Below, piece by piece: positions 1 to 64,000 of a stretch of DNA of 64,000 bases (the first letter of the stretch is position 1; each line of letters opens with the position of its first letter). The position numbers were made by a program, and so were the translations under genes. The DNA is from Leptotrichia sp. oral taxon 218 (GTDB lineage: Bacteria; Fusobacteriota; Fusobacteriia; Fusobacteriales; Leptotrichiaceae): the NCBI RefSeq assembly GCF_018128225.1, contig NZ_CP072377.1, positions 620,001 to 684,000 on the forward strand, read 5' to 3'. Under the pieces are notes generated by a model, which ran no database searches, had not been told where the DNA came from, and saw only the letters and a program-made list of their open reading frames with translations.

Positions 1-228
1 GTTTTAGGATGGGTTCTTACAGGTGTGGGAATTTATTCTTATTTGTCATTAATTTGGGAAGATTTGCCATTTTGGATACTTCTTTTAATAGCAGGACTTG
101 TAATTTTTGGACTTGGTGTGAAAGAAATTGTTGATAAGAGAAATTTTAACAAATTTCCTAAAAAATCTAAACCTAAAAAAGTTGAAGAAGCTGAAGAAAT
201 CGAAGAAGCTGAAGGAATTAATAAATAA
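1..228 (+). CDS. C-terminal end of a membrane protein (partial)
   Basis: The frame is open from the first base of the window, so this is the 3' end of a gene that starts upstream; at least 75 residues are visible. It shows two hydrophobic stretches (the LTGVGIYSYLSLIW region and the FWILLLIAGLVIFGLGV region) followed by a highly charged tail of Lys-Pro and Glu-rich repeats. This looks like a membrane anchor with a cytoplasmic tail. It ends 9 bases before fabD, whose ribosome site lies in the gap, so the two genes are probably co-transcribed. I do not recognise the family, and no function is assigned. Confidence 0.6.
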   Translation, partial: VLGWVLTGVGIYSYLSLIWEDLPFWILLLIAGLVIFGLGVKEIVDKRNFNKFPKKSKPKKVEEAEEIEEAEGINK

Positions 229-237
229 GGAGAAAAA

Positions 238-1143
238 ATGTCAAAAGTTGCTTTTGTATTTCCTGGTCAAGGAACACAATATGAAAAAATGGGTGAAGTT
301 TTGTACAGCAGTGTAAGCTGTGAAAATAAAAAGATAATAGACGAAATTTTTGAAAATAATGAAGAAGTGAAAAAAGTTGTATTTGAAGGAACAAAAGATG
401 AATTAAAAGATACAAAATTTGCACAACCAGCAATAGCTTTATTTTCAGTAATTTTAACAAAATTGTTAAAAGAAAAAGGAATAAATCCAGATTTTGTTGC
501 AGGACATAGCTTGGGAGAATATAGTTCGCTGTATGCGGCTGGATTTTTGAATGAAATTGATACATTAAAATTGATTTCTGCCAGAGGGAAAATAATGAGT
601 GAAGCTAAAATAGACGGTTCAATGGCTGCAATTTTAGGATTACCTGCAAATGAAGTGGAAAATATTTGTTGTGAAATTGATGGAGTAATTGAAGCGGTAA
701 ATTATAATGAACCTAAACAAACAGTTGTTGCGGGAGAAAAAGCTGCAATTGAAAAAAGTTTGGAGATCTTTAAGGAAAAAGGAGCTAGAAGAGCATTGCC
801 ACTTGCGGTATCAGGACCATTTCATTCATCACTTATGAAACCTGTTGCCGAAGTTTTGAAAAAAGAATTTGAAAATTATAGCTGGAGTGACGCAAAAACA
901 CCAATTGTAGCTAACACTACGGCAAATATTTTGACTTCATCTGATGAAATAAAAACGGAACTTTATAATCAGACATTTGGTCCTGTAAAATGGGTTGATA
1001 CAATTAACAAACTTAGCGAAAATGGAGTTACAAAAATTTATGAAGTTGGACCTGGAAAAGTTCTTGCTGGACTTATTAAAAAAATCAATAAAGAAATAGA
1101 AGTTATTAACATTGAAAATGTAGAAAATATAGAAAATATATAA
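238..1143 (+). CDS. fabD: Malonyl-CoA:ACP transacylase
   Basis: This cytoplasmic enzyme transfers malonyl from CoA to acyl carrier protein and supplies type II fatty acid synthesis. The 301-residue protein has the usual family length. It shows the GQGTQ motif near the N-terminus, the nucleophile elbow GHSLGE with Ser91, and the catalytic His196 in SGPFHSS. The start ATG follows GGAGAAAA at good spacing. It is followed by acpP, which makes its substrate, and then fabF. The C-terminus ends in an Asn/Glu/Ile-rich repeat tail (ENVENIENI), a minor lineage-specific extension. Confidence 0.97.
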   Translation: MSKVAFVFPGQGTQYEKMGEVLYSSVSCENKKIIDEIFENNEEVKKVVFEGTKDELKDTKFAQPAIALFSVILTKLLKEKGINPDFVAGHSLGEYSSLYAAGFLNEIDTLKLISARGKIMSEAKIDGSMAAILGLPANEVENICCEIDGVIEAVNYNEPKQTVVAGEKAAIEKSLEIFKEKGARRALPLAVSGPFHSSLMKPVAEVLKKEFENYSWSDAKTPIVANTTANILTSSDEIKTELYNQTFGPVKWVDTINKLSENGVTKIYEVGPGKVLAGLIKKINKEIEVINIENVENIENI

Positions 1144-1189
1144 TTTACACTAAAAAATTAAGTATTTTTAAAAAAAATTCTTAAAATAG

Positions 1190-1218
1190 TTGCAAAATTT
1201 AAATTCTTTTGGTATAAT
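1190..1218 (+). promoter_or_regulatory. Sigma70-type promoter of acpP
   Basis: TTGCAA at 1190-1195 and TATAAT at 1213-1218 are separated by 17 bases. The start codon of acpP is 35 bases further on. A separate promoter fits the high expression usual for acyl carrier protein. Confidence 0.75.
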
Positions 1219-1252
1219 AATTTTAGATATATTAAAACGGAGGTGGCATTTA

Positions 1253-1474
1253 ATGCTAGATAAAATTAAATCAATAGTTGCTGAACAATTAGGAGTTGAC
1301 GAAGATCAAGTTACTGAAGATGCGTCATTTGTTGATGATTTAGGAGCTGATTCACTAGATACAGTTGAATTGATTATGGCATTCGAAGAAGAATTTGATG
1401 TAGAAATTCCTGATGAAGATGCACAAAAAATTAAAACAGTTAAAGATGTAATGGAATATATTGAATCTAAATAG
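1253..1474 (+). CDS. acpP: Acyl carrier protein
   Basis: This small acidic protein carries growing acyl chains on a phosphopantetheine arm. The 73-residue product contains the attachment motif GADSLD, with the modified serine at position 34, and the usual acidic helix II. The start at 1253 is chosen because it follows a strong GGAGGTGG site; the in-frame TTG-type starts further upstream would add a non-homologous extension that overlaps the promoter. It lies between fabD and fabF, has its own promoter and is closed by a strong terminator, so it can be made in excess over its neighbours. Confidence 0.97.
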
Positions 1475-1490
1475 TTATTAGATTTACTTT

Positions 1491-1515
1491 TAGGGGGTGT
1501 TTCCCCCTTTTTTAT
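1491..1515 (+). terminator. Intrinsic terminator after acpP
   Basis: A GGGGG / CCCCC stem with a five-base loop is followed directly by six T residues. It uncouples acpP from fabF. Confidence 0.9.
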
Positions 1516-1543
1516 TGAAAAATTTTAAAAAAAATGTTAAAAT
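1515..1543 (+). promoter_or_regulatory. Sigma70-type promoter of fabF
   Basis: TTGAAA at 1515-1520 and TAAAAT at 1538-1543 are 17 bases apart, immediately after the acpP terminator and about 70 bases before the fabF start. Confidence 0.65.
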
Positions 1544-1610
1544 ATAAAAGAGTAGATAATAATTAAATTATAGATCTAAATTGATAATAATAAAAATGAG
1601 AGGTGTATCG

Positions 1611-2846
1611 ATGAAAAGAGTAGTTATAACGGGAATAGGCTTAGTAACGCCATTAGGAACTGGAAGAGAAAAAGCTTGGAAAAATTTGTTGGCTGGGGAG
1701 TGTGGAATTGATAAAATCACTCAATTTGATAGTTCAAATCATCCTGTACATATTGCAGCCGAAGTGAAAGATTTTGAGGCAGAAAAATTTATTGAAAAAA
1801 AAGAAATGAAAAAAATTGCTAGATTTTCACAATTTGCAATAGCGGCGTCTAAAGAAGCATTAGAAGATGCAAAACTTGAAATTACAGAAGAAAATGCGGA
1901 TAGAATTGGAACAATTATTGGATCAGGAATTGGTGGACTTGATGTGATAGAACAAGAAGTGGAAAAATTAGTTACAAGAGGACCAAAAAGAGTGTCTCCA
2001 TTTTATATTCCAGCAGCTATCGCAAATATGGCTTCTGGAAATACATCAATTTATACTGGAGCAAAAGGACCAAATAAAACAGTTGTAACCGCTTGTGCAT
2101 CAGGGACAAACTCAATTGGTGATGCTTTCCAGACAATTTTATTAGGAAAAGCAGACGCTATGATTGCGGGAGGAACAGAAGCTACTGTGACACCTTCTGG
2201 AATTGCAGGATTCGCAAACTTAAAAGCACTTTCTACTAATCCTGATCCTAAAACTGCTTCAAGACCATTTACTGCGGATAGAGATGGATTTGTATTAGGA
2301 GAAGGAGCAGGTGTTTTGATTTTGGAAGAATTAGAACATGCAAAAGCTAGAGGAGCTAAAATTTATGCAGAAGTTGTAGGATATGGGGAAACAGGAGATG
2401 CATATCATATGACAGCGCCATCTGATGGTGGAGAAGGAGCCGCTAGAGCTTTTAAAATGGCAATGGAGCAAGGAAATGTTAAACCTGAAGAAGTTGGGTA
2501 TATAAATGCACATGGAACTTCAACTCCAGCAAATGACAAAAATGAAACACAAGCGATAAAAACAGCATTTGGAGAACATGCCTATAAACTTTCAGTAAGT
2601 TCGACAAAAGGTGCGACAGGACATTTATTGGGAGGAGCAGGTGGAATTGAAGCTGCATTTTTAGCGTTGGCTATTGATGAAGGAATAATGCCACCTACAA
2701 TAAATTATGAAAATCCTGATCCGCTTTGTGATTTGGATTATGTGCCAAATGAAGCTAGAAAAAGAGATATTGAAGTTGGAATGTCAAGTTCACTTGGATT
2801 TGGTGGACATAATGCAGTGCTTGCATTTAGAAAATATAAAGGATAA
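1611..2846 (+). CDS. fabF: 3-oxoacyl-ACP synthase II
   Basis: This condensing enzyme elongates acyl-ACP with malonyl-ACP. The start at 1611 gives 412 residues, the normal FabF length, and follows GAGAGGTG; the longer in-frame start at 1581 adds ten residues without homology. The catalytic triad is visible: Cys162 in TACASGTN, His301 in NAHGTSTP and His338 in [12 protein letters not shown]. It has its own promoter after the acpP terminator. The next gene, rnc, lies beyond a short hairpin, so the transcript may continue into rnc. Confidence 0.97.
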
Positions 2847-2861
2847 TTAATATTAATTTAT

Positions 2862-2888
2862 AGTCAAACTGTTATTTGCAGTTTGGCT
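2862..2888 (+). terminator. Hairpin between fabF and rnc
   Basis: A 10-bp stem (AGTCAAACTG paired with CAGTTTGGCT, one G-U) has a seven-base loop. No T-run follows, so it is a weak terminator, or an RNA-processing or attenuation structure placed just before rnc. Confidence 0.5.
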
Positions 2889-2917
2889 ATTAATAAATAA
2901 GGAGGTGAAAGGAAAAA

Positions 2918-3619
2918 GTGAAAAGAAATTCAGAAGAACTTATGGAAAAAATAGGATATGAATTTAAGAATAGAAAGTATTTGGAAAAAGCTTTGACACA
3001 CAGATCGTATTCGAATGAAATTGAAAAGACGAAACGCTATAACAATGAAAAGCTTGAATTTTTAGGGGATGCTGTGCTAAATTTGATAACGACGGAATAT
3101 ATTTACGAAAGATATGAAGGAAAGACAGAAGGTGAACTTGCTAAATTAAAAAGTCAGATTATAAGTGAACCAGTATTTTCTTCGATTTCGTCTGATATGG
3201 AATTGGGTGAATATTTATATTTGAGCAATGGTGAAATTATGTCTGGTGGAAGACATAGAAAATCAATTTTAGGAGATGCATTTGAAGCGTTAATTGGTGC
3301 AATTTTTAAAGATTCTGATTATTACACTGCTAAAAAAGTTGCATTGAAATTTTTACTTGATAAAATAGATAATCTTGAAGAAATCGAAGGAACAGGAGAC
3401 CACAAAACAATTTTGCAGGAAGTTGTTCAAGGAAAATATAAGAAAATGCCAGAATATGTGCTAATCGGGACTAAAGGACCTGATCACGACAAAATTTTTG
3501 AAATTTGTGTAAAATGGAATGACGAGATTTTTGGTGTAGGTGTAGGTAAAAGTAAAAAAGAAGCGGAAAAAAATGCAGCAAAAGAAGCACTTGAAAAAAT
3601 AAAAAAATTGAAAAAATAG
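2918..3619 (+). CDS. rnc: Ribonuclease III
   Basis: RNase III cuts double-stranded RNA in rRNA and mRNA processing. The 233-residue protein has the family signature NNEKLEFLGDAV at about residues 42-53, with the catalytic acidic residues, and a C-terminal double-stranded RNA-binding domain from about residue 160 onward (KTILQEVVQ to the Lys-rich end). The start is GTG, preceded by GGAGGTGAAAGG. The hairpin upstream could be a self-cleavage site for autoregulation, as RNase III does in other bacteria, but that is inference. coaD follows after 9 bases. Confidence 0.96.
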   Translation: MKRNSEELMEKIGYEFKNRKYLEKALTHRSYSNEIEKTKRYNNEKLEFLGDAVLNLITTEYIYERYEGKTEGELAKLKSQIISEPVFSSISSDMELGEYLYLSNGEIMSGGRHRKSILGDAFEALIGAIFKDSDYYTAKKVALKFLLDKIDNLEEIEGTGDHKTILQEVVQGKYKKMPEYVLIGTKGPDHDKIFEICVKWNDEIFGVGVGKSKKEAEKNAAKEALEKIKKLKK

Positions 3620-3628
3620 GAGAACAAT

Positions 3629-4129
3629 ATGAAAAAAAAGGCTTTGTATCCAGGCAGTTTTGATCCAATAACAAAAGGTCATTTGGACATCATTAGGCGT
3701 TCTTCAAAATTATTTGACAAAGTGGTAATTGGGATTTTTAAAAATTCTACAAAATCAAAATCTTGGTTTTCTGATGAAGAGAAAATTGCGATGATAAAAG
3801 AAACTTTGGAAAAAGAAAATATAGAAGCAGAAGTTAAAATTTTTAATGGATTATTGGTAGATTTTATTCGTCAGGAAAAAGTTGATATTTTAATTCGTGG
3901 ACTTAGAGCATTGTCAGATTATGAGTATGAACTGCAGTTTACGCTTACAAATAAGACACTTGCAAAAAGTGAATATGAAACAGTATTTTTGACTGCGTCA
4001 AGAGAATATTTGTATTTAAGTTCCAGTTTGGTTAAAGAAGTTGCACAAAATAATGGAGATTTAAGTCATTTTGTGACAAGAGAAGTGGAAGAAAAAATAA
4101 TAGAAAAATTGAAATTAATGAATGAATAA
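3629..4129 (+). CDS. coaD: Phosphopantetheine adenylyltransferase
   Basis: CoaD adds AMP to 4'-phosphopantetheine in coenzyme A synthesis, the source of the arm carried by acyl carrier protein. The 166-residue protein has the nucleotidyltransferase motif YPGSFDPITKGHLDI at the N-terminus, the substrate-contact segment IRGLRALSDYEYE, and the SSSLVKEVA motif near the end that corresponds to the family ISSTxVR element. It lies 9 bases after rnc with its own AGGAG site, so co-transcription is likely. Confidence 0.97.
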   Translation: MKKKALYPGSFDPITKGHLDIIRRSSKLFDKVVIGIFKNSTKSKSWFSDEEKIAMIKETLEKENIEAEVKIFNGLLVDFIRQEKVDILIRGLRALSDYEYELQFTLTNKTLAKSEYETVFLTASREYLYLSSSLVKEVAQNNGDLSHFVTREVEEKIIEKLKLMNE

Positions 4130-4199
4130 ATAAATTAATTAATAAAAAAATGAGAAAACTTAATTCAATATTAAATGTGCAAAAAAGGGGGTGTGAGTT

Positions 4200-5570
4200 T
4201 TGGCAGCAAAAAAGGAAAAGACAAAATTTGTGTGTTCGGAATGTGGATACAGTTCGCTAAAGTGGCTTGGAAAATGTCCAAATTGTGATTCTTGGGGAAC
4301 ATTTGAAGAAGAAGTGGAATTAAAAGTATCTAAAAATATAGTATCTCAAGATATTTCTATAAGTAAAATTTCGGAAATAGAAATAGAAAAAGAATTTAGA
4401 ATGAAAACTTCATTTGAAGAATTTGACAGAGTTTTAGGTGGCGGACTTATAAAAGGGGAAGTTGTGCTTGTGACAGGAAGTCCTGGAATTGGAAAGTCAA
4501 CGCTTCTTTTGCAGTTGTCACAGGAATATTCAAAATTGGGAACAGTTTTTTATGTTTCTGGGGAAGAGTCGGCAAGTCAGATAAAACAAAGAGCGGACAG
4601 AGTAAATGTAAAAAGTGAAAATTTGTACATTGTGAGTGACACAAAAATTGAAAATGTTGAAAGCATTATTTTGAAGGAAAAACCGAAAGTCGTTGTCATT
4701 GATTCGATTCAGACAATGTATTCACAAAATTTGTCTTCCATTGCTGGTGGAGTTTCTCAAATTCGAGAAACTACGCTAAAAATAATTGAAATTGCGAAAA
4801 AGAACGACATTTCTTTTTACATAGTTGGACATGTGACAAAAGATGGGAAATTGGCAGGACCTAAACTTTTGGAACATATGGTTGATGCTGTGTTGCAGAT
4901 TGAAGGGGAAGAAAGTAACTATTACAGAATAATTCGTTCGATAAAAAATAGGTACGGCTCTACAAACGAAGTTTCCATTTTTGACATAAAAGAAAATGGG
5001 ATAAGTGAAGTGAAAAATCCGTCAGAGTTTTTTATTAGCGACAGAGATGAAAAAAATATCGGAAGTATAATAGCTCCAATTTTTGAAGGAAGCAGAGTGT
5101 TTTTGTTTGAAGTGCAGTCTCTTTTGGGAACGCCAAATTTTGGAATGCCACGACGGACGGTGGAAGGATATGATAAAAATCGGGTTGAAATCTTAAGTGC
5201 AGTTTTGTCCCGTTCGTTAAAAGTGGATGTAAATTCTAAAGACATTTATATCAATATTCCTGGAGGAATTGATTTGAGTGACAGAAGTTCAGATTTGGCT
5301 GTAGTTTTTTCACTTTTATCTTCGATTAGTGGAAAGCCGATTAGTCAAAAAATAGCGGCAATTGGTGAGTTGGGACTACGAGGGGAAGTGAGAAAAGTTT
5401 CGTTTATAAAAAACAGAATAACGGAGTTGGAAAAATTAGGCTTTACAGGAGTTTATTTGCCAAAAAGCCACAAAGAAGAATTGGAAAATGAAAAAAATAG
5501 TAAATCCAAGAGAAAAATAAAACTAAATTACATAAGCAATATAAGTGAATTAGTTGAAAGGATAAAATAA
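4200..5570 (+). CDS. radA: DNA repair protein RadA
   Basis: RadA is a RecA-like ATPase that helps branch migration of recombination intermediates. The 456 residues match the family. In order they show a four-cysteine zinc finger (CSECGY ... CPNCDSW, about residues 13-32), a Walker A motif GSPGIGKST, the RadA-specific KNRYGST motif (usually KNRFGST), and a C-terminal Lon-protease-like domain. The start is TTG, chosen because it follows AAGGGGGTG and places the zinc finger at the usual distance. disA follows after four bases, a pairing common in many bacteria. Confidence 0.96.
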   Translation: MAAKKEKTKFVCSECGYSSLKWLGKCPNCDSWGTFEEEVELKVSKNIVSQDISISKISEIEIEKEFRMKTSFEEFDRVLGGGLIKGEVVLVTGSPGIGKSTLLLQLSQEYSKLGTVFYVSGEESASQIKQRADRVNVKSENLYIVSDTKIENVESIILKEKPKVVVIDSIQTMYSQNLSSIAGGVSQIRETTLKIIEIAKKNDISFYIVGHVTKDGKLAGPKLLEHMVDAVLQIEGEESNYYRIIRSIKNRYGSTNEVSIFDIKENGISEVKNPSEFFISDRDEKNIGSIIAPIFEGSRVFLFEVQSLLGTPNFGMPRRTVEGYDKNRVEILSAVLSRSLKVDVNSKDIYINIPGGIDLSDRSSDLAVVFSLLSSISGKPISQKIAAIGELGLRGEVRKVSFIKNRITELEKLGFTGVYLPKSHKEELENEKNSKSKRKIKLNYISNISELVERIK

Positions 5571-5574
5571 AATA

Positions 5575-6645
5575 ATGAAAAAACTGACAAATAGAAAAAA
5601 GATATTAGAATACATATTTAAAATTATATCGCCAGGTTCGAAATTGAGAGAAGCCGTTGGTAGAATCCAAGAAGCAAAACTTGGAGCTTTGATTGTTTTA
5701 GGAAATCCTGAAGAGTTAAAAGATGTTATGGGTGGAGGATTTGAACTAAATGCCGAATATTCTCCACAAAGGGTTTATGAGCTTTCCAAAATGGATGGTG
5801 CGATAATTTTGTCTGAAGATATTGAGACAATTTATGGGGCAAATATTCAGTTGCAGCCAAATTACAACATAGAAACTGACGAGAGCGGTACAAGACATCA
5901 AGCGGCGCATAGAATAGCACAGCAAAAAGGAAATTTAGTAATAACAGTTTCTGAGAGAAGAAATAAAATAACTGTATATTTAGGTAAATTTAGATATTTA
6001 TTAAACGATATTGGAGATTTGTTGACAAAGGCTTCACAAGCGATAACGGCACTTGAAAAGTATTCTGTGAATATTGAGAAAATTCGCACTAATTTATCTA
6101 TTTTGGAATATGATAACACAGTTATGTTATTTGATATAATAGAATGTTTTAGAATGTATGGTCTATTTTTTAGAATGTCTGAAGAGCTAACAGAATATAT
6201 GGCTGAATTGGGGACAGAAGGTCGGCTTATAAAAATTCAGTATGAAGAAATTATGCTAAATAAAAATGAAAGTTTTGAAGCGCTTATAAGAGATTATCAA
6301 AAAGATTGCGCAAAAGTTGAAAGAATTGTGAGTAAAGTAAAAGATTTATCAAAAGAGGACTTGCTGGATGACGAGAAAATTTTGAATTTGTTAGGATATG
6401 ACATAAATGCCGCTAATTTAGATGAAAAAATTGAACCGAGAGGATATGGACTGCTTAATAATATTTCGAAGATTACTAAAAAAGATAAGGAAACTTTGAT
6501 AAAGGAATTTTCTGGAGTGCAGTCTATTTTGGCGGCTTCTGTTCAAGAAATAACGCAGTTGAAGGGGATTAGTAAATTTAGAGCACTTCATATTAGTAAA
6601 GCTTTAAAAAGAATAAAAAATAAGACTGCTTTGGACAGGGAATAA
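5575..6645 (+). CDS. disA: DNA integrity scanning diadenylate cyclase
   Basis: DisA makes cyclic di-AMP from two ATP and scans DNA for branched structures. The 356-residue protein has the diadenylate cyclase domain with MDGAII (DGA motif) and GTRHQAAHR (the RHR-type ATP-binding motif), then a helical spine, and a C-terminal helix-hairpin-helix DNA-binding region around IAASVQEITQLKGISKFRA. It follows radA by four bases; in other bacteria RadA is known to interact with DisA. A c-di-AMP system is therefore expected in this organism. Confidence 0.95.
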   Translation: MKKLTNRKKILEYIFKIISPGSKLREAVGRIQEAKLGALIVLGNPEELKDVMGGGFELNAEYSPQRVYELSKMDGAIILSEDIETIYGANIQLQPNYNIETDESGTRHQAAHRIAQQKGNLVITVSERRNKITVYLGKFRYLLNDIGDLLTKASQAITALEKYSVNIEKIRTNLSILEYDNTVMLFDIIECFRMYGLFFRMSEELTEYMAELGTEGRLIKIQYEEIMLNKNESFEALIRDYQKDCAKVERIVSKVKDLSKEDLLDDEKILNLLGYDINAANLDEKIEPRGYGLLNNISKITKKDKETLIKEFSGVQSILAASVQEITQLKGISKFRALHISKALKRIKNKTALDRE

Positions 6646-6672
6646 ATAAATTTAGAAAGTGAGAATTGTTGA

Positions 6673-7599
6673 ATGAAACAAAAAGAAAATAGAGTTACTG
6701 TCGGTGGACAAGCCGTTGTAGAAGGGGTTATGATGAGAGGTCCCAAAGCAATTGCTACGGCGGTGAGAAAACAGGATGGAAGTATTGTATATAAAAAAAG
6801 AATTTTGACAGAAAATAATAATAAATGGGTAAAAATTCCATTTATAAGAGGGATTATTTCTCTTTATGATGCAATGTTTATTGGGACAAGCGAGTTGATA
6901 TTTGCTTCAAATCAAGCTGGACTTGAGGAAGAGGAATTAACTGACAAGCAAATTGGATTTACAATTTTAACTTCGGTTTTGATAAGTATTGCGATATTTA
7001 TGTGGTTGCCGTCAGCAGTTGGAGGATTTTTATTTCCAGCAAATGTAGTTGCGGCGAACTTGGTTGAAGCAGTTATAAAATTGGTATTGTTTTTGGGATA
7101 TATTTTTGGAATTTCATTTTTAAAAGATATAAAAAGAGTGTTTGAATATCATGGGGCGGAACATAAAAGTATAATGAATTATGAAATGGAAAAAGAGTTG
7201 ACACCAAAAAATGCAAAAGTTTGTACAAGATTTCATCCAAGATGTGGAACAAGCTTTTTGCTTCTTGTAATGCTTGTAAGTATAATCGTTTTTTCGCTAG
7301 TAGATTTTATTTTACCAATGCCAAAAGGGAATCATCTGTTTATGTTACTTTATAAATTAGTTACAAGAGTGCTTTTTGTGCCATTTGTTGCGGGAATTTC
7401 ATATGAGTTTCAGAGATGGTCAAGTTTTCATTTAGATAACATTTTTGCTAAAATGATAGCAATTCCTGGAATGTGGCTGCAAAAGATTACGACTAGAGAG
7501 CCGGATGAAAGTCAGCTTGAAGTTGCAATTGTTGCGATAAAAGTATCACTTGGAGAAGAAGTTGACAATGCGACCGAAGTATTTGTTGAAAAAAAATAA
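6673..7599 (+). CDS. YqhQ / DUF1385 family membrane protein
   Basis: The protein has 308 residues and belongs to the DUF1385 family (Bacillus YqhQ). It shows the N-terminal signature VGGQAVVEGVMMRGP, several membrane segments, the internal motif EYHGAEHKSI and the RFHPRCGTSFLL motif. Conserved His, Glu and Cys residues in these motifs suggest metal binding or catalysis, but the molecular function of the family is not settled. It ends the housekeeping run, 27 bases after disA, and is closed by a strong terminator before the autotransporter array. Confidence 0.9.
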   Translation: MKQKENRVTVGGQAVVEGVMMRGPKAIATAVRKQDGSIVYKKRILTENNNKWVKIPFIRGIISLYDAMFIGTSELIFASNQAGLEEEELTDKQIGFTILTSVLISIAIFMWLPSAVGGFLFPANVVAANLVEAVIKLVLFLGYIFGISFLKDIKRVFEYHGAEHKSIMNYEMEKELTPKNAKVCTRFHPRCGTSFLLLVMLVSIIVFSLVDFILPMPKGNHLFMLLYKLVTRVLFVPFVAGISYEFQRWSSFHLDNIFAKMIAIPGMWLQKITTREPDESQLEVAIVAIKVSLGEEVDNATEVFVEKK

Positions 7600-7603
7600 A
7601 ATA

Positions 7604-7645
7604 AAAAAATCAGGAATGATAAATAATGAATTCCTGTTTTTTTTT
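7604..7645 (+). terminator. Intrinsic terminator after the DUF1385 gene
   Basis: CAGGAAT at 7611-7617 pairs with ATTCCTG at 7630-7636, with A-rich sequence before and nine T residues after. It can work in both directions and separates the housekeeping operon from the autotransporters. Confidence 0.85.
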
Positions 7646-7686
7646 ATAAATAGATTGTATAATTTGTGAAAAAAAAAATAAAAAAA

Positions 7687-7714
7687 TTGATTTTTTTTTA
7701 TATTATGGTATAAT
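7687..7714 (+). promoter_or_regulatory. Promoter of the first autotransporter gene
   Basis: TTGATT at 7687-7692 and TATAAT at 7709-7714, spacing 16. The start codon lies 56 bases downstream with AAAGGAG before it. Confidence 0.65.
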
Positions 7715-7770
7715 ATTCAAGAAGTTTTAAATAATAATAATATAAGAAAAAATAAAGGAGATAAAAAAAG

Positions 7771-10700
7771 ATGACAAACAATTTAAGAAAGGTAAAAAAA
7801 GATTTATGTGCTTTTGCAAAAAAGTGTAAAGACTTTAAATACACGGATTCTGCATTAATCACATTTTTAATAACAGGCGCAGTAAATATTTCACATAATT
7901 TATTTTCTGCAGAAACTGACAAAAATATAAAAAATCAAAAACAAACGATTTTTACATCTATTAAAGACATTCAAGGTAATATTGAAAAGACCAGAAAGGA
8001 AAATAACAAATTATTAAAAGACACAAATTTAGAACTAATTCAGTTGATGGAACAGGGAGATCATGTTGTAAAATCTCCATGGAGCAGCTGGCAATATGGA
8101 ATTAATGCTTTTTCAAACAACTGGGGAAGTTCATACAAGGGAAGAGGAGATAAATCTGAAAAATATCCTTATGAAGGAAAATTTGAAAGAAGCCAAAACA
8201 GATTCGAGAGAAATATATCTCCCTTGAGTTCAAACTACGATTTGTTAAGCAAATCAAGAAACCCAAGATCAGCCACAACAAGCGGAAGATTCGGCTACGA
8301 GAGAGGATATGGAATTTCAAGCACAGAGAAAAAACAAGAGCCAGTGGGAACTCTAAATATTGATGCTTCAATTAAGCCAAAAGAAATACACAAATACGCT
8401 ATTGCTGCACCAAATATTAGCGTGAGCGCACCAGCATTAAACCCATTAACTATCCCAGCTGTAGTTCCACCTACTTTAACGATTCCAAAACCGAATCCTC
8501 CGAAGGTTAATGTGACACTACCTGCACCTAATGCGGATCCATTTGTGGATTTTTCGTACCAAAACGGGGTTATAATTCAAGGGTTACAGAAAAGTAGGAA
8601 AAGTGATTACAATGTTACTTATTCACCAACAGCAGCACCAGGATCATGGTTTTCAGATGGAGGGAATCATGAGTTTTGGTTAGGATATAAGCCGACATCT
8701 GCAACAACAGGAACATTGGTTCCAGAGTATGGAATAGATAATAATATAAATACTGAAGGATATGGTATAAATAATGCATGGAGAACTGCTACCCGTATAG
8801 ATAATCAAAGGATTGGTGCCTTATTTTATTATAAAACTAATCCTAATGTATCAGGGAGACCTGATAGTGAAGCTGCTTTCTCAATAAAAAATATGAAACT
8901 GCATTTAGCAGGAGATATAGGAAGGTCAGGAAAATCTTATGGCTATACAGGTTTTCCGGAAAAGAAAGGAGCATTAGGTATACATGGTGTATGGAACGGA
9001 GAACTTTCCAATATAGAAGCTAATCTTTATGGTAAAGCAGCATTTCTAAGTCTTGAAACTTGGCATGCAGGAAAAATTAAATTTGATGAAACCAATGGAA
9101 TAAAGGTAAATATTACTAAAGCAAATTTAACTGAGACAGGAGCAGGAGATAACAATACAATATTTTTTATTTATCCAGGGACATATGATAGAATAAAAAG
9201 AGAAAATTCGACTGCAGGTGCAACAAAACAACGGGGAGGATTTGTTGGAAAAGTTGATGCCGACATAAAAACTAATAAAAATATCGTATATTCAATTTTA
9301 GGTGTTCAAGGATCTTATGAAATAGATAGTAAAGGAACTTATAATATAACAGGAAATGAAAATATTGTATATTCTGGTTATGGGTATGTACCTAATTGGA
9401 ACAATTTACTAGGTACAGGAACTAAAGTTGTAGAAGATAAACTAAAAACTGGTATGACCCCAAGCATAAAATTAACAGTATCTCCAATAATAAACGGTAA
9501 TAATAATGTTGTTTTGTTATTTAATAGCATGATGCCTAAAGATCAATCTAAAGATATTAATGTATACGATAAGAGAAACCAACCTCAAGTGGATCTTTGG
9601 CAAAGTACGCCTGTAGGAATTTATCAAGGTGAAATCTTGGCTAAAGCTCAAATAGGAACTACAGAATTAACACCAGGAAGTATGGCAGAAGGAAATGTAG
9701 GAATTTATTCTAGATCTGGACAAAGGGGAGAAGATACCAAGCTTGTAGCAAAAATAGTTCCATCATCGGATTTGGGGGCTACTGATACTGATATAGAATA
9801 TGATAAAGATGAAATACATTCTTTACAAATTAATAATATTGATATAAATTTTGGGAAATATTCTAAAAATGGAGTTATGATTGCAGCTGAAAGAGGTACA
9901 GTAATTGATGTTGCCAAAGATTCAAACTCTCATTCTACCGAAGTTAAAGATAGAAACGGATTTAATGTTACAACTGGGGAAATAGATAATACAACTGTTA
10001 AAATAATGTCAAAAACGGATGTTATAAAAGATTATGCTGGAACTACTCCACTAAAAGCATCTTATGATGATAGTAAAAATGAAGTAGCGACAGGTACAAC
10101 CATTGCCTATGCATCAGGTAAATGGGATCATGAATTTCCTTCTTCTAGCGCTCAAAATTTTACAGGACAAGGAAGTCAAATAAACATTGGAAGAAATGTT
10201 GTTATGACAGCTCGTTATAAAGATTATACACCAGCAGGTTCTACAACAAAAGTAGAGTCATTCCCAGCGGCATACGTGGCTAAAGATAGCGGTATAATTA
10301 CAGCTGCAGGAACTACTGATGCGAAAGGATTTGGATCTATAATTGCGTATGCGGATAATAATGCGAAGATTACATTGGATAAAGCAGCTACGGCGGTTGA
10401 TGAGTGGGCTGCAAGTGATGATGCTACGAAACCGTATTTGTATAAGAATATTGGGGGATATGCAAATAAAGGAGCAGATGGTGGAAGTACAATAACGTTT
10501 GGAGGAGATGTTAAGGTACGTGGTATCGGAGGATTTTCTAATGGAGCTGGTTCGGTAATTAAATTTGAAGGTACTAATAATGAGATTTATTCGGCAAAAG
10601 AAGGAGGGCTTATAGCTTTAGATGGCGGTAAGATTGACTTTAAAGGTGGAAAGATTGATACTAGAAAAAGAAATTCTACAGATGATTATAGCGGAGTTGT

Positions 10701-13700
10701 GCCATTTTTGGCTGATGCTGGGTCGAATATAAATTTCTCAGGACATACTGATGTTACGATTTCCGATGGAATTCTTATGCCTGGAACGGCTGCTGACTAT
10801 GATGGTAATGATGTATCAATCGCACCAGCTGGGAAAAAATACACTGGTATGAGTAATATGGATGTTACCGTTGATGGTACAGGAGTTATTTTACGGATTA
10901 CAGAAGGTGGAACAACGGCTGATAATAAATGGACAGGGCCTGGTGGACTATTAACTGGTATAAAAAATGATATGCATTTGAATAAATTGACTGTAAATCC
11001 TGGTGCAGATTATAAAGTATTTTATAAAGATGGGCAATATTCTATAGAACAAAGTATTGATTTGGATAATGCTACCGAATTTGACAGAATAAAATTCTTG
11101 AATGAGAAGATATTTATAGCGCCTTCTACTAGTATTACTTCTACATCTGGAAAAGGTATGATAGTGGGATCTTATGATTCTAGCAATGCACCTTCTAATG
11201 CATCTACTGGGTATGTAAATAACGGAACAGTTGATATAAGCGGAGGAAAGGCTTCGACTACTGCTTTGAGTACAAGTTATGGAAGTATAGAAAACAACAG
11301 TTCAATTAAACTTGATAAAGGTGTTGCGGTTTACGGAATTAATGGAAGTAAACTTGTAAATGAAACAAAAGGAACTATTGAACTTTCGGATAAAGGTGTT
11401 GGAATGGCGGCATTTACTTCTGGAAATAATTTACAAAGTTATGGAACTGATAAGAAGATTGCTGCTGGGACACTTGGAAGTACTGAAAAAACGCTTGAAA
11501 TAGAAAATAAAGGGCTTATAAAATCTAATGCTAATGGCTCTGTTGGAATTTATGGAGAGTTAAATACTGTGACTGGAGCACATCCGAGCATTGAAGTTGG
11601 AAAAGCTGGAACAAGTCATGGAAGTATTAGAAATGCTGGAAAAATCGTATTAACTGGAAATAATTCGGTTGGAATCGTGTCGAAAGTAACGCCACCTGCT
11701 GGAGCTGCTGATCCTTTACAATTTGGTGGGCCTGAAGTGAAACTTAACGGAACTGGAAGTTCAGATATTGTGACTACTGGAAATGATGGAATTGGTGTTT
11801 ATGCGGATAATACGAAGGTTACATTTGAAACTGATTATGGAGTGGAAGTTAAGGATAGAGGAACTGGTATATTTATTGAAGGAGATAATCCTTCATTGAA
11901 TGATAACAAAAATTTTGAACTAAAATATTCTGGAGCACCTACAGCATCTGCAGTTGCATTCTTTATGAATAATAAGTCAACATTACCTGCATCTAGTATG
12001 ACAAACAAGATGAATATTACTCTTAATGACACGGTTAATAATACAGAAGGACTTGTTGGAATATTAGCAAAAGGAACTGCTGGAGAGATTAACAATCAAG
12101 GAAATATTACTGGAAATGCGGGATATGGAATTATTTCTGAAGGTGTAGAAGTTAGAAATAGTGGAAATATCACTTTACCAAATCCGTTGGATGCTGCTAG
12201 TAAAAAAGCTAGTGTTGGGATTTATGTTAAAAATGGGAACAAAATTACAAATAGCGGAGATATTACTATAGGAAAATATTCTGTTGGAATTTATGGACAT
12301 CAAGTTGAAAACAGTGGAAATATTAATGTTGGCGATGCGGGAACTGGAATATTCAGTACTGCTGGAAATGTTGACTTGACTGGTGGAACGATAAATGTTG
12401 GAACAGATCAGGCGGCAGGAATTTATGTGAATGGAGATAATCAAATTGTAACTGCACATTCTGGAGCAAATATGACGATTGCTGATAATTCGTTTGGAAT
12501 TATTTCTGAAAAAGGAACAGGTTCTGCTGGAAACAAAATTGTAAGTAATATTGGAAACATTAATAATCTTGGAGATGAAACAGTTTACATTTATTCAAAT
12601 GACAATAGATCTGGAGCACAAGTTACAAATAATACAAACTTGACTTCTACAGGTTCTTACAATTATGGTGTTTATTCTGCTGGAGAAGTTGTAAATAACG
12701 GAAACATTAATTTTGGTTCAGGATATGGAAATGTGGGAGTTTACAGTACTCTTGGCGGAACTGCTACGAATAATGCTTCGATTACGGTTGGAGAATCGTA
12801 TTTTGATCCAATTAGTTCATTAAATAATCGTTATGCTATAGGAATGGCTGCTGGATATACTCCAACGGCTGCTGAAATTGCTGCAGGAAAAGTGGGATAT
12901 ACTGGAAATATTGTAAATAATGGCGTTATTAATGTTACAGGAAAAGGAAGTATTGGAATGTACGGAACTGGAGCGGGAACAACGGTTTACAACGGTAATG
13001 CTTCAAATCGTAATGCTGTGATAAACTTGAATTCGAGTGAAACTACTGGAATTTACTTGGATAACGGAGCTTACGGATACAATTATGGAACGATTAAATC
13101 GAATGGTTCTGGATTGAAAAAAGTTGTCGGAGTTGTAGTAAAAAATGGTTCGACAATTGAAAATCACGGAAATATTGATATTACTGCAGAAGATGCAAGA
13201 GGAATTCTATCGAAAGGGAATGCTTCAGGAGCTAATCTTGGAATAGTTAAAAACTATGGAACATTCAATATTAATGGTGTAACAGATTCGACTGATGCGA
13301 CAGTTATTGGAGTGGATGCTGCGAGTGATTTGACAAAAACAGTATCTGGAATAAAAATTGATGTTCCTAGAGGATCTTCAGTTGGAACAATAACTGTAAA
13401 TGGAAATCCAGTAATACCTGAATTAGCAACAACATCAGCAGAAGAGTTTCAGCCAATGGAATTATCAAAAATAGGAATGTATATTGACACTTCAAATAAA
13501 GTGTACACAAATCCTATTACAGGACTTAGTTCTTTGACAGGATTGAAAAAAGCTGACTTAATTGTGGGAGCTGAAGCTGCTCAAAATACGACTGCAAAAT
13601 ACATTCAAGTGGATTCAAAAATAACTGATCCATACAATGCAACAATTAGAGCTAATCCACAAATTGAAAAATGGAACATTTATTCAGGATCATTAACTTG

Positions 13701-14910
13701 GATGGCAACAGTCGCACAAAATTCAAATGATGGAACAATAGAAAATGCCTACCTTGCTAAAATACCATATACATACTGGGCAGGAAATGAAGCATCGCCT
13801 GTAAATCCTACAGATACATACAATTTCTTGGATGGATTGGAACAAAGATACGGTGTTGAAGCATTAGGAAGCAGAGAAAACCAATTATTCCAAAAATTAA
13901 ATGGAATTGGAAACAACGAAGAAATTTTATTCTATCAAGCGATGGACGAAATGATGGGTCACCAATATGCAAACACTCAAATGAGAATAAATGCAACTGG
14001 AAATATGCTTGACAAAGAATTTAAATACTTGAAAAATGAATGGAGAAATCCTTCTAAACAAAACAATAAAATAAAAATCTTTGGAATGAAAGATGAATAC
14101 AAAACAGACACAGCTGGAATTCACGATTATGAAAGCAATGCTTACGGAGTTGCTTACGTTCACGAAGATGAAACAGTTAAGTTAGGGAACTCAAGCGGAT
14201 GGTATGCTGGAGCTGTAAACAATAATTTTAAATTCAAAGATATAGGAAAATCAAGAGAAAATCAGACTATGCTAAAAGCTGGTATCTTCAAGACAATGTC
14301 GCCGTATACAGATCACAACGGTTCACTTAGATGGACAGTTGCCGGAGATGTGTTCTTAGGTGAAAATGAAATGAAACGTAGATTTTTAGTAGTTGATGAC
14401 ATATTTAATGCTAAGTCTGACTATACTTCTTACGGTGCTGCATTTAAAACAGATTTAGGTTACGATATTAGAATGAGCGAAAGAACACACTTAAGACCTT
14501 ACGGAGCATTGAAAATGGAATACGGAAGATTTAGTAACATTAAGGAAGATGACGGAGAAGTAAGATTGGAAGTAAAAGGAAACGACTATTTTTCAGTAAA
14601 ACCAGAAGCTGGAATAGAATTTAAATATGTTCAACCAATGGCTGTGAGAACTAACTTATCAGTTGGACTTACTGCTGCTTATGAAAATGAGCTTGGAAAA
14701 GTTGGAGATGTTAATAACGAAGCAAGAGTCAGATACACGAATGCTGACTGGTTTGGAATTAGAGGAGAAAAAGAAGATAGACGTGGAAATGGTAAATTTG
14801 ACTTGAATATCGGCGTTGACAATACTAGATTTGGTGTTACAGTGAATGCTGGATATGATACTAAAGGAAGTAATGTTCGTGGAGGTATTGGATTTAGGGC
14901 AATTTACTAA
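7771..14910 (+). CDS. Giant type V autotransporter (first of array)
   Basis: This 2379-residue outer-membrane or surface protein begins with a basic leader (MTNNLRKVKKDL) and a hydrophobic core (ALITFLITGAVNI), fitting an extended signal peptide. A short coiled-coil region (KTRKENNKLLK) and the segment GDHVVKSPWSSWQYGI follow; this is the autotransporter-associated N-terminal domain of Leptotrichia and Fusobacterium proteins. A long Gly/Asn-rich beta-helix-type passenger contains many units of the form GxVGIY and N-G-I. The last ~280 residues form the beta-barrel, ending in GIGFRAIY with a terminal aromatic residue. Adhesion or surface shielding is likely, but the ligand is unknown. Confidence 0.93.
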   Translation: MTNNLRKVKKDLCAFAKKCKDFKYTDSALITFLITGAVNISHNLFSAETDKNIKNQKQTIFTSIKDIQGNIEKTRKENNKLLKDTNLELIQLMEQGDHVVKSPWSSWQYGINAFSNNWGSSYKGRGDKSEKYPYEGKFERSQNRFERNISPLSSNYDLLSKSRNPRSATTSGRFGYERGYGISSTEKKQEPVGTLNIDASIKPKEIHKYAIAAPNISVSAPALNPLTIPAVVPPTLTIPKPNPPKVNVTLPAPNADPFVDFSYQNGVIIQGLQKSRKSDYNVTYSPTAAPGSWFSDGGNHEFWLGYKPTSATTGTLVPEYGIDNNINTEGYGINNAWRTATRIDNQRIGALFYYKTNPNVSGRPDSEAAFSIKNMKLHLAGDIGRSGKSYGYTGFPEKKGALGIHGVWNGELSNIEANLYGKAAFLSLETWHAGKIKFDETNGIKVNITKANLTETGAGDNNTIFFIYPGTYDRIKRENSTAGATKQRGGFVGKVDADIKTNKNIVYSILGVQGSYEIDSKGTYNITGNENIVYSGYGYVPNWNNLLGTGTKVVEDKLKTGMTPSIKLTVSPIINGNNNVVLLFNSMMPKDQSKDINVYDKRNQPQVDLWQSTPVGIYQGEILAKAQIGTTELTPGSMAEGNVGIYSRSGQRGEDTKLVAKIVPSSDLGATDTDIEYDKDEIHSLQINNIDINFGKYSKNGVMIAAERGTVIDVAKDSNSHSTEVKDRNGFNVTTGEIDNTTVKIMSKTDVIKDYAGTTPLKASYDDSKNEVATGTTIAYASGKWDHEFPSSSAQNFTGQGSQINIGRNVVMTARYKDYTPAGSTTKVESFPAAYVAKDSGIITAAGTTDAKGFGSIIAYADNNAKITLDKAATAVDEWAASDDATKPYLYKNIGGYANKGADGGSTITFGGDVKVRGIGGFSNGAGSVIKFEGTNNEIYSAKEGGLIALDGGKIDFKGGKIDTRKRNSTDDYSGVVPFLADAGSNINFSGHTDVTISDGILMPGTAADYDGNDVSIAPAGKKYTGMSNMDVTVDGTGVILRITEGGTTADNKWTGPGGLLTGIKNDMHLNKLTVNPGADYKVFYKDGQYSIEQSIDLDNATEFDRIKFLNEKIFIAPSTSITSTSGKGMIVGSYDSSNAPSNASTGYVNNGTVDISGGKASTTALSTSYGSIENNSSIKLDKGVAVYGINGSKLVNETKGTIELSDKGVGMAAFTSGNNLQSYGTDKKIAAGTLGSTEKTLEIENKGLIKSNANGSVGIYGELNTVTGAHPSIEVGKAGTSHGSIRNAGKIVLTGNNSVGIVSKVTPPAGAADPLQFGGPEVKLNGTGSSDIVTTGNDGIGVYADNTKVTFETDYGVEVKDRGTGIFIEGDNPSLNDNKNFELKYSGAPTASAVAFFMNNKSTLPASSMTNKMNITLNDTVNNTEGLVGILAKGTAGEINNQGNITGNAGYGIISEGVEVRNSGNITLPNPLDAASKKASVGIYVKNGNKITNSGDITIGKYSVGIYGHQVENSGNINVGDAGTGIFSTAGNVDLTGGTINVGTDQAAGIYVNGDNQIVTAHSGANMTIADNSFGIISEKGTGSAGNKIVSNIGNINNLGDETVYIYSNDNRSGAQVTNNTNLTSTGSYNYGVYSAGEVVNNGNINFGSGYGNVGVYSTLGGTATNNASITVGESYFDPISSLNNRYAIGMAAGYTPTAAEIAAGKVGYTGNIVNNGVINVTGKGSIGMYGTGAGTTVYNGNASNRNAVINLNSSETTGIYLDNGAYGYNYGTIKSNGSGLKKVVGVVVKNGSTIENHGNIDITAEDARGILSKGNASGANLGIVKNYGTFNINGVTDSTDATVIGVDAASDLTKTVSGIKIDVPRGSSVGTITVNGNPVIPELATTSAEEFQPMELSKIGMYIDTSNKVYTNPITGLSSLTGLKKADLIVGAEAAQNTTAKYIQVDSKITDPYNATIRANPQIEKWNIYSGSLTWMATVAQNSNDGTIENAYLAKIPYTYWAGNEASPVNPTDTYNFLDGLEQRYGVEALGSRENQLFQKLNGIGNNEEILFYQAMDEMMGHQYANTQMRINATGNMLDKEFKYLKNEWRNPSKQNNKIKIFGMKDEYKTDTAGIHDYESNAYGVAYVHEDETVKLGNSSGWYAGAVNNNFKFKDIGKSRENQTMLKAGIFKTMSPYTDHNGSLRWTVAGDVFLGENEMKRRFLVVDDIFNAKSDYTSYGAAFKTDLGYDIRMSERTHLRPYGALKMEYGRFSNIKEDDGEVRLEVKGNDYFSVKPEAGIEFKYVQPMAVRTNLSVGLTAAYENELGKVGDVNNEARVRYTNADWFGIRGEKEDRRGNGKFDLNIGVDNTRFGVTVNAGYDTKGSNVRGGIGFRAIY

Positions 14911-14928
14911 AATTTTTAAAATGAAAGA

Positions 14929-14968
14929 AAGAGCAGTGAAATTTAAGTTTTGCTGTTCTTTTTTATTA
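14929..14968 (+). terminator. Terminator after the first autotransporter
   Basis: AAGAGCAG pairs with CTGTTCTT (one G-U) and is followed by a T-run. The same structure in nearly identical sequence follows the second autotransporter. Confidence 0.8.
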
Positions 14969-15010
14969 TATAATAAATTCATTGTTTTAACAAAAAATAG
15001 TACTGTTTTT

Positions 15011-15102
15011 AGAGAGTGTCCAAAATTTTGTGTAAATGTATATACAAATCCAGTAATATAAGGATTCACTGGTTTATTTACACAAAAAAGTTTACATTCT
15101 CC
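15011..15102 (+). mobile_element. MITE-like insertion with ~25-bp inverted ends
   Basis: AGAGAGTGTCC followed by AAAATTTTGTGTAAA (15011-15036) is an imperfect inverted repeat of the sequence at 15077-15102 (TTTACACAAAAAAG...ATTCTCC). The ~40 bases between contain no gene. The matching spacer after the second autotransporter lacks this segment, going from the TTGCTTTGAGAG region straight to TATGATATTTTTAGAA. The ends resemble IS256-type termini by memory only. Confidence 0.55.
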
Positions 15103-15155
15103 TTTTTATGATACTTTTAGAATTTATAAACAAATTAAAAACTTAAAATTTTCTT

Positions 15156-15183
15156 TTGAAAAAATTTTTTTCTATGTTATAAT
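15156..15183 (+). promoter_or_regulatory. Ancestral promoter of the second autotransporter, now upstream of the IS
   Basis: TTGAAA at 15156-15161 and TATAAT at 15178-15183, spacing 16. The same promoter in the same context stands at 24072-24099, about 130 bases before the third autotransporter. Here the IS element lies between it and its gene. Confidence 0.65.
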
Positions 15184-15383
15184 AATTATTGGCATAGAAT
15201 ATAATTATTTCAACTTTTTAACAAAAGATAGCAAGAAGTCGTAGGCTTTCTATAAGTGGGAGATGAATTGCTTTTTTTGTAAAAAAAATTGAAAAAAGGA
15301 TATACCTATGATACAATTTTTGTATAAAATATCGAAGAGAAATAATTAAAAATAATATTCAAAATCAAAAGGAGGTGTAATTT

Positions 15384-16594
15384 ATGAAATATAATTTAGC
15401 ATTCAAATACAGAATTTATCCAAATAAGGAACAGAAATTATTGATAAATAAGACTTTTGGATGTGTTCGTTTTGTTTACAATACGATTTTGCATATTGCT
15501 AATAAAATTTATGAAGAAACTGGAAAAAATAAAATAGTTACACCTGCCAGTTTGAAAAGTGAAAATCAATTTCTAAAAGAAGTAGATAGTCTGGCACTTT
15601 CAAATGCTCAATTGAATGTAAAACGATCGTTTACGAATTTCTTTCAAAAGAGAGCAAAGTTTCCAAAGTTCAAATCTAAAAAGAATAATGTTAAAAATTA
15701 TACGACAAATTGTGTGAATAATTCAATACGAATTGAGGAAAACAAATATTTGGTTTTGCCAAAATTGAAAAGAATAGACCTGTTCGATAACTATACAAAC
15801 TTAGAATTTAATAAAATAAATATCTTGAAGCAAGGGGTCTTGACCCCTTGTATAGATAAAAAAACTTAGGTTATCGAACATATCTAATAAAATTGAAATA
15901 CCATAGAGAAATACCAAAGAATTATAGAATAAAGTCGGTAACATTGACAAACAGCAATGGAAATTACTATGTTTCTATTTTGACGGAATTTGAAAAAGAA
16001 ATTCAAAAAATGCCAAGTTGCAATAAAATAATTGGACTTGATTTTTCAATGTCTGAATTATTTGTCAGTTCTGAAAACCAAAGGGCTGATTATCCAAGAT
16101 ATTTTAGAATGTTGGAAGAAGAATTGAAAAAATTACAGAAATCATTATCGAGAAAAGTGAAATTTTCTAAAAATTGGTATAAGCAAAAAGCGAAAATATC
16201 AAAGTTACATGAGTATATTAAAAATTGTCGAAGAGATTTTTTGCATAAATTATCGAAAAAATTGTCTGAAGCGTATAATGCTGTAGTTGTTGAGGATTTG
16301 AATATGAAAGGGATGAGTCAGTCATTAAATTTTGGTAAAAGTGTAGGAGATAATGGATGGGGAATGTTTTTGAAAATACTTGAGTACAAGTTGATGTTTT
16401 TAGGGAAACAATTTTTGAAGATAGATAAGTGGTTTCCATCATCGAAAACTTGCAGTAAATGTGGAAATATTAAAGAGGAACTGAAATTATCAGAAAGAAG
16501 TTATAAATGTGAGTGCTGTGGGATTGAAATTGATAGAGATTACAATGCGGCATTGAATATAAAAAACATTGGAAAATTGATGTTGGAATATTAA
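15384..16594 (+). pseudogene. tnpB: tnpB, RNA-guided nuclease, interrupted
   Basis: TnpB is the RNA-guided nuclease of IS605-type elements, ancestral to Cas12. The N-terminal part (15384 to about 15775) and the C-terminal part (from about 15889) match copy 2 at 37021-38119. Between them sits a 110-bp mini-element with stop codons, which also shifts the frame. The C-terminal part keeps the RuvC-like acidic residues (GLDFSMSE, VVVEDLNMKGM, the final IDRDYNAA) and a CSKCGN...CECCG zinc finger. The start has a strong GGAGGTG site. As it stands it would give only truncated proteins. Confidence 0.85.
15776..15885 (+). mobile_element. 110-bp mini-transposon inside tnpB
   Basis: The insertion has inverted ends of about 16 bp: AGACCTGTTCGATAAC at the left and GTTATCGAACATATCT at the right. 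It is flanked by AAT on both sides (15773-15775 and 15886-15888), whereas copy 2 of tnpB has a single AAT at this point. It contains a perfect 20-base palindrome centred on 15840 (CAAGGGGTCT/AGACCCCTTG type) and no gene. It is therefore a non-autonomous element with a 3-bp target duplication. Confidence 0.75.
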
Positions 16595-16599
16595 GAAAA

Positions 16600-16709
16600 T
16601 AAAAAAAAATAGGGTAGGAACTACCCGAAGAGCTTGGTAAATATATTTGGCTAGCAAAAGCAGATACTTCCCAAGAAGCTCCCGCTTCTAAAAGCGGGAG
16701 TAGTTCACT
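16600..16709 (+). ncRNA. Predicted omega-RNA scaffold of IS copy 1
   Basis: In IS605-type elements the TnpB guide RNA is read from the 3' end of the element and its guide is the flanking host sequence. This region has conserved stems shared with copy 2: GGGTAG/CTACCC at 16612-16626, AGCTTGG paired with CCAAGAAGCT, and CTCCCGCTT/AAGCGGGAG at 16679-16700. The guide would begin at about 16710. The function is inferred from family knowledge. Confidence 0.55.
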
Positions 16710-16799
16710 AACAGAAAATCAAATAAAAATCAATTAAAGAGGAAAAAAGTTATTTATATGAAAAATAAATTAAAATATAATTAAAGGAGAAAGTAAAAA

Positions 16800-19700
16800 A
16801 TGACGAACAATTTAAAAAAAATAAAAAAAGATCTATGTTCATTTGCAAAAAAGTGTCGAGACTTTAAGTACACAGATTCTGCATTAATTACATTTTTGAT
16901 TACAGGAGGAATAAGTATTTCAAACAACTTATTTTCTTCTGAAGCAGACAAGAGCATCGAAGCTCAGAAGCAAACTATTTCTACATCAATAAAAGATATT
17001 CATAATCAGTTTTCAGAAGCTAGGAAAGAAAATAACAAGCTTTTGAAAAAGACAAATTTAGAATTAATTCAGCTTATGGAACAAGGAGATCATGTAGTAA
17101 AATCACCTTGGTCAAGCTGGCAATATGGAGTCAATAATTTTTATAACGACTGGCACGGCACATACAAAGGCTATGGAGGCAAAGCAGGAAACACGAAGTA
17201 CACAAGAAATCCAGATGACAAGTTTGGAACTTATTCTGGAGGAAAATATGGAGTTACAACTCTTAGCAGAAAGGTTATAGAACCTGTTTCAGTTATACCA
17301 ATATATGCCGCAGTAAGACCAAAGGACATTCACAAAACTCCTTTGAATCTTAACCTACCAATAATTGAACCACCACAAAAGCCAAATTTAAATATAAATG
17401 TAGCAGATCCTCTGGAAATACCAGAAATCAATGTCAAAGATCCAAGCAGAAATGTAACTATGATTACACCTGATGCTGATCCATTTACTAATTTTGTGTG
17501 GGGATGGAGAGTTTCAGGGAAAATGGGAACTCCATATTCTTGGAAAGATGGGCTGAATAGTTATATTCATCAAACTAGTGGATTTACTCGATCTGGATCA
17601 AGTAATTATGGAACTATTTATGATAACAGTAAGGAGCAGTCAATAGCAGAAAGCATTAATATAAATGGAGGTACTTACTGGACAGGAGTTGATCCTGCAA
17701 CAGGAAATCTTAGCAATGTAACTGGGTGGTCTAATGCTTCTCAACCTGATAGCACTAACTTTTCAGGATTAGTTCCTGCTGGATTGCCTACTTCAGGATT
17801 AATAACATATTATCAAGATCATTATAATACTGGAGGTTTTCAAGGAAGCTCTGGAAATATAAATATGCGACATTATGTTATAGCTGAAAATTATGATGGA
17901 AGATGGACAGGACATCCTGGAAATGTTTTTGCTAATTCAACATATTATATTGCAGGAGATGAACACGATAATGTTCCCGGTTCTGAAGCATTTCATGTAA
18001 CATCAGATGTACATTTTGAAAAGGTAACTGTCAATTTATATGGACATGCAGCTTTTGCAAACATAGAATCTTTCCGTGGCGGAACTATAACTTTTAATGA
18101 TGTGAAAATTAATTTAAAAAAAGATAGTAATACTGTATTTAATATAGTAGGCTGGCAGGAAATTGATTTCAATAATACTGGAAGACAATTTGCTACAAAA
18201 ATATACGGTTCTGCAGATATAACAGCTGATACTCAAAATAATACAATTTATGCCCTAACTGTATATAATCCAGCAGTAACTATTAATAACACTGGTAAAC
18301 TGGTTTTTAACGGAGCTAGCAATATAGGATTTTCAGTATTATCATGGAATCCAGATAGATCTAAATATATAGATAAGACTTATCCAAACTGGCAAAGTCA
18401 ACATGCTGAAGCTAGTAAAGATAGCTATGAATCTAAAATTATCACATCTAATCCTATACAGATGTATGGTGATGAAAATGTTGGAATATTCTTTTCTGCA
18501 AAAAAGAGAGACAGAACATCAACAAATGATCCAAATATAGCAGCTGATAAAAAAGAAGGAGTTGGAATACACCAAGGGACATTTGACTTGAAAATGGAAA
18601 TTGGTAGATATTTAAATTCAGATACTACGGCATCAGCACAGTCAACCGCAGGACAACTGTCTAAACCTGGCTATACTCCTACAACTGTAGATGGAAATGT
18701 TGGAGTATTTGTACAGTCTGGGCAAAGAGAAGGAATAAATATAATTGGAGCAACAAAGAGTTTATCCGATGGAGGACAAAAAGTTGGAGATGGTAGAGCA
18801 TGGAATGGTGAAACGCAATCTTGTATATTTGAAGGTACAGGTTCTAATTGTAATGTTACGCCAGACAAAATTCATGACTTATATATGGACAAATTTAATA
18901 TAACATTTGGAAAATATGCTAAGAACGGATTTATGTTCCTGGTTGATAATGGAAGTGTTGTTCATCTTAGGGATGCAAGTAACAGTGGACAGGACGACTT
19001 TTCTGATGGTATACATGGAGGTGCTACGGATCAGGCTTATACAGGTACTGGAACAGTTGTTGGGTATGTAAATGGGCTGTGGAAGACTGCAAGTACTCAT
19101 TTAGATACATTACCAGGACATACTACTTCGCTGGAAAACATGCCTTCAGAGCTTAAAGTTGATCAGAACTTGACAATGGTAAGTGATAAAGGTATTGCAT
19201 ATTATGCAGATAATGGTGGACTCGTAAATGTAAATAATAATAAAACAACAACAGCAAAAGGATATGGTTCAATAATTGGGTATGCAAATGGTTATGATGG
19301 AAATGTAAAAAGTACTGTTAATTTCACAGGAGATATTACTGCAATTGATGATATTTCAAGTCCTCTATCTGATAAAATTACTGAAAAATATACTAATATA
19401 GGAGCTTATGCTAAAGATGGCGGTATTGTCAATGTTGATGGAAAAGCTACTATACATGGAATTGGCGGATTTGCAGATAATGGGGAAGTTAATCTGAAGA
19501 ATACGGATAATGAAGTAACGACTGTAAAAGATGCCGGATTAGTAGCTAAAAATGGTGGAAAAGTTAATTTTAACGGTGGAAAAATTATAATAAAAAATGA
19601 TTCAGCTGTAACAAAAGCTACAAGCACTAATGCTACACCATTTTATGCAAAGGCAACAAAAACAAGCACAGCGGGAACTATAATTTTTAATGCAAATCCA

Positions 19701-22700
19701 GCAAAGGCAGACAAAGCGGATTCAACAGTTCTGGAAATGTATGATGGAGTTGTGTTAGCTGATGATCCTAGTGAATATAAGGCTTCTGTATCTGCTTCTT
19801 CTGGAAATTACAGAGGACTGGAAAATGTAACGCTTGATATTCATGATGACAAGGTAATAATGGGAATCTACAATGACAAGTCAAGAGCAGCACGTACTTG
19901 GTACAATAGTACTGATACAGGAGCTACAGCTACATCACCTACGTTTACTAAAGAACTGGAAGGTGCAGACCAATTTGGTAAAATAACATATTCAAGTCCT
20001 GCGACATTCTACACAGTAGTATTAAAAAATGGTAAACTGGATGTAAATGCTCCAACAGTAACATTGGACGATGCAAACGATAAATATAAGGGTCTGAAAA
20101 TGGCAAATGAACTTGTAACAATAAGCAACAATACTTCTGTTACAGGAAATGTAGACAGTACACACCTGAAAGGGCAAGGAATGTCTATGGGAAATATTGC
20201 CACAGCTACACAATTGGCAGACAGCATAACTCCATCTAATTCAACTTCAGGATTTATCAACAAAGGAACAATAAATGTAACAGGTGGTACAACTGCTGCA
20301 GGAATTGCTGGAATGAATGTAAGTTATGGAACTATTGAAAATACAAAGACTGGTACAGTAACAATTGACAATGGGGCTGGACTTTATGCAACTAATGGAA
20401 GTAAAATCGTAAATGAAGGTAAAGTTACTGTAACTGGAAAAGGAGTAGGAATTGCAGGTATTGGTACAGGACGGTCTAAGCAAACTTATGGTACTGATGA
20501 TACAACTGCATATACAACAAAAACTGTAGAAATTATAAATAAAGGTACATTAAGTGTGGCAGGAGATGAAGCAATTGGAATTTATGCAGAAAACAATACT
20601 GGAACAGCACGAGCAAATGTAACGATTGAAAGCACTTCTCCAATTACAGTTGGCACAAAAGGAGTAGGAATTGCATTAGTTTCAACAGCACCGACAGTAT
20701 CTTCAAAAACTGTTTACCACAGTACTAATGAAGAAGGTGGTACAATCACGGCAACCGCTTCAGGAGGAACTGATATTACAACAGGAGTAAAAGGAACTGG
20801 TATTTATGCAGAAGATTCAGATATTAATCTAACAGGCGGAGATTATATTATTGAATCCAAAGATAAAGGTGTTGGTATATTTGCTTCTGGAAGAACAAAT
20901 GTAACTGGTTCTTTTGAATATAAATATAATGGAAATGCAACAGAAGCAGGAATGGGAATTGTTTATAATTCAAAAGCCACAAATAATGCAGATGTAAAAC
21001 TTACAAATTCTACGCATACAACAGGTGGACTTATTGGAGTTTATACAACAGCAACAGCCAATGGCGACACTTTAACAAATAATAAAAAAATTACAGGTAT
21101 ATCACCAGCACTTGAATTTGGTATCGTATCAGACGGAGCAAATATTGTCAACAGCAATACAGGAGAAATTTCATTAGGAAATGCAGCATTACAGGAAAAT
21201 GCAAATGTCGGTATTTATGCAAAAACTAAAAATACGATAACTAATGATGGTAAAATTACTGTTGGAGATAATGCAATAGGAATTTATGGATATAATATTA
21301 ACAACAATACAGGAAGCATTAAGGCTGGAGATAACGGAGTTGCAATCTATACTCAAGGAGACGGTACAGTAAACTTGAATGCAAATTCTAAAATTACAGT
21401 AGGAAAAGATCAAGCTGTAGGCGTTTATGCAGTTGGAGCTAACCAGCACATCAATGTAAATGCAGGATCTAGCATGACAATTGGAGATAATTCATTTGGA
21501 ATTGTAAATCTTGGAGCAGGAAATACTGTAGCATCTAATACAGCAAATCCAGTAACTTTGGGAACAGATGCAGTTTATGTTTATCAGAATGATAATAAGG
21601 GAACTGTGATTAATCACACTCCATTGACATCTGCAGGAGATAGAAATTACGGCCTTTACGGAAATGGAAGCATATACAATGATGGAGTAATTGACTTTTC
21701 AAATGGTATTGGAAGTGTAGGAATGTATGCAACTACCGGCGGAACTGCGACAAACCTTACTGGAGGAATAATAAAAGTTGGAGATTCTGATACTAACAGA
21801 AAAGAATACGGTGTAGGTATGGCAACAGGATATTATGATGACAACCCATTGTCACCAACATACAGACAAGTTTCTAATCAAGGAACTGTTATAAATCAAG
21901 GAACTATTGAAGTGAGCAAACCTGACACGATAGGTATGTATGCAGTAGGTTCAGGATCTAAGGCAATTAACTATGGAAACATCAACCTTATGGGAAGTAA
22001 AACTGTTGGAATGTACATTGACAGAGGTGCAGTCGGAGAAAACTGGGGAACTATCCAGACAACGGCAAGCGGACTTACATCAGCAAAAGGAGTTTATGTA
22101 GCTAACGGAGGTTATATCAAGAATTACGGAGTGATAAATATTGCGGCTTCAGATAGCCAAAGTGCAGGAATTTGGACAGATAATGCAGATCACGCCGAAG
22201 AAAATGCAAATGGAATAAATCCTGTAACTCTGACAAGCCAGACAGGAACTTCAACACCAAGAATGAAAGTGGCTACAGCAAGTGACATGAAGGAAATGGG
22301 AGGAATAGTAGTAAAAGTTCCGCCTAAAGCTGCAGTTCCTACCGTGGCAGATGCACAAGGAAATATAATTCCAATATATAAACTAGATACAGATGCTGCA
22401 GTACCACAACCTGCTGAAGTGATAATAAAATCACCATCAGGAGTTACACCGATAAATTTTTCAGCAAGCGACTACTATATGAATTTTCCATCATCTTCAG
22501 AAATCTCAAGTATAGGAATGTATGTAGATACTTCAGGAGTTAATTATACAAATCCTATTCAAGGATTGAATTACCTAACAGGATTGACTGATATTAACTT
22601 GCTGTTCGGGGCAGAGGCTACAAGATATACCACTGCAAAGGCAATTGAAGTTGGAGATAACATTTTGAAACCGTATAATGATGCTTTGAAAGGGGTTGTA

Positions 22701-23936
22701 ACAGGAGGGACTATGTTAAATATAATCTCGTCAAGCTTGACTTGGATGGCACAGCCTACCAAAAACCCTGTAACAGAACTTCTTGACAAGCTATACTTGA
22801 TTAAGGTTCCTTATACAGTATATGCAGAAAAGAATGACAGAAATACATACAACTTCTTGGATGGACTTGAACAACGGTATGGAGTAGAAGGACTGGGAAC
22901 AAGAGAAAAACTTCTGTTTGACAAGATAAGCAGCCTAAATGGCGGAGAAGGGCATATTTTGGCTCAGGCATTTGATGAGATGAAAGGACATCAATATGCA
23001 AATATTCAGCAAAGAACAAATGCTACGGGAAATTCTCTTGACAGCGAGTTCAAATACTTAAAGGACGAATGGAGAAATCCAACTAAGCAAAATAACAAAA
23101 TAAAAGCATTTGGTTTAAGGGATGAATATAATACTGACACACCTGGAATCATTGACTATAAGAGCAATGCCTACGGGGTAGCTTATGTCCATGAGGATGA
23201 AAAGATTAAGATGGGAAATTCTAGCGGATGGTATGCAGGAGCTGTAACAAATAGATTCAGATTCAAGGATCTAGGACATTCGACAGAAGACCAGACAATG
23301 ATAAAAGCTGGAATATTTAAGACAATGTCACCTAAAAAGGATTATAACGGAGCACTGCAATGGACAGTTGCAGGAGATGTATTTGCAGGAATTAATAACA
23401 TGAAGCGTAAATTCTGGATAGTTGATGATACATTTGAAGCTAAATCTACATACCATACTTATGGAGCGGCTCTTAAAAATGAGCTTGGCTATGACATAAG
23501 AATGAGCGAAAGAACACATTTAAGACCATACGGGGCCTTGAAAATGGAATATGGAAGATTTAGCAACATCAAGGAAAATGATGGAGAAGTTAGATTAGAA
23601 GTAAAAGGAAATGACTATTTCTCAGTAAAACCAGAAGCTGGATTAGAGTTTAAATATATTCAGCCACTTGCAGTAAGAACAAATTTGACAGTAGGAGTTA
23701 CAGCTGCTTATGAAAATGAGCTTGGAAAACTGCAAAAGGGAAATCAGGCGAGAGTAAGATACACAACGGCAGACTGGTACAATCTTGAAAAGGAAAAGGA
23801 AGATAAACATGGAAATGGTAAATTTGACTTGAATATCGGAGTTGACAATACTAGATTTGGTGTTACAGTGAACGCTGGGTATGATACTAAAGGAAATAAT
23901 GTTCGTGGAGGTATTGGATTTAGGGCAATTTACTAA
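16800..23936 (+). CDS. Giant type V autotransporter (second of array)
   Basis: This 2378-residue paralogue of the first autotransporter has the same leader domain (MTNNLKKIKKDL, then ALITFLITGGISI), the GDHVVKSPWSSWQYG segment, a different Asn/Gly-rich passenger and a closely similar barrel from about residue 2097 to GIGFRAIY. The passenger has an unusual cysteine pair spaced by eight residues (around 18820-18855), which could form a disulphide loop; autotransporter passengers usually avoid cysteine. The RBS is AAAGGAG. Its original promoter appears to lie upstream of the inserted IS, so expression may depend on read-through or on a weak TATAAT at 16776-16781. Confidence 0.92.
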   Translation: MTNNLKKIKKDLCSFAKKCRDFKYTDSALITFLITGGISISNNLFSSEADKSIEAQKQTISTSIKDIHNQFSEARKENNKLLKKTNLELIQLMEQGDHVVKSPWSSWQYGVNNFYNDWHGTYKGYGGKAGNTKYTRNPDDKFGTYSGGKYGVTTLSRKVIEPVSVIPIYAAVRPKDIHKTPLNLNLPIIEPPQKPNLNINVADPLEIPEINVKDPSRNVTMITPDADPFTNFVWGWRVSGKMGTPYSWKDGLNSYIHQTSGFTRSGSSNYGTIYDNSKEQSIAESININGGTYWTGVDPATGNLSNVTGWSNASQPDSTNFSGLVPAGLPTSGLITYYQDHYNTGGFQGSSGNINMRHYVIAENYDGRWTGHPGNVFANSTYYIAGDEHDNVPGSEAFHVTSDVHFEKVTVNLYGHAAFANIESFRGGTITFNDVKINLKKDSNTVFNIVGWQEIDFNNTGRQFATKIYGSADITADTQNNTIYALTVYNPAVTINNTGKLVFNGASNIGFSVLSWNPDRSKYIDKTYPNWQSQHAEASKDSYESKIITSNPIQMYGDENVGIFFSAKKRDRTSTNDPNIAADKKEGVGIHQGTFDLKMEIGRYLNSDTTASAQSTAGQLSKPGYTPTTVDGNVGVFVQSGQREGINIIGATKSLSDGGQKVGDGRAWNGETQSCIFEGTGSNCNVTPDKIHDLYMDKFNITFGKYAKNGFMFLVDNGSVVHLRDASNSGQDDFSDGIHGGATDQAYTGTGTVVGYVNGLWKTASTHLDTLPGHTTSLENMPSELKVDQNLTMVSDKGIAYYADNGGLVNVNNNKTTTAKGYGSIIGYANGYDGNVKSTVNFTGDITAIDDISSPLSDKITEKYTNIGAYAKDGGIVNVDGKATIHGIGGFADNGEVNLKNTDNEVTTVKDAGLVAKNGGKVNFNGGKIIIKNDSAVTKATSTNATPFYAKATKTSTAGTIIFNANPAKADKADSTVLEMYDGVVLADDPSEYKASVSASSGNYRGLENVTLDIHDDKVIMGIYNDKSRAARTWYNSTDTGATATSPTFTKELEGADQFGKITYSSPATFYTVVLKNGKLDVNAPTVTLDDANDKYKGLKMANELVTISNNTSVTGNVDSTHLKGQGMSMGNIATATQLADSITPSNSTSGFINKGTINVTGGTTAAGIAGMNVSYGTIENTKTGTVTIDNGAGLYATNGSKIVNEGKVTVTGKGVGIAGIGTGRSKQTYGTDDTTAYTTKTVEIINKGTLSVAGDEAIGIYAENNTGTARANVTIESTSPITVGTKGVGIALVSTAPTVSSKTVYHSTNEEGGTITATASGGTDITTGVKGTGIYAEDSDINLTGGDYIIESKDKGVGIFASGRTNVTGSFEYKYNGNATEAGMGIVYNSKATNNADVKLTNSTHTTGGLIGVYTTATANGDTLTNNKKITGISPALEFGIVSDGANIVNSNTGEISLGNAALQENANVGIYAKTKNTITNDGKITVGDNAIGIYGYNINNNTGSIKAGDNGVAIYTQGDGTVNLNANSKITVGKDQAVGVYAVGANQHINVNAGSSMTIGDNSFGIVNLGAGNTVASNTANPVTLGTDAVYVYQNDNKGTVINHTPLTSAGDRNYGLYGNGSIYNDGVIDFSNGIGSVGMYATTGGTATNLTGGIIKVGDSDTNRKEYGVGMATGYYDDNPLSPTYRQVSNQGTVINQGTIEVSKPDTIGMYAVGSGSKAINYGNINLMGSKTVGMYIDRGAVGENWGTIQTTASGLTSAKGVYVANGGYIKNYGVINIAASDSQSAGIWTDNADHAEENANGINPVTLTSQTGTSTPRMKVATASDMKEMGGIVVKVPPKAAVPTVADAQGNIIPIYKLDTDAAVPQPAEVIIKSPSGVTPINFSASDYYMNFPSSSEISSIGMYVDTSGVNYTNPIQGLNYLTGLTDINLLFGAEATRYTTAKAIEVGDNILKPYNDALKGVVTGGTMLNIISSSLTWMAQPTKNPVTELLDKLYLIKVPYTVYAEKNDRNTYNFLDGLEQRYGVEGLGTREKLLFDKISSLNGGEGHILAQAFDEMKGHQYANIQQRTNATGNSLDSEFKYLKDEWRNPTKQNNKIKAFGLRDEYNTDTPGIIDYKSNAYGVAYVHEDEKIKMGNSSGWYAGAVTNRFRFKDLGHSTEDQTMIKAGIFKTMSPKKDYNGALQWTVAGDVFAGINNMKRKFWIVDDTFEAKSTYHTYGAALKNELGYDIRMSERTHLRPYGALKMEYGRFSNIKENDGEVRLEVKGNDYFSVKPEAGLEFKYIQPLAVRTNLTVGVTAAYENELGKLQKGNQARVRYTTADWYNLEKEKEDKHGNGKFDLNIGVDNTRFGVTVNAGYDTKGNNVRGGIGFRAIY

Positions 23937-23954
23937 AATTTTTAAAATGAAAGA

Positions 23955-23990
23955 AAGAGCAGTGAAATTTAAGTTTTGCTGTTCTCTTTT
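23955..23990 (+). terminator. Terminator after the second autotransporter
   Basis: AAGAGCAG pairs with CTGTTCT and is followed by a T-rich tract. The sequence is nearly identical to that after the first autotransporter. Confidence 0.8.
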
Positions 23991-24071
23991 TATTTTATAA
24001 TGAATCCATTGCTTTGAGAGAATTATGATATTTTTAGAATTTGTAAAAAAATTAAAAATTTAAAAATTTTT

Positions 24072-24099
24072 TTGAAAAATCTTTTTTTTATGTTATAAT
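24072..24099 (+). promoter_or_regulatory. Promoter of the third autotransporter
   Basis: TTGAAA at 24072-24077 and TATAAT at 24094-24099, spacing 16. The long leader (about 125 bases) to the start codon is the sister of the one that was split by the IS after the first gene. Confidence 0.65.
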
Positions 24100-24228
24100 A
24101 ATTAGTGACATGAAATATAATTATTTCACTTTTTTTATGGCAAAAAATCAAATAAAAACTAATAAAAAAGAAGTAATATAAGTCATTTAATAAAAAACTA
24201 AAATTTAATTAAAAGGAGAGAATTGGAA

Positions 24229-27200
24229 ATGACGAATAATTTAAGAAAAATAAAAAAAGATCTATGTTCATTTGCAAAAAGATGTCAAGAATTTAGGTAT
24301 ACTGATTCAGCGCTTATAACATTTTTAATAACAGGAACGGTAAACATTTCAAATAACCTATTTTCTAATGAGACAAATACAACAATTGAAGAGCAAAAGC
24401 AAGTAATTTCTACATCAATTAAAGATATACATCAAAAAGTTCAAGAAACTCGAAAGGAAAATAACAAACTTTTGAAAAAGACAAATTTAGAATTAATTCA
24501 GCTTATGGAACAGGGGGATCATGTTGTAAAATCTCCTTGGAGCAATTGGCAATTTGGGATTAACGGATTTTCTAGTAACTGGGGTGGAACTTTTAAAGGA
24601 AAAGGAGATAAATCTGAAAAGTATTCTTACGAAGGCGTTTATGAAAGAAGTAACAATCTATTTGAGAGAAATACTTCACCATTGAGTAAAAATTATGGAA
24701 ATTTGGCATTAAGCAGAAATAGAAGAATGGCTTCATCAAATGAAAGAAATGGGCTTCGATCGACTTACGGGCTTATAAGCAATACTCCGACACAAGAGCC
24801 GCTTTTGGAAATTAATGTTGATGCTTCGATAAGACCGAAGACAGTACAAATAGATATTCCTGATTTAGGAATAAAAGCACCGCAATTAAATGCTCTATCA
24901 GTAAATGGAGTTGAACCAAAGGCAATAACAGTACCAGCTCCAAAAACACCTGAAAAAGAAATAAATATTGTTCAGCCAAGTGCAGAGCCATTTACTGGTT
25001 TCTTTTTTAATGGTACTGCCAATGCTGTAAATGTTGGAAGCAGTAATATGGTTCTCTATTCAGGTGTAAATTCAGATGATATAAAAGCAGGGAGACAACC
25101 AGATCAAATAAGGCCTGCTTTAGAAACAGGAGCTTTAGATAAAAATAATAATTTAGCAGAACTTGCCACTATTAATCAACGTCCAACAAATATTTTATAT
25201 AGAAATAACCCTAATTTAAATAATTTAACTTTTCATGTTAGAGGATATTTTGGAGATGGTTCTGATGGATATACAGATGCAGGATCAGGACATGCTGGTG
25301 GTTCTGATTCAACTGGAGGACCTACTTTAGGGACAATAGGAGTTCACACATTGCAAAATGGTACAGTTTCTAATGTAACTGCTAATTTATATGGAAGAGC
25401 AGGATTTTTAACTTCAGAAACTTGGAGACATGGAAAAGTTACGATGCATAATACAAATGTAAATGTGTATGGAAAAGACAATACTGTTTACTATATAATG
25501 CCAGCGGCTTTTAAAACTATTTCTAAATATACAGATTCTAACTATCACCTTGGAGCGATACAAGGGGAAACAAATGTAAAAATGTATGGAACAGGGAATA
25601 CTGTGTATCTATCATCAGGAATTTCAGCAGCAAGATTGATAAGAAACACAGGAAAAATGGAGTTAGAAGGAGCTTCAAATATTGTTTATTCTAGTTTTTC
25701 TTATGCACCAACTTGGGAAGTTGGAGTTTATGGGGGAAAAGCAGGAAAGATGAACTCATTAATTCAATTTTCACAGGATGTAGAACTTTATGGAGATGAA
25801 AACGTAGTTTTATTCTTTGGAAGTAAAATTGGAGGAAGTCCAAAATCCTGGGAAGCAACTGATAGAAATCAGGAATCAAGTGCCGGTTATTTGAGAAAAG
25901 CTTCATATATAGGGATTTATCAGGGAGAACTTGATATAAAGGCTAGAGTAGGAGGACAGTTAGCTATAAACCCTACTGCTGCAACTCAAACAGCCAGTGG
26001 ACAGTTAGTTGAAGATTTAACTAATCCGACAGCACCTAAATATAAAGGATATACAGATAAAACAGTTGACGGTGGAGTAGGACTATATGTAATGTCTGGA
26101 CAAAGAAAAGGAATAGATGTACTTAAAGATATGGGAGTTCCTGTTTCAGTTACTCCAACTTTAGATGACTTAAAACTTGATCCTATCCATAACTTAGAAG
26201 TTGGGAAGTTGGATATTAATTTTGGAAAATACTCTAAAAATGGATTTATGATGATAGCAAAAGAAGGAAGTGTTATTGATGTTGGAAAAGCTACTCATCA
26301 ATATTATGTAACTAATCTGAGTACATCAATTACAGATGGTGTAAATGGAGATGCAACAACAGAAGCTGATGCATCGACAGGAACAACAATAGCTTATGCA
26401 GAAGGAACTTGGGATCAGGCTAAACATCAGTTAGGTTCTAAACAAACAGATGTTGATCAAAATGATGCAGATGCAGCGGCTATAAATGGAAATCCTGCAT
26501 TAAGGAAAAATGTTGGAGATCCAAGTGCAACTTCAACAGCTTCTATGTTACAGGGATTACCTTCTGAAGTAAATGTCTATCCTAATGTGGTATTGGCTTC
26601 AAAAGAAGGAATAGCCTATATGGGTGACAATAAAGGTATTGTAAATGCAGGAACACAGGCAAATCCTACAACTACAGAAGCAGTAAATTACAAATCAATA
26701 ATTGGATTTGCACGAGATGAAGGAATTGTTAATATTCATGGAAATATTGAAGCAATAGATAAAAATGCTACTCAGAATAAATTTGAGAATATTGCAGGTC
26801 TAGCTACAAAAACGGCAACTGGAACATCTGGGGGAACTGTTAATATAGAAGATGGAAGTATTAAAATAAGCGGTATGGCAGGATTTGCTTCGGGGACTGG
26901 TTCAGTTGTAAATATAAATAATGGTCTTAATAATAAGATTCAGACTGGAGAAAATGGAGCGTTGGCTGCGGTTGACGGTGGAAAGGTTGATTTTAGCGGT
27001 GGAACGATTTATCAAGAAGATAAGGCGACAACTTCGGATGTGGTGGCAGCTGGTTCGACAACTGTTGATCATGCAAAATCGACTCCATTTTATGCTGATA
27101 ATTCTTCAAAAATTGAATTTAAAGGTACAACTACAATAAATATGGCAGACGGGATACTTATGCCAGGAACAGATGCAACTAATTATGATGGTGGAAATAC

Positions 27201-30200
27201 TTCAGCTACGGCTAAATATCTTGGAATGAATTATGTAACTGTAAATTTAACAGGAGATAATGCGATACTTCGTACATATACTGGAGATACGACTAATTGG
27301 ACTGGCGGTACGACAGGAACTACGAATATAAAAAACGATATGCAGCTTGCAGCATTGAATACAAATAATCATGATTATAAAATTTATTATATAGACGGAA
27401 TATTTAATCTTAATAATAATCAAAATTTAGATGACAACAATGACGAATTTAACAAAAATTTAGGTCTTTCAAACGAAAAATTTACGATAGCAAATGGCGT
27501 GACTGTAAGTTCTGCAACTGGAAAAGGATTGTCAATGGCTTCTCATGATGGTGTTGCAACTAATGCAACTACAGGGTACACAAATAATGGAACTGTTGAC
27601 ATAACAGGAGGAACTGCTTCTAAAACTGCAGCAATATCTACAAGTTTTGGATATGTGGATAATAAAGGTACGATAAATGTTGATAAGGGAATTGGAGCTT
27701 ATGGAGTAAATGGAAGTTCTCTTACGAATAATAATGCTATAAATATTACTTCGAGCGGTGTTGGTATGGCAGGATTTGCTTCTGCTTCAAAATTGAAAAC
27801 TTATGGAACGGATGATAAAATTTCAAACGGAATATTACTAGCGGCTGACAAAGTTTTGGAAATAACTAATAATGGGACAATAACTGTTGCAGGTAATGGT
27901 TCGATTGGACTATATGGAAATACAAACGATATTGCAGGAACTGGATTAGTTTTAACATCAAATGGAGTTATTTCAAATAATGGCAAAATAGTGATGACTG
28001 GCGATAGCGGTGTTGGTATTGTGTCAGAAGGAGCTGGGAATACAGTTAATTTAGGGGGAACTGGAAGTTCTGATATTTTAGTAGGAAAAAGCGGAATTGG
28101 AGTTTATGCAGGTGGAACGAAGAGCGAAGTGAATTTTACTTCAAATACTGGAGTTGAAATTAAGGATAAAGGAGTAGGAATTTCAGTTTCAAGCGGTTCT
28201 GTTATAAATCCGAATGGAAATAAATTTGAAATAAAATATACAGGTTCAGCAAATGCTTCTGGAGCAGGTATTTTTTATGACAGCACGGCTACAAACATAA
28301 CTGATGTGGATATAGTAAATACTAGCAGCGATAAAGGAATAGTTGGAATTTATGCAACAAAAGGAACTCTTGCAAATGCGGCTGCAATAACCGATAAGAG
28401 CGGAAAAGCCTATGGAATTTACTCTGATGGAGCAGATGTCATAAATAGCGGAATATTGACTATGAAGGACAAGGGTAAAGGAATACTTAGTACAAATGGA
28501 AATGTTACATTGACAAATAATTCTGTAATTACATTAGGAGAAAATGAAGCAATCGGTGTATATACAAAAGGAACTGGAAATCTGATAAAAGCCGATGCAG
28601 GTTCAAAAATGACAATTGGCAACGGTTCGTATGGATTTATCAATGAAGGATCTGGAAATACGATAATAAGTGATGCAACAGTTTCACCTGCTGGAGATAA
28701 TACCGTTTTTGTATTTTCAAGAGATACATCTGGAAATGTAATCAACAACACTCCATTGACTTCAACTGGTTCACTAAATTATGGACTTTATTCAGCAGGA
28801 AATGTGGTAAATAAGGCTGATATTAATTATAGTTCAGGTATAGGAAATGTTGGAATTTACAGTATTTATGGAGGGACTGCCGTTAATAGCGGTACTGCTA
28901 GAATTGCGGTAGGAGCTTCGAGTGTTGGAAATACTAATCCAGCTGATAATTATTATGCGATAGGAATGGCTGCGGGATATGTTGGAGATGCCGTAAAGCC
29001 AGCATATTCTGGAAATGTGGTAAATGAAGGAATTATTGATGTTAATGGTGAACATAGTATTGGAATGTATGGAACGGAAAGAGGAACGACTGTAACAAAT
29101 AATGGAACTATTAACCTTAATGCAAGTAACACGACTGGAATGTATCTTGACAATGGAGCTTATGGAATAAATAACGGAATTATCCGTTCAAATGGAACAG
29201 GATTGAGAAGACTTGTAGGAATGGTAGTTAAAAACGGTTCAACAATTGAAAATAATGGGATTATTCAGATTGATGCGATAGATGCGGTAGGATTGCTTGC
29301 TAAAGGAAATTCGGCAGGTAAAAATGTGGGAATAATTAAGAACTATGGAACATTGAATATAACAGGAAGCGGATCAGAAAATTCAGTAGTTCCAGCTGAA
29401 GGTCAAGATTTGGCTAAAGATATGGGAGGTGTAAAAATACATGCACCAGCGGGATCTCAAACAGCCACAATAACTGTAAACGGAGTTCCAGTAATACCAG
29501 AACTAGCTTCAACAACAGCCAAAGAATTTAAGCCGATGGAAGTTTCAACAATTGGAATGTACATCGATACTTCAAATAAACGGTTTACAGTGCCTGTAAC
29601 AGGATTAACTCAATTAAGCACATTAAAACAAGCCGATTTAATTATAGGAAATGAAGCCGCTCAAAATACAACTGGAAAATACATTCAAGTAAGCAAAAAA
29701 ATACTTGCACCATACAATCAAATGATTTTAAATAATCCACAAATTGAAAAATGGAGCATTTATTCAGGTTCACTAACTTGGATGGCAAGTGTTGCACAAA
29801 ATCAGACAGATGGAACAATAGAAAATGCCTATATGGCAAAAATTCCATATACAGAATGGGCAGGAACAGACAAATCGCCAGTAAATAAAACAGATTCATA
29901 TAATTTTGCAGATGGATTAGAACAAAGATATGGCATAGAAGCACTTGGAAGCAGAGAAAATCAATTATTTCAAAAATTAAATGGAATTGGAAATAATGAA
30001 GAAGTATTATTATATCAAGCGATGGATGAAATGATGGGACACCAATATGGAAATATTCAGCAAAGAATCAATGCAACTGGAAACACTTTAGACAAAGAAT
30101 TTAATCATTTACAGAAAAATTGGCAAAATCCATCTAAACAAAACAATAAAATCAAAGTATTCGGAATGAGAGATCAATATAAAACTGATACAGCAGGAAT

Positions 30201-30990
30201 CATCGATTATACAAACAATGCTTACGGAGTGGCTTATGTTCACGAAAATGAAACAGTTAAATTAGGAAATTCAAGCGGATGGTATGCTGGAGCTGTAACA
30301 AATAGATTCAAATTCAAGGACATCGGACATTCAAGTGAAGATCAGACAATGCTTAAAGCCGGAGTATTTAAGACAATGTCGCCTAAGAAGGACTACAATG
30401 GAGCATTGCAATGGACAATCGGCGGAGATGTTTTTGCAGGAATTAACAATATGAAACGTAAATTTTTAGTTGTTGATGATGTATTTGAAGCCAAGTCAAA
30501 TTATAATTCCTACGGTGCTGTACTGAAAACAGATTTGGGATATGACATAAGAATGAGTGAGAGAACACATTTAAGACCTTATGGAATGCTAAAAATGGAA
30601 TATGGAAGATTTAACAGCATAAAGGAAGATTCAGGACAAATGAGACTGGAAGTTAAAGGTAACGACTATTTCTCTGTTAAGCCTGAAGCTGGAGTAGAGT
30701 TTAAATATGTACAGCCATTGGCAGTAAGAACTAATTTGACAGTTGGATTGACAGCCGCTTATGAAAATGAGCTTGGAAAAATTGGAGATGTCAATAATGA
30801 AGCTAGAGTTAGATATACGAATGCTGACTGGTTTGGAATTAGAGGGGAAAAGGAAGATAGAAGAGGTAATGGTAAATTTGATCTAAATATTGGAGTTGAC
30901 AATACTCGATTTGGTGTTACGGTGAATGCTGGGTATGATACTAAAGGAAGTAATGTTCGTGGAGGTATTGGATTTAGAGCAATTTACTAA
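24229..30990 (+). CDS. Giant type V autotransporter (third of array)
   Basis: This protein has 2253 residues from the ATG at 24229 (after AAAGGAG); an in-frame TTG two codons upstream is a less likely start. It has the same architecture as its two neighbours: basic leader, hydrophobic core, GDHVVKSPWSNWQFGI segment, long beta-helix-type passenger and a barrel from about residue 1971 to GIGFRAIY. Its barrel is closest to that of the first autotransporter (both have NNEARVRYTNADWFGIRGEK-type sequence), while the passenger differs. This points to tandem duplication with passenger divergence and barrel conservation. Confidence 0.93.
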   Translation: MTNNLRKIKKDLCSFAKRCQEFRYTDSALITFLITGTVNISNNLFSNETNTTIEEQKQVISTSIKDIHQKVQETRKENNKLLKKTNLELIQLMEQGDHVVKSPWSNWQFGINGFSSNWGGTFKGKGDKSEKYSYEGVYERSNNLFERNTSPLSKNYGNLALSRNRRMASSNERNGLRSTYGLISNTPTQEPLLEINVDASIRPKTVQIDIPDLGIKAPQLNALSVNGVEPKAITVPAPKTPEKEINIVQPSAEPFTGFFFNGTANAVNVGSSNMVLYSGVNSDDIKAGRQPDQIRPALETGALDKNNNLAELATINQRPTNILYRNNPNLNNLTFHVRGYFGDGSDGYTDAGSGHAGGSDSTGGPTLGTIGVHTLQNGTVSNVTANLYGRAGFLTSETWRHGKVTMHNTNVNVYGKDNTVYYIMPAAFKTISKYTDSNYHLGAIQGETNVKMYGTGNTVYLSSGISAARLIRNTGKMELEGASNIVYSSFSYAPTWEVGVYGGKAGKMNSLIQFSQDVELYGDENVVLFFGSKIGGSPKSWEATDRNQESSAGYLRKASYIGIYQGELDIKARVGGQLAINPTAATQTASGQLVEDLTNPTAPKYKGYTDKTVDGGVGLYVMSGQRKGIDVLKDMGVPVSVTPTLDDLKLDPIHNLEVGKLDINFGKYSKNGFMMIAKEGSVIDVGKATHQYYVTNLSTSITDGVNGDATTEADASTGTTIAYAEGTWDQAKHQLGSKQTDVDQNDADAAAINGNPALRKNVGDPSATSTASMLQGLPSEVNVYPNVVLASKEGIAYMGDNKGIVNAGTQANPTTTEAVNYKSIIGFARDEGIVNIHGNIEAIDKNATQNKFENIAGLATKTATGTSGGTVNIEDGSIKISGMAGFASGTGSVVNINNGLNNKIQTGENGALAAVDGGKVDFSGGTIYQEDKATTSDVVAAGSTTVDHAKSTPFYADNSSKIEFKGTTTINMADGILMPGTDATNYDGGNTSATAKYLGMNYVTVNLTGDNAILRTYTGDTTNWTGGTTGTTNIKNDMQLAALNTNNHDYKIYYIDGIFNLNNNQNLDDNNDEFNKNLGLSNEKFTIANGVTVSSATGKGLSMASHDGVATNATTGYTNNGTVDITGGTASKTAAISTSFGYVDNKGTINVDKGIGAYGVNGSSLTNNNAINITSSGVGMAGFASASKLKTYGTDDKISNGILLAADKVLEITNNGTITVAGNGSIGLYGNTNDIAGTGLVLTSNGVISNNGKIVMTGDSGVGIVSEGAGNTVNLGGTGSSDILVGKSGIGVYAGGTKSEVNFTSNTGVEIKDKGVGISVSSGSVINPNGNKFEIKYTGSANASGAGIFYDSTATNITDVDIVNTSSDKGIVGIYATKGTLANAAAITDKSGKAYGIYSDGADVINSGILTMKDKGKGILSTNGNVTLTNNSVITLGENEAIGVYTKGTGNLIKADAGSKMTIGNGSYGFINEGSGNTIISDATVSPAGDNTVFVFSRDTSGNVINNTPLTSTGSLNYGLYSAGNVVNKADINYSSGIGNVGIYSIYGGTAVNSGTARIAVGASSVGNTNPADNYYAIGMAAGYVGDAVKPAYSGNVVNEGIIDVNGEHSIGMYGTERGTTVTNNGTINLNASNTTGMYLDNGAYGINNGIIRSNGTGLRRLVGMVVKNGSTIENNGIIQIDAIDAVGLLAKGNSAGKNVGIIKNYGTLNITGSGSENSVVPAEGQDLAKDMGGVKIHAPAGSQTATITVNGVPVIPELASTTAKEFKPMEVSTIGMYIDTSNKRFTVPVTGLTQLSTLKQADLIIGNEAAQNTTGKYIQVSKKILAPYNQMILNNPQIEKWSIYSGSLTWMASVAQNQTDGTIENAYMAKIPYTEWAGTDKSPVNKTDSYNFADGLEQRYGIEALGSRENQLFQKLNGIGNNEEVLLYQAMDEMMGHQYGNIQQRINATGNTLDKEFNHLQKNWQNPSKQNNKIKVFGMRDQYKTDTAGIIDYTNNAYGVAYVHENETVKLGNSSGWYAGAVTNRFKFKDIGHSSEDQTMLKAGVFKTMSPKKDYNGALQWTIGGDVFAGINNMKRKFLVVDDVFEAKSNYNSYGAVLKTDLGYDIRMSERTHLRPYGMLKMEYGRFNSIKEDSGQMRLEVKGNDYFSVKPEAGVEFKYVQPLAVRTNLTVGLTAAYENELGKIGDVNNEARVRYTNADWFGIRGEKEDRRGNGKFDLNIGVDNTRFGVTVNAGYDTKGSNVRGGIGFRAIY

Positions 30991-31025
30991 TTATTTATTA
31001 TTTAAAAATGTGGAAATTTATTTGG

Positions 31026-31055
31026 CAAGGGGAAACTTAACCCCTTGTTTTTATT
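31026..31055 (+). terminator. Terminator after the third autotransporter
   Basis: CAAGGGG at 31026-31032 pairs with CCCCTTG at 31041-31047, followed by five T residues. The rest of the spacer to 31210 is AT-rich, and I see no gene in it. Confidence 0.85.
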
Positions 31056-31210
31056 TAAATATCTTGATTTATTGTGATGTGATATGAATTAGTTATTTAC
31101 ACTATTTTTATACTCAAATCTATTTAAAAATTAAACTGCTAAAAATTATATAAATTTAGAGTTTGAGTAAAATAGTTATAATTTTTGAGTTCAAGTTTAA
31201 AGCAGTTTTA

Positions 31211-31609
31211 CTATGATATATTATTTTTTTCTTTCGGAATTCCTATTCCATTTAAAAATAAATCTATTTCTTTTTCAAGATCCGCTACATCTTCTCTTGC
31301 GTAGTGCTCGTAATCATTTCCCAATTTTAGCGTTCTTAACGCCACTTCTCCAAGATAACTTATTTCAAACATATACTCTTCTACAACCAATTTTGTTTTA
31401 TTATTTATTTCATCATCGCAAAAATCTATCACTAATGTTACCGTAAAATCCGAAAGATCTTTTAAATCAACTTTCCTGTCATTTACAAAATAATGTAAAA
31501 TGCTTTGTTTTATAATAAATTCCAAATCGCTTTCAATAAAATCTCTTGGCTTATCCATATTGTGTGCAACATAAACTAACACTTTATCTAAAAATATCGT
31601 ATCAATCAA
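31211..31609 (-). CDS. Hypothetical acidic protein
   Basis: Up to 132 residues on the minus strand, soluble and acidic, with no signal peptide or membrane segment. I do not recognise the family. The start is uncertain: the longest frame begins at a TTG placed directly against an AGGAG site, which is too close, so a later GTG near codon 10 is possible. It lies downstream of the M18 aminopeptidase on the same strand, with about 75 bases between them, so the two may share a transcript. Length and base use look like a real gene. Confidence 0.6.
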   Translation of the reverse strand: MIDTIFLDKVLVYVAHNMDKPRDFIESDLEFIIKQSILHYFVNDRKVDLKDLSDFTVTLVIDFCDDEINNKTKLVVEEYMFEISYLGEVALRTLKLGNDYEHYAREDVADLEKEIDLFLNGIGIPKEKNNIS

Positions 31610-31682
31610 CTCCTAACTTTTCTTTATTATTTTTATCAAAATTTATATAAGTTTTATTTTTTTTTTATTTATTATTTTATTT

Positions 31683-33035
31683 TTATCCCTTAGAAAAAAA
31701 TTCTTTTGCCAATTCCTTTAGAAAAAAAATATCATAAACTCCGCACATTTCTCTTGCTGAATGCATAGCAAGCATAGGAACTCCGACATCTACTGAATCT
31801 ATTCCCAAGTGAGTTGCAGAAATTGGACCAATTGTCGAGCCACCAGGTTCATTTGATTCATTTACAAAACTCTGAATTTTTATATCTGTTCCTTCAATTA
31901 ATTGCTTGATTACAGAAATTGAATAGGCATCCGATGTATATCTCTGTTTTGCACTTATTTTCAAAGATAAACCTTCGTTCATTTTTCCACGATTTGTTGG
32001 GTCTGTTTTAGAAATATGTGCAGGATGTGCAGCGTGTGCGGCATCAGCTGAAAGCATAAAAGAATTTTCAACCATCTGTAAAAACTCAAGTCTGTTAAAT
32101 CCCAATGTCAAAGCGATTCTCTCCAATGTGTTTAGTAAATAATTAGAGTCAGCTCCCTGTTTTGTTGCACTTCCGATTTCTTCATTGTCAAATGCAACAA
32201 ATAGATTAATTTTATCCTCATTTTTACTGGCTTCAAAAAGTCCAAGCAGTCCCGTATAAACTGAAGCCAAATTGTCGATTTTAGGTGAAGAAATCATTTC
32301 TTCATTTGCACCCAAAAGACAACCTTTTTCCCAACAATAGACATATAAGTCAAAATCAAGAATATCTTCTCTTTTTATATCAACATTTTCTAAAATTAAT
32401 TTTGTAAGAAATTCTTCTTTTTCAAATTTTTTGTTTATAAGGGAAATCACTGGTAAGACATCATTTTGTCTGTCTATTCTTACTCCATTATTAACTTCTC
32501 TATTTTGATGAATTGCCAAATTTGGTATCGTCATAATGGGTTTGTCTATTTTCACTTTTATAGTTTTTGGCGAAAATATATTTTTCCCTTTTACAATAAT
32601 TCTTCCCGCAACGGATAAAGGTCTGTCAAACCAAGTGTTTAAAATTGGACCTCCATAAACTTCTGTATTTAATCTCAATATATTTTCTGTTATCATTTCA
32701 GGATTTGGTTTAATTTTAAAACAAGGAGAATCTGTATGTGCCGCAAATATTTTAAATCCTTTTTTTATATCAATGTTTTCTCCCACTGTAAATGCTATTA
32801 TCGTAGAACTTGACTTTTTAAAAAAATATTTTCCACCTTTTTTCAATTTCCACTTTTCTTGTGGCATAAGTCTCAAAAAATTATTTTCTTCCAAAATATC
32901 AGAGCAATTTTTTACAACATGAAATGCACTTGCACTTTCATCAATAAATTCAATAACTTCTCTTCCAAAACTTTTTACTTCCATATCCAAAAATTTTTCT
33001 TGAATATCAACCAATTCTTTCGTATTATGTATCAC
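31683..33035 (-). CDS. M18 family aminopeptidase
   Basis: A 450-residue cytoplasmic zinc aminopeptidase of the aspartyl-aminopeptidase-type M18 family, removing N-terminal residues (often acidic) from peptides. Metal and catalytic motifs are visible in order: HTDSPCFKIKP, DNEEIGSATKQGADS, SADAAHAAHP, PGGSTIGPI and AMHSAREMCG near the end. The start is GTG behind AGGAGGACATATAG. A TATAAT box on the minus strand lies around 33070-33080. It stands alone among surface-protein genes and has no obvious functional link to them. Confidence 0.93.
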   Translation of the reverse strand: MIHNTKELVDIQEKFLDMEVKSFGREVIEFIDESASAFHVVKNCSDILEENNFLRLMPQEKWKLKKGGKYFFKKSSSTIIAFTVGENIDIKKGFKIFAAHTDSPCFKIKPNPEMITENILRLNTEVYGGPILNTWFDRPLSVAGRIIVKGKNIFSPKTIKVKIDKPIMTIPNLAIHQNREVNNGVRIDRQNDVLPVISLINKKFEKEEFLTKLILENVDIKREDILDFDLYVYCWEKGCLLGANEEMISSPKIDNLASVYTGLLGLFEASKNEDKINLFVAFDNEEIGSATKQGADSNYLLNTLERIALTLGFNRLEFLQMVENSFMLSADAAHAAHPAHISKTDPTNRGKMNEGLSLKISAKQRYTSDAYSISVIKQLIEGTDIKIQSFVNESNEPGGSTIGPISATHLGIDSVDVGVPMLAMHSAREMCGVYDIFFLKELAKEFFSKG

Positions 33036-33174
33036 CTATATGTCCTCCTGTAAATAAATTTCTTAATACTTATATTATACCCCGAAAATCAAAAAATCCT
33101 AAAATTTTTTTTATTTTATAAATTAATTGAAATATTAATTATTAAATGTAACATTTTTTTAGTTTCTTCAAATT

Positions 33175-34455
33175 TAATAATAGTTGATGCATCAGGAGAA
33201 GTCATAGCACTAGTAAATGTAGATACAAATGTAGCAAGTCCAGCTCCATCAGAAGTTACGGTTACTGATTTATCAAGAGGAACTGTAAATGTATTAGATG
33301 CGACAAGCTACGATTATTCAAGTTAAACCATCGCTGTCACAAGCAACAGCTGTCGGAATGTATATCGATACATCTGGAATAAATTACACAAATCCTATTC
33401 AAGGTCTTAATAATTTATCGGGACTTACTGATGTTGAATTAATTTTTGGAGCAGAAGCCACAAAATATACTAATGCAAAAGCTATAAAAATTGGGGATAA
33501 TATATTAAATCCATATAACAGTGCATTAGCAAGTATTATAAGTCCAGGTGGAACTACTTTAGAAGCATTTTCTGCAAACTTGACTTGGATGGTGCAGCCT
33601 GTAAAATCTGCAACGACTGGATTGCTTGACACAGCTTATTTGATAAAAGTGCCGTACACAGGATTTGCTCAAGCAGTCGATGAAATGAAAGGTCATCAAT
33701 ATGCAAATATTCAACATAGAATTAATGGCACAGGAAATTTACTTGACAAAGAGTTTAAATATTTGCACAATGAATGGAGAAATCCTTCTAAACAAAATAA
33801 CAAAATTAAAGTTTTTGGAATGAAAGACGAATATAAAACTGGAACTGCGGGAATTATTGATTATACAAGTGATGCTTACGGAGTAGCTTGTGTTCACGAA
33901 GATGAAACATTTGAGTTAGGAAATTCGTCTGGATGGTATGCTGGAGCTATTCACAACAGATTTAAGTTTAAAGATCTTGGAAAATCGAATGAAAACCAAA
34001 CAATGTTAAAAACAGGTGTTTTTAAAACAATGTCACCATATGCGGATCACAATGGTTCACTTAGGTGGACAGTTGCTGGAGATGTGTTTGTCGGAGTAAA
34101 TGAGATGAAGCGTAAATTCTTCGTAGTTGACGATGTATTTAATACAAAATCTGATTATTATTCATATGGAGCAGCATTAAAAACTGACTTAGGTTATGAC
34201 ATAAGAATGAGTGAGAGAACTCACTTGCGACCTTATGGAGCATTAAAAATGGAATATGGAAGATTTTCTAACATAAAAGAAAATGAAGGGCAAATTCGAT
34301 TGGAAGTGGATAAAAACGACTATTTCTCAGTAAAGCCAGAAGCTGGAATAGAATTTAAATACATTCAACCACTAGCTGTGAGAACTCAGTTGTCAGTTGG
34401 ACTTACAGCAGGAGAAAATTTAAGAGGAGGACTTGGATTTAGATTAATTTACTAA
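33175..34455 (+). pseudogene. Remnant of a fourth autotransporter (C-terminal part)
   Basis: The sequence matches the last part of the second autotransporter's passenger and barrel but lacks the first ~1800 residues. A first frame from about 33180 ends at a TAA near 33326 (DATSYDYSS), and the homology continues in another frame (VGMYIDTSGINYTNPIQGL). About 45 residues are missing around LIKVPYTGFAQAVDEMKG, and about 65 barrel residues are missing just before the final GGLGFRLIY. No leader or promoter is seen. It is either a decaying copy or a silent sequence donor for recombination. Confidence 0.85.
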
Positions 34456-34467
34456 TCTTTAAAATAA

Positions 34468-34506
34468 AAAAAACAGTGAGATTTTTTGTATTTTCACTGT
34501 TTTTTA
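34468..34506. terminator. Terminator after the autotransporter remnant
   Basis: AACAGTGA pairs with TCACTGTT, with A-tracts before and T-tracts after, so it can act in both directions. Confidence 0.75.
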
Positions 34507-34513
34507 TTTTATA

Positions 34514-34711
34514 AGTGAACTACTCCCACTTGTAGAAGAGAGAGCTTCTTGGGAAGTATCTGCTTTTGCAAATATATTTACCAAGCTCAATGGGCAGTCC
34601 CTACCCTGACTATGAGTATTATACCATATAAGAGCTGTTATTTCAACCTATATTTTGCAATTCATCTCCCACTTACAGAAGAAGGAGACTTCTTGCTATC
34701 TTTTTGTTAAA
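34514..34711 (-). mobile_element. tnpB-less short derivative of the IS (MITE)
   Basis: Read on the minus strand, the first ~50 bases match the left end of the two tnpB elements (TTAACAAAAAGATAGCAAG, then AGTGGGAGATGAATTG). The last ~110 bases match the right end, including the GGGTAG / CTGCCC stem, the AGCTTGG stem and the final GGGAGTAGTTCACT. The whole tnpB gene is missing. It is about 198 bp and could be mobilised in trans. It keeps most of the presumed omega-RNA scaffold. Confidence 0.8.
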
Positions 34712-34722
34712 CTTATTCAAAA

Positions 34723-36705
34723 TTATTTTTTTCTGATTTCAATTATTTTTTGTGCTAATTCATAAGGAACTTCTTCGTATTTTAAAAGTTTCATCTCAAA
34801 ATATCCTCTTCCTTTTGTCATTGCTTTTAAATCATTTGCATATTTAAATGTTTCTACCATTGGAACTTCAGCTGTAATCTTTTGTTTATCGGATTTGTGA
34901 GCATCCATACCAATAATTTTTCCACGCTTTTTGTTAATATCTCCCATTATATCTCCAATACAGCTTTCAGGCACAAAAATTGTAAGTTCCATAATTGGTT
35001 CAAGCAAAGTTGGTTTAGCTTCAAGCATTCCTTTTTTGAAAGCTAAATTTGCTGCGATTTTAAAAGCCATTTCTGAAGAATCGACATCGTGATAAGAACC
35101 GTCATATAAAACTGCTTTTATATTTGTGACAGGATAATCCGCTAAAACTCCGTGAGCAAGTGATTCTCTTAATCCTTTTTCAACAGCTGGAATATATGAC
35201 TTGGGAACTTTTCCTCCAGTGATAGTTTCTTCAAATATAAAATGCTCATCGCAAGGAGAAAATTTGATAAGCACATCTCCATATTGTCCGTGTCCTCCCG
35301 ATTGCTTCTTATATTTTCCTTGAACATCCGAATTTCCTTTAATAGTTTCACGGTATGGCACTTTTAAGTCAACTGTTTTTATATCAACTCCGAATTTAGA
35401 TTTTAGTTTTTCAATCAATGTGATGGAATGCAGTTCTCCTTGCACTCCCAAAATAGTTTGCTTTGTTTCCATATCCCTTTTCCAAGAAAAAGCTGGATCT
35501 TCTTCCATAAGTTTATTAAGTCCAGTTGACATCTTTTCATCATCATTTTTATTTAATGGTTCTATTGCAACCAAAAGTTGAGCTTTTGGGAAAGTGATAT
35601 TTTTTTGTGCAGTTTCATTTTTATCAGTTGAAAGTGTGTCTGAAGTTTGAGTGCTTTCAAGTTTTGTTAATAAAACGACATCTCCACAGACTCCTTTTTT
35701 TAAAAATTCTATTTTTCCAGACACATTTGTTCCAAGTTTTCCAATCTTTTCACTTTTTTTCTTATTCAAATTATAAATTTCTGAATCAGATTTTAACTCT
35801 CCAGATAAAACTTTTGCATAAGAAACTTTTCCCAAAAATGAATCAATTATTGTTTTAAAAATTTGGCAAGTAGTTTTATCTTTTTTAGCGTCAACTTTTG
35901 GATTGTCCATCGGTTCTGGCAAATAGTCTCTTATCATGTCAAATGTTGTGTGAAGTCCTATATTTTTTGTAGTTGAACCGCAAATAACAGGAATTACGCT
36001 GCAATCTAGTACACCTTTTCTAAGTCCAGCGTGAATTTCATTTGTAGTAAATTCTTCTCCATTAAAATATTTTTCCATCAATTCTTCACTTGTTTCAGCA
36101 ACCGCTTCCAAAAGCATCTCACGAATCGGCAAAATCTTGTCGTCCATATCAGTTGGCATATCTGCATTGACACATTCAGAGCCATTATATTCACGGGCGA
36201 ACATATCCACAACATTTATATGTCCCTTGAAATTAGCAGCAACTCCCCAAGGTACATGAAATGGTGCAATTCTTTTACCATATTTTTTTCGAAGTTGCAA
36301 AAGAATTTTTTCGTAGTCAGCTTTTTCGCTGTCAATTTTATTCACGAATATGAATCGTGGGATATTTCGGCTGTCGGCAAGTTCAAGAGCAGTTTCAGTT
36401 CCGACAGATAAGTCAGCAGTTCCGTCAACTGTGATAATTGCTCCATCACACGCTGCAAGTCCAGATTCAAGTTCCCCAAAAAAATCAACATATCCAGGCA
36501 CATCAAAAAAATTAAATTTGAAAGATTGATATTCAATTGCATGTAGGGCAAGCGAACTGCTTATTTTAACATTATCGCTAGAATTAGGAATTTTATTTGT
36601 AAGTTTTGCCGTAAATTCAAGAGCGGAAGTCATATTACTTTTTCCAGCACCACTTTCTCCCAATAAAGCAATGTTTCTAATGTTATTGCCATCATATATT
36701 CTCAT
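34723..36705 (-). CDS. Elongation factor G-like GTPase (EF-G2 class)
   Basis: A 660-residue translational GTPase with the EF-G domain order. The G motifs are GESGAGKSN (G1), DVPGYVDF (G3) and NKID (G4), followed by EF-G domains II to V. The G3 histidine of canonical EF-G (DTPGHVD) is replaced by tyrosine. The same change is known to me from the EF-G-2 paralogue of Thermus, so this is probably the accessory EF-G-like factor rather than the main translocase. Its role is not established. The start ATG follows GAGAGGAG. It is a single gene, with the MITE just downstream. Confidence 0.9.
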   Translation of the reverse strand: MRIYDGNNIRNIALLGESGAGKSNMTSALEFTAKLTNKIPNSSDNVKISSSLALHAIEYQSFKFNFFDVPGYVDFFGELESGLAACDGAIITVDGTADLSVGTETALELADSRNIPRFIFVNKIDSEKADYEKILLQLRKKYGKRIAPFHVPWGVAANFKGHINVVDMFAREYNGSECVNADMPTDMDDKILPIREMLLEAVAETSEELMEKYFNGEEFTTNEIHAGLRKGVLDCSVIPVICGSTTKNIGLHTTFDMIRDYLPEPMDNPKVDAKKDKTTCQIFKTIIDSFLGKVSYAKVLSGELKSDSEIYNLNKKKSEKIGKLGTNVSGKIEFLKKGVCGDVVLLTKLESTQTSDTLSTDKNETAQKNITFPKAQLLVAIEPLNKNDDEKMSTGLNKLMEEDPAFSWKRDMETKQTILGVQGELHSITLIEKLKSKFGVDIKTVDLKVPYRETIKGNSDVQGKYKKQSGGHGQYGDVLIKFSPCDEHFIFEETITGGKVPKSYIPAVEKGLRESLAHGVLADYPVTNIKAVLYDGSYHDVDSSEMAFKIAANLAFKKGMLEAKPTLLEPIMELTIFVPESCIGDIMGDINKKRGKIIGMDAHKSDKQKITAEVPMVETFKYANDLKAMTKGRGYFEMKLLKYEEVPYELAQKIIEIRKK

Positions 36706-37020
36706 AATTTTCTCCTCTCAATTAACAATTTTTTGCTAATATAAATAAAAATTTAATTCTCTATACTAAATTTTAACTTGAAATACGAAAAAAACAAGAG
36801 ATAAATAAAAAAAAATCTTATGATTTTATATTTTTTAACAAAAAGATAGCAAGAAGTCGTAGGCTTTCTACAAGTGGGAGATGAATTGCTTTTTTTATTG
36901 AAAAAAGGATACATCCATGATATAATTTTTGTATAAAATATCGAAGAAAAGTTATAAATAATAAAATTTCTAAAGAAATAATTAAAAATAATATTCAAAA
37001 TCAAAAGGAGGTGTAATTTT

Positions 37021-38119
37021 ATGAAATATAATTTAGCATTCAAATACAGGATTTATCCAAATAAGGAACAAGAATTGTTGATAAATAAGACTTTTGGATG
37101 TGTTCGTTTTGTTTATAATACGATTTTATACATCGCTAATAAAATTTATGAAGAAACTGGAAAAAATAAAATAATTACACCTGCCAGTTTGAAAAGTGAA
37201 AATCAATTTTTAAAAGAAGTAGATAGTCTGGCACTTTCAAATGCTCAATTGAATGTAAAACGATCGTTTACGAATTTTTTTCATAAGAGAGCGAAATTTC
37301 CAAGGTTCAAATCTAATAAAGAATAATGTTAAAAGTTACACGACAAATTGTGTGAACAATTCGATACGAATTGAGGAAAACAAATATTTGATTTTACCAA
37401 AATTGAAAAGAATAAAATTAAAATATCATAGAGAAATACCGAAGGATTACAAGATAAAGTCAGTAACATTGACAAACAGTAATGGAAATTACTATGTTTC
37501 TGTTTTGACGGAATTTAAAAAAGAAATTCAAAAGGTAGCTAGTAATGATAAAGTAATTGGACTTGATTTTTCAATGTCTGAATTATTTGTCAGTTCTGAA
37601 AACCAAAGGGCTGATTATCCAAAATATTTTAGAATGCTGGAGAAAAAATTGAAAAAATTACAGAAATCATTATCAAGAAAAGTGAGATTTTCTAAAAATT
37701 GGTATAATCAAAAAGCTAAAATATCAAAATTACATGAGTACATCAAAAATTGTCGAAAAGATTTTCTGCATAAATTATCGAAAAAATTGTCTGAAGAATA
37801 TGATGTTGTGGTTGTTGAGAATTTGAATATGAAAGGGATGAGCCAGGCATTAAATTTTGGGAAAAGTGTAGGAGATAATGGATGGGGAATGTTTTTGAGG
37901 ATGCTTGAGTACAAGTTGATGTTTTTAGGAAAACAATTTTTAAAAATAGATAAGTGGTTTCCGTCTTCGAAAACTTGTAGTAAATGTGGAAATATCAAAA
38001 AGGAACTGAAATTATCAGAAAGAAGTTATAAATGTGAGTGCTGTGGAATTGAAATTGATAGAGATTACAATGCTGCAGTGAATATAAAAAACATTGGAAA
38101 AGAAATGTTGAAATATTAA
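37021..38119 (+). pseudogene. tnpB: tnpB, RNA-guided nuclease, frameshifted
   Basis: The first frame runs from 37021 to 37326 and the second resumes at about 37325. Copy 1 reads AAATCTAAAAAGAATAATG at this point, while copy 2 has one extra base (AAATCTAATAAAGAATAATG), giving a +1 shift. The second part keeps GLDFSMSE, VVVENLNMKGM, the zinc finger CSKCGN...CECCG and the last RuvC aspartate in IDRDYNAA. The lesion differs from that in copy 1, so the copies decayed independently, unless the shift is a programmed slip, which the short A-run makes unlikely. Confidence 0.87.
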
Positions 38120-38124
38120 GAAAA

Positions 38125-38234
38125 TAAAAGAAGACAGGGTAGGAACTACCCAAAGAGCTTGGTAAATATATTTGGCTAGCAAAAGCAGATACTTCCCAAG
38201 AAGCTCCCGCTTCTAAAAGCGGGAGTAGTTCACT
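38125..38234 (+). ncRNA. Predicted omega-RNA scaffold of IS copy 2
   Basis: The stems are the same as in copy 1 (GGGTAG/CTACCC from 38137, the AGCTTGG arm, CTCCCGCTT/AAGCGGGAG) and run to the element end. The guide would begin at about 38235. Its function is inferred from the known biology of IS605-type TnpB. Confidence 0.55.
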
Positions 38235-38333
38235 TTTTTTATAAGTAAAACAAAATCTAAAAATAGTATACTTACAATGAGATTAAAAATAAAAACATGT
38301 GAAAAATTTATTTAAAAAAGAGAGGGGAAAAAT

Positions 38334-39602
38334 ATGGATGTTAAAGAATTTAAAGATTTAATTGAAATAGAAAATAATCAAAAGAATGAAAATAATCAAA
38401 AAGTTGGAACGAGAGAAGAAATTTTAAAAAGTCTTAAAGGTCTAATGATTAGTAATGGAGCAATAATTTTTGATAAAGAAAAAGAAAAAAATAGAGAAGA
38501 AAAATTTTTTAAATCTTATTCTGGGAAAGAGACTGTAAATATCATTGTTTCTGGAAAAACTGGAGTTGGAAAAAGTTCGCTAATTAACTATATTTTTGGG
38601 AAAGAAGTTGCTAAAATTGGAGTTGGAATGCCAGTAACTCAAGAAATAAAATGTTATCATCTGGAAAAAGACAATGTAAATTTATACGACACAAAAGGAA
38701 TTGAAGCGGAAGACTATGAGCAGACATTGGCAAATATTCAAGATTTTTTGGATGAAAAGCAAAAGTCTAAAGATGAAAATGAGCATATCCACATCGCTTG
38801 GCTTTGTATCAGCGAAAAAAGCGGCAGAATTGAAACTGCTGATGTAAGACTTTTGGATATTCTTGAAAATTGCGGAATTCCAACAATTGTTGTATTTACA
38901 AAAAGAGATACTTTGAAGGAATCTGAATTTGTGAAAAAAGTTATTGATGAAAAAATGCTGGAAAAAGCAAGAGCATTTGTGAGAGTTCGAAATGTTAAAG
39001 AAATGTTTGAAATTGATGATGAAATAGTAGTTTTAAATCCAAAAGGCGCACAGGAACTGTTGCACGAAACATATAAATATATTTCAGAAGGCAGACAGAA
39101 TGCAGTAAAAAAAGCTCAAACTATAATTTTAAAGGAACGGCTTGAAACAATGGCAAAAGAAGCTGCTGATGCGACAAATAAATACGCTTTTCTTGCGGCT
39201 GGAATCGGAGCAACACCGTTACCATTTCCAGATTCAATAGCTCTTGCGGCGTTACAGACAAAAATGATAATTGATATAAACACAATTTATCGTGTAGACG
39301 CAGGAACTCACACTTTTACCGACATTGCGGCGGCACTAATTTCAATAACAGGTATAGCGCAAATTGGAAAATTGGCTGCAAATTTGTTAAAAATTATTCC
39401 AGTTATTGGCTGGGCTGCAAATGGTGCAGTTGCTGGAAGTATTACAGGAGCAATTGGATTAGGTTATTCAGAATATTTAAAAAATAATGTGAATAATGAA
39501 ACTGGAGAAATTATTTTAGACTTAGATGACTTAAAAGAAAATTTCTTGAAATATTTTAATGAATTTAAAAATATGAAAATATTAAATAAAAATGTTAAAT
39601 AA
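38334..39602 (+). CDS. Era-like GTPase with DUF697-type C-terminus
   Basis: A 422-residue protein with a P-loop GTPase domain at about residues 70-230: GKTGVGKSSL (G1), DTKG (G3) and TKRD (G4). The C-terminal region (AALISITGIAQIGKLAANLLKIIPVIGW...) is hydrophobic and Gly/Ala-rich, as in DUF697/YcjF-type GTPases that associate with membranes. The first 60 residues are charged and low complexity. The start follows AGAGGGG. It heads a possible operon with the next two genes (gaps of 39 and 40 bases). The function of this family is not established. Confidence 0.82.
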   Translation: MDVKEFKDLIEIENNQKNENNQKVGTREEILKSLKGLMISNGAIIFDKEKEKNREEKFFKSYSGKETVNIIVSGKTGVGKSSLINYIFGKEVAKIGVGMPVTQEIKCYHLEKDNVNLYDTKGIEAEDYEQTLANIQDFLDEKQKSKDENEHIHIAWLCISEKSGRIETADVRLLDILENCGIPTIVVFTKRDTLKESEFVKKVIDEKMLEKARAFVRVRNVKEMFEIDDEIVVLNPKGAQELLHETYKYISEGRQNAVKKAQTIILKERLETMAKEAADATNKYAFLAAGIGATPLPFPDSIALAALQTKMIIDINTIYRVDAGTHTFTDIAAALISITGIAQIGKLAANLLKIIPVIGWAANGAVAGSITGAIGLGYSEYLKNNVNNETGEIILDLDDLKENFLKYFNEFKNMKILNKNVK

Positions 39603-39641
39603 AAAATAGAAAGAAAAAATAAAAAGAAAAAAGGGAGAAAG

Positions 39642-40202
39642 ATGAAGCGGATATTTATTTCATTTTGTCGGAGCAATGACAAAAATATTATAGAAAAATT
39701 AATAAAAAATGTAACAAAGTCAGATTTTATTCATTGTGAAATGATAGTCGGAAATACGGTCTACGATTATTCAGAAAATTTAAATAAAGACGGAAAAATG
39801 AAATGGTATCTGCCAAATCGTCTGGAAACAAGGACATATTTAGAAAATCGAGCAGAAATTTTTGAAATTAATTTTCCAGAAGAAGAGTTTGGAAAAATCC
39901 AAAATTTTGTGGAAGAATATTTTGAGAAAAATAATTATGATAAAAGTATGAAAGTTTTCACAATCGGAGATTTTGGTTTTGGAAATGAAAAGTATGTGAA
40001 GGGAAGTTTCAGCAAAAATATGACTATTTGTTCAAATTTTTGTTTTGAAGTTTTAAAATATATTGTGAAAAATTATTATGCGAATAATCAAAAATTTAAT
40101 GAAAAAATTGATGAGATACAGAAAAAGTATGACGAAAAGCGGGAGTATATTACACCGGGGTGGTTGTTTGAGATGGGGAAGATGATGGAGATGTGGGATT
40201 GA
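39642..40202 (+). CDS. Permuted papain-like (NlpC/P60 superfamily-like) protein
   Basis: A 186-residue protein with the spacing of a circularly permuted papain fold: a His in SDFIHCEMIVG near the N-terminus and a Cys in TICSNFCFEVLKYI near residue 130. Proteins of this type (YiiX-like) hydrolyse amide or thioester bonds in lipids, peptides or cell wall. No signal peptide is present, so it probably acts in the cytoplasm. The AGGGAG site gives a clear start. The assignment rests on motif order only, and an unrelated fold is possible. Confidence 0.5.
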   Translation: MKRIFISFCRSNDKNIIEKLIKNVTKSDFIHCEMIVGNTVYDYSENLNKDGKMKWYLPNRLETRTYLENRAEIFEINFPEEEFGKIQNFVEEYFEKNNYDKSMKVFTIGDFGFGNEKYVKGSFSKNMTICSNFCFEVLKYIVKNYYANNQKFNEKIDEIQKKYDEKREYITPGWLFEMGKMMEMWD

Positions 40203-40242
40203 ATATAGAAATAATTGAGATCGAGAAAGACAATACAAAAAT

Positions 40243-40656
40243 ATGAAAAAAGAAGAAAATAATACAGAAATACAAAACATTAGAATTTTAAACAATGGAA
40301 AAGTAGAAAAAAGTAAACTATTTTTATTAGAATTTGAAGATGAAATTAATTTGAAAATAGAAATTGAAAATATGGTATATTTTTCAAAAAGTGATAATAT
40401 ATTTGATTCTGTTGTAGAATTACGAAAAAAATTAGAATTAAAAAACATTTATTTACTTTGTAATGCTTCGGTTATTAATGTTTATCCTTCTGGAATGCAA
40501 AAAGAATTTGGAGGGACAAAGGCGTATAAATTACAAATGGGAAAACAAGCAACTTTATCTGATGTAGTAGATATTTTTGATTACGATAGTGAATTAAAAA
40601 TTGGCAGTGTTAAGGAACAAGAAGAATTTTTTGAAAGTTGGTTAGAAAGTTTTTAA
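40243..40656 (+). CDS. Hypothetical protein
   Basis: A 137-residue acidic soluble protein without recognisable motifs. It ends in a TAATG overlap with the next short frame. The region from here to 41.8 kb contains small acidic and HEAT-like proteins and gene fragments, a pattern often seen in immunity-gene clusters of polymorphic toxins, but no toxin gene is visible here. No function is assigned. Confidence 0.55.
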   Translation: MKKEENNTEIQNIRILNNGKVEKSKLFLLEFEDEINLKIEIENMVYFSKSDNIFDSVVELRKKLELKNIYLLCNASVINVYPSGMQKEFGGTKAYKLQMGKQATLSDVVDIFDYDSELKIGSVKEQEEFFESWLESF

Positions 40657-40793
40657 TGAGAAATTGTTGCTTTGTTTTAAGAGCAATAGGGACGGAAGAG
40701 GCAAAAGAAAAACTTAAATTATTGGCTAAAAGTGACAAAGATATTATACGAGAACATGTTGAAGATACATTTGAAATGTATAAATTATCTTAA
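40656..40793 (+). pseudogene. HEAT-like gene fragment
   Basis: A 45-residue frame starting in a TAATG overlap. Its sequence (AIGTEEAKEKLKLLAKSDKD) resembles the C-terminal part of the protein at 41008-41556 (ALGKINTPKSKEKLEFLANN). It is best read as the leftover end of a duplicated HEAT-like gene. Confidence 0.45.
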
Positions 40794-40803
40794 TTAGGAA
40801 AGA

Positions 40804-40981
40804 GAAATTGTACTCAAGATAATGTTGTTAAAGATAAATATCCTAATATGCCAATGCCTGAAAAAAGTTCTGGCTGGGGATATAAATTTGTGCGTTTTAA
40901 AGAAGAAAAAAGACAAATAAATATACAATTAGGACAAGAAGGTGGAAAAGCACTGGAGATATTTAATAATAATATAATATA
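40804..40981 (+). pseudogene. Gene fragment without a start
   Basis: An open frame without a good start codon or ribosome site encodes MPMPEKSSGWGYKFVRFKEE and a short tail ending IFNNNII. Codon use looks coding, so it is probably the 3' remnant of a lost gene. The family is not recognised. Confidence 0.35.
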
Positions 40982-41007
40982 ATATAAAATAATAAGGGAG
41001 TTAAAAA

Positions 41008-41556
41008 ATGATGAATAAGTATATGAATGAAATTTTACTATTATTAAAATGGTATAATAAAGATATAAGCGATGATGAATTTTTGGAAAAATTTAGATTA
41101 AAGAAAATTAGGTACAGAAGAGAAGTTCCTAATATTGCTAAAGAAAAATTAGAAGAAGCTTGTATGAAAAAAAATGATGAAATGATGTGGGCTTATTTTT
41201 CTTTGGTTATTAATTTAAAAATAGATTTTGATGAAATTAAGGACAGTATGCAAAAAATTATAATAGGAGATTGGCATAGTGACCATGAAAATATAGCAGG
41301 TGCATTTGAAGATATAGCATCACCAAAAACAATAGAATGGGTATATTATTTAGCGTTGGCACATCAATTTGAAGGATATGAAGGAGGACTTGCAATGGCT
41401 AGAAAATGTATTCATGCACTAGGGAAAATAAATACTCCTAAATCAAAAGAAAAATTAGAATTTTTGGCTAATAATTTAAATGAGACACAAGACTTAAGGG
41501 AATCAGCAAAAAGAGAATTAAACAGACATGATTTTACAAATAAGGATGTTGAATGA
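41008..41556 (+). CDS. HEAT-repeat-like protein
   Basis: A 182-residue soluble protein behind AAGGGAG. Helical repeats of HEAT or PBS-lyase type are suggested by units such as IASPKTIEWVYYLALAH and ALGKINTPKSKEKLEFLANN. Such small proteins are often scaffolds or immunity proteins. It overlaps the following frame by four bases. A related fragment lies about 350 bases upstream, which suggests local duplication. Confidence 0.6.
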   Translation: MMNKYMNEILLLLKWYNKDISDDEFLEKFRLKKIRYRREVPNIAKEKLEEACMKKNDEMMWAYFSLVINLKIDFDEIKDSMQKIIIGDWHSDHENIAGAFEDIASPKTIEWVYYLALAHQFEGYEGGLAMARKCIHALGKINTPKSKEKLEFLANNLNETQDLRESAKRELNRHDFTNKDVE

Positions 41557-41567
41557 AAGGAATAATT

Positions 41568-41801
41568 ATGAAAAAAGAAGAGGAAAGAAATATTTATGCA
41601 GTATTTGATGATAAAACAATAAGAGTTTATCAGGCATATAACAATGAAATAGCAGACGAGGCTTTGAAGTTAGGAAGGTTTGGAAGTAAGTTCAGTTTAA
41701 ACAGAATGACTTGGATAAAGCCGTCATTTCTTTGGATGATGTATCGTTTAAATTTTATTTATAGTTTAAATACTTGTTTTTGTTTGTTTTCATTTTATTA
41801 A
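41568..41801 (+). pseudogene. DUF4291 family protein, 3'-truncated
   Basis: The N-terminal ~55 residues match DUF4291 proteins as I know them: ERNIYAVFDDKTIRVYQAYN, then RMTWIKPSFLWMMYR. Family members have about 200 residues. Here homology stops after MMYR (about 41746), and a short unrelated hydrophobic tail ends at 41801. The break lies next to the integrase gene, so prophage insertion into this gene is the likely cause; the missing 3' part should then be at the other prophage end, outside the window. The start at 41568 follows AAGGAATAATT. Confidence 0.75.
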
Positions 41802-41837
41802 AAAAAGTCAAAACTTTAAATTTTTAAACATTTTCAT

Positions 41838-41864
41838 AAAAAAACAGTACCTTTTTAGTACTGT
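41838..41864 (-). terminator. Terminator of the leftward early operon
   Basis: ACAGTAC and GTACTGT form the stem, and on the minus strand seven T residues follow. It overlaps the last codons of the integrase gene and protects the host side from phage transcription. Confidence 0.85.
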
Positions 41865-42916
41865 TCATATAAGCTATTTAGTATGTCTTTTATCAAATCA
41901 TCGTCTTCTTTTAGAACGTGTGAATATATATCTAAAGTAGTTGACACTCTTTCGTGTCCAAGTCTTCTTGAAAGTGATACTATATTAACGCCTTTCGATA
42001 ATAAGAAAGTTGCGTGAGAATGTCTTAAATCGTGAACTCTAATTTTTTTTAAATTGGCTTTCCGAGAGTACACATTTATATCGTTTTGAAACTTAAACTT
42101 TGTAAATCCCTCGAATAATCTAGTTTTCGGAGTAGGTTTATATAATACTTTGATATAATCTTGTATAATGTCTATAACAAATTTAGGACAATCAATAGTT
42201 CTTTTAGACTTAGGGGTTTTTGGAGTCGATATAACATCGGTTTTCTTTATTCTCTGAAAAGTTTTATTTATCCTTATTTTATGTTTTTCAAAATCTATAT
42301 CTGATATTGTTAATGCTAACATTTCACCCACTCTCATACCTGTATAAAACAATATATTGAATCCAACTACAGCTTCTTTTTTATGATTGATTGCTTCTAT
42401 AAATTGTTTAAATTCCTCTAATGTCCATATATTCATTTCTCCAGCGTTCTTTTTTCCAATTCTTCCAGCTGCTGAACAAGGATTTTTATTTAAATTGTAA
42501 AACTTAACTGCATAATTTAATATAGCAACAAGTTGTTCGTGAATAGCTCTTAGATATGTTTGAGCAAGATTTCCTTTTATTAGTTCATTTTGCCATTTTC
42601 TAACCAGTAAGGGAGTTATTTCTTTTATCTTGTACTTTTTAAAAAATGGTAATATCTTTTTATCAAAAATATATGTTTTGCTTTCTATTGTGCTTGGTTT
42701 TAATCTATTTTTTTGATCATCCATATAAGATTTATATAGATTTTCAAATGTTATTTCAGTGTCAGAAACAAAAGAATTTATGTAATTTCTTTCATATTCC
42801 ATTGCTTCCTGTTTTTTGCTAAATCCCATTTTTTTAACTTTTTTAGAAATTCCATTTTCTTTTACATAAAAAGAAACATACCATTTTTTACTTTTTTCAT
42901 CTTTATATGCTGGCAT
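41855..42916 (-). CDS. int: Tyrosine-type phage integrase
   Basis: A 353-residue recombinase that catalyses insertion and excision at att sites. The N-terminal Arm-binding domain begins MPAYKDEKSKKWYVSFY, followed by a SAM-like core-binding domain and the catalytic domain with Arg in TGMRVGEML, HDLRHSHATF, RRLGHERVS and the nucleophile in DIYSHV. The start at 42916 is preferred to the GTG at 42925 because the AGGAT site is better spaced and homologues begin with this sequence. It is the last gene of the leftward operon and follows the excisionase-like gene directly. Confidence 0.95.
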   Translation of the reverse strand: MPAYKDEKSKKWYVSFYVKENGISKKVKKMGFSKKQEAMEYERNYINSFVSDTEITFENLYKSYMDDQKNRLKPSTIESKTYIFDKKILPFFKKYKIKEITPLLVRKWQNELIKGNLAQTYLRAIHEQLVAILNYAVKFYNLNKNPCSAAGRIGKKNAGEMNIWTLEEFKQFIEAINHKKEAVVGFNILFYTGMRVGEMLALTISDIDFEKHKIRINKTFQRIKKTDVISTPKTPKSKRTIDCPKFVIDIIQDYIKVLYKPTPKTRLFEGFTKFKFQNDINVYSRKANLKKIRVHDLRHSHATFLLSKGVNIVSLSRRLGHERVSTTLDIYSHVLKEDDDLIKDILNSLYEQY

Positions 42917-42924
42917 AAAAATCA

Positions 42925-43098
42925 CTATCCTATATTGTAACGTTCATTAAAGTATTTAATGTTTACTCTTCCTCGTTGTGTTAAAAATCCTTTTTCCCTT
43001 AACTCTTCGTTTAATTTTCTTATAATTTCATAAGCTTTTCCCTCTTTGACGTTCATAATCTTCATAACATCATTGTATTCATAAAACCATTTTTTCAT
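42925..43098 (-). CDS. Excisionase-like small DNA-binding protein
   Basis: A 57-residue protein behind a perfect GGAGG site, beginning MKKWFYEYNDVMKIMNV and continuing EGKAYEIIRKLNEELREKG. The pattern of a short helix-turn-helix followed by a Lys/Arg-rich wing (LTQRGRVNIKYF) is that of excisionase or MerR-like winged-helix proteins. Its place directly before int supports a role in directing excision. It overlaps the upstream gene by four bases. The function is inferred from size, fold pattern and position. Confidence 0.7.
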   Translation of the reverse strand: MKKWFYEYNDVMKIMNVKEGKAYEIIRKLNEELREKGFLTQRGRVNIKYFNERYNIG

Positions 43099-43292
43099 TT
43101 CCCCTCCATTTCTGTCATATCAAAATAATTTGTTATAACGTATTCTTTGCTTATTAAATATTCAACAACTTTTTCTAAACAACTGCTGCTAAAACTATCT
43201 ATCATTTCGTCTCTATAAGTGACATACATTTTTGCTATATATCTTATTTCATTTTCAATTTTGATTTTATAAATTTCAGCATGTTTTATCAT
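43095..43292 (-). CDS. Hypothetical phage protein
   Basis: A 65-residue protein beginning MIKHAEIYKIKIENEIRYIA, behind AAGGA. It overlaps both its neighbours by a few bases, typical of a tightly packed phage early operon. No family recognised. Confidence 0.7.
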   Translation of the reverse strand: MIKHAEIYKIKIENEIRYIAKMYVTYRDEMIDSFSSSCLEKVVEYLISKEYVITNYFDMTEMEGK

Positions 43293-43450
43293 TCGGATTT
43301 TTCCTTTTCTGTTATAAATATTTCTTGTTTGAATGTGCTTTTTTCGTTTCCTAGTTTCATTAAGTGTTCTTGTACATCCACCCCTAAAACTTTGCAGATA
43401 TGTTTATATACATCTAAATTATCAGTTTCAATTTTTAGCACATATTTCAT
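43289..43450 (-). CDS. Hypothetical small phage protein
   Basis: A 53-residue frame beginning MKYVLKIETDNLDVYKHICK, preceded by GGGGG. Its stop codon overlaps the next start (ATGA), and its start overlaps the end of the YopX gene. The translational coupling on both sides supports it as a real gene. No family recognised. Confidence 0.65.
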   Translation of the reverse strand: MKYVLKIETDNLDVYKHICKVLGVDVQEHLMKLGNEKSTFKQEIFITEKEKSE

Positions 43451-43833
43451 TTGTTTTCCCCCATTAAGTTTTTGTTTTCATAGATATTTCCAACAATACC
43501 GCATTTATATTTTTCTAAAAATAGGTCTAATGAACAAATTATTAAAGCTGTTGGGGTTTTACGATATTTTACTTTGAAACAACCATCTTCAAAGAAAACA
43601 ATTATATTCTTATATTTGTTGCAAGAAATTAAATCGTTTCCATAAATTTCTTTGTCATTTTTATCTTTAAGTCCTGTGTATTGCATTAATTCAACTTCTT
43701 CAAAATCTCTAAAAAATAAATCCTCTGTTTTAGAATTACCAAAACATAATCTATTTATACCTATAAAGAGAGTTTCTACATTTACCATTTTCTTTTCTTC
43801 TTTAAGCCAAGCCCTAAATTTTATTTCTCTCAT
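43447..43833 (-). CDS. YopX family phage protein
   Basis: A 128-residue member of the YopX family, recognised by the start MREIKFRAWLKEEKKMV and the core motif MQYTGLKDKNDKEIYGNDLI. YopX proteins are widespread in prophage early regions; they are thought to form ring-like assemblies but have no agreed function. The start follows AGGAGG. Its place in the leftward recombination operon is usual. Confidence 0.9.
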   Translation of the reverse strand: MREIKFRAWLKEEKKMVNVETLFIGINRLCFGNSKTEDLFFRDFEEVELMQYTGLKDKNDKEIYGNDLISCNKYKNIIVFFEDGCFKVKYRKTPTALIICSLDLFLEKYKCGIVGNIYENKNLMGENK

Positions 43834-43846
43834 TTTAATCCTCCTG

Positions 43847-44002
43847 TTAAAACTGATTTATTATATACAAGAAATCATCAAGTTCTCTATATAATTTTTC
43901 TAAATCATATGCTTCCATCTCGTTGTTTTCAACTTTTCTTTCAATTGATTTTAAATCTGAAATTATAGTGTTTATTCGTCTCAAAACGTTATCTTTGCGC
44001 AT
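43847..44002 (-). CDS. Hypothetical small helical protein
   Basis: A 51-residue protein behind GGAGGAG, beginning MRKDNVLRRINTIISDLKSI. It is predicted to be almost wholly helical with heptad-like spacing, so a short coiled coil is likely. It lies between recT and yopX with short gaps. No family recognised. Confidence 0.65.
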   Translation of the reverse strand: MRKDNVLRRINTIISDLKSIERKVENNEMEAYDLEKLYRELDDFLYIINQF

Positions 44003-44042
44003 ATTTTTCTCCTCCTATTTCTCTCAATGCCCCCCGCATTTG

Positions 44043-44885
44043 TTAGAATATTTCTTCTGAATCAAAATTTTCAGTAGTGTCTTCTTCAGAATCAATAGTT
44101 TCAACTTCTTTAATATCGTTATTATCACCGTCAGGACTATCTACATATTCAACTTCTACATTTCCGTTTGATTCTACTTCTCTTATTACAGCTTGATCTA
44201 CTTTTTGTGCTGTTTGCATTTCAATGCTTAATATCCCAAATTTGCTTAACAATAGTTTTAATACAGTTTTCTTTGCCATGCTATCAAAATTTGTTTGCCA
44301 ACTTGAAAATCTGCTTAAAAATGTTTTGCTAAACTTTTTAGCGTGTTCTCTTACTTCTTCCTTGCTCATTACATTGTATTTCTCGAATCCATTCGTAGTT
44401 TGAAAATATGCAATGTAGTGAGTTACCTCATCGCTTATTTTACCATCAAGATTATATTTAAGTTCATCAGTAATCGGATCATAGCTTTCAAACTGTCCTT
44501 CGTAAAGTTCTGTAACATTTATTTTTTTGTATTGTCCTGTTCTAATTGCTAGTTGTATAAACCCTTTGTAGCCTAGTTGGAATTGTGCCTCGTTTCTTCC
44601 TTTGTTATTGTATGGCACAATATAAGAAAAACCTAAATTTGGATCAATTGGTAAATCTAATGTTGCAGCTATTGCTCCAGCTTTTAAAATACTTTGTGGT
44701 TCTGCCTCTTGCAACTGTTTGTTTCCATTGGTTGTATTAATTAGCGACGTTAAAAATCCAGCCGCTTTATTTCCTAATAATTCCTTAAATTTATTTTTTG
44801 TTCTTTCATCATTTATCATTGATTTTAGTGTACTTGTTCCAACTGTTCTTTTTGATTTTCTTGGGTTTGTTAAAGTTCCTGCCAT
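44043..44885 (-). CDS. recT: RecT family recombinase
   Basis: A 280-residue single-strand annealing protein that works with a 5'-3' exonuclease to recombine phage ends. RecT features include the segments AGAIAATLDLPIDPN, GFSYIVPYNNKGRNEAQFQLGYKG and FIQLAIRTGQYKKINV. The last 40 residues are acidic (Asp/Glu-rich), a tail often seen in such proteins. It lies in the same operon as the YqaJ exonuclease, two genes upstream, its expected partner. Confidence 0.95.
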   Translation of the reverse strand: MAGTLTNPRKSKRTVGTSTLKSMINDERTKNKFKELLGNKAAGFLTSLINTTNGNKQLQEAEPQSILKAGAIAATLDLPIDPNLGFSYIVPYNNKGRNEAQFQLGYKGFIQLAIRTGQYKKINVTELYEGQFESYDPITDELKYNLDGKISDEVTHYIAYFQTTNGFEKYNVMSKEEVREHAKKFSKTFLSRFSSWQTNFDSMAKKTVLKLLLSKFGILSIEMQTAQKVDQAVIREVESNGNVEVEYVDSPDGDNNDIKEVETIDSEEDTTENFDSEEIF

Positions 44886-44886
44886 T

Positions 44887-45807
44887 TTATTTCATCTCCT
44901 TAAAATATTTTATATTATTTTTATCTAAAAATTGTTTTAATTCTAACGCTATCTCTTTAGGAAGCCCATTTACTTTTATGCAAATGTAAGTATCTTTTTT
45001 TTGAGTATCATCTGTTTCTTTTTGCTCTTTTTCTTGAAGAGCTTTAGCAATTGCTTCTTGCTTTTCAATTTCTCTTTTTCTTTCAAGTTCAGCGATTTCT
45101 CTTTGTTTTTCTTCTTCTGCTCTTATTCTTAAATTTTCTTCAGTTTGCTTAATTTCATTCATTTTATCATTTATTGCTTTAGAAATGACTGTATAGTCTT
45201 CTTGAATTAAATATTTCATGCTTTCAAATACAATTTTGAATTTAATTTCTTTATTTGCTTTTTCGATTTCCCGTTTTATGAAATTTTCTTTTCTGATTAA
45301 TTCATCGTATTGCTGTTGTATTTCAGCTTCAATATTTATTTCTTTAAAAGTTTTATTTTCCCATTTTTTGTTTTCTGCTAAATAAACTAAGTACTCGGGT
45401 CTATCTTTAAATATGAGTTCTTTTATTGATTTTATTTTTTCTCTTTTAGCGTTATCCCATTTTTTTTCTTTGTCATGTAAATATTTTCTAACTGCATCTA
45501 CTCTCTTGATTAAATTAATAAGTTTTTGATTAATTTCTTTTGTATCAGCTGTTAAATAATCCATCAAATCCTTTTTAAATTTTTCAGCACTCGATTTTGT
45601 GCTTGCCACTTCTTCCCTGTATTTTTTGATGTCTTTTACATCTGTAAATATAACGCCATAAAGTTTTTCTATTTCTTCAACTTTTTGTTCAGCCTTTTCA
45701 AAATCAATCATATCTTTATCAATTTTGGCTGGAGTTATTTTTGCACTGTCAAAAACAAACTCCATTTTAGGTAATGTAACTAATGATGTTTCAATTATTT
45801 TTTCCAT
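44887..45807 (-). CDS. DUF1351 family phage protein
   Basis: A 306-residue protein with long charged helices, matching the DUF1351 proteins that stand between yqaJ and recT in many prophages. The segment KKYREEVASTKSSAEKFKK and the central coiled coil (about residues 190-260, Glu/Lys/Arg-rich) are visible. It probably assists the recombination pair, but no biochemical role is established. The gap to recT is one base, so translation is coupled. Confidence 0.85.
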   Translation of the reverse strand: MEKIIETSLVTLPKMEFVFDSAKITPAKIDKDMIDFEKAEQKVEEIEKLYGVIFTDVKDIKKYREEVASTKSSAEKFKKDLMDYLTADTKEINQKLINLIKRVDAVRKYLHDKEKKWDNAKREKIKSIKELIFKDRPEYLVYLAENKKWENKTFKEINIEAEIQQQYDELIRKENFIKREIEKANKEIKFKIVFESMKYLIQEDYTVISKAINDKMNEIKQTEENLRIRAEEEKQREIAELERKREIEKQEAIAKALQEKEQKETDDTQKKDTYICIKVNGLPKEIALELKQFLDKNNIKYFKEMK

Positions 45808-45809
45808 TT

Positions 45810-46481
45810 TTAACCTCCATAAGTTTTTATCATTCTTGGTTTTGTATCATTTACAACACATTTCCAAAATTCGATTTCTTTATTTAAAAGTTCTTTTATT
45901 TCTTCTTCCCAATCTACCCTATTTACAACTATCGTCTGCAATCTTTTATCCAAGTCGAATGGTGTAGAATTTTCATTTTTAAAACATTCAAATTTTATTT
46001 CAGCAACCAATACAGCGTATTCATAACCAGTTACTAAAAAGTAATGTAAAATTTGATATAAATAGCTTTCAGGAATGTTATTTTGCCATTCTTCTACATA
46101 TTTATTCCATTTGTTAATTGTAGTCGTCTTTATTTCCAGTATTCCTTTTTTATCCTCATAAATAATTTCTCCATCTAAATTAGCCCGTATGAAGTCATAT
46201 TTTGGATGTACATACATTTTATTGACTTCCAGAATATCCTTGTCAGGATTGTCTATTTTATACGAATAAAATATGTTTTTTTCCAAATCTTTACCCCTTT
46301 GAGCTGCTGGACTAGTAAATTTTTCATTTACTCTTCCAGTTTTATCATTCCAAACATCAATAATGTTTTTATATTTATTTTTACCCATTATTGCGCCTGC
46401 GTCACTTCCACCAATGCCTTTTTTTCTAATACTAAGCCACTCTTCTTCATTAGAGTAGCTTATTTTTTTATACATTTTCAT
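45810..46481 (-). CDS. YqaJ-like viral exonuclease
   Basis: A 223-residue member of the YqaJ/lambda-exonuclease family of PD-(D/E)XK nucleases, degrading one strand of linear DNA to load RecT. Motifs include WLSIRKKGIGGSDAGAIMG near the N-terminus and the catalytic region NLDGEIIYEDKKGILEIKTT. With RecT it forms a complete recombination pair for phage DNA. It is coupled by a four-base overlap to the preceding small gene. Confidence 0.93.
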   Translation of the reverse strand: MKMYKKISYSNEEEWLSIRKKGIGGSDAGAIMGKNKYKNIIDVWNDKTGRVNEKFTSPAAQRGKDLEKNIFYSYKIDNPDKDILEVNKMYVHPKYDFIRANLDGEIIYEDKKGILEIKTTTINKWNKYVEEWQNNIPESYLYQILHYFLVTGYEYAVLVAEIKFECFKNENSTPFDLDKRLQTIVVNRVDWEEEIKELLNKEIEFWKCVVNDTKPRMIKTYGG

Positions 46482-46729
46482 ACCAACTCCTCTATTTTTT
46501 TTATTATTTCGTCTAATTCTTCAAAGACATTTTTTTTATAAAATCTAATTCTTTTTTTAAAAAATACCTCTGTTGAATTTTCCCAGCCATTTTTATATAT
46601 ACTTATTTCTAGCCACTCAACATGACCAGAAAACGCTAAAAAAATCGTGTTTTTGTTTTTTTCACTTTTAATAAGTGCTAAATTCATTATTTTTATAACT
46701 CTTTCTTTCAAAATATTATCTAATTTCAT
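46478..46729 (-). CDS. Hypothetical phage protein
   Basis: An 83-residue protein. The start at 46729 (MKLDNILKERVIKIM) is chosen because AAAGGTGG lies at the right distance; the upstream in-frame GTG overlaps that site. Helical and charged, and coupled by overlap to the YqaJ gene. No family recognised. Confidence 0.65.
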   Translation of the reverse strand: MKLDNILKERVIKIMNLALIKSEKNKNTIFLAFSGHVEWLEISIYKNGWENSTEVFFKKRIRFYKKNVFEELDEIIKKIEELV

Positions 46730-46919
46730 TTTTATTTCCACCTTTCGCTTTTTTAATTTCTTTAGCCATTTTTGGTGCTAAAAAAAGCACTATCCAACAC
46801 AACGGTGGTATAAGTACCTCTCCACCAAAAGCATTGTATCCTCGCTCTATTTGAGCATATCTATAAGCTAATATTGTTAATGCAATTGTTACTATTATTT
46901 TTATTGTATTTTTAATCAT
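46716..46919 (-). CDS. Small membrane protein
   Basis: A 67-residue protein with two membrane segments (IKIIVTIALTILAYRYA and VLIPPLCWIVLFLAP) separated by a short Gly-rich loop and ending in a Lys-rich tail. Preceded by AGGAGG. It is the most distal-placed small gene before the structured spacer. The function is unknown; inner-membrane phage proteins can act in exclusion, but nothing here proves that. Confidence 0.65.
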   Translation of the reverse strand: MIKNTIKIIVTIALTILAYRYAQIERGYNAFGGEVLIPPLCWIVLFLAPKMAKEIKKAKGGNKNEIR

Positions 46920-47271
46920 TTTTATCCTCCTATTTTTTTGAACTCCAGCATTTTATTTGAAAAGTTTTTAAAGAAAAGATTTTAACTTACCTTTTACTGA
47001 TTTGATTAGACTGCTTTTGTCCATTGCTTAAAGATTTAATAGTGCTGTCTGCTTGAATAAATATATAAATACAGAAAGGAGGTGCTCTGCCGTGTGCAGT
47101 AGCAAATAACTTCGCAAACAGCGCAATCAAATCTTTAAATTTTAGCAAGAGGACGCACATAGGAATAAACTATTGTGTATCCTCTTTTAATATTTAACTG
47201 TCATTGTCCAAGATAACTAATATCTTATCCAAACTCACTAACTATCGCTAATGAGCTTGTTAAAACATCAA
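46920..47271. other. 352-base spacer with GC-richer, structured core
   Basis: No clear gene. The core at about 47080-47165 is GC-richer than its surroundings. On the plus strand a strong GAAAGGAGG site at about 47077 precedes a GTG that opens only a five-codon frame (47092). AAGAGGA at about 47147-47153 and TCCTCTTTT at about 47180-47188 form a hairpin followed by T residues. On the minus strand a 57-codon frame runs 47160-46987 (MCVLLLKFKDLIALFAK...) but has no ribosome site. A small regulatory RNA or a type I toxin-like peptide is possible. Confidence 0.35.
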
Positions 47272-47376
47272 TTACTTTTTAAATAATTTTTTTATTCTGT
47301 TCACTAACTTTTTGCTGTTTTCTTTTCTCACTTTACTGCTGTTATCATTTACTATTTTTAATGCTTCAAATTTCAT
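47272..47376 (-). CDS. Small basic peptide
   Basis: A 34-residue Lys-rich frame (MKFEALKIVNDNSSKVRKEN...) behind a perfect GGAGGT site with six-base spacing. It overlaps the end of the preceding gene by 11 bases. It is too short for family recognition. The strong ribosome site is the main support. Confidence 0.5.
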   Translation of the reverse strand: MKFEALKIVNDNSSKVRKENSKKLVNRIKKLFKK

Positions 47377-47698
47377 TTTCTTTACCTCCTACTTTCATCT
47401 TAAAATAATTTATTCTCGTTTCCCCTGTGTCATACCAGTCGATTCCGCCATTACAGTCTTTGTAAGGTACACTGACTTCCTCTTCCTCTTCAAAGCTGTA
47501 ATTCTTGAAACATTCTTTTATAACTTTCTGTTCTTCTGAATCCCATCCATTTTCTGCAAATTCTTGCAGAGTTTCTTCTAATTGTTCATCAGTAAATTCA
47601 ATTGTACCTTCATCGTAATTTTTCACGAAAGTACCGTCTGCAATCTGTCTCTGTATTTCGTCAGAGACAATATCTTTTATTTCTTTTAGTTCTATCAT
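47366..47698 (-). CDS. Hypothetical acidic early protein
   Basis: A 110-residue acidic protein with a run of Glu near the middle (FEEEEEVSVPYKD). The start at 47698 (MIELKEIKDIV) is preferred because AGGAG is nine bases away; an ATG three codons upstream touches the site. As the first gene of the leftward operon, directly under the operator-controlled promoter, it is expected to be strongly repressed in the lysogen. The function is unknown; acidic first-gene products are sometimes DNA mimics, which is speculation here. Confidence 0.65.
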   Translation of the reverse strand: MIELKEIKDIVSDEIQRQIADGTFVKNYDEGTIEFTDEQLEETLQEFAENGWDSEEQKVIKECFKNYSFEEEEEVSVPYKDCNGGIDWYDTGETRINYFKMKVGGKENEI

Positions 47699-47721
47699 TT
47701 TAATCATCTCCTATTATTTTA

Positions 47722-47736
47722 TCCGTTTTAAACGGA
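47722..47736. promoter_or_regulatory. Operator-like palindrome in the leftward leader
   Basis: TCCGTTTTAAACGGA is a near-perfect 15-base palindrome of the same TCCG...CGGA form as the operators at 47793-47807 and 50210-50224. It lies between the leftward promoter and its first gene. Confidence 0.6.
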
Positions 47737-47786
47737 TTAGTGTTGTAAAAAAAATTAAAGAGCCTTTTTATCAATCTTACAAATAT

Positions 47787-47815
47787 ATTATATCCGATAA
47801 AATCGGAAATGTCAA
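47787..47815 (-). promoter_or_regulatory. Leftward early promoter with embedded operator
   Basis: On the minus strand TTGACA and TATAAT are separated by exactly 17 bases, a full consensus promoter. The spacer contains the palindrome TCCGATTTTATCGGA (47793-47807 on the plus strand as TCCGATAAAATCGGA). Repressor binding there would block polymerase directly. It drives the operon ending in int. Confidence 0.88.
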
Positions 47816-47822
47816 GATTTTT

Positions 47823-47852
47823 TTGATTTTTTTAAAAAAAATAAAGTATAAT
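47823..47852 (+). promoter_or_regulatory. Promoter of the repressor-like gene
   Basis: TTGATT at 47823-47828 and TATAAT at 47847-47852, spacing 18. It lies back to back with the leftward early promoter and is weaker than it, as expected for repressor maintenance. Confidence 0.55.
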
Positions 47853-47884
47853 ATATTAAAGAGCCTTATAGAATGGAGAGAATT

Positions 47885-48307
47885 ATGGAAACTTTAGGTA
47901 TAACTTTGAAAAAATTAAGAGAAAGTAGAAATTTAACAATTACTGAACTTGCGGCTAAAGCAGGATTAGGGAGAGGGACGATAGGAGATATTGAAACAGG
48001 AAAAAATAAATCTACAATTGCTACAGTAGATACATTATCTAAAGCATTAAGTTTGAATAAAAAAGAAAGAGAACAAATATTTGCTAGTATGTTACCTAAA
48101 GATATTGGAAAAAGATTATTAGGTGATCACAGTGATGAATTTTTAGATGGACTTTTGGAACTTTTGAAATTAGTAGAAGTTGAAGAACAAAAAAATATTT
48201 TAAATCTTATAACCGAAAAAGTGGAATATTTAAGTTTAAAAAATGGGAATTACAAACAAGTTGAAGGATTAATTAAAGAAGTAAAAGAAAAAATAAATGA
48301 ATTATAA
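47885..48307 (+). CDS. HTH transcriptional regulator, probable prophage repressor
   Basis: A 140-residue protein with an XRE-type helix-turn-helix at the N-terminus (LGITLKKLRESRNLTITELA, then KAGLGRGTIGDIETGKN) and a helical C-terminal part that may dimerise. It has no LexA-type Ser-Lys peptidase, so induction would not be by self-cleavage. The start at 47885 is chosen because GGAGAG precedes it by seven bases; the ATG at 47873 overlaps that site. It stands divergent from the lytic genes beside the operators, the place of a CI-like repressor. Confidence 0.8.
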   Translation: METLGITLKKLRESRNLTITELAAKAGLGRGTIGDIETGKNKSTIATVDTLSKALSLNKKEREQIFASMLPKDIGKRLLGDHSDEFLDGLLELLKLVEVEEQKNILNLITEKVEYLSLKNGNYKQVEGLIKEVKEKINEL

Positions 48308-48321
48308 AAGAAAGGGATAAT

Positions 48322-49911
48322 ATGGCAAGACGCGGAAAAAGTTTTACTACTATTTTAAAACAGGCTGCACGTGAGGCGGAAAAAAGTAGAAAACGTGCAG
48401 AAAGAGAACGAGTTCAAAAATTAAATGCAATGAGGAGGGAACAAACAAAAGCTGAAAAAGAATACCAAAAACAATTACAGAAAGAATATGTAGAGGGTAA
48501 TCAAAATTATGCTAAAACAATGAAAGAAAATGCTGAAAATCAACGCAATACTTTTTTAAAAATAGCTAATCACATACATATAAAAAATAAAATTAGTTTG
48601 TTGGATCAGATTAGAGAAGATACATTCAATGAAAAACGTCCAGAAAAATCTGTTAAAATTGTATTTCCCAAACCAGAATACAAAGAAACTTTTATATCAA
48701 AAATAATTCCTTCAGTTAAGAGAAAGAAAAAAATGCAATATGAAAAAGAATTGAGAGAATGGAAAGTGAAATGTGAAGGCGCTAAAGCTGCAAATGAAGA
48801 AAATTTGAAAGCCTTTAACGAAGAATTGGAAAATTGGAAAAAGAGAAAAATTAGTTTTTACGATGAACGTGAAAAATACAACAAAAGTATTGAAGAACTA
48901 AATGATAGATATAATAAAAACGAACAAGAGGCAATTGAAGAATATTTTGAATTAGTCTTAGATGCGATAGAATTTCCATACGAAGGTTTGGAGGGAGATT
49001 ATGATTTAGAGTATAACGAGTTAAGTAAAATATTAGTGTTAGATTATGTTTTACCAAATATAGATGTGATACCAGATTTAAAAAATATGACTTATGTAAA
49101 ATCACGAGATGAATTTAATGAGACGTATATAACTGAAAAGCAAAAAGAAAAAGTGTATAATGAATTATTATATGGATTAGTTTTAAAAATTGTAGAAATA
49201 TTATATTCAAAAGTTGAAAATGATAGCGTGAAATCAATAGTATTTAATGGTTGGATAGAAAATATAAATAAAGCAACTGGAAATGAACAAAGCTTTTGTT
49301 TATTAAGTCTACAAACTAAAAAAGAGAATTTTGATGTTATAAATTTAGAACAAGTTGATTATAAAACTTGTTTTAGAAAATTAAAAGGTATTTCAAAACC
49401 TAACTTAAATGACTTAGTTCCTGTTGCCCCAATATTGAATATAAATACAGAAGATAAAAGATTTATTGATAATGTTGAAATAGGTGATAAAATAGAGGGA
49501 ATAAATATAGCAAATATTGATTGGAAAGATTTTGAACACTTAATAAGAGAATTGTTTCAAAAAGAATTTGAAAATGATGGAGTAGAAGTAAAAACTACAC
49601 AAGCAAGCAGAGATGGTGGAGTTGATGCAATAATGTTTGACCCTGATCCAATTAAAGGTGGAAAATACATAATACAAGCAAAAAGATATAACAATTTAGT
49701 AGGAATATCAGCAGTTCGAGATTTATATGGAGCAGTTCATAATGAAGGGGCTACAAAAGGTATTTTAGTTACTACATCAGATTTTGGAGCGGATTCTTAT
49801 GAATTTGTCAAAGATAAACCTTTGACCTTGATAAATGGAAGTAATTTATTAAGTTTATTACAAAAACATAATTACAAAAATGTAAGAATTGATTTGAAAG
49901 AAGGGAAATAA
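48322..49911 (+). CDS. Coiled-coil protein with Mrr-type endonuclease domain
   Basis: A 529-residue protein. The first ~200 residues are highly charged with long coiled coils (Arg/Glu/Lys-rich). The C-terminal ~120 residues are a PD-(D/E)XK domain of the Mrr_cat type: WKDFEHLIRELFQKEF, then SRDGGVDAIM with Asp431 and Asp435, and YIIQAKRYNN with Gln452 and Lys454. It directly follows the repressor by 14 bases, so it would be expressed in the lysogen. That position and domain suggest a superinfection-exclusion or restriction cargo gene. The target is unknown. Confidence 0.8.
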   Translation: MARRGKSFTTILKQAAREAEKSRKRAERERVQKLNAMRREQTKAEKEYQKQLQKEYVEGNQNYAKTMKENAENQRNTFLKIANHIHIKNKISLLDQIREDTFNEKRPEKSVKIVFPKPEYKETFISKIIPSVKRKKKMQYEKELREWKVKCEGAKAANEENLKAFNEELENWKKRKISFYDEREKYNKSIEELNDRYNKNEQEAIEEYFELVLDAIEFPYEGLEGDYDLEYNELSKILVLDYVLPNIDVIPDLKNMTYVKSRDEFNETYITEKQKEKVYNELLYGLVLKIVEILYSKVENDSVKSIVFNGWIENINKATGNEQSFCLLSLQTKKENFDVINLEQVDYKTCFRKLKGISKPNLNDLVPVAPILNINTEDKRFIDNVEIGDKIEGINIANIDWKDFEHLIRELFQKEFENDGVEVKTTQASRDGGVDAIMFDPDPIKGGKYIIQAKRYNNLVGISAVRDLYGAVHNEGATKGILVTTSDFGADSYEFVKDKPLTLINGSNLLSLLQKHNYKNVRIDLKEGK

Positions 49912-49982
49912 AGTATTTACTAAATTTTTTAATATAAATAAGGGGTTAATTTTGGTTCATTAAATTATTGGAAGAAGGATAA

Positions 49983-50126
49983 ATGGTGAACCGAAAAGTT
50001 GTATTTATCTTATTAGCAACATTTTTACTATCGACTGTAAGTTTTGCACATAAAGGAAGAACGAATAGTAAAGGTTGCCACACAAATCGTAAAACAGGTG
50101 AATATCATTGTCATAAGAAAAAATAA
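49983..50126 (+). CDS. Small secreted His/Cys-rich protein (YHCH motif)
   Basis: A 47-residue protein with a signal peptide (MVNRKVVFILLATFLLSTVSFA) and a short mature part HKGRTNSKGCHTNRKTGEYHCHKKK. This GRT...GCH.NRKTGEYHCH pattern recurs at the ends of many secreted bacterial proteins and may bind metal. The start follows AGAAGGAT. It sits after the Mrr-type gene and before a terminator, so it belongs to the lysogen-expressed group. Confidence 0.7.
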   Translation: MVNRKVVFILLATFLLSTVSFAHKGRTNSKGCHTNRKTGEYHCHKKK

Positions 50127-50135
50127 TATTTTTAG

Positions 50136-50163
50136 AAGAGCTTTTAAAAAGGCTCTTTTTTTG
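50136..50163 (+). terminator. Terminator of the repressor/cargo transcript
   Basis: AGAGC paired with GCTCT, with an A/T-rich inner stem and seven T residues after it. It closes the lysogen-expressed unit. Confidence 0.75.
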
Positions 50164-50201
50164 TTAAAAAGAAATGAAAAAATATTTCTTTAAAAAACAA
50201 C

Positions 50202-50230
50202 TTGACATTTCCGATTTTATCGGATAAAAT
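50202..50230 (+). promoter_or_regulatory. Rightward promoter with embedded operator
   Basis: TTGACA at 50202-50207 and TAAAAT at 50225-50230, spacing 17. The spacer contains TCCGATTTTATCGGA (50210-50224), identical to the palindrome of the leftward early promoter. Both early directions can therefore be silenced by one repressor. Confidence 0.88.
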
Positions 50231-50249
50231 AAATTAGAGGTGAGTAGAA

Positions 50250-50471
50250 ATGAAAGAAAAGAAAAAAATAGCAACAGATATTTATTCAAAAATAAATATT
50301 ACTCTTAAAAGAGAAAAGTTATCACAGAAAGTTATAGCTAGCAAAATAAATATGACTCCACAAACTTTCTCCGATAATATGATGAGGTTAGCGAATGGTA
50401 ATTTCCCTAAATTAGATTTTTTAATAGATATTCAACGTGAATTGAAAATTGATTTAGGGTTAAATTTTTAA
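50250..50471 (+). CDS. Cro-like small HTH protein
   Basis: A 73-residue protein with a helix-turn-helix (KLSQKVIASKINMTPQTFSD) and a short C-terminal helix. It is the first gene of the rightward unit under the operator-controlled promoter, the position of Cro in lambdoid phages. Preceded by GAGGTGAG. It may bind the same palindromes as the repressor; this is inferred from position and size. Confidence 0.75.
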   Translation: MKEKKKIATDIYSKINITLKREKLSQKVIASKINMTPQTFSDNMMRLANGNFPKLDFLIDIQRELKIDLGLNF

Positions 50472-50479
50472 CCATTAAT

Positions 50480-50494
50480 TACGATTAAATCGGA
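50480..50494. promoter_or_regulatory. Degenerate operator-like site
   Basis: TACGATTAAATCGGA matches the operator form TCCGAT-N3-ATCGGA with one arm base changed. It lies nine bases after the Cro-like gene and just past the end of a tiny convergent frame. Confidence 0.4.
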
Positions 50495-50495
50495 A

Positions 50496-50573
50496 TTAAT
50501 TAATTTTTTTTGCGTTAATAATTTTTCTTAACAATTCAATAATTTCTTTTAATTTTTCATCATTATTTTCCAT
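50496..50573 (-). CDS. Possible 25-residue peptide
   Basis: A minus-strand frame (MENNDEKLKEIIELLRKIIN...) behind AAAGGAG, predicted to be a single amphipathic helix. It is convergent with the Cro-like gene. The ribosome site and helix pattern support it, but the small size leaves it doubtful. Confidence 0.35.
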   Translation of the reverse strand: MENNDEKLKEIIELLRKIINAKKIN

Positions 50574-50656
50574 AATAATTACTCCTTTCATTAAAGATGT
50601 AATTATTTTAATAATGTTTGACTTGATGATTCAAAAGAAAAAGAAGGAGGCACGAG

Positions 50657-50833
50657 GTGGACGAGAAAATAAATTGTTATGATTATAATGACAGAATTGA
50701 CAAAGTAAGGGAACTTACAAAAGAATTTAGAGAAATTATAAAGAAAAAATTCCCAGAAATAACGGAAATAGATGTTGAATTAATAACCGAAACACTGGGA
50801 ATTGAATTGAAACATTATTTTAGGAAATTTTAA
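50657..50833 (+). CDS. Hypothetical early phage protein
   Basis: A 58-residue acidic protein with a GTG start behind GGAGGCACGAG (MDEKINCYDYNDRIDKVREL...). It ends two bases from the convergent YjcQ-family gene. No family recognised. Tight spacing and a strong ribosome site support it. Confidence 0.6.
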   Translation: MDEKINCYDYNDRIDKVRELTKEFREIIKKKFPEITEIDVELITETLGIELKHYFRKF

Positions 50834-50834
50834 A

Positions 50835-51158
50835 TTACATACCAGGAACCCATTCTTTGGCTTCTTTAAGCATTTTATATGCTTTTTTCATAGCGGTGTT
50901 ATTTTCTAGAAAATCCATACCGTCTAAAGTCAATCTGGGATTATTGATACTGATATGTATATGACCACTTATTGAAGTTATTGTTGAAATGCCTGTTATA
51001 TAATTTTTTTCTTTGAGTTGTTCTAACATTAAAATTAGTCTTCTTTCAGAAATGCCTAATTTTTTTAAGTTTAGAGTTTCATCAAAATTAAAATTATTTT
51101 CTTCGTAAGCAACATCAATAGCTTTTAATATCCTAAAAATAGTTGTATCTAAGAACAT
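50835..51158 (-). CDS. YjcQ family phage protein
   Basis: A 107-residue winged-helix-like protein of the YjcQ family: ILKAIDVAYEENNFNFDE at the start, LTLDGMDFLENNTAMKKAYKML near the end. Such proteins are common in prophages and are probably transcriptional regulators. It is read against the replication genes, with its own GGAGGTG site and a TATAAT box on the minus strand around 51208-51213. Confidence 0.8.
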   Translation of the reverse strand: MFLDTTIFRILKAIDVAYEENNFNFDETLNLKKLGISERRLILMLEQLKEKNYITGISTITSISGHIHISINNPRLTLDGMDFLENNTAMKKAYKMLKEAKEWVPGM

Positions 51159-51351
51159 TGAAAAACACCTCCTTTCTTGTGGATTTAATTTTATTTGGCG
51201 ATATTATTATAACTCAAAAGGAGAGAAAATTTAAGCAACAAAAAAAGCACTCCGAAGAGTGCTAGGAAAGAAGAAATTTAAAAATACTATATCTTGTGTT
51301 AATTATAATATAAATTTGATAAAAACACAAGATATATGGAGAGGAAAGAAA

Positions 51352-52257
51352 ATGGCAACTTTTAGAGTAAATAAAACAAGTGATTATACAGTAATATCAA
51401 ATCATCATTTAAGAGAAAAAGGAATGAGCTTAAAGGCAAAAGGGCTTTTGACTTTAATGTTGAGTCTACCAGAAAATTGGGATTATTCAATTTCAGGATT
51501 AGCTTCGATATGTGCCGAAAATGAAACCGCTATAAAAACAGGGTTGAATGAGCTAAAAAAATTTGGGTATTTAAGAATATCTAAAATATTTCCAAATAAA
51601 AAACGTGGAAATAAAAAAATAGAATATGTTTATGAAATTTTTGAAAAACCTCTTAAAGAAGATAAAAGACAAAAAGAACAAAAAACAGAAGAACAAACGT
51701 TAGAAAGTCAAGTGGTAGAAAATCAAGGTGTAGAAAATCTATCCCTAGAAAGTCAAGCGGTAGAAAATCAAGGACAATTAAATACTAAAGAATTAAATAC
51801 TAAAGAATTAAATACTAAAGAAGTAAGTACTAAAGAATATACATATGTGAAAAATGAATTTTCACGAGTGTGTGAAGAAATAAAAAATAACTGGATAAAA
51901 ATTGCTCATGAATATAAATTGTCAGGTATACAATTAAAAATAACTGACAATCGAAAGAGAGCTATTAACAATTTGCTAAAAGAGTATTCGCTGGAAGAAA
52001 TGTTACGGGCTATGGGAAAAATCCGTACATCTAATTTCTTGCAAGGAAACAATAAAACAGGGTGGCAAATATCATTCGACTGGTTTACTAACAAATCGAA
52101 TTTTTTAAAAGTGCTTGAAGGAAATTATGACGATAAAGCAGGTATTAATAATTCTGAAAAAGAAAAAAAATCCAAAAATTATCAAGAAAAAGACTTTGTT
52201 GGAGTAACTGACGAAAGCATTGCGAATTTATTAGGAGGATTGACGGGAAATGAATAA
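51352..52257 (+). CDS. Phage replication initiator (winged-helix type)
   Basis: A 301-residue protein. The start at 51352 follows GAGAGGAAAG; a longer frame from 51259 has no ribosome site. The N-terminal winged helix (GMSLKAKGLLTLMLSLPENWDYSISGLA) is that of phage replication initiators. A low-complexity linker of Gln/Glu/Asn and Lys-Glu-Leu-Asn-Thr repeats follows, and then a C-terminal helical domain (ITDNRKRAINNLLKEYSLEEM, then FLQGNNKTGWQISFDWF). The linker is encoded by DNA repeats that may be the origin. It is followed by a helicase-loader-like gene, overlapping by eight bases. Confidence 0.82.
   Translation: MATFRVNKTSDYTVISNHHLREKGMSLKAKGLLTLMLSLPENWDYSISGLASICAENETAIKTGLNELKKFGYLRISKIFPNKKRGNKKIEYVYEIFEKPLKEDKRQKEQKTEEQTLESQVVENQGVENLSLESQAVENQGQLNTKELNTKELNTKEVSTKEYTYVKNEFSRVCEEIKNNWIKIAHEYKLSGIQLKITDNRKRAINNLLKEYSLEEMLRAMGKIRTSNFLQGNNKTGWQISFDWFTNKSNFLKVLEGNYDDKAGINNSEKEKKSKNYQEKDFVGVTDESIANLLGGLTGNE
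51701..51773 (+). repeat. 28-bp repeat pair in the initiator gene
   Basis: TAGAAAGTCAAGTGGTAGAA and its following eight bases (51701-51728) recur at 51746-51773 with one mismatch. The 45-base offset keeps the reading frame. Confidence 0.7.
51781..51840 (+). repeat. Four 15-bp tandem repeats, candidate replication origin
   Basis: AATACTAAAGAATTA occurs twice exactly (51781-51795, 51796-51810), then AATACTAAAGAAGTA and AGTACTAAAGAATAT. The repeats lie in the middle of the initiator gene, as the iterons do in the lambda O gene. The surrounding DNA is very AT-rich. Confidence 0.6.
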
Positions 52258-52876
52258 TCAAGAATTTAACGAAGTATTTAAACTGCTTTTAGCGGCTTAT
52301 CCAAATACAAAAAATATTGAGGACTTAGCCACAATTTATTTTTTGACGATTGCAAATGAGTTGACTAAAAAAGAATTTGCAGAAGCGGTTGTTAAAATTT
52401 TGAAAACTAGAAAAAGCGGATTTATACCACAACCGGCAGAGATTTTGGAAGTTGCAAAAAAAACTGCTAACATCGAACATCAAGTGATTCTAGCTAAAAA
52501 AATGCTTAAAAGAGCTATTGAAAAGGTTGGAAGAACTGGAATGATAGCGTTTGAAGACAAAGGAGTACAAGCTGTTGTTGATTATGCTAGTTGGTTGAGA
52601 CTTTGTGATATGAGTGAAACTGAGTTTGATAATTTTATGAATTGGGAATTTGAAAAAATCTACAAGGAATTTATGAAAAATCCATATAGTGTTCCTGAAT
52701 ATTTTCGAGGTTCTCAACCGTTAATTGGACAAACAAAGCCAAAATTATTTACATATGCGATGATTGGAATTAGAAATAACGAAAACTTTATTCCGTTGGA
52801 ATATAATGCGAAAAAAGAAACAGAGAATAAATTGAGTTACAAAAGTTTAAAGGAAAAAATGTTGATAGGAGGATAA
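52250..52876 (+). CDS. Helicase loader, G39P-like
   Basis: A 208-residue protein whose first ~65 residues match the SPP1 G39P-type helicase loader/inhibitor N-terminal domain (FKLLLAAYPNTKN, then KEFAEAVVKILKTRKSGFIPQPAEIL). The C-terminal part is unlike G39P and contains FDNFMNWEFEKIYKEFM. It overlaps the initiator gene by eight bases. Together they should deliver a host or phage DnaB-type helicase to the origin. No phage helicase gene is visible, so the host enzyme is probably used. Confidence 0.72.
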   Translation: MNNQEFNEVFKLLLAAYPNTKNIEDLATIYFLTIANELTKKEFAEAVVKILKTRKSGFIPQPAEILEVAKKTANIEHQVILAKKMLKRAIEKVGRTGMIAFEDKGVQAVVDYASWLRLCDMSETEFDNFMNWEFEKIYKEFMKNPYSVPEYFRGSQPLIGQTKPKLFTYAMIGIRNNENFIPLEYNAKKETENKLSYKSLKEKMLIGG

Positions 52877-52878
52877 AA

Positions 52879-53943
52879 ATGTTAGGAAATAACATAGTAG
52901 ACTATATGATAAATAATTGTAAAGGAGCATACAATTTAGAAAATGCGAAATTAATTAAAAAGAATGTGGAAGACAAGAAAGTTCAGTTTGTTTTTAAAAG
53001 AAGTGATTTAAAATTAAATATTGAGTTTGCAAATGATAAAATTTCAGGAATTATATATAATAATTTCTTAACTGATTCACAAAGGGAAAATGTAACAGAA
53101 TCTGAATATTGCACAAGATTGAATGAAATGCTTGAAATAACAGATATTGATGATATGAATAAACTTGATGAAATTTCAAGAAATATCATCAAAAAAATAA
53201 ATTCAGAAAAGTTATTTGGAGAAAATCCAAAGGAATTGTTGCTAAATCAGGAGAATAGAGAAAAACTTGTAAAAATAAAAAGATTTTTCGGAGCAGAGCC
53301 ACAACTGCTGAAACTTTATGAAGAAATTGAAGAGCTACAAACAGCATATAGAAATTACAGAAAAACATTTTACAAGGACGAACAAAATCTAATTGAAGAA
53401 ATAGCCGACTGCTTTGTTGTAGCTTTACAAATAAACAAGGTGAAAATGGTAAAGAATGTTATCAAAGGCTTGATTGACAACACTAAAATATTCAAGAGTG
53501 AAATGATTGAAAAAATCATAAGAATGGTTAAGTTTAAAATCAATCGTACAGTTGAAAGAATTGAAAGTGGGCAATATGGAACATATAAAATTGAATATAA
53601 AGTCACTAGAGCTACACAGGAAGTCATCAGCGAAAAAAAAGAGGTTGAGGCAGTAAATTCTCCAGCAAAATCATTTAGCATTGCAGAAAGCAAGAAACAT
53701 AGCCGTGAGGAAAAAGAAAAAACAAAAAAAGAGAACAAGGTTTTTGAATTTGTGAAAAAGAATGAGCCATATTACTATAGGTCAAAAGAGGTGCACTCTG
53801 GTACAAAAATACATCCAACTGAATGTACAGAAATAGTGAGAGAATTGATTGACGAGGGGAAAATAACAGTTATAAAAAAAGGGAGAGACGGTATATACGG
53901 AGCAACACTTACAACCGTTCAGGAAGCAGAGGTAACTGAGTAA
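52879..53943 (+). CDS. MazG-like nucleotide pyrophosphohydrolase fused to other domains
   Basis: A 354-residue protein. The first ~120 residues are unrecognised. The middle (about 130-235) has the MazG-type motif: LYEEIEELQTAYRN, then a second acidic helix LIEEIADCFVVAL, and the closing helix KFKINRTVERIESGQ. This family hydrolyses NTPs to NMPs. The last ~60 residues (FEFVKKNEPYYYRSKEVHSG ... RDGIYGATL) look like a winged helix. The start follows GGAGG. It is coupled to recU by a TAATG overlap. A role in nucleotide-pool control or alarmone removal during infection is inferred. Confidence 0.65.
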   Translation: MLGNNIVDYMINNCKGAYNLENAKLIKKNVEDKKVQFVFKRSDLKLNIEFANDKISGIIYNNFLTDSQRENVTESEYCTRLNEMLEITDIDDMNKLDEISRNIIKKINSEKLFGENPKELLLNQENREKLVKIKRFFGAEPQLLKLYEEIEELQTAYRNYRKTFYKDEQNLIEEIADCFVVALQINKVKMVKNVIKGLIDNTKIFKSEMIEKIIRMVKFKINRTVERIESGQYGTYKIEYKVTRATQEVISEKKEVEAVNSPAKSFSIAESKKHSREEKEKTKKENKVFEFVKKNEPYYYRSKEVHSGTKIHPTECTEIVRELIDEGKITVIKKGRDGIYGATLTTVQEAEVTE

Positions 53944-54434
53944 TGGCAATAAATGCAGGGAAAAAATTTGAAAACGACTTTAAGAATAGCGTTAATACAG
54001 ATGAAATATTTTTACATAGATTCAAGGATGGAACAACAGGAACTGTAAATGGACAGATGATCAGATTCAAAAATAAAAACTTGTGTGATTTTTTACTTTT
54101 CAAGAACGGCTTGCTTGTCCTTGCTGAGTTAAAATCCTTTTTAGGTAAATCAATGCCATTCACAAATATAAAGAACACAATTGATGAACAGCAGACGTTT
54201 TTGTACAATTTACGGCTTGAGGCAAAGAAAAATAATGTAAAAGCATATCTGATATTAAACTTTAGGGATTTGTCAGAGACGTATGCAATAGATATTCATA
54301 ATTTTGATGAATTTTACAAAATGACAAATAAAAAAAGTATCAGCATAGATGAAGCAAGACAACTGGGAAAGCAGTTATCTCAACAAAAGAAAAGAACAAG
54401 ATACAGATATGAAATTAGTGATTTATTCAATTAG
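53943..54434 (+). CDS. RecU-like Holliday junction resolvase
   Basis: A 163-residue protein of the RecU family. It shows GKKFENDFKNS, the PD-(D/E)XK core CDFLLFKNGLLVLAELKSF, the family motif SMPFTNIKNTIDEQQ and a terminal basic stretch. It resolves branched DNA made during recombination-dependent replication. In this prophage it complements RecT and YqaJ. The start lies in a TAATG overlap with the previous gene. Confidence 0.88.
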   Translation: MAINAGKKFENDFKNSVNTDEIFLHRFKDGTTGTVNGQMIRFKNKNLCDFLLFKNGLLVLAELKSFLGKSMPFTNIKNTIDEQQTFLYNLRLEAKKNNVKAYLILNFRDLSETYAIDIHNFDEFYKMTNKKSISIDEARQLGKQLSQQKKRTRYRYEISDLFN

Positions 54435-54442
54435 GAGGAATA

Positions 54443-54745
54443 ATGGGTAAAAGATTAGCGAAAAATAGAGTTAGAAGTATTTTAGAAGAATATCCAGAAA
54501 CACGGAATGCTGAAAATCCCGACACATATGTTATGTGCTTAATATTGGTTGAGGACGGGATAATAACACAGGATCAGGCGGCAAAGATATATGACGGATA
54601 TTCAATTAACAACATAGTTAAAAGTCGTCAAAAAATTCAAAATTCAGACAAGGAATACGAGCCAAATGAGGAAACTAAAAAGAAAAGGTTTGTAGGATAT
54701 ATGAATTTTAGACATGCCTGGCGGAAAGGGAACTTGGATGTCTAA
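54443..54745 (+). CDS. Hypothetical phage protein
   Basis: A 100-residue basic protein behind AGGAGG. The central part (VEDGIITQDQAAKIYDGYSI, then NNIVKSRQKIQN) has the look of a small helix-turn-helix or helical bundle. It overlaps the next gene by eight bases. No family recognised. Confidence 0.65.
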   Translation: MGKRLAKNRVRSILEEYPETRNAENPDTYVMCLILVEDGIITQDQAAKIYDGYSINNIVKSRQKIQNSDKEYEPNEETKKKRFVGYMNFRHAWRKGNLDV

Positions 54746-55184
54746 GAGAATGAGTAGGGAAAATCAAAAATTAATTTACTGGTTCATAGACTGCTACGCT
54801 TATCATCTGAAAGGTGTAGACATAAATTGGCAGACTAGCAAGCAAAATCCTGCCATTTCCGATTATTTTTTATACAAAGCAAAGGAAGACTTGAAAAAAC
54901 TTTATATCAGGCACAGTGGCAAGAATATAAAGGGATATGAGCCTTTCAGAAATATGGAGAGCAAGCTAAAAGACAGAATTGGAGATATAATTGACAAGAA
55001 TTATACGAAAGAGAGCAAAATTAATATAATCACAAATGATTTAATGGATTTTGTAACTGATGAGATTCAGTTGCTATTCATCAAACTAAATGATACTTTT
55101 AGCTTGGCACTTAAATTAATGAGCAATACTGAAGCTGTGGCATTTACTAATTTTCTGTTTGACTATTTTTACAGAATGATATAG
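54738..55184 (+). CDS. Hypothetical phage protein
   Basis: A 148-residue protein starting at 54738 (MSKRMSRENQKLIYWFID) behind AAAGGGA; an in-frame ATG at 54714 is less likely because it lies deeper in the preceding gene. Mostly helical, with no membrane segment. It lies between genes for DNA-processing proteins. No family recognised. Confidence 0.65.
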   Translation: MSKRMSRENQKLIYWFIDCYAYHLKGVDINWQTSKQNPAISDYFLYKAKEDLKKLYIRHSGKNIKGYEPFRNMESKLKDRIGDIIDKNYTKESKINIITNDLMDFVTDEIQLLFIKLNDTFSLALKLMSNTEAVAFTNFLFDYFYRMI

Positions 55185-55186
55185 CA

Positions 55187-55522
55187 ATGTGGGAAGAAAT
55201 GCAAATGTTATATAAACAGCAGAATGAAGAAAAATATATTTATACGAAATTAAAATATAAACGTTGTGCGGTATGCAATGGAACTCCAGTTGACTTTGAA
55301 CATTGGCAGTCGGCTGGAAGTTTGGGAGGTTATGCGAATGATAGAGGACAGGGAAGATATATTTCACTTTGTAGACAACACCATACCGAAAAGCACGATA
55401 TTGGAGTGGAAGCATTTGAAAGAAAGTATGATGTGAGGGGTATTTGTTTGGGTGATGAACAGATAAAAGAATTGAAGAAAATTTATAAAAATCATTTTAA
55501 GGCGTTTAAAGGAGAGATATGA
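55187..55522 (+). CDS. HNH-type (HNHc_6/Ref-like) nuclease
   Basis: A 111-residue protein with a metal-binding pattern CAVCNGTPVDFEHWQSAGS, then SLCRQHHTEKHDIG and the family ending IDE/GDEQIKELKKIYK. This matches small phage nucleases of the HNHc_6 type, related to the P1 Ref family. A role in processing recombination or replication intermediates is likely; many phages carry one near recU. The start (TAGCAATG) overlaps no other gene and has only a weak ribosome site. Confidence 0.75.
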   Translation: MWEEMQMLYKQQNEEKYIYTKLKYKRCAVCNGTPVDFEHWQSAGSLGGYANDRGQGRYISLCRQHHTEKHDIGVEAFERKYDVRGICLGDEQIKELKKIYKNHFKAFKGEI

Positions 55523-55653
55523 AAAATAAAGATAGAATGCAGTTTAATTTAAAAAACTGGAGAAAATTAAATTGGAGCTTATGGAACAAGGAAGATGAAA
55601 ATAAAGCAAGTTTTGAAAAAATATTGAATAAAGACAAGTATAAAAAGAAATAG
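55519..55653 (+). CDS. Small basic phage protein
   Basis: A 44-residue frame beginning MKNKDRMQFNLKNWRKLNWS, in ATGA overlap with the HNH gene and with AAAGGAGAG before it. Trp- and Lys-rich. No family recognised. Coupling supports translation. Confidence 0.5.
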   Translation: MKNKDRMQFNLKNWRKLNWSLWNKEDENKASFEKILNKDKYKKK

Positions 55654-55664
55654 GAGAAATCAAA

Positions 55665-55958
55665 ATGGGGAAAATGTTATTAGGAATTGCAATATTAGGA
55701 TTGTTAGGAAGTTGTAATAATAAAAAATTGATTTCAGATTGTGAAAATTATAAAGTTGCAGATAAATACGAAAGAAAAGAAATTTTTATAACAAATCAAT
55801 ATGCTGGGAAAATAAATAGTAGTCCCTTGTACATCCCAGTACCACAAACATCTGTATATTATTATATAACTTTTGAAAATAGCAACACTTATTCAATCGG
55901 ACAATCCAAATATAGATTAGTGAATGTTGGAGAAAAAATTAAAGAATGTAAATTTTAG
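55665..55958 (+). CDS. Small prophage lipoprotein
   Basis: A 97-residue protein with a lipoprotein signal (MGKMLLGIAILGLLGSC), with the lipobox LLGSC placing the lipidated cysteine at 17. The mature part has a few charged residues and a Tyr-rich stretch (SVYYYITFENSNTYSIG). Phage-encoded lipoproteins commonly block superinfection at the cell envelope, but no direct evidence is available here. It follows AGGAG and precedes the standalone gene at 56038. Confidence 0.65.
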   Translation: MGKMLLGIAILGLLGSCNNKKLISDCENYKVADKYERKEIFITNQYAGKINSSPLYIPVPQTSVYYYITFENSNTYSIGQSKYRLVNVGEKIKECKF

Positions 55959-56037
55959 AAAAAATTGGACAATGACAGTTGAATATTTTTGATTTTAGGG
56001 TATAACTTATATTATTATATTATACTTAGGAGGAGTT

Positions 56038-56721
56038 ATGGAAAAAAGATATGTTTATATTTTTGTTAAAAAATTTGGATCAAATGGAAAACAAGAACTA
56101 GAAAAATTTATATTAGATACAGGAGTTTTATATCAAGAATTTGCTAAAAATAAAAATAGATATGCTTTAAATTCAGAACAATTAATAAAGGCTATAAAAA
56201 AAGATTGGATAAACGATTTTGATATATTGAATGAAAAGGAATATATAGGTGAATTTGTTGCAAGTGGAGAATCTGTTATAAATTCAAGGATGAGTTTAGA
56301 AGAAAGAAAAGAAATAATAAAAGAGGAATTTGAAAAAATGGATAAAAATATGGAATTATATGTATCAGATCCATTTATTTTTGGAAATTACAGTACTATG
56401 GAAGAAAGTTTGGAATATTTAAAGGTTATTTTTGAAACATTGAAGCCTTCAAAAATAAATATATATTATAAAACTAATATAGAAACAAATAAAAGATTTA
56501 TATTGAATAAAATAAAAGAATTTTGTGGATATGGAGATGATACAAACAATATAATATGTAAAAATAACAATGAAATACATGATAGGTTTTACATAACTAA
56601 TAATACAGGAAAGTGTTTAGGGACATCAATATCAGGAATACATAACAAATTATTTTTAATAAGCAATATTGAGCGTCAAGATATTCAAGATATAAAAGAA
56701 TTTCTTGATACAATTGAATAA
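56038..56721 (+). CDS. PLD-like domain protein, cargo gene
   Basis: A 227-residue protein. The C-terminal part shows IHDRFYITNNTGKCLGTSIS...HNKLFLIS, a pattern of PLD-like nuclease domains found in defence and toxin proteins, with an HDR variant of the usual HxK. The middle has ELYVSDPFIFGNY and KINIYYKTNI, fitting the same fold. It has its own upstream TATAAC/TATTAT boxes, an AGGAGG site and a terminator right after it, so it is a self-contained unit between the early and late genes. A role in host defence is inferred. Confidence 0.6.
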   Translation: MEKRYVYIFVKKFGSNGKQELEKFILDTGVLYQEFAKNKNRYALNSEQLIKAIKKDWINDFDILNEKEYIGEFVASGESVINSRMSLEERKEIIKEEFEKMDKNMELYVSDPFIFGNYSTMEESLEYLKVIFETLKPSKINIYYKTNIETNKRFILNKIKEFCGYGDDTNNIICKNNNEIHDRFYITNNTGKCLGTSISGIHNKLFLISNIERQDIQDIKEFLDTIE

Positions 56722-56726
56722 ATCGT

Positions 56727-56757
56727 AAAAAAGATCAAATAAAATTGATCTTTTTTA
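56727..56757. terminator. Terminator after the PLD-like gene
   Basis: A near-perfect stem AAAAAAGATCAA / TTGATCTTTTTT with a six-base loop, usable in both directions. Confidence 0.85.
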
Positions 56758-56781
56758 TTGCAAAAATAGAAAGGAAGTAAA

Positions 56782-57309
56782 ATGAACGAAAAGGATATAG
56801 ACAGAATAGCAGATAAAATAATAGAAAGAATGAAAAATGAAAAAGAAATAAAAACCGAAAAACAACTAACACCATTTCAAAAGACAGAGAAGTTATTATC
56901 TGAATTATCTTTGCTGAAAGGTGCTATTGATTCTAAAAATATGCTTATAGAGGATTTGAAGAAAGAGGGAATATCAATTCAGAAAAGAGAAACTGGAGTT
57001 AATGTGCAGTCTAGTAAAGTATATCTATCAGAATTAGAAAAGGTTGAAAATAGAATTGAAAAATTACAGGAAGAAATTACAAGGATAGAAAACGTTGTTA
57101 ATATGGTTGAAAGGGCTTTGGATACGATTAGGAACGATAAATATTATAATATAATTGAGATGAAATACTTTGAAGATTTGACTTTTGAAAATATAGCTGA
57201 AAAATTAAACATAAGTGTAAGAACAGCAAAAAGACATAAAAACTTTATGATTAGGCAACTGCAGATAATTATTTTTTCAGATGATGTGTTAAAAAGTATA
57301 TTAAATTAA
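56782..57309 (+). CDS. ArpU-like late transcription regulator
   Basis: A 175-residue protein. The first ~110 residues are helical with coiled-coil character. The C-terminus carries a sigma-70 region 4-like helix-turn-helix (YNIIEMKYFEDLTFENIAEK, then LNISVRTAKRHKNFM). This matches the ArpU-type regulators that stand just before the terminase genes and control late transcription. The start follows AAAGGAAG. The promoter and short terminated leader that follow may be its target. Confidence 0.78.
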   Translation: MNEKDIDRIADKIIERMKNEKEIKTEKQLTPFQKTEKLLSELSLLKGAIDSKNMLIEDLKKEGISIQKRETGVNVQSSKVYLSELEKVENRIEKLQEEITRIENVVNMVERALDTIRNDKYYNIIEMKYFEDLTFENIAEKLNISVRTAKRHKNFMIRQLQIIIFSDDVLKSILN

Positions 57310-57310
57310 A

Positions 57311-57357
57311 AATTGGCACTTTTTTGGCATTGTATATAATTTTTAATATGTTATAAT
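57311..57357 (+). promoter_or_regulatory. Candidate late promoter region
   Basis: TTGTAT at 57330-57335 and TATAAT at 57352-57357, spacing 16. Directly upstream, TTGGCAC (57313) and TTGGCAT (57324) form a direct repeat at 11-base spacing, about one helical turn, a possible binding site for the ArpU-like protein. Confidence 0.5.
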
Positions 57358-57420
57358 ATGTCAAGATGAAAGAGTATGAGTTGAGTACTTATTATTGGAT
57401 CCTTGATTTATATAAGGACA

Positions 57421-57448
57421 AGACAGTTTAAAAGCTGTCTTTTTTTTG
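57421..57448 (+). terminator. Terminator in the late leader
   Basis: AGACAG paired with CTGTCT, with an eight-base loop and eight T residues after it. It lies between the candidate late promoter and terS. A transcript from that promoter would be about 80-90 nt unless antiterminated. Confidence 0.75.
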
Positions 57449-57470
57449 TTACAAAAAGGAGGAGGTAGCA

Positions 57471-57902
57471 TTGAAATTAAATGCAAGGCAGAAGTCTTTT
57501 TGTGAGTTTTATGTAGCTAGTGGAAATGCTACTGAATCCGCAATAAAGGCTGGGTATAAAGAAAAGTATGCAGGTGTAAATGCTGATAAATTACTAAAAA
57601 ATACTAATGTTTCTAAATATATAAAAAAGATAATGGAAGAACATGCAAATAATAGAATAGCTAAAGCTGAAGAGATACTGGAGTTCTTAACTGCAACTTT
57701 AAGAGGAGAAGTAACTGAAGAAGTAGTAGTGGGAGGATTTGGAAAATCAGCGACAGAAAAAATAATTAAAAATGTAGATTTAAAAGACAGGTTAAAAGCA
57801 GCGGAACTACTTGGTAAACGATATAGACTGTTTACTGATAAAGTTGAAGTTGAAGGAGTTGTGCCTGTTATGATTGTAGGTGAGAGCGAACTTGAAGAGT
57901 AA
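57471..57902 (+). CDS. terS: Terminase small subunit
   Basis: A 143-residue DNA-recognition subunit of the packaging motor. The N-terminal helix-turn-helix (LNARQKSFCEFYVASGNATE, then SAIKAGYKEKYA) is typical of the terminase_2-type family. A helical oligomerisation region follows. The start is TTG behind a strong GGAGGAGG site, with no better start nearby. It overlaps terL by 23 bases. Confidence 0.92.
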   Translation: MKLNARQKSFCEFYVASGNATESAIKAGYKEKYAGVNADKLLKNTNVSKYIKKIMEEHANNRIAKAEEILEFLTATLRGEVTEEVVVGGFGKSATEKIIKNVDLKDRLKAAELLGKRYRLFTDKVEVEGVVPVMIVGESELEE

Positions 57903-59971
57903 AAAGATAAGACTTCCTGATTTAGTCGGAAAAGGATACAGAGATTTTTGGAACTTTAAAGGAAGATACAGAGTCTGTAAAGGGAGTCGTGGGAGTAAAA
58001 AAAGCAAGACAACTGCATTATTTTTTATTTATTCAATGATGAAATATCCTGGGGCAAACTTGCTTGTGGTAAGAAAAGTTTATCGGACGTTAAAGGATAG
58101 CTGCTTTACAGACTTGAAATGGGCTATAAACAGGCTTAAAGTAAACGATTACTGGAGTATCAAAGAAAGTCCGTTGGAGATAACTTATATTCCTACTGGG
58201 CAGAAAATATTATTTAGAGGGTTAAACTGAAAACAGCTCTCTTAAAACTCATCTAATTCATGGGAAACCGAAACGTAAAGACGTCGGCAATCATGAGCGA
58301 AGATAAATTGACAAAAATTATAAAAAGGTGTATAATGACCCTAGAAATAAATAGGAGGGAAATTATATGTATATTGTTTATTTGTTCAAAGAAAAAGAAA
58401 CTAATGAAGTAATTTATGTTGGAAGTACATCAAGACCTATTGTAAGGTTAAAAGAGCATAAACAACAATTATTGGGAATGAAACCTCAAAATGCCATTCA
58501 CAGATATATGACAGAAAAAAAATTAAAATTATATGATGATGTGGAAGTTGTTTTTACGAAAGAGTGCAGAAATAAAGAAGAGCTGTTAAGATGGGAAGAA
58601 AAATATTACTATAAATATTTAAAAACGTTAAAAAACGACAGACCTGCGGAAAACAGAAGTGGTGTGTATAACCCAAGACGCAGAAAAGTTAAATGTTTAA
58701 ATGACGGTAATATTTTTAAAACGGTAACTGAGTGTGCGGCTTTTTATAAAAAAGGAAGAACAACAATAAGCAATGTGTTAATTAAAGAAAAACCATATAC
58801 CTTAATAAATAATGAAAAATATTATTTTGAATATGTTAATTTATAACGTGCAACGACTATCGAAAGCAGAGAAAGACCTGCCAATTTAGCAGGTCTTTTT
58901 TTAGTTAGTAGAGTAGGGCTTAAGCAAGCTCGAAACGGTGAGAACAAATAAAAGAATTTGTTAAGATATAGTCTGAACTTTATGGAAACATAAAGAGTAT
59001 ATATGGAAGCGATATATACGTAACAAAATGTGGACGATCCGCTTAAAGTTACTTCAATAACAGTTGAAACTGGAAATCTATGCTGGGCGTGGATTGAGGA
59101 AGCCTATGAGATAAACAAGGAGCAGGATTTTAATATGCTTGACGAAAGTATAAGAGGTACTGTTGAAGAGCCTTTATATAAGCAGATTACACTCACGTTT
59201 AACCCTTGGAACGAACTGCACTGGCTCAAAAAAAGATTTTTTGATGTTGAAGACGAAAATATAATGGCAAAGACAACCAACTACATGTGTAATGAATGGC
59301 TTGACGACAGTGACAAGAAACTGTTTGAGGATATGAAGAAAAACAACCCTAGACGTTATCAAGTGGCAGGGCTTGGCAACTGGGGGATTGTTGAAGGGCT
59401 TGTTTATGAAAATTGGAGAGAGTTGGAATTTGATTGGAGAGAAATTTTAAATAAAAGACAAAAAGCAAAAGCAGTATTTGGGTTAGATTTTGGATATACG
59501 AATGACCCTGCTGCTTTTTTTTGCGGGATAATGGACCAGGAACAAAAAGAAATTTATGTTTTTGATGAAATATATCAAAAACGGATGCAAAATACAGTTA
59601 TTTACAGAAGCATAGAAAAACTCGGGTTCAGGAAGGAAATAATAACTGCCGACAGTGAGGAACCAAAGAGTATAGAACATTTAAGAAGCTTGGGATTGAC
59701 TAGGATAAAAGCATCTAAAAAAGGGAAAGATAGTATAAATGCTGGAATACAGTTTATTCAGGATTTTAAAATTTTTATTCATCCAAGGTGTGTAAATTTT
59801 TTAACAGAGATATCTAATTATGCTTGGGATAAAGATAAATTTGGAAAAGCAGTAAATAAACCGATAGATGACTTTAATCATTTAATGGATGCCATGAGAT
59901 ATGCACTTGAGGATTATATGAGAAATAATCGGATGAAGACAATTAATAAAAATATATTGGGGGTGAGATAA
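57880..59971 (+). CDS. terL: Terminase large subunit, split by a group I intron
   Basis: The packaging ATPase/nuclease is encoded by exon 1 (57880-58222) and exon 2 (59031-59971). Joined, they give 1284 bases, or 427 residues. Exon 1 has Walker A (CKGSRGSKKSKTT, residues 33-45). Exon 2 has Walker B (CWAWIEEAYE) and the RNase H-like nuclease acids (GLDFGYTNDP, ITADSEE, DDFNHLMDAMRY). Splicing rejoins the codons as RGL-DDPLK. Without splicing, translation stops at a TGA 6 bases inside the intron and no motor is made. The start is GTG, coupled to terS. Confidence 0.9.
58308..58336 (+). promoter_or_regulatory. Consensus promoter inside the intron
   Basis: TTGACA at 58308-58313 and TATAAT at 58331-58336 with 17 bases between them, 30 bases before the endonuclease start. 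It gives the endonuclease expression independent of late transcription. Confidence 0.85.
58367..58846 (+). CDS. GIY-YIG homing endonuclease
   Basis: A 159-residue intron-encoded nuclease that would cut intronless terL alleles and spread the intron. The N-terminal GIY-YIG domain reads MYIVYLFKEKETNEVIYVGST, with the conserved Arg in SRPIVRLKEHK and Glu in LLRWEEKYYYKYL. The C-terminal part (VKCLNDGNIFKTVTECAAFY, then KKGRTTISNVL) is a NUMOD-type DNA-binding helix region. It has an AGGAGGG site and its own promoter. The gene lies between P6 and P7 of the intron, a normal place for such genes. Confidence 0.92.
   Translation: MYIVYLFKEKETNEVIYVGSTSRPIVRLKEHKQQLLGMKPQNAIHRYMTEKKLKLYDDVEVVFTKECRNKEELLRWEEKYYYKYLKTLKNDRPAENRSGVYNPRRRKVKCLNDGNIFKTVTECAAFYKKGRTTISNVLIKEKPYTLINNEKYYFEYVNL
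58872..58905 (+). terminator. Intrinsic terminator inside the intron
   Basis: AAAGACCTGC and GCAGGTCTTT form a perfect 10-bp stem with a seven-base loop, followed by further T residues. It lies between the two strands of P7, where P8 is expected, so it may be both an intron helix and the terminator of the endonuclease transcript. Confidence 0.75.
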
Positions 59972-61302
59972 TGGAAATAAAAATTTTGGAAAAAGCGTTA
60001 TGGGACTTTTTAGTGAATGATTTAGCACGGCTACAAAAACTGGAAGACTATTATGTTGGTAGACATAAAATATTGGAAAAACCTAATAGGTTGAAGGAGA
60101 AACCAGATAGTAAACTTATCCATAATTTTCCAGGCTATATAACTACGATAGCAACAGCTTATTTTATTGGGAAAAATATCAATTATAAGTTGTTGGAAGA
60201 TAATTTGACTAATGAGTACGAGATGGTTGGAAAATATTTAGCAACGGAGGAAGAACAGCAGTGTAATTATGAGCATGCTGAAAACTGTTCGATTTTTGGG
60301 CGGTCGTATGAGTTATGGTATAAAAATATAGATAATACGATAAATTTTAAAACATTGGATCCTCGAGATGTTTTTGTTATTAGAGATAATACGATAGACA
60401 AAAATATTAAATATGCGATTCGGTGGAATAAAGAAAAAAATGAAAACAATGAGTATGATTATATTTTGGAGATTTATGATGATAAAACTGTAACTGTCAA
60501 TACATTTACTTCTGTTATGGATTACAAAGGGATTATACTAACTCCACAGGGGCAAGGCGAAACTAGATTGCACGGATTTAATAAAGTACCAATTATTGAA
60601 TTTATAAACAATAAAAGGAAACTTGGGGATTTTGAAAAAGTAATAACACTGATTGATGGATATAATGAAGCGGTATCAACTTCATTAGACGATATGAAGG
60701 ATTTTACAGACGCAATCCTAGTATTGACAAATATGCAAGGAACTGATGAAGAAGATATAGAGAGTTTGAAGAAAAACAAAGTGATGTTATTAGGAGAAAA
60801 TGGAGAAGCTAACTGGCTAGTAAAAAATATAAACGATACATATTCTCAAAATAATAAAAATAGACTGAACCAGGATATTCATAAATTTTCTTTTATTCCT
60901 GATATGCAAGATGAAAATTTTGCTGGAAATAGTTCGGGCGTGGCATTAGGGTATAAATTGTTAGCACTTGAACAACTAACTGCACAAAAAGAAATGTACT
61001 TTAAAAAAGCATTAAATGAAAGGCTAGAGTTAATTTTTGATTATTTTGGATTATCATTGAAACCGCTAGATGTTCAAAAAATATTTACAAGAAATACTCC
61101 TGAAAATTTGGTTGAACTTTCAACTGTAATAACAAATTTACAAAATGTTGTATCACAAGAAAGTTTAATATCATTATTGCCTTTTATTGAAGATACTGAA
61201 GCGGAATTGAAAAAGATTGAAAAAGAAAATCAAATTGAACAACCGTTGGAATATAAAGGATTAAAAAATGAACAGGAAAAAATAGATGAAAAACAAGAAT
61301 AA
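59971..61302 (+). CDS. Portal protein (SPP1 gp6-like)
   Basis: A 443-residue protein forming the dodecameric gate for DNA at the capsid vertex. The family is recognised from RLQKLEDYYVGRHKIL and the segment KLIHNFPGYITTIATAYFIGK near the N-terminus, EAVSTSLDDMKDFTDAILVL in the middle and SSGVALGYKLLALEQLTAQKE near residue 330. The ATG overlaps the terL stop by one base, and the end overlaps the next gene by 17 bases. Confidence 0.93.
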   Translation: MEIKILEKALWDFLVNDLARLQKLEDYYVGRHKILEKPNRLKEKPDSKLIHNFPGYITTIATAYFIGKNINYKLLEDNLTNEYEMVGKYLATEEEQQCNYEHAENCSIFGRSYELWYKNIDNTINFKTLDPRDVFVIRDNTIDKNIKYAIRWNKEKNENNEYDYILEIYDDKTVTVNTFTSVMDYKGIILTPQGQGETRLHGFNKVPIIEFINNKRKLGDFEKVITLIDGYNEAVSTSLDDMKDFTDAILVLTNMQGTDEEDIESLKKNKVMLLGENGEANWLVKNINDTYSQNNKNRLNQDIHKFSFIPDMQDENFAGNSSGVALGYKLLALEQLTAQKEMYFKKALNERLELIFDYFGLSLKPLDVQKIFTRNTPENLVELSTVITNLQNVVSQESLISLLPFIEDTEAELKKIEKENQIEQPLEYKGLKNEQEKIDEKQE

Positions 61303-62812
61303 AGAATATTGGGAAAAAAGGCAACTTGCACGAGAAGAGTTATCATTTAACAAAGGTACAGAAGCATACAAAGAATATGTAAAAATACTTAGTGAGAGTA
61401 AAAAAGGAATAGAGAATAAAATAGCCCAATTATACGCTAAATATCAGCAAGAAGTAACGAAACTAGGTATCGACAAGATTCAAGCGAATAAATTACTCCG
61501 TGGTACTGAGTATAAAGAATGGCGACACGATATAGGAAAATATGTAGCGGAAATTGAGAAGTTGAAAAAAAGTAATCCTGTTGAGTTCAGGAAAATGTCA
61601 GTTGAACTTGAAACCTTGGCATATAGAAGCCGTATCAGTCGACTGGACAGTTTAAAAGCAGGTGTTGACTATGAACTTATACAGGCAGGGGAGAAAATAA
61701 AAGGTAAAGTGACAGATACATTGGCTGATGTTTACGAAGATACTTATACATCATTTGTTGAGGATTTGAATTTTAAAAAAGGTGTAATTAGTAGTAGTAC
61801 AATAAAAATGGCACTGGAGCAAGAATGGAGTGGGGCTAATTATTCAAGTAGAATATGGAGTAACATTGATAATTTAGCGAAAGCGATAAAGAATGAAGTG
61901 ATTGTTGGGCTGAATAAAGGTATTAACTATAGAACTATGTCGCAAAATATAGCTAAGAAGTTTGATACAAGTTATAAAAATGCTGAAAGGCTAGTAAGAA
62001 CTGAAACTGCCCATATACAAAACCAAGCAACGCTTATGGGGTATAAAGATTCTGGAGTTGTTAAGTATGAGTTTTTAGCGGTATTGGATAGTCGAACAAG
62101 TCATACTTGTGCTAGTCTTAATGGTGAGGTGTTCAAGACGGAAAATGCAATGGAAGGAGAAAATTATCCGCCAATGCACCCTCGTTGTAGAAGTACAACT
62201 GTTCCTTATGAGTATTCAGATGTTTTTTCTGATGAACCTGAAAAAGAAGATTTTGAAAATAATGAAAATGAGGGTATAATCAATAATAATGGTACTGTTT
62301 TTGTTGAAGGTGGTAGATACAGAAATATAGGGAATATTAATGCAACGGAGTATAAAGATGAACCGCTGGAATTGTTGCGAAGATATGAACAAAAAATCGT
62401 TAAGAAGAGCAAAGAAAATGCGTTAGTAATAGCTAAAAATGGAGATATTTATATTTTGAAAGGAGATGAAAATTCAATACCAAGTCATAAGATGACTAAA
62501 ATTAATTTTGAAGACGCTTTGTATACTCACAACCATCCTAAAAATAGTAATCACGAGTGGGGATTTAGCAATGATGATTTTAGTTCGTTCACTAATTTGA
62601 AATTGAAATATTTAGCTGCAATTGATGAAAAGTATATTCATGAGTTATCAAAAGACATGTTTGAAATGAAAGATATGATGGCGGAGATAATAGCAAAGCA
62701 AGGTGACTTACTAGATAAAATGACATTTAAAATCTGGAGAGAACTAAAGCAGTATGAAACAGCAAAAAAAAAGGGATTAAGGTATAGAAGAAATGAAATT
62801 AACGGTAGATAG
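61286..62812 (+). CDS. MuF-like head protein with C-terminal JAMM-like domain
   Basis: A 508-residue minor head protein. The Mu gpF/SPP1 gp7 domain lies at about residues 205-315: NAERLVRTETAHIQNQA, LDSRTSHTCASLNG and NYPPMHPRCRSTTVPYEY. Beyond this is an unusual ~180-residue extension with a strand ALVIAKNGDIYIL and THNHP (His415, His417) followed by SNDD (Ser428, Asp431), resembling the HxHP...SxxD metal site of JAMM/RadC proteins. MuF proteins with C-terminal effector domains are known. The extension may be a protease or an injected effector, and the second is speculative. Confidence 0.85.
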   Translation: MKNKNKEYWEKRQLAREELSFNKGTEAYKEYVKILSESKKGIENKIAQLYAKYQQEVTKLGIDKIQANKLLRGTEYKEWRHDIGKYVAEIEKLKKSNPVEFRKMSVELETLAYRSRISRLDSLKAGVDYELIQAGEKIKGKVTDTLADVYEDTYTSFVEDLNFKKGVISSSTIKMALEQEWSGANYSSRIWSNIDNLAKAIKNEVIVGLNKGINYRTMSQNIAKKFDTSYKNAERLVRTETAHIQNQATLMGYKDSGVVKYEFLAVLDSRTSHTCASLNGEVFKTENAMEGENYPPMHPRCRSTTVPYEYSDVFSDEPEKEDFENNENEGIINNNGTVFVEGGRYRNIGNINATEYKDEPLELLRRYEQKIVKKSKENALVIAKNGDIYILKGDENSIPSHKMTKINFEDALYTHNHPKNSNHEWGFSNDDFSSFTNLKLKYLAAIDEKYIHELSKDMFEMKDMMAEIIAKQGDLLDKMTFKIWRELKQYETAKKKGLRYRRNEINGR

Positions 62813-63032
62813 TGAATTATATAAAAACTTTAAAAAATTAAAAGAAGCAGAAGAAAGAGTTAGTACTGCTAAGAATAGCGAGGAGAAAAATTACTTGTAT
62901 AAGGAATATCTGAGAATGGATAGAGAATTTTTTGAAGAATTGAAATGCTCTGAGGTTGCAAAAGAGATAGGTTTGATTGTTGTACGAGAATTGTATGAAT
63001 TGTATTTTAGTGATAAAAAATCAAAAGAGTAG
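62793..63032 (+). CDS. Small protein coupled to the MuF gene
   Basis: A 79-residue, mostly helical acidic/basic protein (MKLTVDSELYKNFKKLKEAEE...) that overlaps the MuF gene by 20 bases. No family recognised. Small genes at this place next to MuF proteins with effector-like tails could be partners or immunity proteins; nothing in the sequence shows which. A terminator follows directly. Confidence 0.6.
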   Translation: MKLTVDSELYKNFKKLKEAEERVSTAKNSEEKNYLYKEYLRMDREFFEELKCSEVAKEIGLIVVRELYELYFSDKKSKE

Positions 63033-63050
63033 TTTAACGACTGCTCTTTT
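63023..63050 (+). terminator. Hairpin terminator before the scaffold gene
   Basis: AAAAGAGTAG pairs with CTGCTCTTTT (one U-G), followed by T/A-rich sequence. It overlaps the stop codon of the preceding gene and may lower transcription into scaffold and capsid genes or mark a processing site. Confidence 0.6.
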
Positions 63051-63126
63051 TATTTGTCGTACTGAGGGACATTAAACATCTAGGTAGAAAATAATAGTCG
63101 ACAGACTTTAAATGGGAGGGACAGTT

Positions 63127-63615
63127 ATGTCAGAAATCACATTTACACAGGAACAAGTAGATGAAATGATTAAAGAAAGAATTGCAAGAGAGAGAAAAAA
63201 GTTTGAAAGTGAGAAAAAAGAATTGGAGAGAAAGCACGGTGAAACGATTGAAGATTATGAAACAAGAATCAATAATGCCAATCTTACTGCAGAAGAGAAG
63301 TATAATAAGAGCCTTGCTGAACTTCAAAAACAACTTGATACTTCAAATACGGAACTTGCAACATTGAAAACTAATGAGATGAAAAAGGCTATATTAGGGA
63401 AATATAAAATTCCAGATAGTTTTTTAGGCAGCATTACTGGAAATACTCAAGAAGAGATTGAAGATAGTGTGAAATCTTTTTCTGAAAATTTATCTAGCTA
63501 TCTTAAAACACAAAGCGGAGGAACACCAAACTCTTTAAACGGTGGAAGTGAAGGAGAAAAAGATAAAAAAGATATAGGACTTGAAGCATTCGATAAGGTT
63601 TTTAGTTCTTTTTAA
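63127..63615 (+). CDS. Scaffold protein (DUF4355-like)
   Basis: A 162-residue protein. The start at 63127 (MSEITFTQEQVDEMIKERIA) is chosen for the GGGAGGG site, over the upstream in-frame 63112. The central part is a long coiled coil of Glu/Lys/Arg, followed by GKYKIPDSFLGSITGNTQEE and a flexible Gly/Ser/Lys tail that would contact the capsid. This is the standard layout of capsid-assembly scaffold proteins placed just before the major capsid gene. Confidence 0.85.
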   Translation: MSEITFTQEQVDEMIKERIARERKKFESEKKELERKHGETIEDYETRINNANLTAEEKYNKSLAELQKQLDTSNTELATLKTNEMKKAILGKYKIPDSFLGSITGNTQEEIEDSVKSFSENLSSYLKTQSGGTPNSLNGGSEGEKDKKDIGLEAFDKVFSSF

Positions 63616-63635
63616 TTTAAAGGAGATGATAGAAT

Positions 63636-64000
63636 ATGGCAATGATTTATACTGAATTATTTGCAGACAGAATTGATGAAAGATTTACAAGTGAAGCAGT
63701 ATCACAGAAAATAGTAAATAATGATTACAGCTTTGTAGGTGCTAAAACTGTAAAAGTTACTTCGATTAATACGGTTGATAATAGGGACTATAACAGAAAT
63801 ACAGGTTATGGAAATGCGGACATTTTACAAAATTCAATCCAAGAAATGACATTAACAAAAGATAGATCTTTTAAAATGCTTTTGGATAAAATGGACGAAG
63901 ACGAGACAAAAATTAAAGCTGGAGAAGTATTGGCAAGACAATTGAGAGAAAGAGTAATTCCTGAGATTGAGAAATACAGATTTGAAACAATTCTTAAAAC
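63636..64000 (+). CDS. Major capsid protein (partial)
   Basis: The gene runs off the window; the first 121 residues are visible, beginning MAMIYTELFADRIDERFTSE. The start follows AAAGGAGATGAT. The segment VSQKIVNNDYSFVGAKTVKVT and the following charged helix match phage capsid proteins of the HK97 type that lie after a DUF4355-like scaffold. Assignment rests on position and on this N-terminal pattern; the diagnostic core of the fold lies beyond the window. Confidence 0.8.
   Translation, partial: MAMIYTELFADRIDERFTSEAVSQKIVNNDYSFVGAKTVKVTSINTVDNRDYNRNTGYGNADILQNSIQEMTLTKDRSFKMLLDKMDEDETKIKAGEVLARQLRERVIPEIEKYRFETILK

Follow-up and report, generated by a model that had tools for sequence, protein, structure and literature searches.

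Introduction

The closest described systems are phage introns and IStrons, and the excerpts of the articles cited here give the following picture of them. The terL intron of phage LL-H has a length of 837 nt and encodes a 168-aa endonuclease (PMC1995217). In Vibrio phage ICP1, terL is also split, and splicing was shown by RNA-seq and RT-PCR (PMC10448857). RNA-seq further revealed that, in the lysK intron of the virulent Kayvirus 515A1, an endonuclease gene is served by a promoter of its own (PMC7698491). The td, nrdB and nrdD introns of T4 (I-TevI, II and III) have an intron-internal promoter and a hairpin by which the ribosome site is masked in long transcripts; terminators are mentioned in the excerpt for the free-standing genes mobE and segF, but for none of the introns (PMC2988022). 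IStrons are group IA2 introns with P7.1 and P7.2 that occur in Fusobacteria including Leptotrichia buccalis, for which one IStron copy is given (PMC4227781). In the fusobacterial phage literature, the excerpt that matched both group I intron and terminase describes IStrons and a terminase-bearing prophage, and no terL intron.

The locus analysed here lies in a 64-kb stretch of the genome of Leptotrichia sp. oral taxon 218, hereafter called the window. Its terL intron is by itself one more case of the already known terL introns, those of LL-H and ICP1 having been published. Judging from the sequence, it is probably a spliced intron with an autonomous endonuclease unit, in which transcription would start at an internal sigma-70 promoter, P7.1 would act both as a ribozyme helix and as a terminator, and late transcription would proceed by antitermination.

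A group IA intron in a prophage terL gene

The exons and the elements of the ribozyme are as follows (window positions).

57880-58222, + strand: terL exon 1, the Walker A half of the ATPase domain (Terminase_3 match; start codon uncertain)
58223-59030, + strand: group IA intron, 808 bases (splice sites, P1, P3, P8, RF00028 matches below the gathering score, empty sites in relatives)
59031-59971, + strand: terL exon 2, Walker B and the nuclease domain (Terminase_3 positions 87-200 and Terminase_3C)
58216-58242, + strand: P1, exon bases 58216-58222 with the internal guide 58236-58242, U-G at the cut
58248-58253, + strand: P3 5' strand CUCAUC (3' strand GGUGAG at 58937-58942)
58855-58860, + strand: P7 5' strand GACUAU (3' strand AUAGUC at 58968-58973)
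58916-58931, + strand: P7.2 hairpin (read by eye; re-paired in relatives)
58944-58961, + strand: P8 hairpin ACAAAU/AUUUGU
58978-58995, + strand: P9.1 hairpin with a GAAA loop (read by eye; overlaps an RF00028 partial match)

The first-pass annotation had proposed that a group I intron at positions 58223-59030 splits terL, and this was borne out by the splice sites, the re-pairing helices, the intronless relatives and an internal endonuclease gene. As it had described, the frame of exon 1 runs into a TGA stop at 58228-58230, terL continues from 59031, and the joined frame reads ...LFRGLDDPLK..., with the RGL-DDPLK continuity kept. The intron interrupts a leucine codon in phase 1, and the predicted ligated junction 58222/59031 reads AGAGGGU-UGGACGAU. 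In a profile search, exon 1 corresponds to positions 3-87 of Terminase_3 (PF04466, E 3.3e-23) and exon 2 to positions 87-200 of the same profile plus Terminase_3C; because these ranges abut at position 87, nothing of TerL is lost on joining. The proposed location between Walker A and Walker B agrees with our reading of the motifs by eye, in which we take Walker A to lie in exon 1 and the WIEEA of exon 2 to be Walker B. When aligned with intronless TerL proteins, the joined product matched five relatives that read straight through the site.

The described P1 pairing of AGAGGGU (58216-58222) with GCUCUCU (58236-58242), ending in U-G, and the intron-final G were both found, and the U-G rule for P1 also applies to Lactobacillus phage LBR48, Aeromonas phage AS1 and the related introns L012, L017 and L024. 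The P7 and the GAAA-capped P9 of that description likewise correspond to GACUAU/AUAGUC and to a P9.1 loop at 58985-58988 read by eye; P9.2, also read by eye, is present as well, so that P9 is extended. P1, P3 and P8 are kept with differing letters in relatives, that is, by re-pairing. P3 pairs by different sequences in the window, LBR48, AS1, L017/L024 and LL-H; its assignment in L012 is doubtful, and L103 lies outside this comparison. Since P7.1 and P7.2 are located between P7 and P3 and P9 is extended, the intron belongs to the IA class, the two helices being a mark of IA2 according to the excerpt of PMC4227781.

A covariance search with RF00028 had also been proposed and is the exception among these checks: it gave only two partial matches of 27.0 and 18.0 bits, and none reached the gathering score of 50, which is a library threshold and not a biological requirement. 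Among the relatives, L012 (42.0 bits) and LBR48 (33.4 bits) matched over the full model, and L017, L024 and LL-H were not listed at E 0.01. The split of the model in the window is attributable to the endonuclease gene inserted in P6, which is only part of the reason for the low score: L017 and L024, in which no endonuclease gene was seen, were also unlisted, indicating that low Rfam scores are typical of this lineage. On these sequence features, the segment 58223-59030 is a group IA intron in a prophage terL gene.

Its surroundings include two further features.

41855-42925, - strand: tyrosine integrase of the prophage (PF00589, E 3.3e-22)
57420-57441, + strand: intrinsic terminator (terminator scans), with 29 bases between it and the downstream terS

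The terS gene lies at 57471 and the portal gene at 59971. Similar hairpins, approximately 30 bases upstream of terS, are present in the same-family loci L013 (686-709) and L014 (652-667), in terL orientation; in L015, L016 and L021, neither a terS match nor such a hairpin was found. Terminators upstream of terS hint at late antitermination, which would fit. No antiterminator gene was identified; the gene at 56782-57309, just upstream of the terS terminator, has a sigma-70 region 4 match. The prophage region also contains an Mrr-type restriction endonuclease gene (48322-49911, PF04471, E 1.6e-31).

The terL intron was also considered as a possible IStron, and this identity was rejected, because a GIY-YIG gene and no TnpB lies inside and the nearest TnpB match of the genome is ~20 kb away. 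Elsewhere in the genome, 17 full-length group I intron (RF00028) matches were found, all away from the terL intron and 12 of them above the Rfam cut-off (for example, at genome positions 1106526-1106866, 250552-250893 and 2062923-2063270). A TnpB zinc-ribbon match lies 0.4-1.15 kb downstream of each of the 17 (coordinates by eye), suggesting that they are IStron-like, and the TnpB matches near them fall into two score and size classes. The genome bears a heavy load of TnpB-like zinc-ribbon matches, 58 in 2.17 Mb, two of which are inside the window (16358-16561 and 37883-38086).

Intron sites within terL

Relatives were collected from a phage collection by a protein search with the endonuclease and by DNA patterns of the intron core. 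The terL site is empty in five same-family TerL genes (L013, L014, L015, L016 and L021), and it is filled, with a related GIY-YIG endonuclease, in LBR48 and AS1. The locus thus shows the sequence marks of a homing intron: an endonuclease gene of a homing family, empty sites and recurrence at the same site. A second terL site, at the Walker B codons, is occupied by introns with the same core in L012, L017, L024 and LL-H (L010). Of these, L012, which is of the same genus, has an HNH gene by motif, and no endonuclease gene was seen in L017 and L024, which are of the same family. In exon 2 of the LBR48 terL (L009:3811-3874), a second break was observed, where the match to the window TerL changes frame across ~62 bases.

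The endonuclease protein search of IMG/VR yielded no relative, and that of 33 same-family genomes including the window's own found only the own copy. Megablast of window positions 42000-64000 against phages gave no match, in a search from which very near records may be excluded.

An intron-encoded endonuclease and its predicted promoter

The GIY-YIG gene, its promoter and the terminator hairpin were absent from the first-pass annotation and are added here.

58308-58336, + strand: TTGACA-17-TATAAT, a sigma-70 promoter preceding the endonuclease gene (12/12 match)
58339-58359, + strand: possible ribosome-site lock, CCCU 58339-58342 with AGGG 58356-58359 (pairing by eye)
58367-58846, + strand: gene for a GIY-YIG homing endonuclease of 159 aa, located in the P6 region (PF01541, E 1.6e-8, 35.1 bits versus a cut-off of 22.6)

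With spacers of 15-19, only two perfect promoters exist on both strands of the window, and one is that of the endonuclease gene. CCCU lies directly 5' of the predicted +1 at 58343. The predicted unpaired probability of the ribosome site was 0.67 in the promoter transcript versus 0.52 in the precursor, a small effect with a shuffle fraction of 0.08.

P7.1 as a terminator-like hairpin

Between P7 and P7.2 lies the element that gives the intron its terminator-like feature.

58872-58902, + strand: P7.1 helix, an intrinsic-terminator hairpin (10-bp stem AAAGACCUGC/GCAGGUCUUU, then seven U at 58896-58902)

By sequence, P7.1 has the form of an intrinsic terminator, a GC-containing stem with a U run directly after it. 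The segment 58862-58904 has a predicted energy of -18.5 kcal/mol (z -5.4), and a strict terminator scan of both strands of the window returned the hairpin as one of seven sites. Another terminator scan gave it on the minus strand only, probably because the U run was absorbed by growth of the stem. Among the literature matches listed, no description of a P7.1 terminator was found, and the excerpts of PMC2988022, PMC3984707, PMC1995217, PMC3219970, PMC6445280 and PMC7698491 contain none.

The same form recurs in other introns. Among P7.1 spacers with six T (loci L026 and up), a stem of at least 6 bp, one G-U being allowed, was present in 49 of 54 (shuffle mean 1.2, maximum 4), and when, more strictly, only perfectly paired hairpins were counted, the result was 23 of 53 (mean 0.7 and maximum 4 in shuffles). 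In a sample unselected for T, runs of at least six T occurred in 8 of 219 P7.1 spacers and runs of at least six A in 2 of 219; in the 36 bases downstream of the spacer, the respective numbers were 0 and 4. Because A runs of at least five (22) outnumber T runs of at least five (12), short runs alone are meaningless.

Introns with the same core and the associations of P7.1

Introns were collected by exact-pattern sampling with the DNA pattern of the P7 core GACUAU/AUAGUC. Those with a terminator-like P7.1 by a hairpin rule are referred to as T+ and the other introns of the same P7 core as T-. The first two core-pattern scans gave at least 120 and at least 118 stretches, and the T- introns are a sample. 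Among the matches listed, there were 323 introns, 64 of them T+, a fraction that is no natural frequency, because T+ introns were enriched by a T6-pattern scan. The non-redundant set with the P7 3' strand and 900 bases upstream comprised 236 sampled introns (42 T+ and 194 T-). According to hand counts, the two groups differ in their sources, isolate records making up 36/66 of T+ versus 13/115 of T-, and contigs >60 kb 3/66 versus 56/115.

Within terL, 24 introns were compared: an endonuclease gene is present in 11 T+ and 6 T- introns and absent from 1 T+ and 5 T- introns, and the sequence of 1 T+ intron was too short. The rule overlooked hairpins with an intact or interrupted U run in two of these T- introns, L293 and L103. 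L103 shows a stem with UUUUCU and also has an integrase.

The T+ introns are associated with endonuclease genes. Pfam matches to HNH_3 and GIY-YIG, summed with possible overlaps, numbered 29 for the 42 T+ and 54 for the 194 T- introns (p 1.4e-6); they consist of 22 HNH_3 and 7 GIY-YIG among the 37 ORFs of the T+ introns, and 45 HNH_3 and 9 GIY-YIG among the 76 ORFs of the T- introns. Regular expressions detected endonuclease genes in 33/42 T+ and 33/194 T- introns, the T- introns being undercounted; the nine T+ introns lacking one by this method are L032, L135, L264, L274, L279, L283, L299, L300 and L304. The association has exceptions, as many T- introns bear endonuclease genes. L092 and L135, located in tape-measure-like host genes, have kept a terminator-like P7.1, and before P7 they contain only the exon 1 frame and no endonuclease gene, possibly reflecting a recent loss.

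Promoters follow the same tendency. The mean promoter score of 33 T+ genes was 10.1 (7.7 when shuffled) versus 8.4 (7.6 when shuffled) for 33 T- genes, and the score exceeded that of the shuffle at p<=0.05 in 20 of the 33 T+ versus 8 of the 33 T- genes. Scores of at least 10 were also seen in seven T- introns, including L150 and L096.

The host genes, assigned by exon 2 families, differ as well. The 47 T+ host genes include 17 tape measure, 13 terL, 9 endolysin and 5 minor capsid genes; among 37 T- introns with endonuclease genes, NrdD leads (9), followed by terL (6) and tape measure (3). Late genes account for 44/47 versus 12/37, both being sums of family counts that possibly overlap.

An integrase or recombinase was found in 29 of 41 T6-pattern phage records versus 7 of 50 T- records (p 3e-8); the 41 include L291, L293 and L324, which fail the T+ hairpin rule. 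The 50 T- records were the first eligible by number, without L091 and without L070 (same contig as L036); records <25 kb were dropped, and near-duplicates were kept (L290 = LBR48). Six of the seven T- matches were above the family cut-off. For contigs <=62 kb, the proportions were 28/39 versus 1/14 (p 3e-5), a limit that excluded two T- integrase records of 62.7 kb and 65.4 kb, and for contigs <=66 kb they were 28/39 versus 3/16 (p 7e-4). LL-H is a T+ case without an integrase match.

The pairing of the ribosome site was computed for introns with a promoter score of at least 9 and fitting spacing, with the 60 bases upstream randomised by simple letter shuffling as the reference. In 27 T+ introns, the site was unpaired at 0.61 in the promoter-started RNA, 0.28 in the precursor and 0.45 in the upstream-shuffled RNA, and the values for 11 T- introns were 0.58, 0.39 and 0.45, respectively.

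Proposed mechanism and alternative explanations

In the mechanism that we propose, the group IA intron would self-splice from the late transcript and restore TerL, and packaging would depend on this splicing. The GIY-YIG endonuclease would presumably cut intronless terL and thereby spread the intron. The vegetative sigma-70 promoter inside the intron would start a short endonuclease mRNA, which would end at P7.1, at once a ribozyme structure and an intrinsic terminator, and the promoter transcript would never include the catalytic 3' half. Because this unit would stop at P7.1, the endonuclease could be expressed in the lysogen without switching on the downstream late genes. The ribosome-binding site would tend to pair in the long late transcript, leaving that RNA for splicing, and the late polymerase would have to get through the P7.1 terminator, for which antitermination is the simplest means. 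The last step is the weak point, as late expression should be reduced by a strong terminator placed within a late gene if the polymerase has no way past it. AS1, in which an intron at the same site has a related endonuclease and almost no P7.1, counts against the autonomous unit. If the mechanism is true, a selfish element would be active in a dormant prophage while leaving the late genes asleep, which raises the question of how late transcription passes through a terminator inside an essential packaging gene.

Beyond the window, we interpret the T+ pattern as a variant, belonging to temperate phages, in which the endonuclease gene is insulated. Tentatively, and at somewhat less than an even chance, the terL, tape-measure, lysin and minor-capsid introns may form a widespread temperate-phage class of group IA introns in which a self-contained endonuclease gene, with a vegetative promoter, a locked ribosome site and a P7.1 terminator, is expressed in the lysogen. 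If this wider pattern is true, a structural helix of a self-splicing ribozyme doubles as a transcription terminator, and lysogens could produce the homing endonucleases of their prophages, at a stage at which an intronless phage that enters could be cut. Intron homing would then be tied to superinfection and would have a simple sequence signature to search for.

Among the alternatives, the one that survives best is that the terminator-like P7.1 and the promoter are inherited marks of one temperate-phage intron lineage with few host groups, unselected for insulation. Many T+ introns indeed have host genes and HNH/NUMOD4 endonucleases in common, and the core tree yields one independent pair on supported branches, which is too weak to part function from descent. 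However, T+ introns contain both HNH and GIY-YIG endonucleases and occur in at least four kinds of late genes by family counts, their stem and U run are kept despite different stem sequences, and at least 16 state changes are needed on the best tree, most branches of which are unsupported. We regard descent alone as unlikely.

That the hairpin and U run serve the ribozyme as an aid to pausing or folding, and not as a terminator, has only a slim chance of being correct. P7.1 is transcribed just before the P3 3' strand, P8 and the P7 3' strand, and a pause there could aid folding. However, T- introns manage without a terminator-like P7.1, the hairpin is associated with endonuclease genes, promoters and integrases, and it is built like an intrinsic terminator, with a stem and a U run. 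The chance is slimmer still that the terminator is an attenuator that lowers late expression or couples it to splicing or translation: its position upstream of terL exon 2, the portal and the head genes would suit this role, which nevertheless leaves the added promoter and the integrase link unexplained, and T+ introns in endolysin genes would be expected to have fewer late genes downstream. A terL gene merely broken by an unspliced insertion was rejected as scarcely credible, given that the splice sites are exact and lossless, that the core helices are conserved, that relatives have empty sites and that phages of Lactobacillus and Aeromonas show the same arrangement.

Comparison with known systems

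The closest counterpart of the window intron is that of LBR48 (GU967410), which has the same insertion site, a promoter, a terminator-like P7.1 and a GIY-YIG endonuclease with 51.6% identity over 97% of that of the window. It differs in its host and in the sequence of the P7.1 stem, which nevertheless pairs. In the LBR48 record, two terminase pieces and the endonuclease are annotated, and no intron is annotated in the terL stretch. AS1 (PV831789) has the same terL site and a related GIY-YIG endonuclease (46.5%), whereas its P7.1 is almost absent and it has no terminator; its record gave no PF00589 or PF07508 match. LL-H resembles the window in having an intron with the same core and a terminator-like P7.1 in terL, but the insertion is near Walker B and the endonuclease is HNH according to the RefSeq record. 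The P7.1 of LL-H has five U and is absent from the results of the stricter six-T scan.

The remaining systems are compared by their excerpted descriptions. In ICP1, unlike in the window, the endonuclease gene lies beside the intron and not inside it (PMC10448857), and IStrons are fused to an IS element with TnpB and have no such homing endonuclease (PMC4227781). The T4 introns differ in using middle or late phage promoters and in belonging to a virulent phage (PMC2988022). In Kayvirus 515A1, transcription that starts at the intron promoter crosses the 3' part of lysK and reaches the end of the unit (PMC7698491), unlike the arrangement predicted for the window; by analogy, its lysK intron may be regarded as an un-insulated counterpart of the T+ introns.
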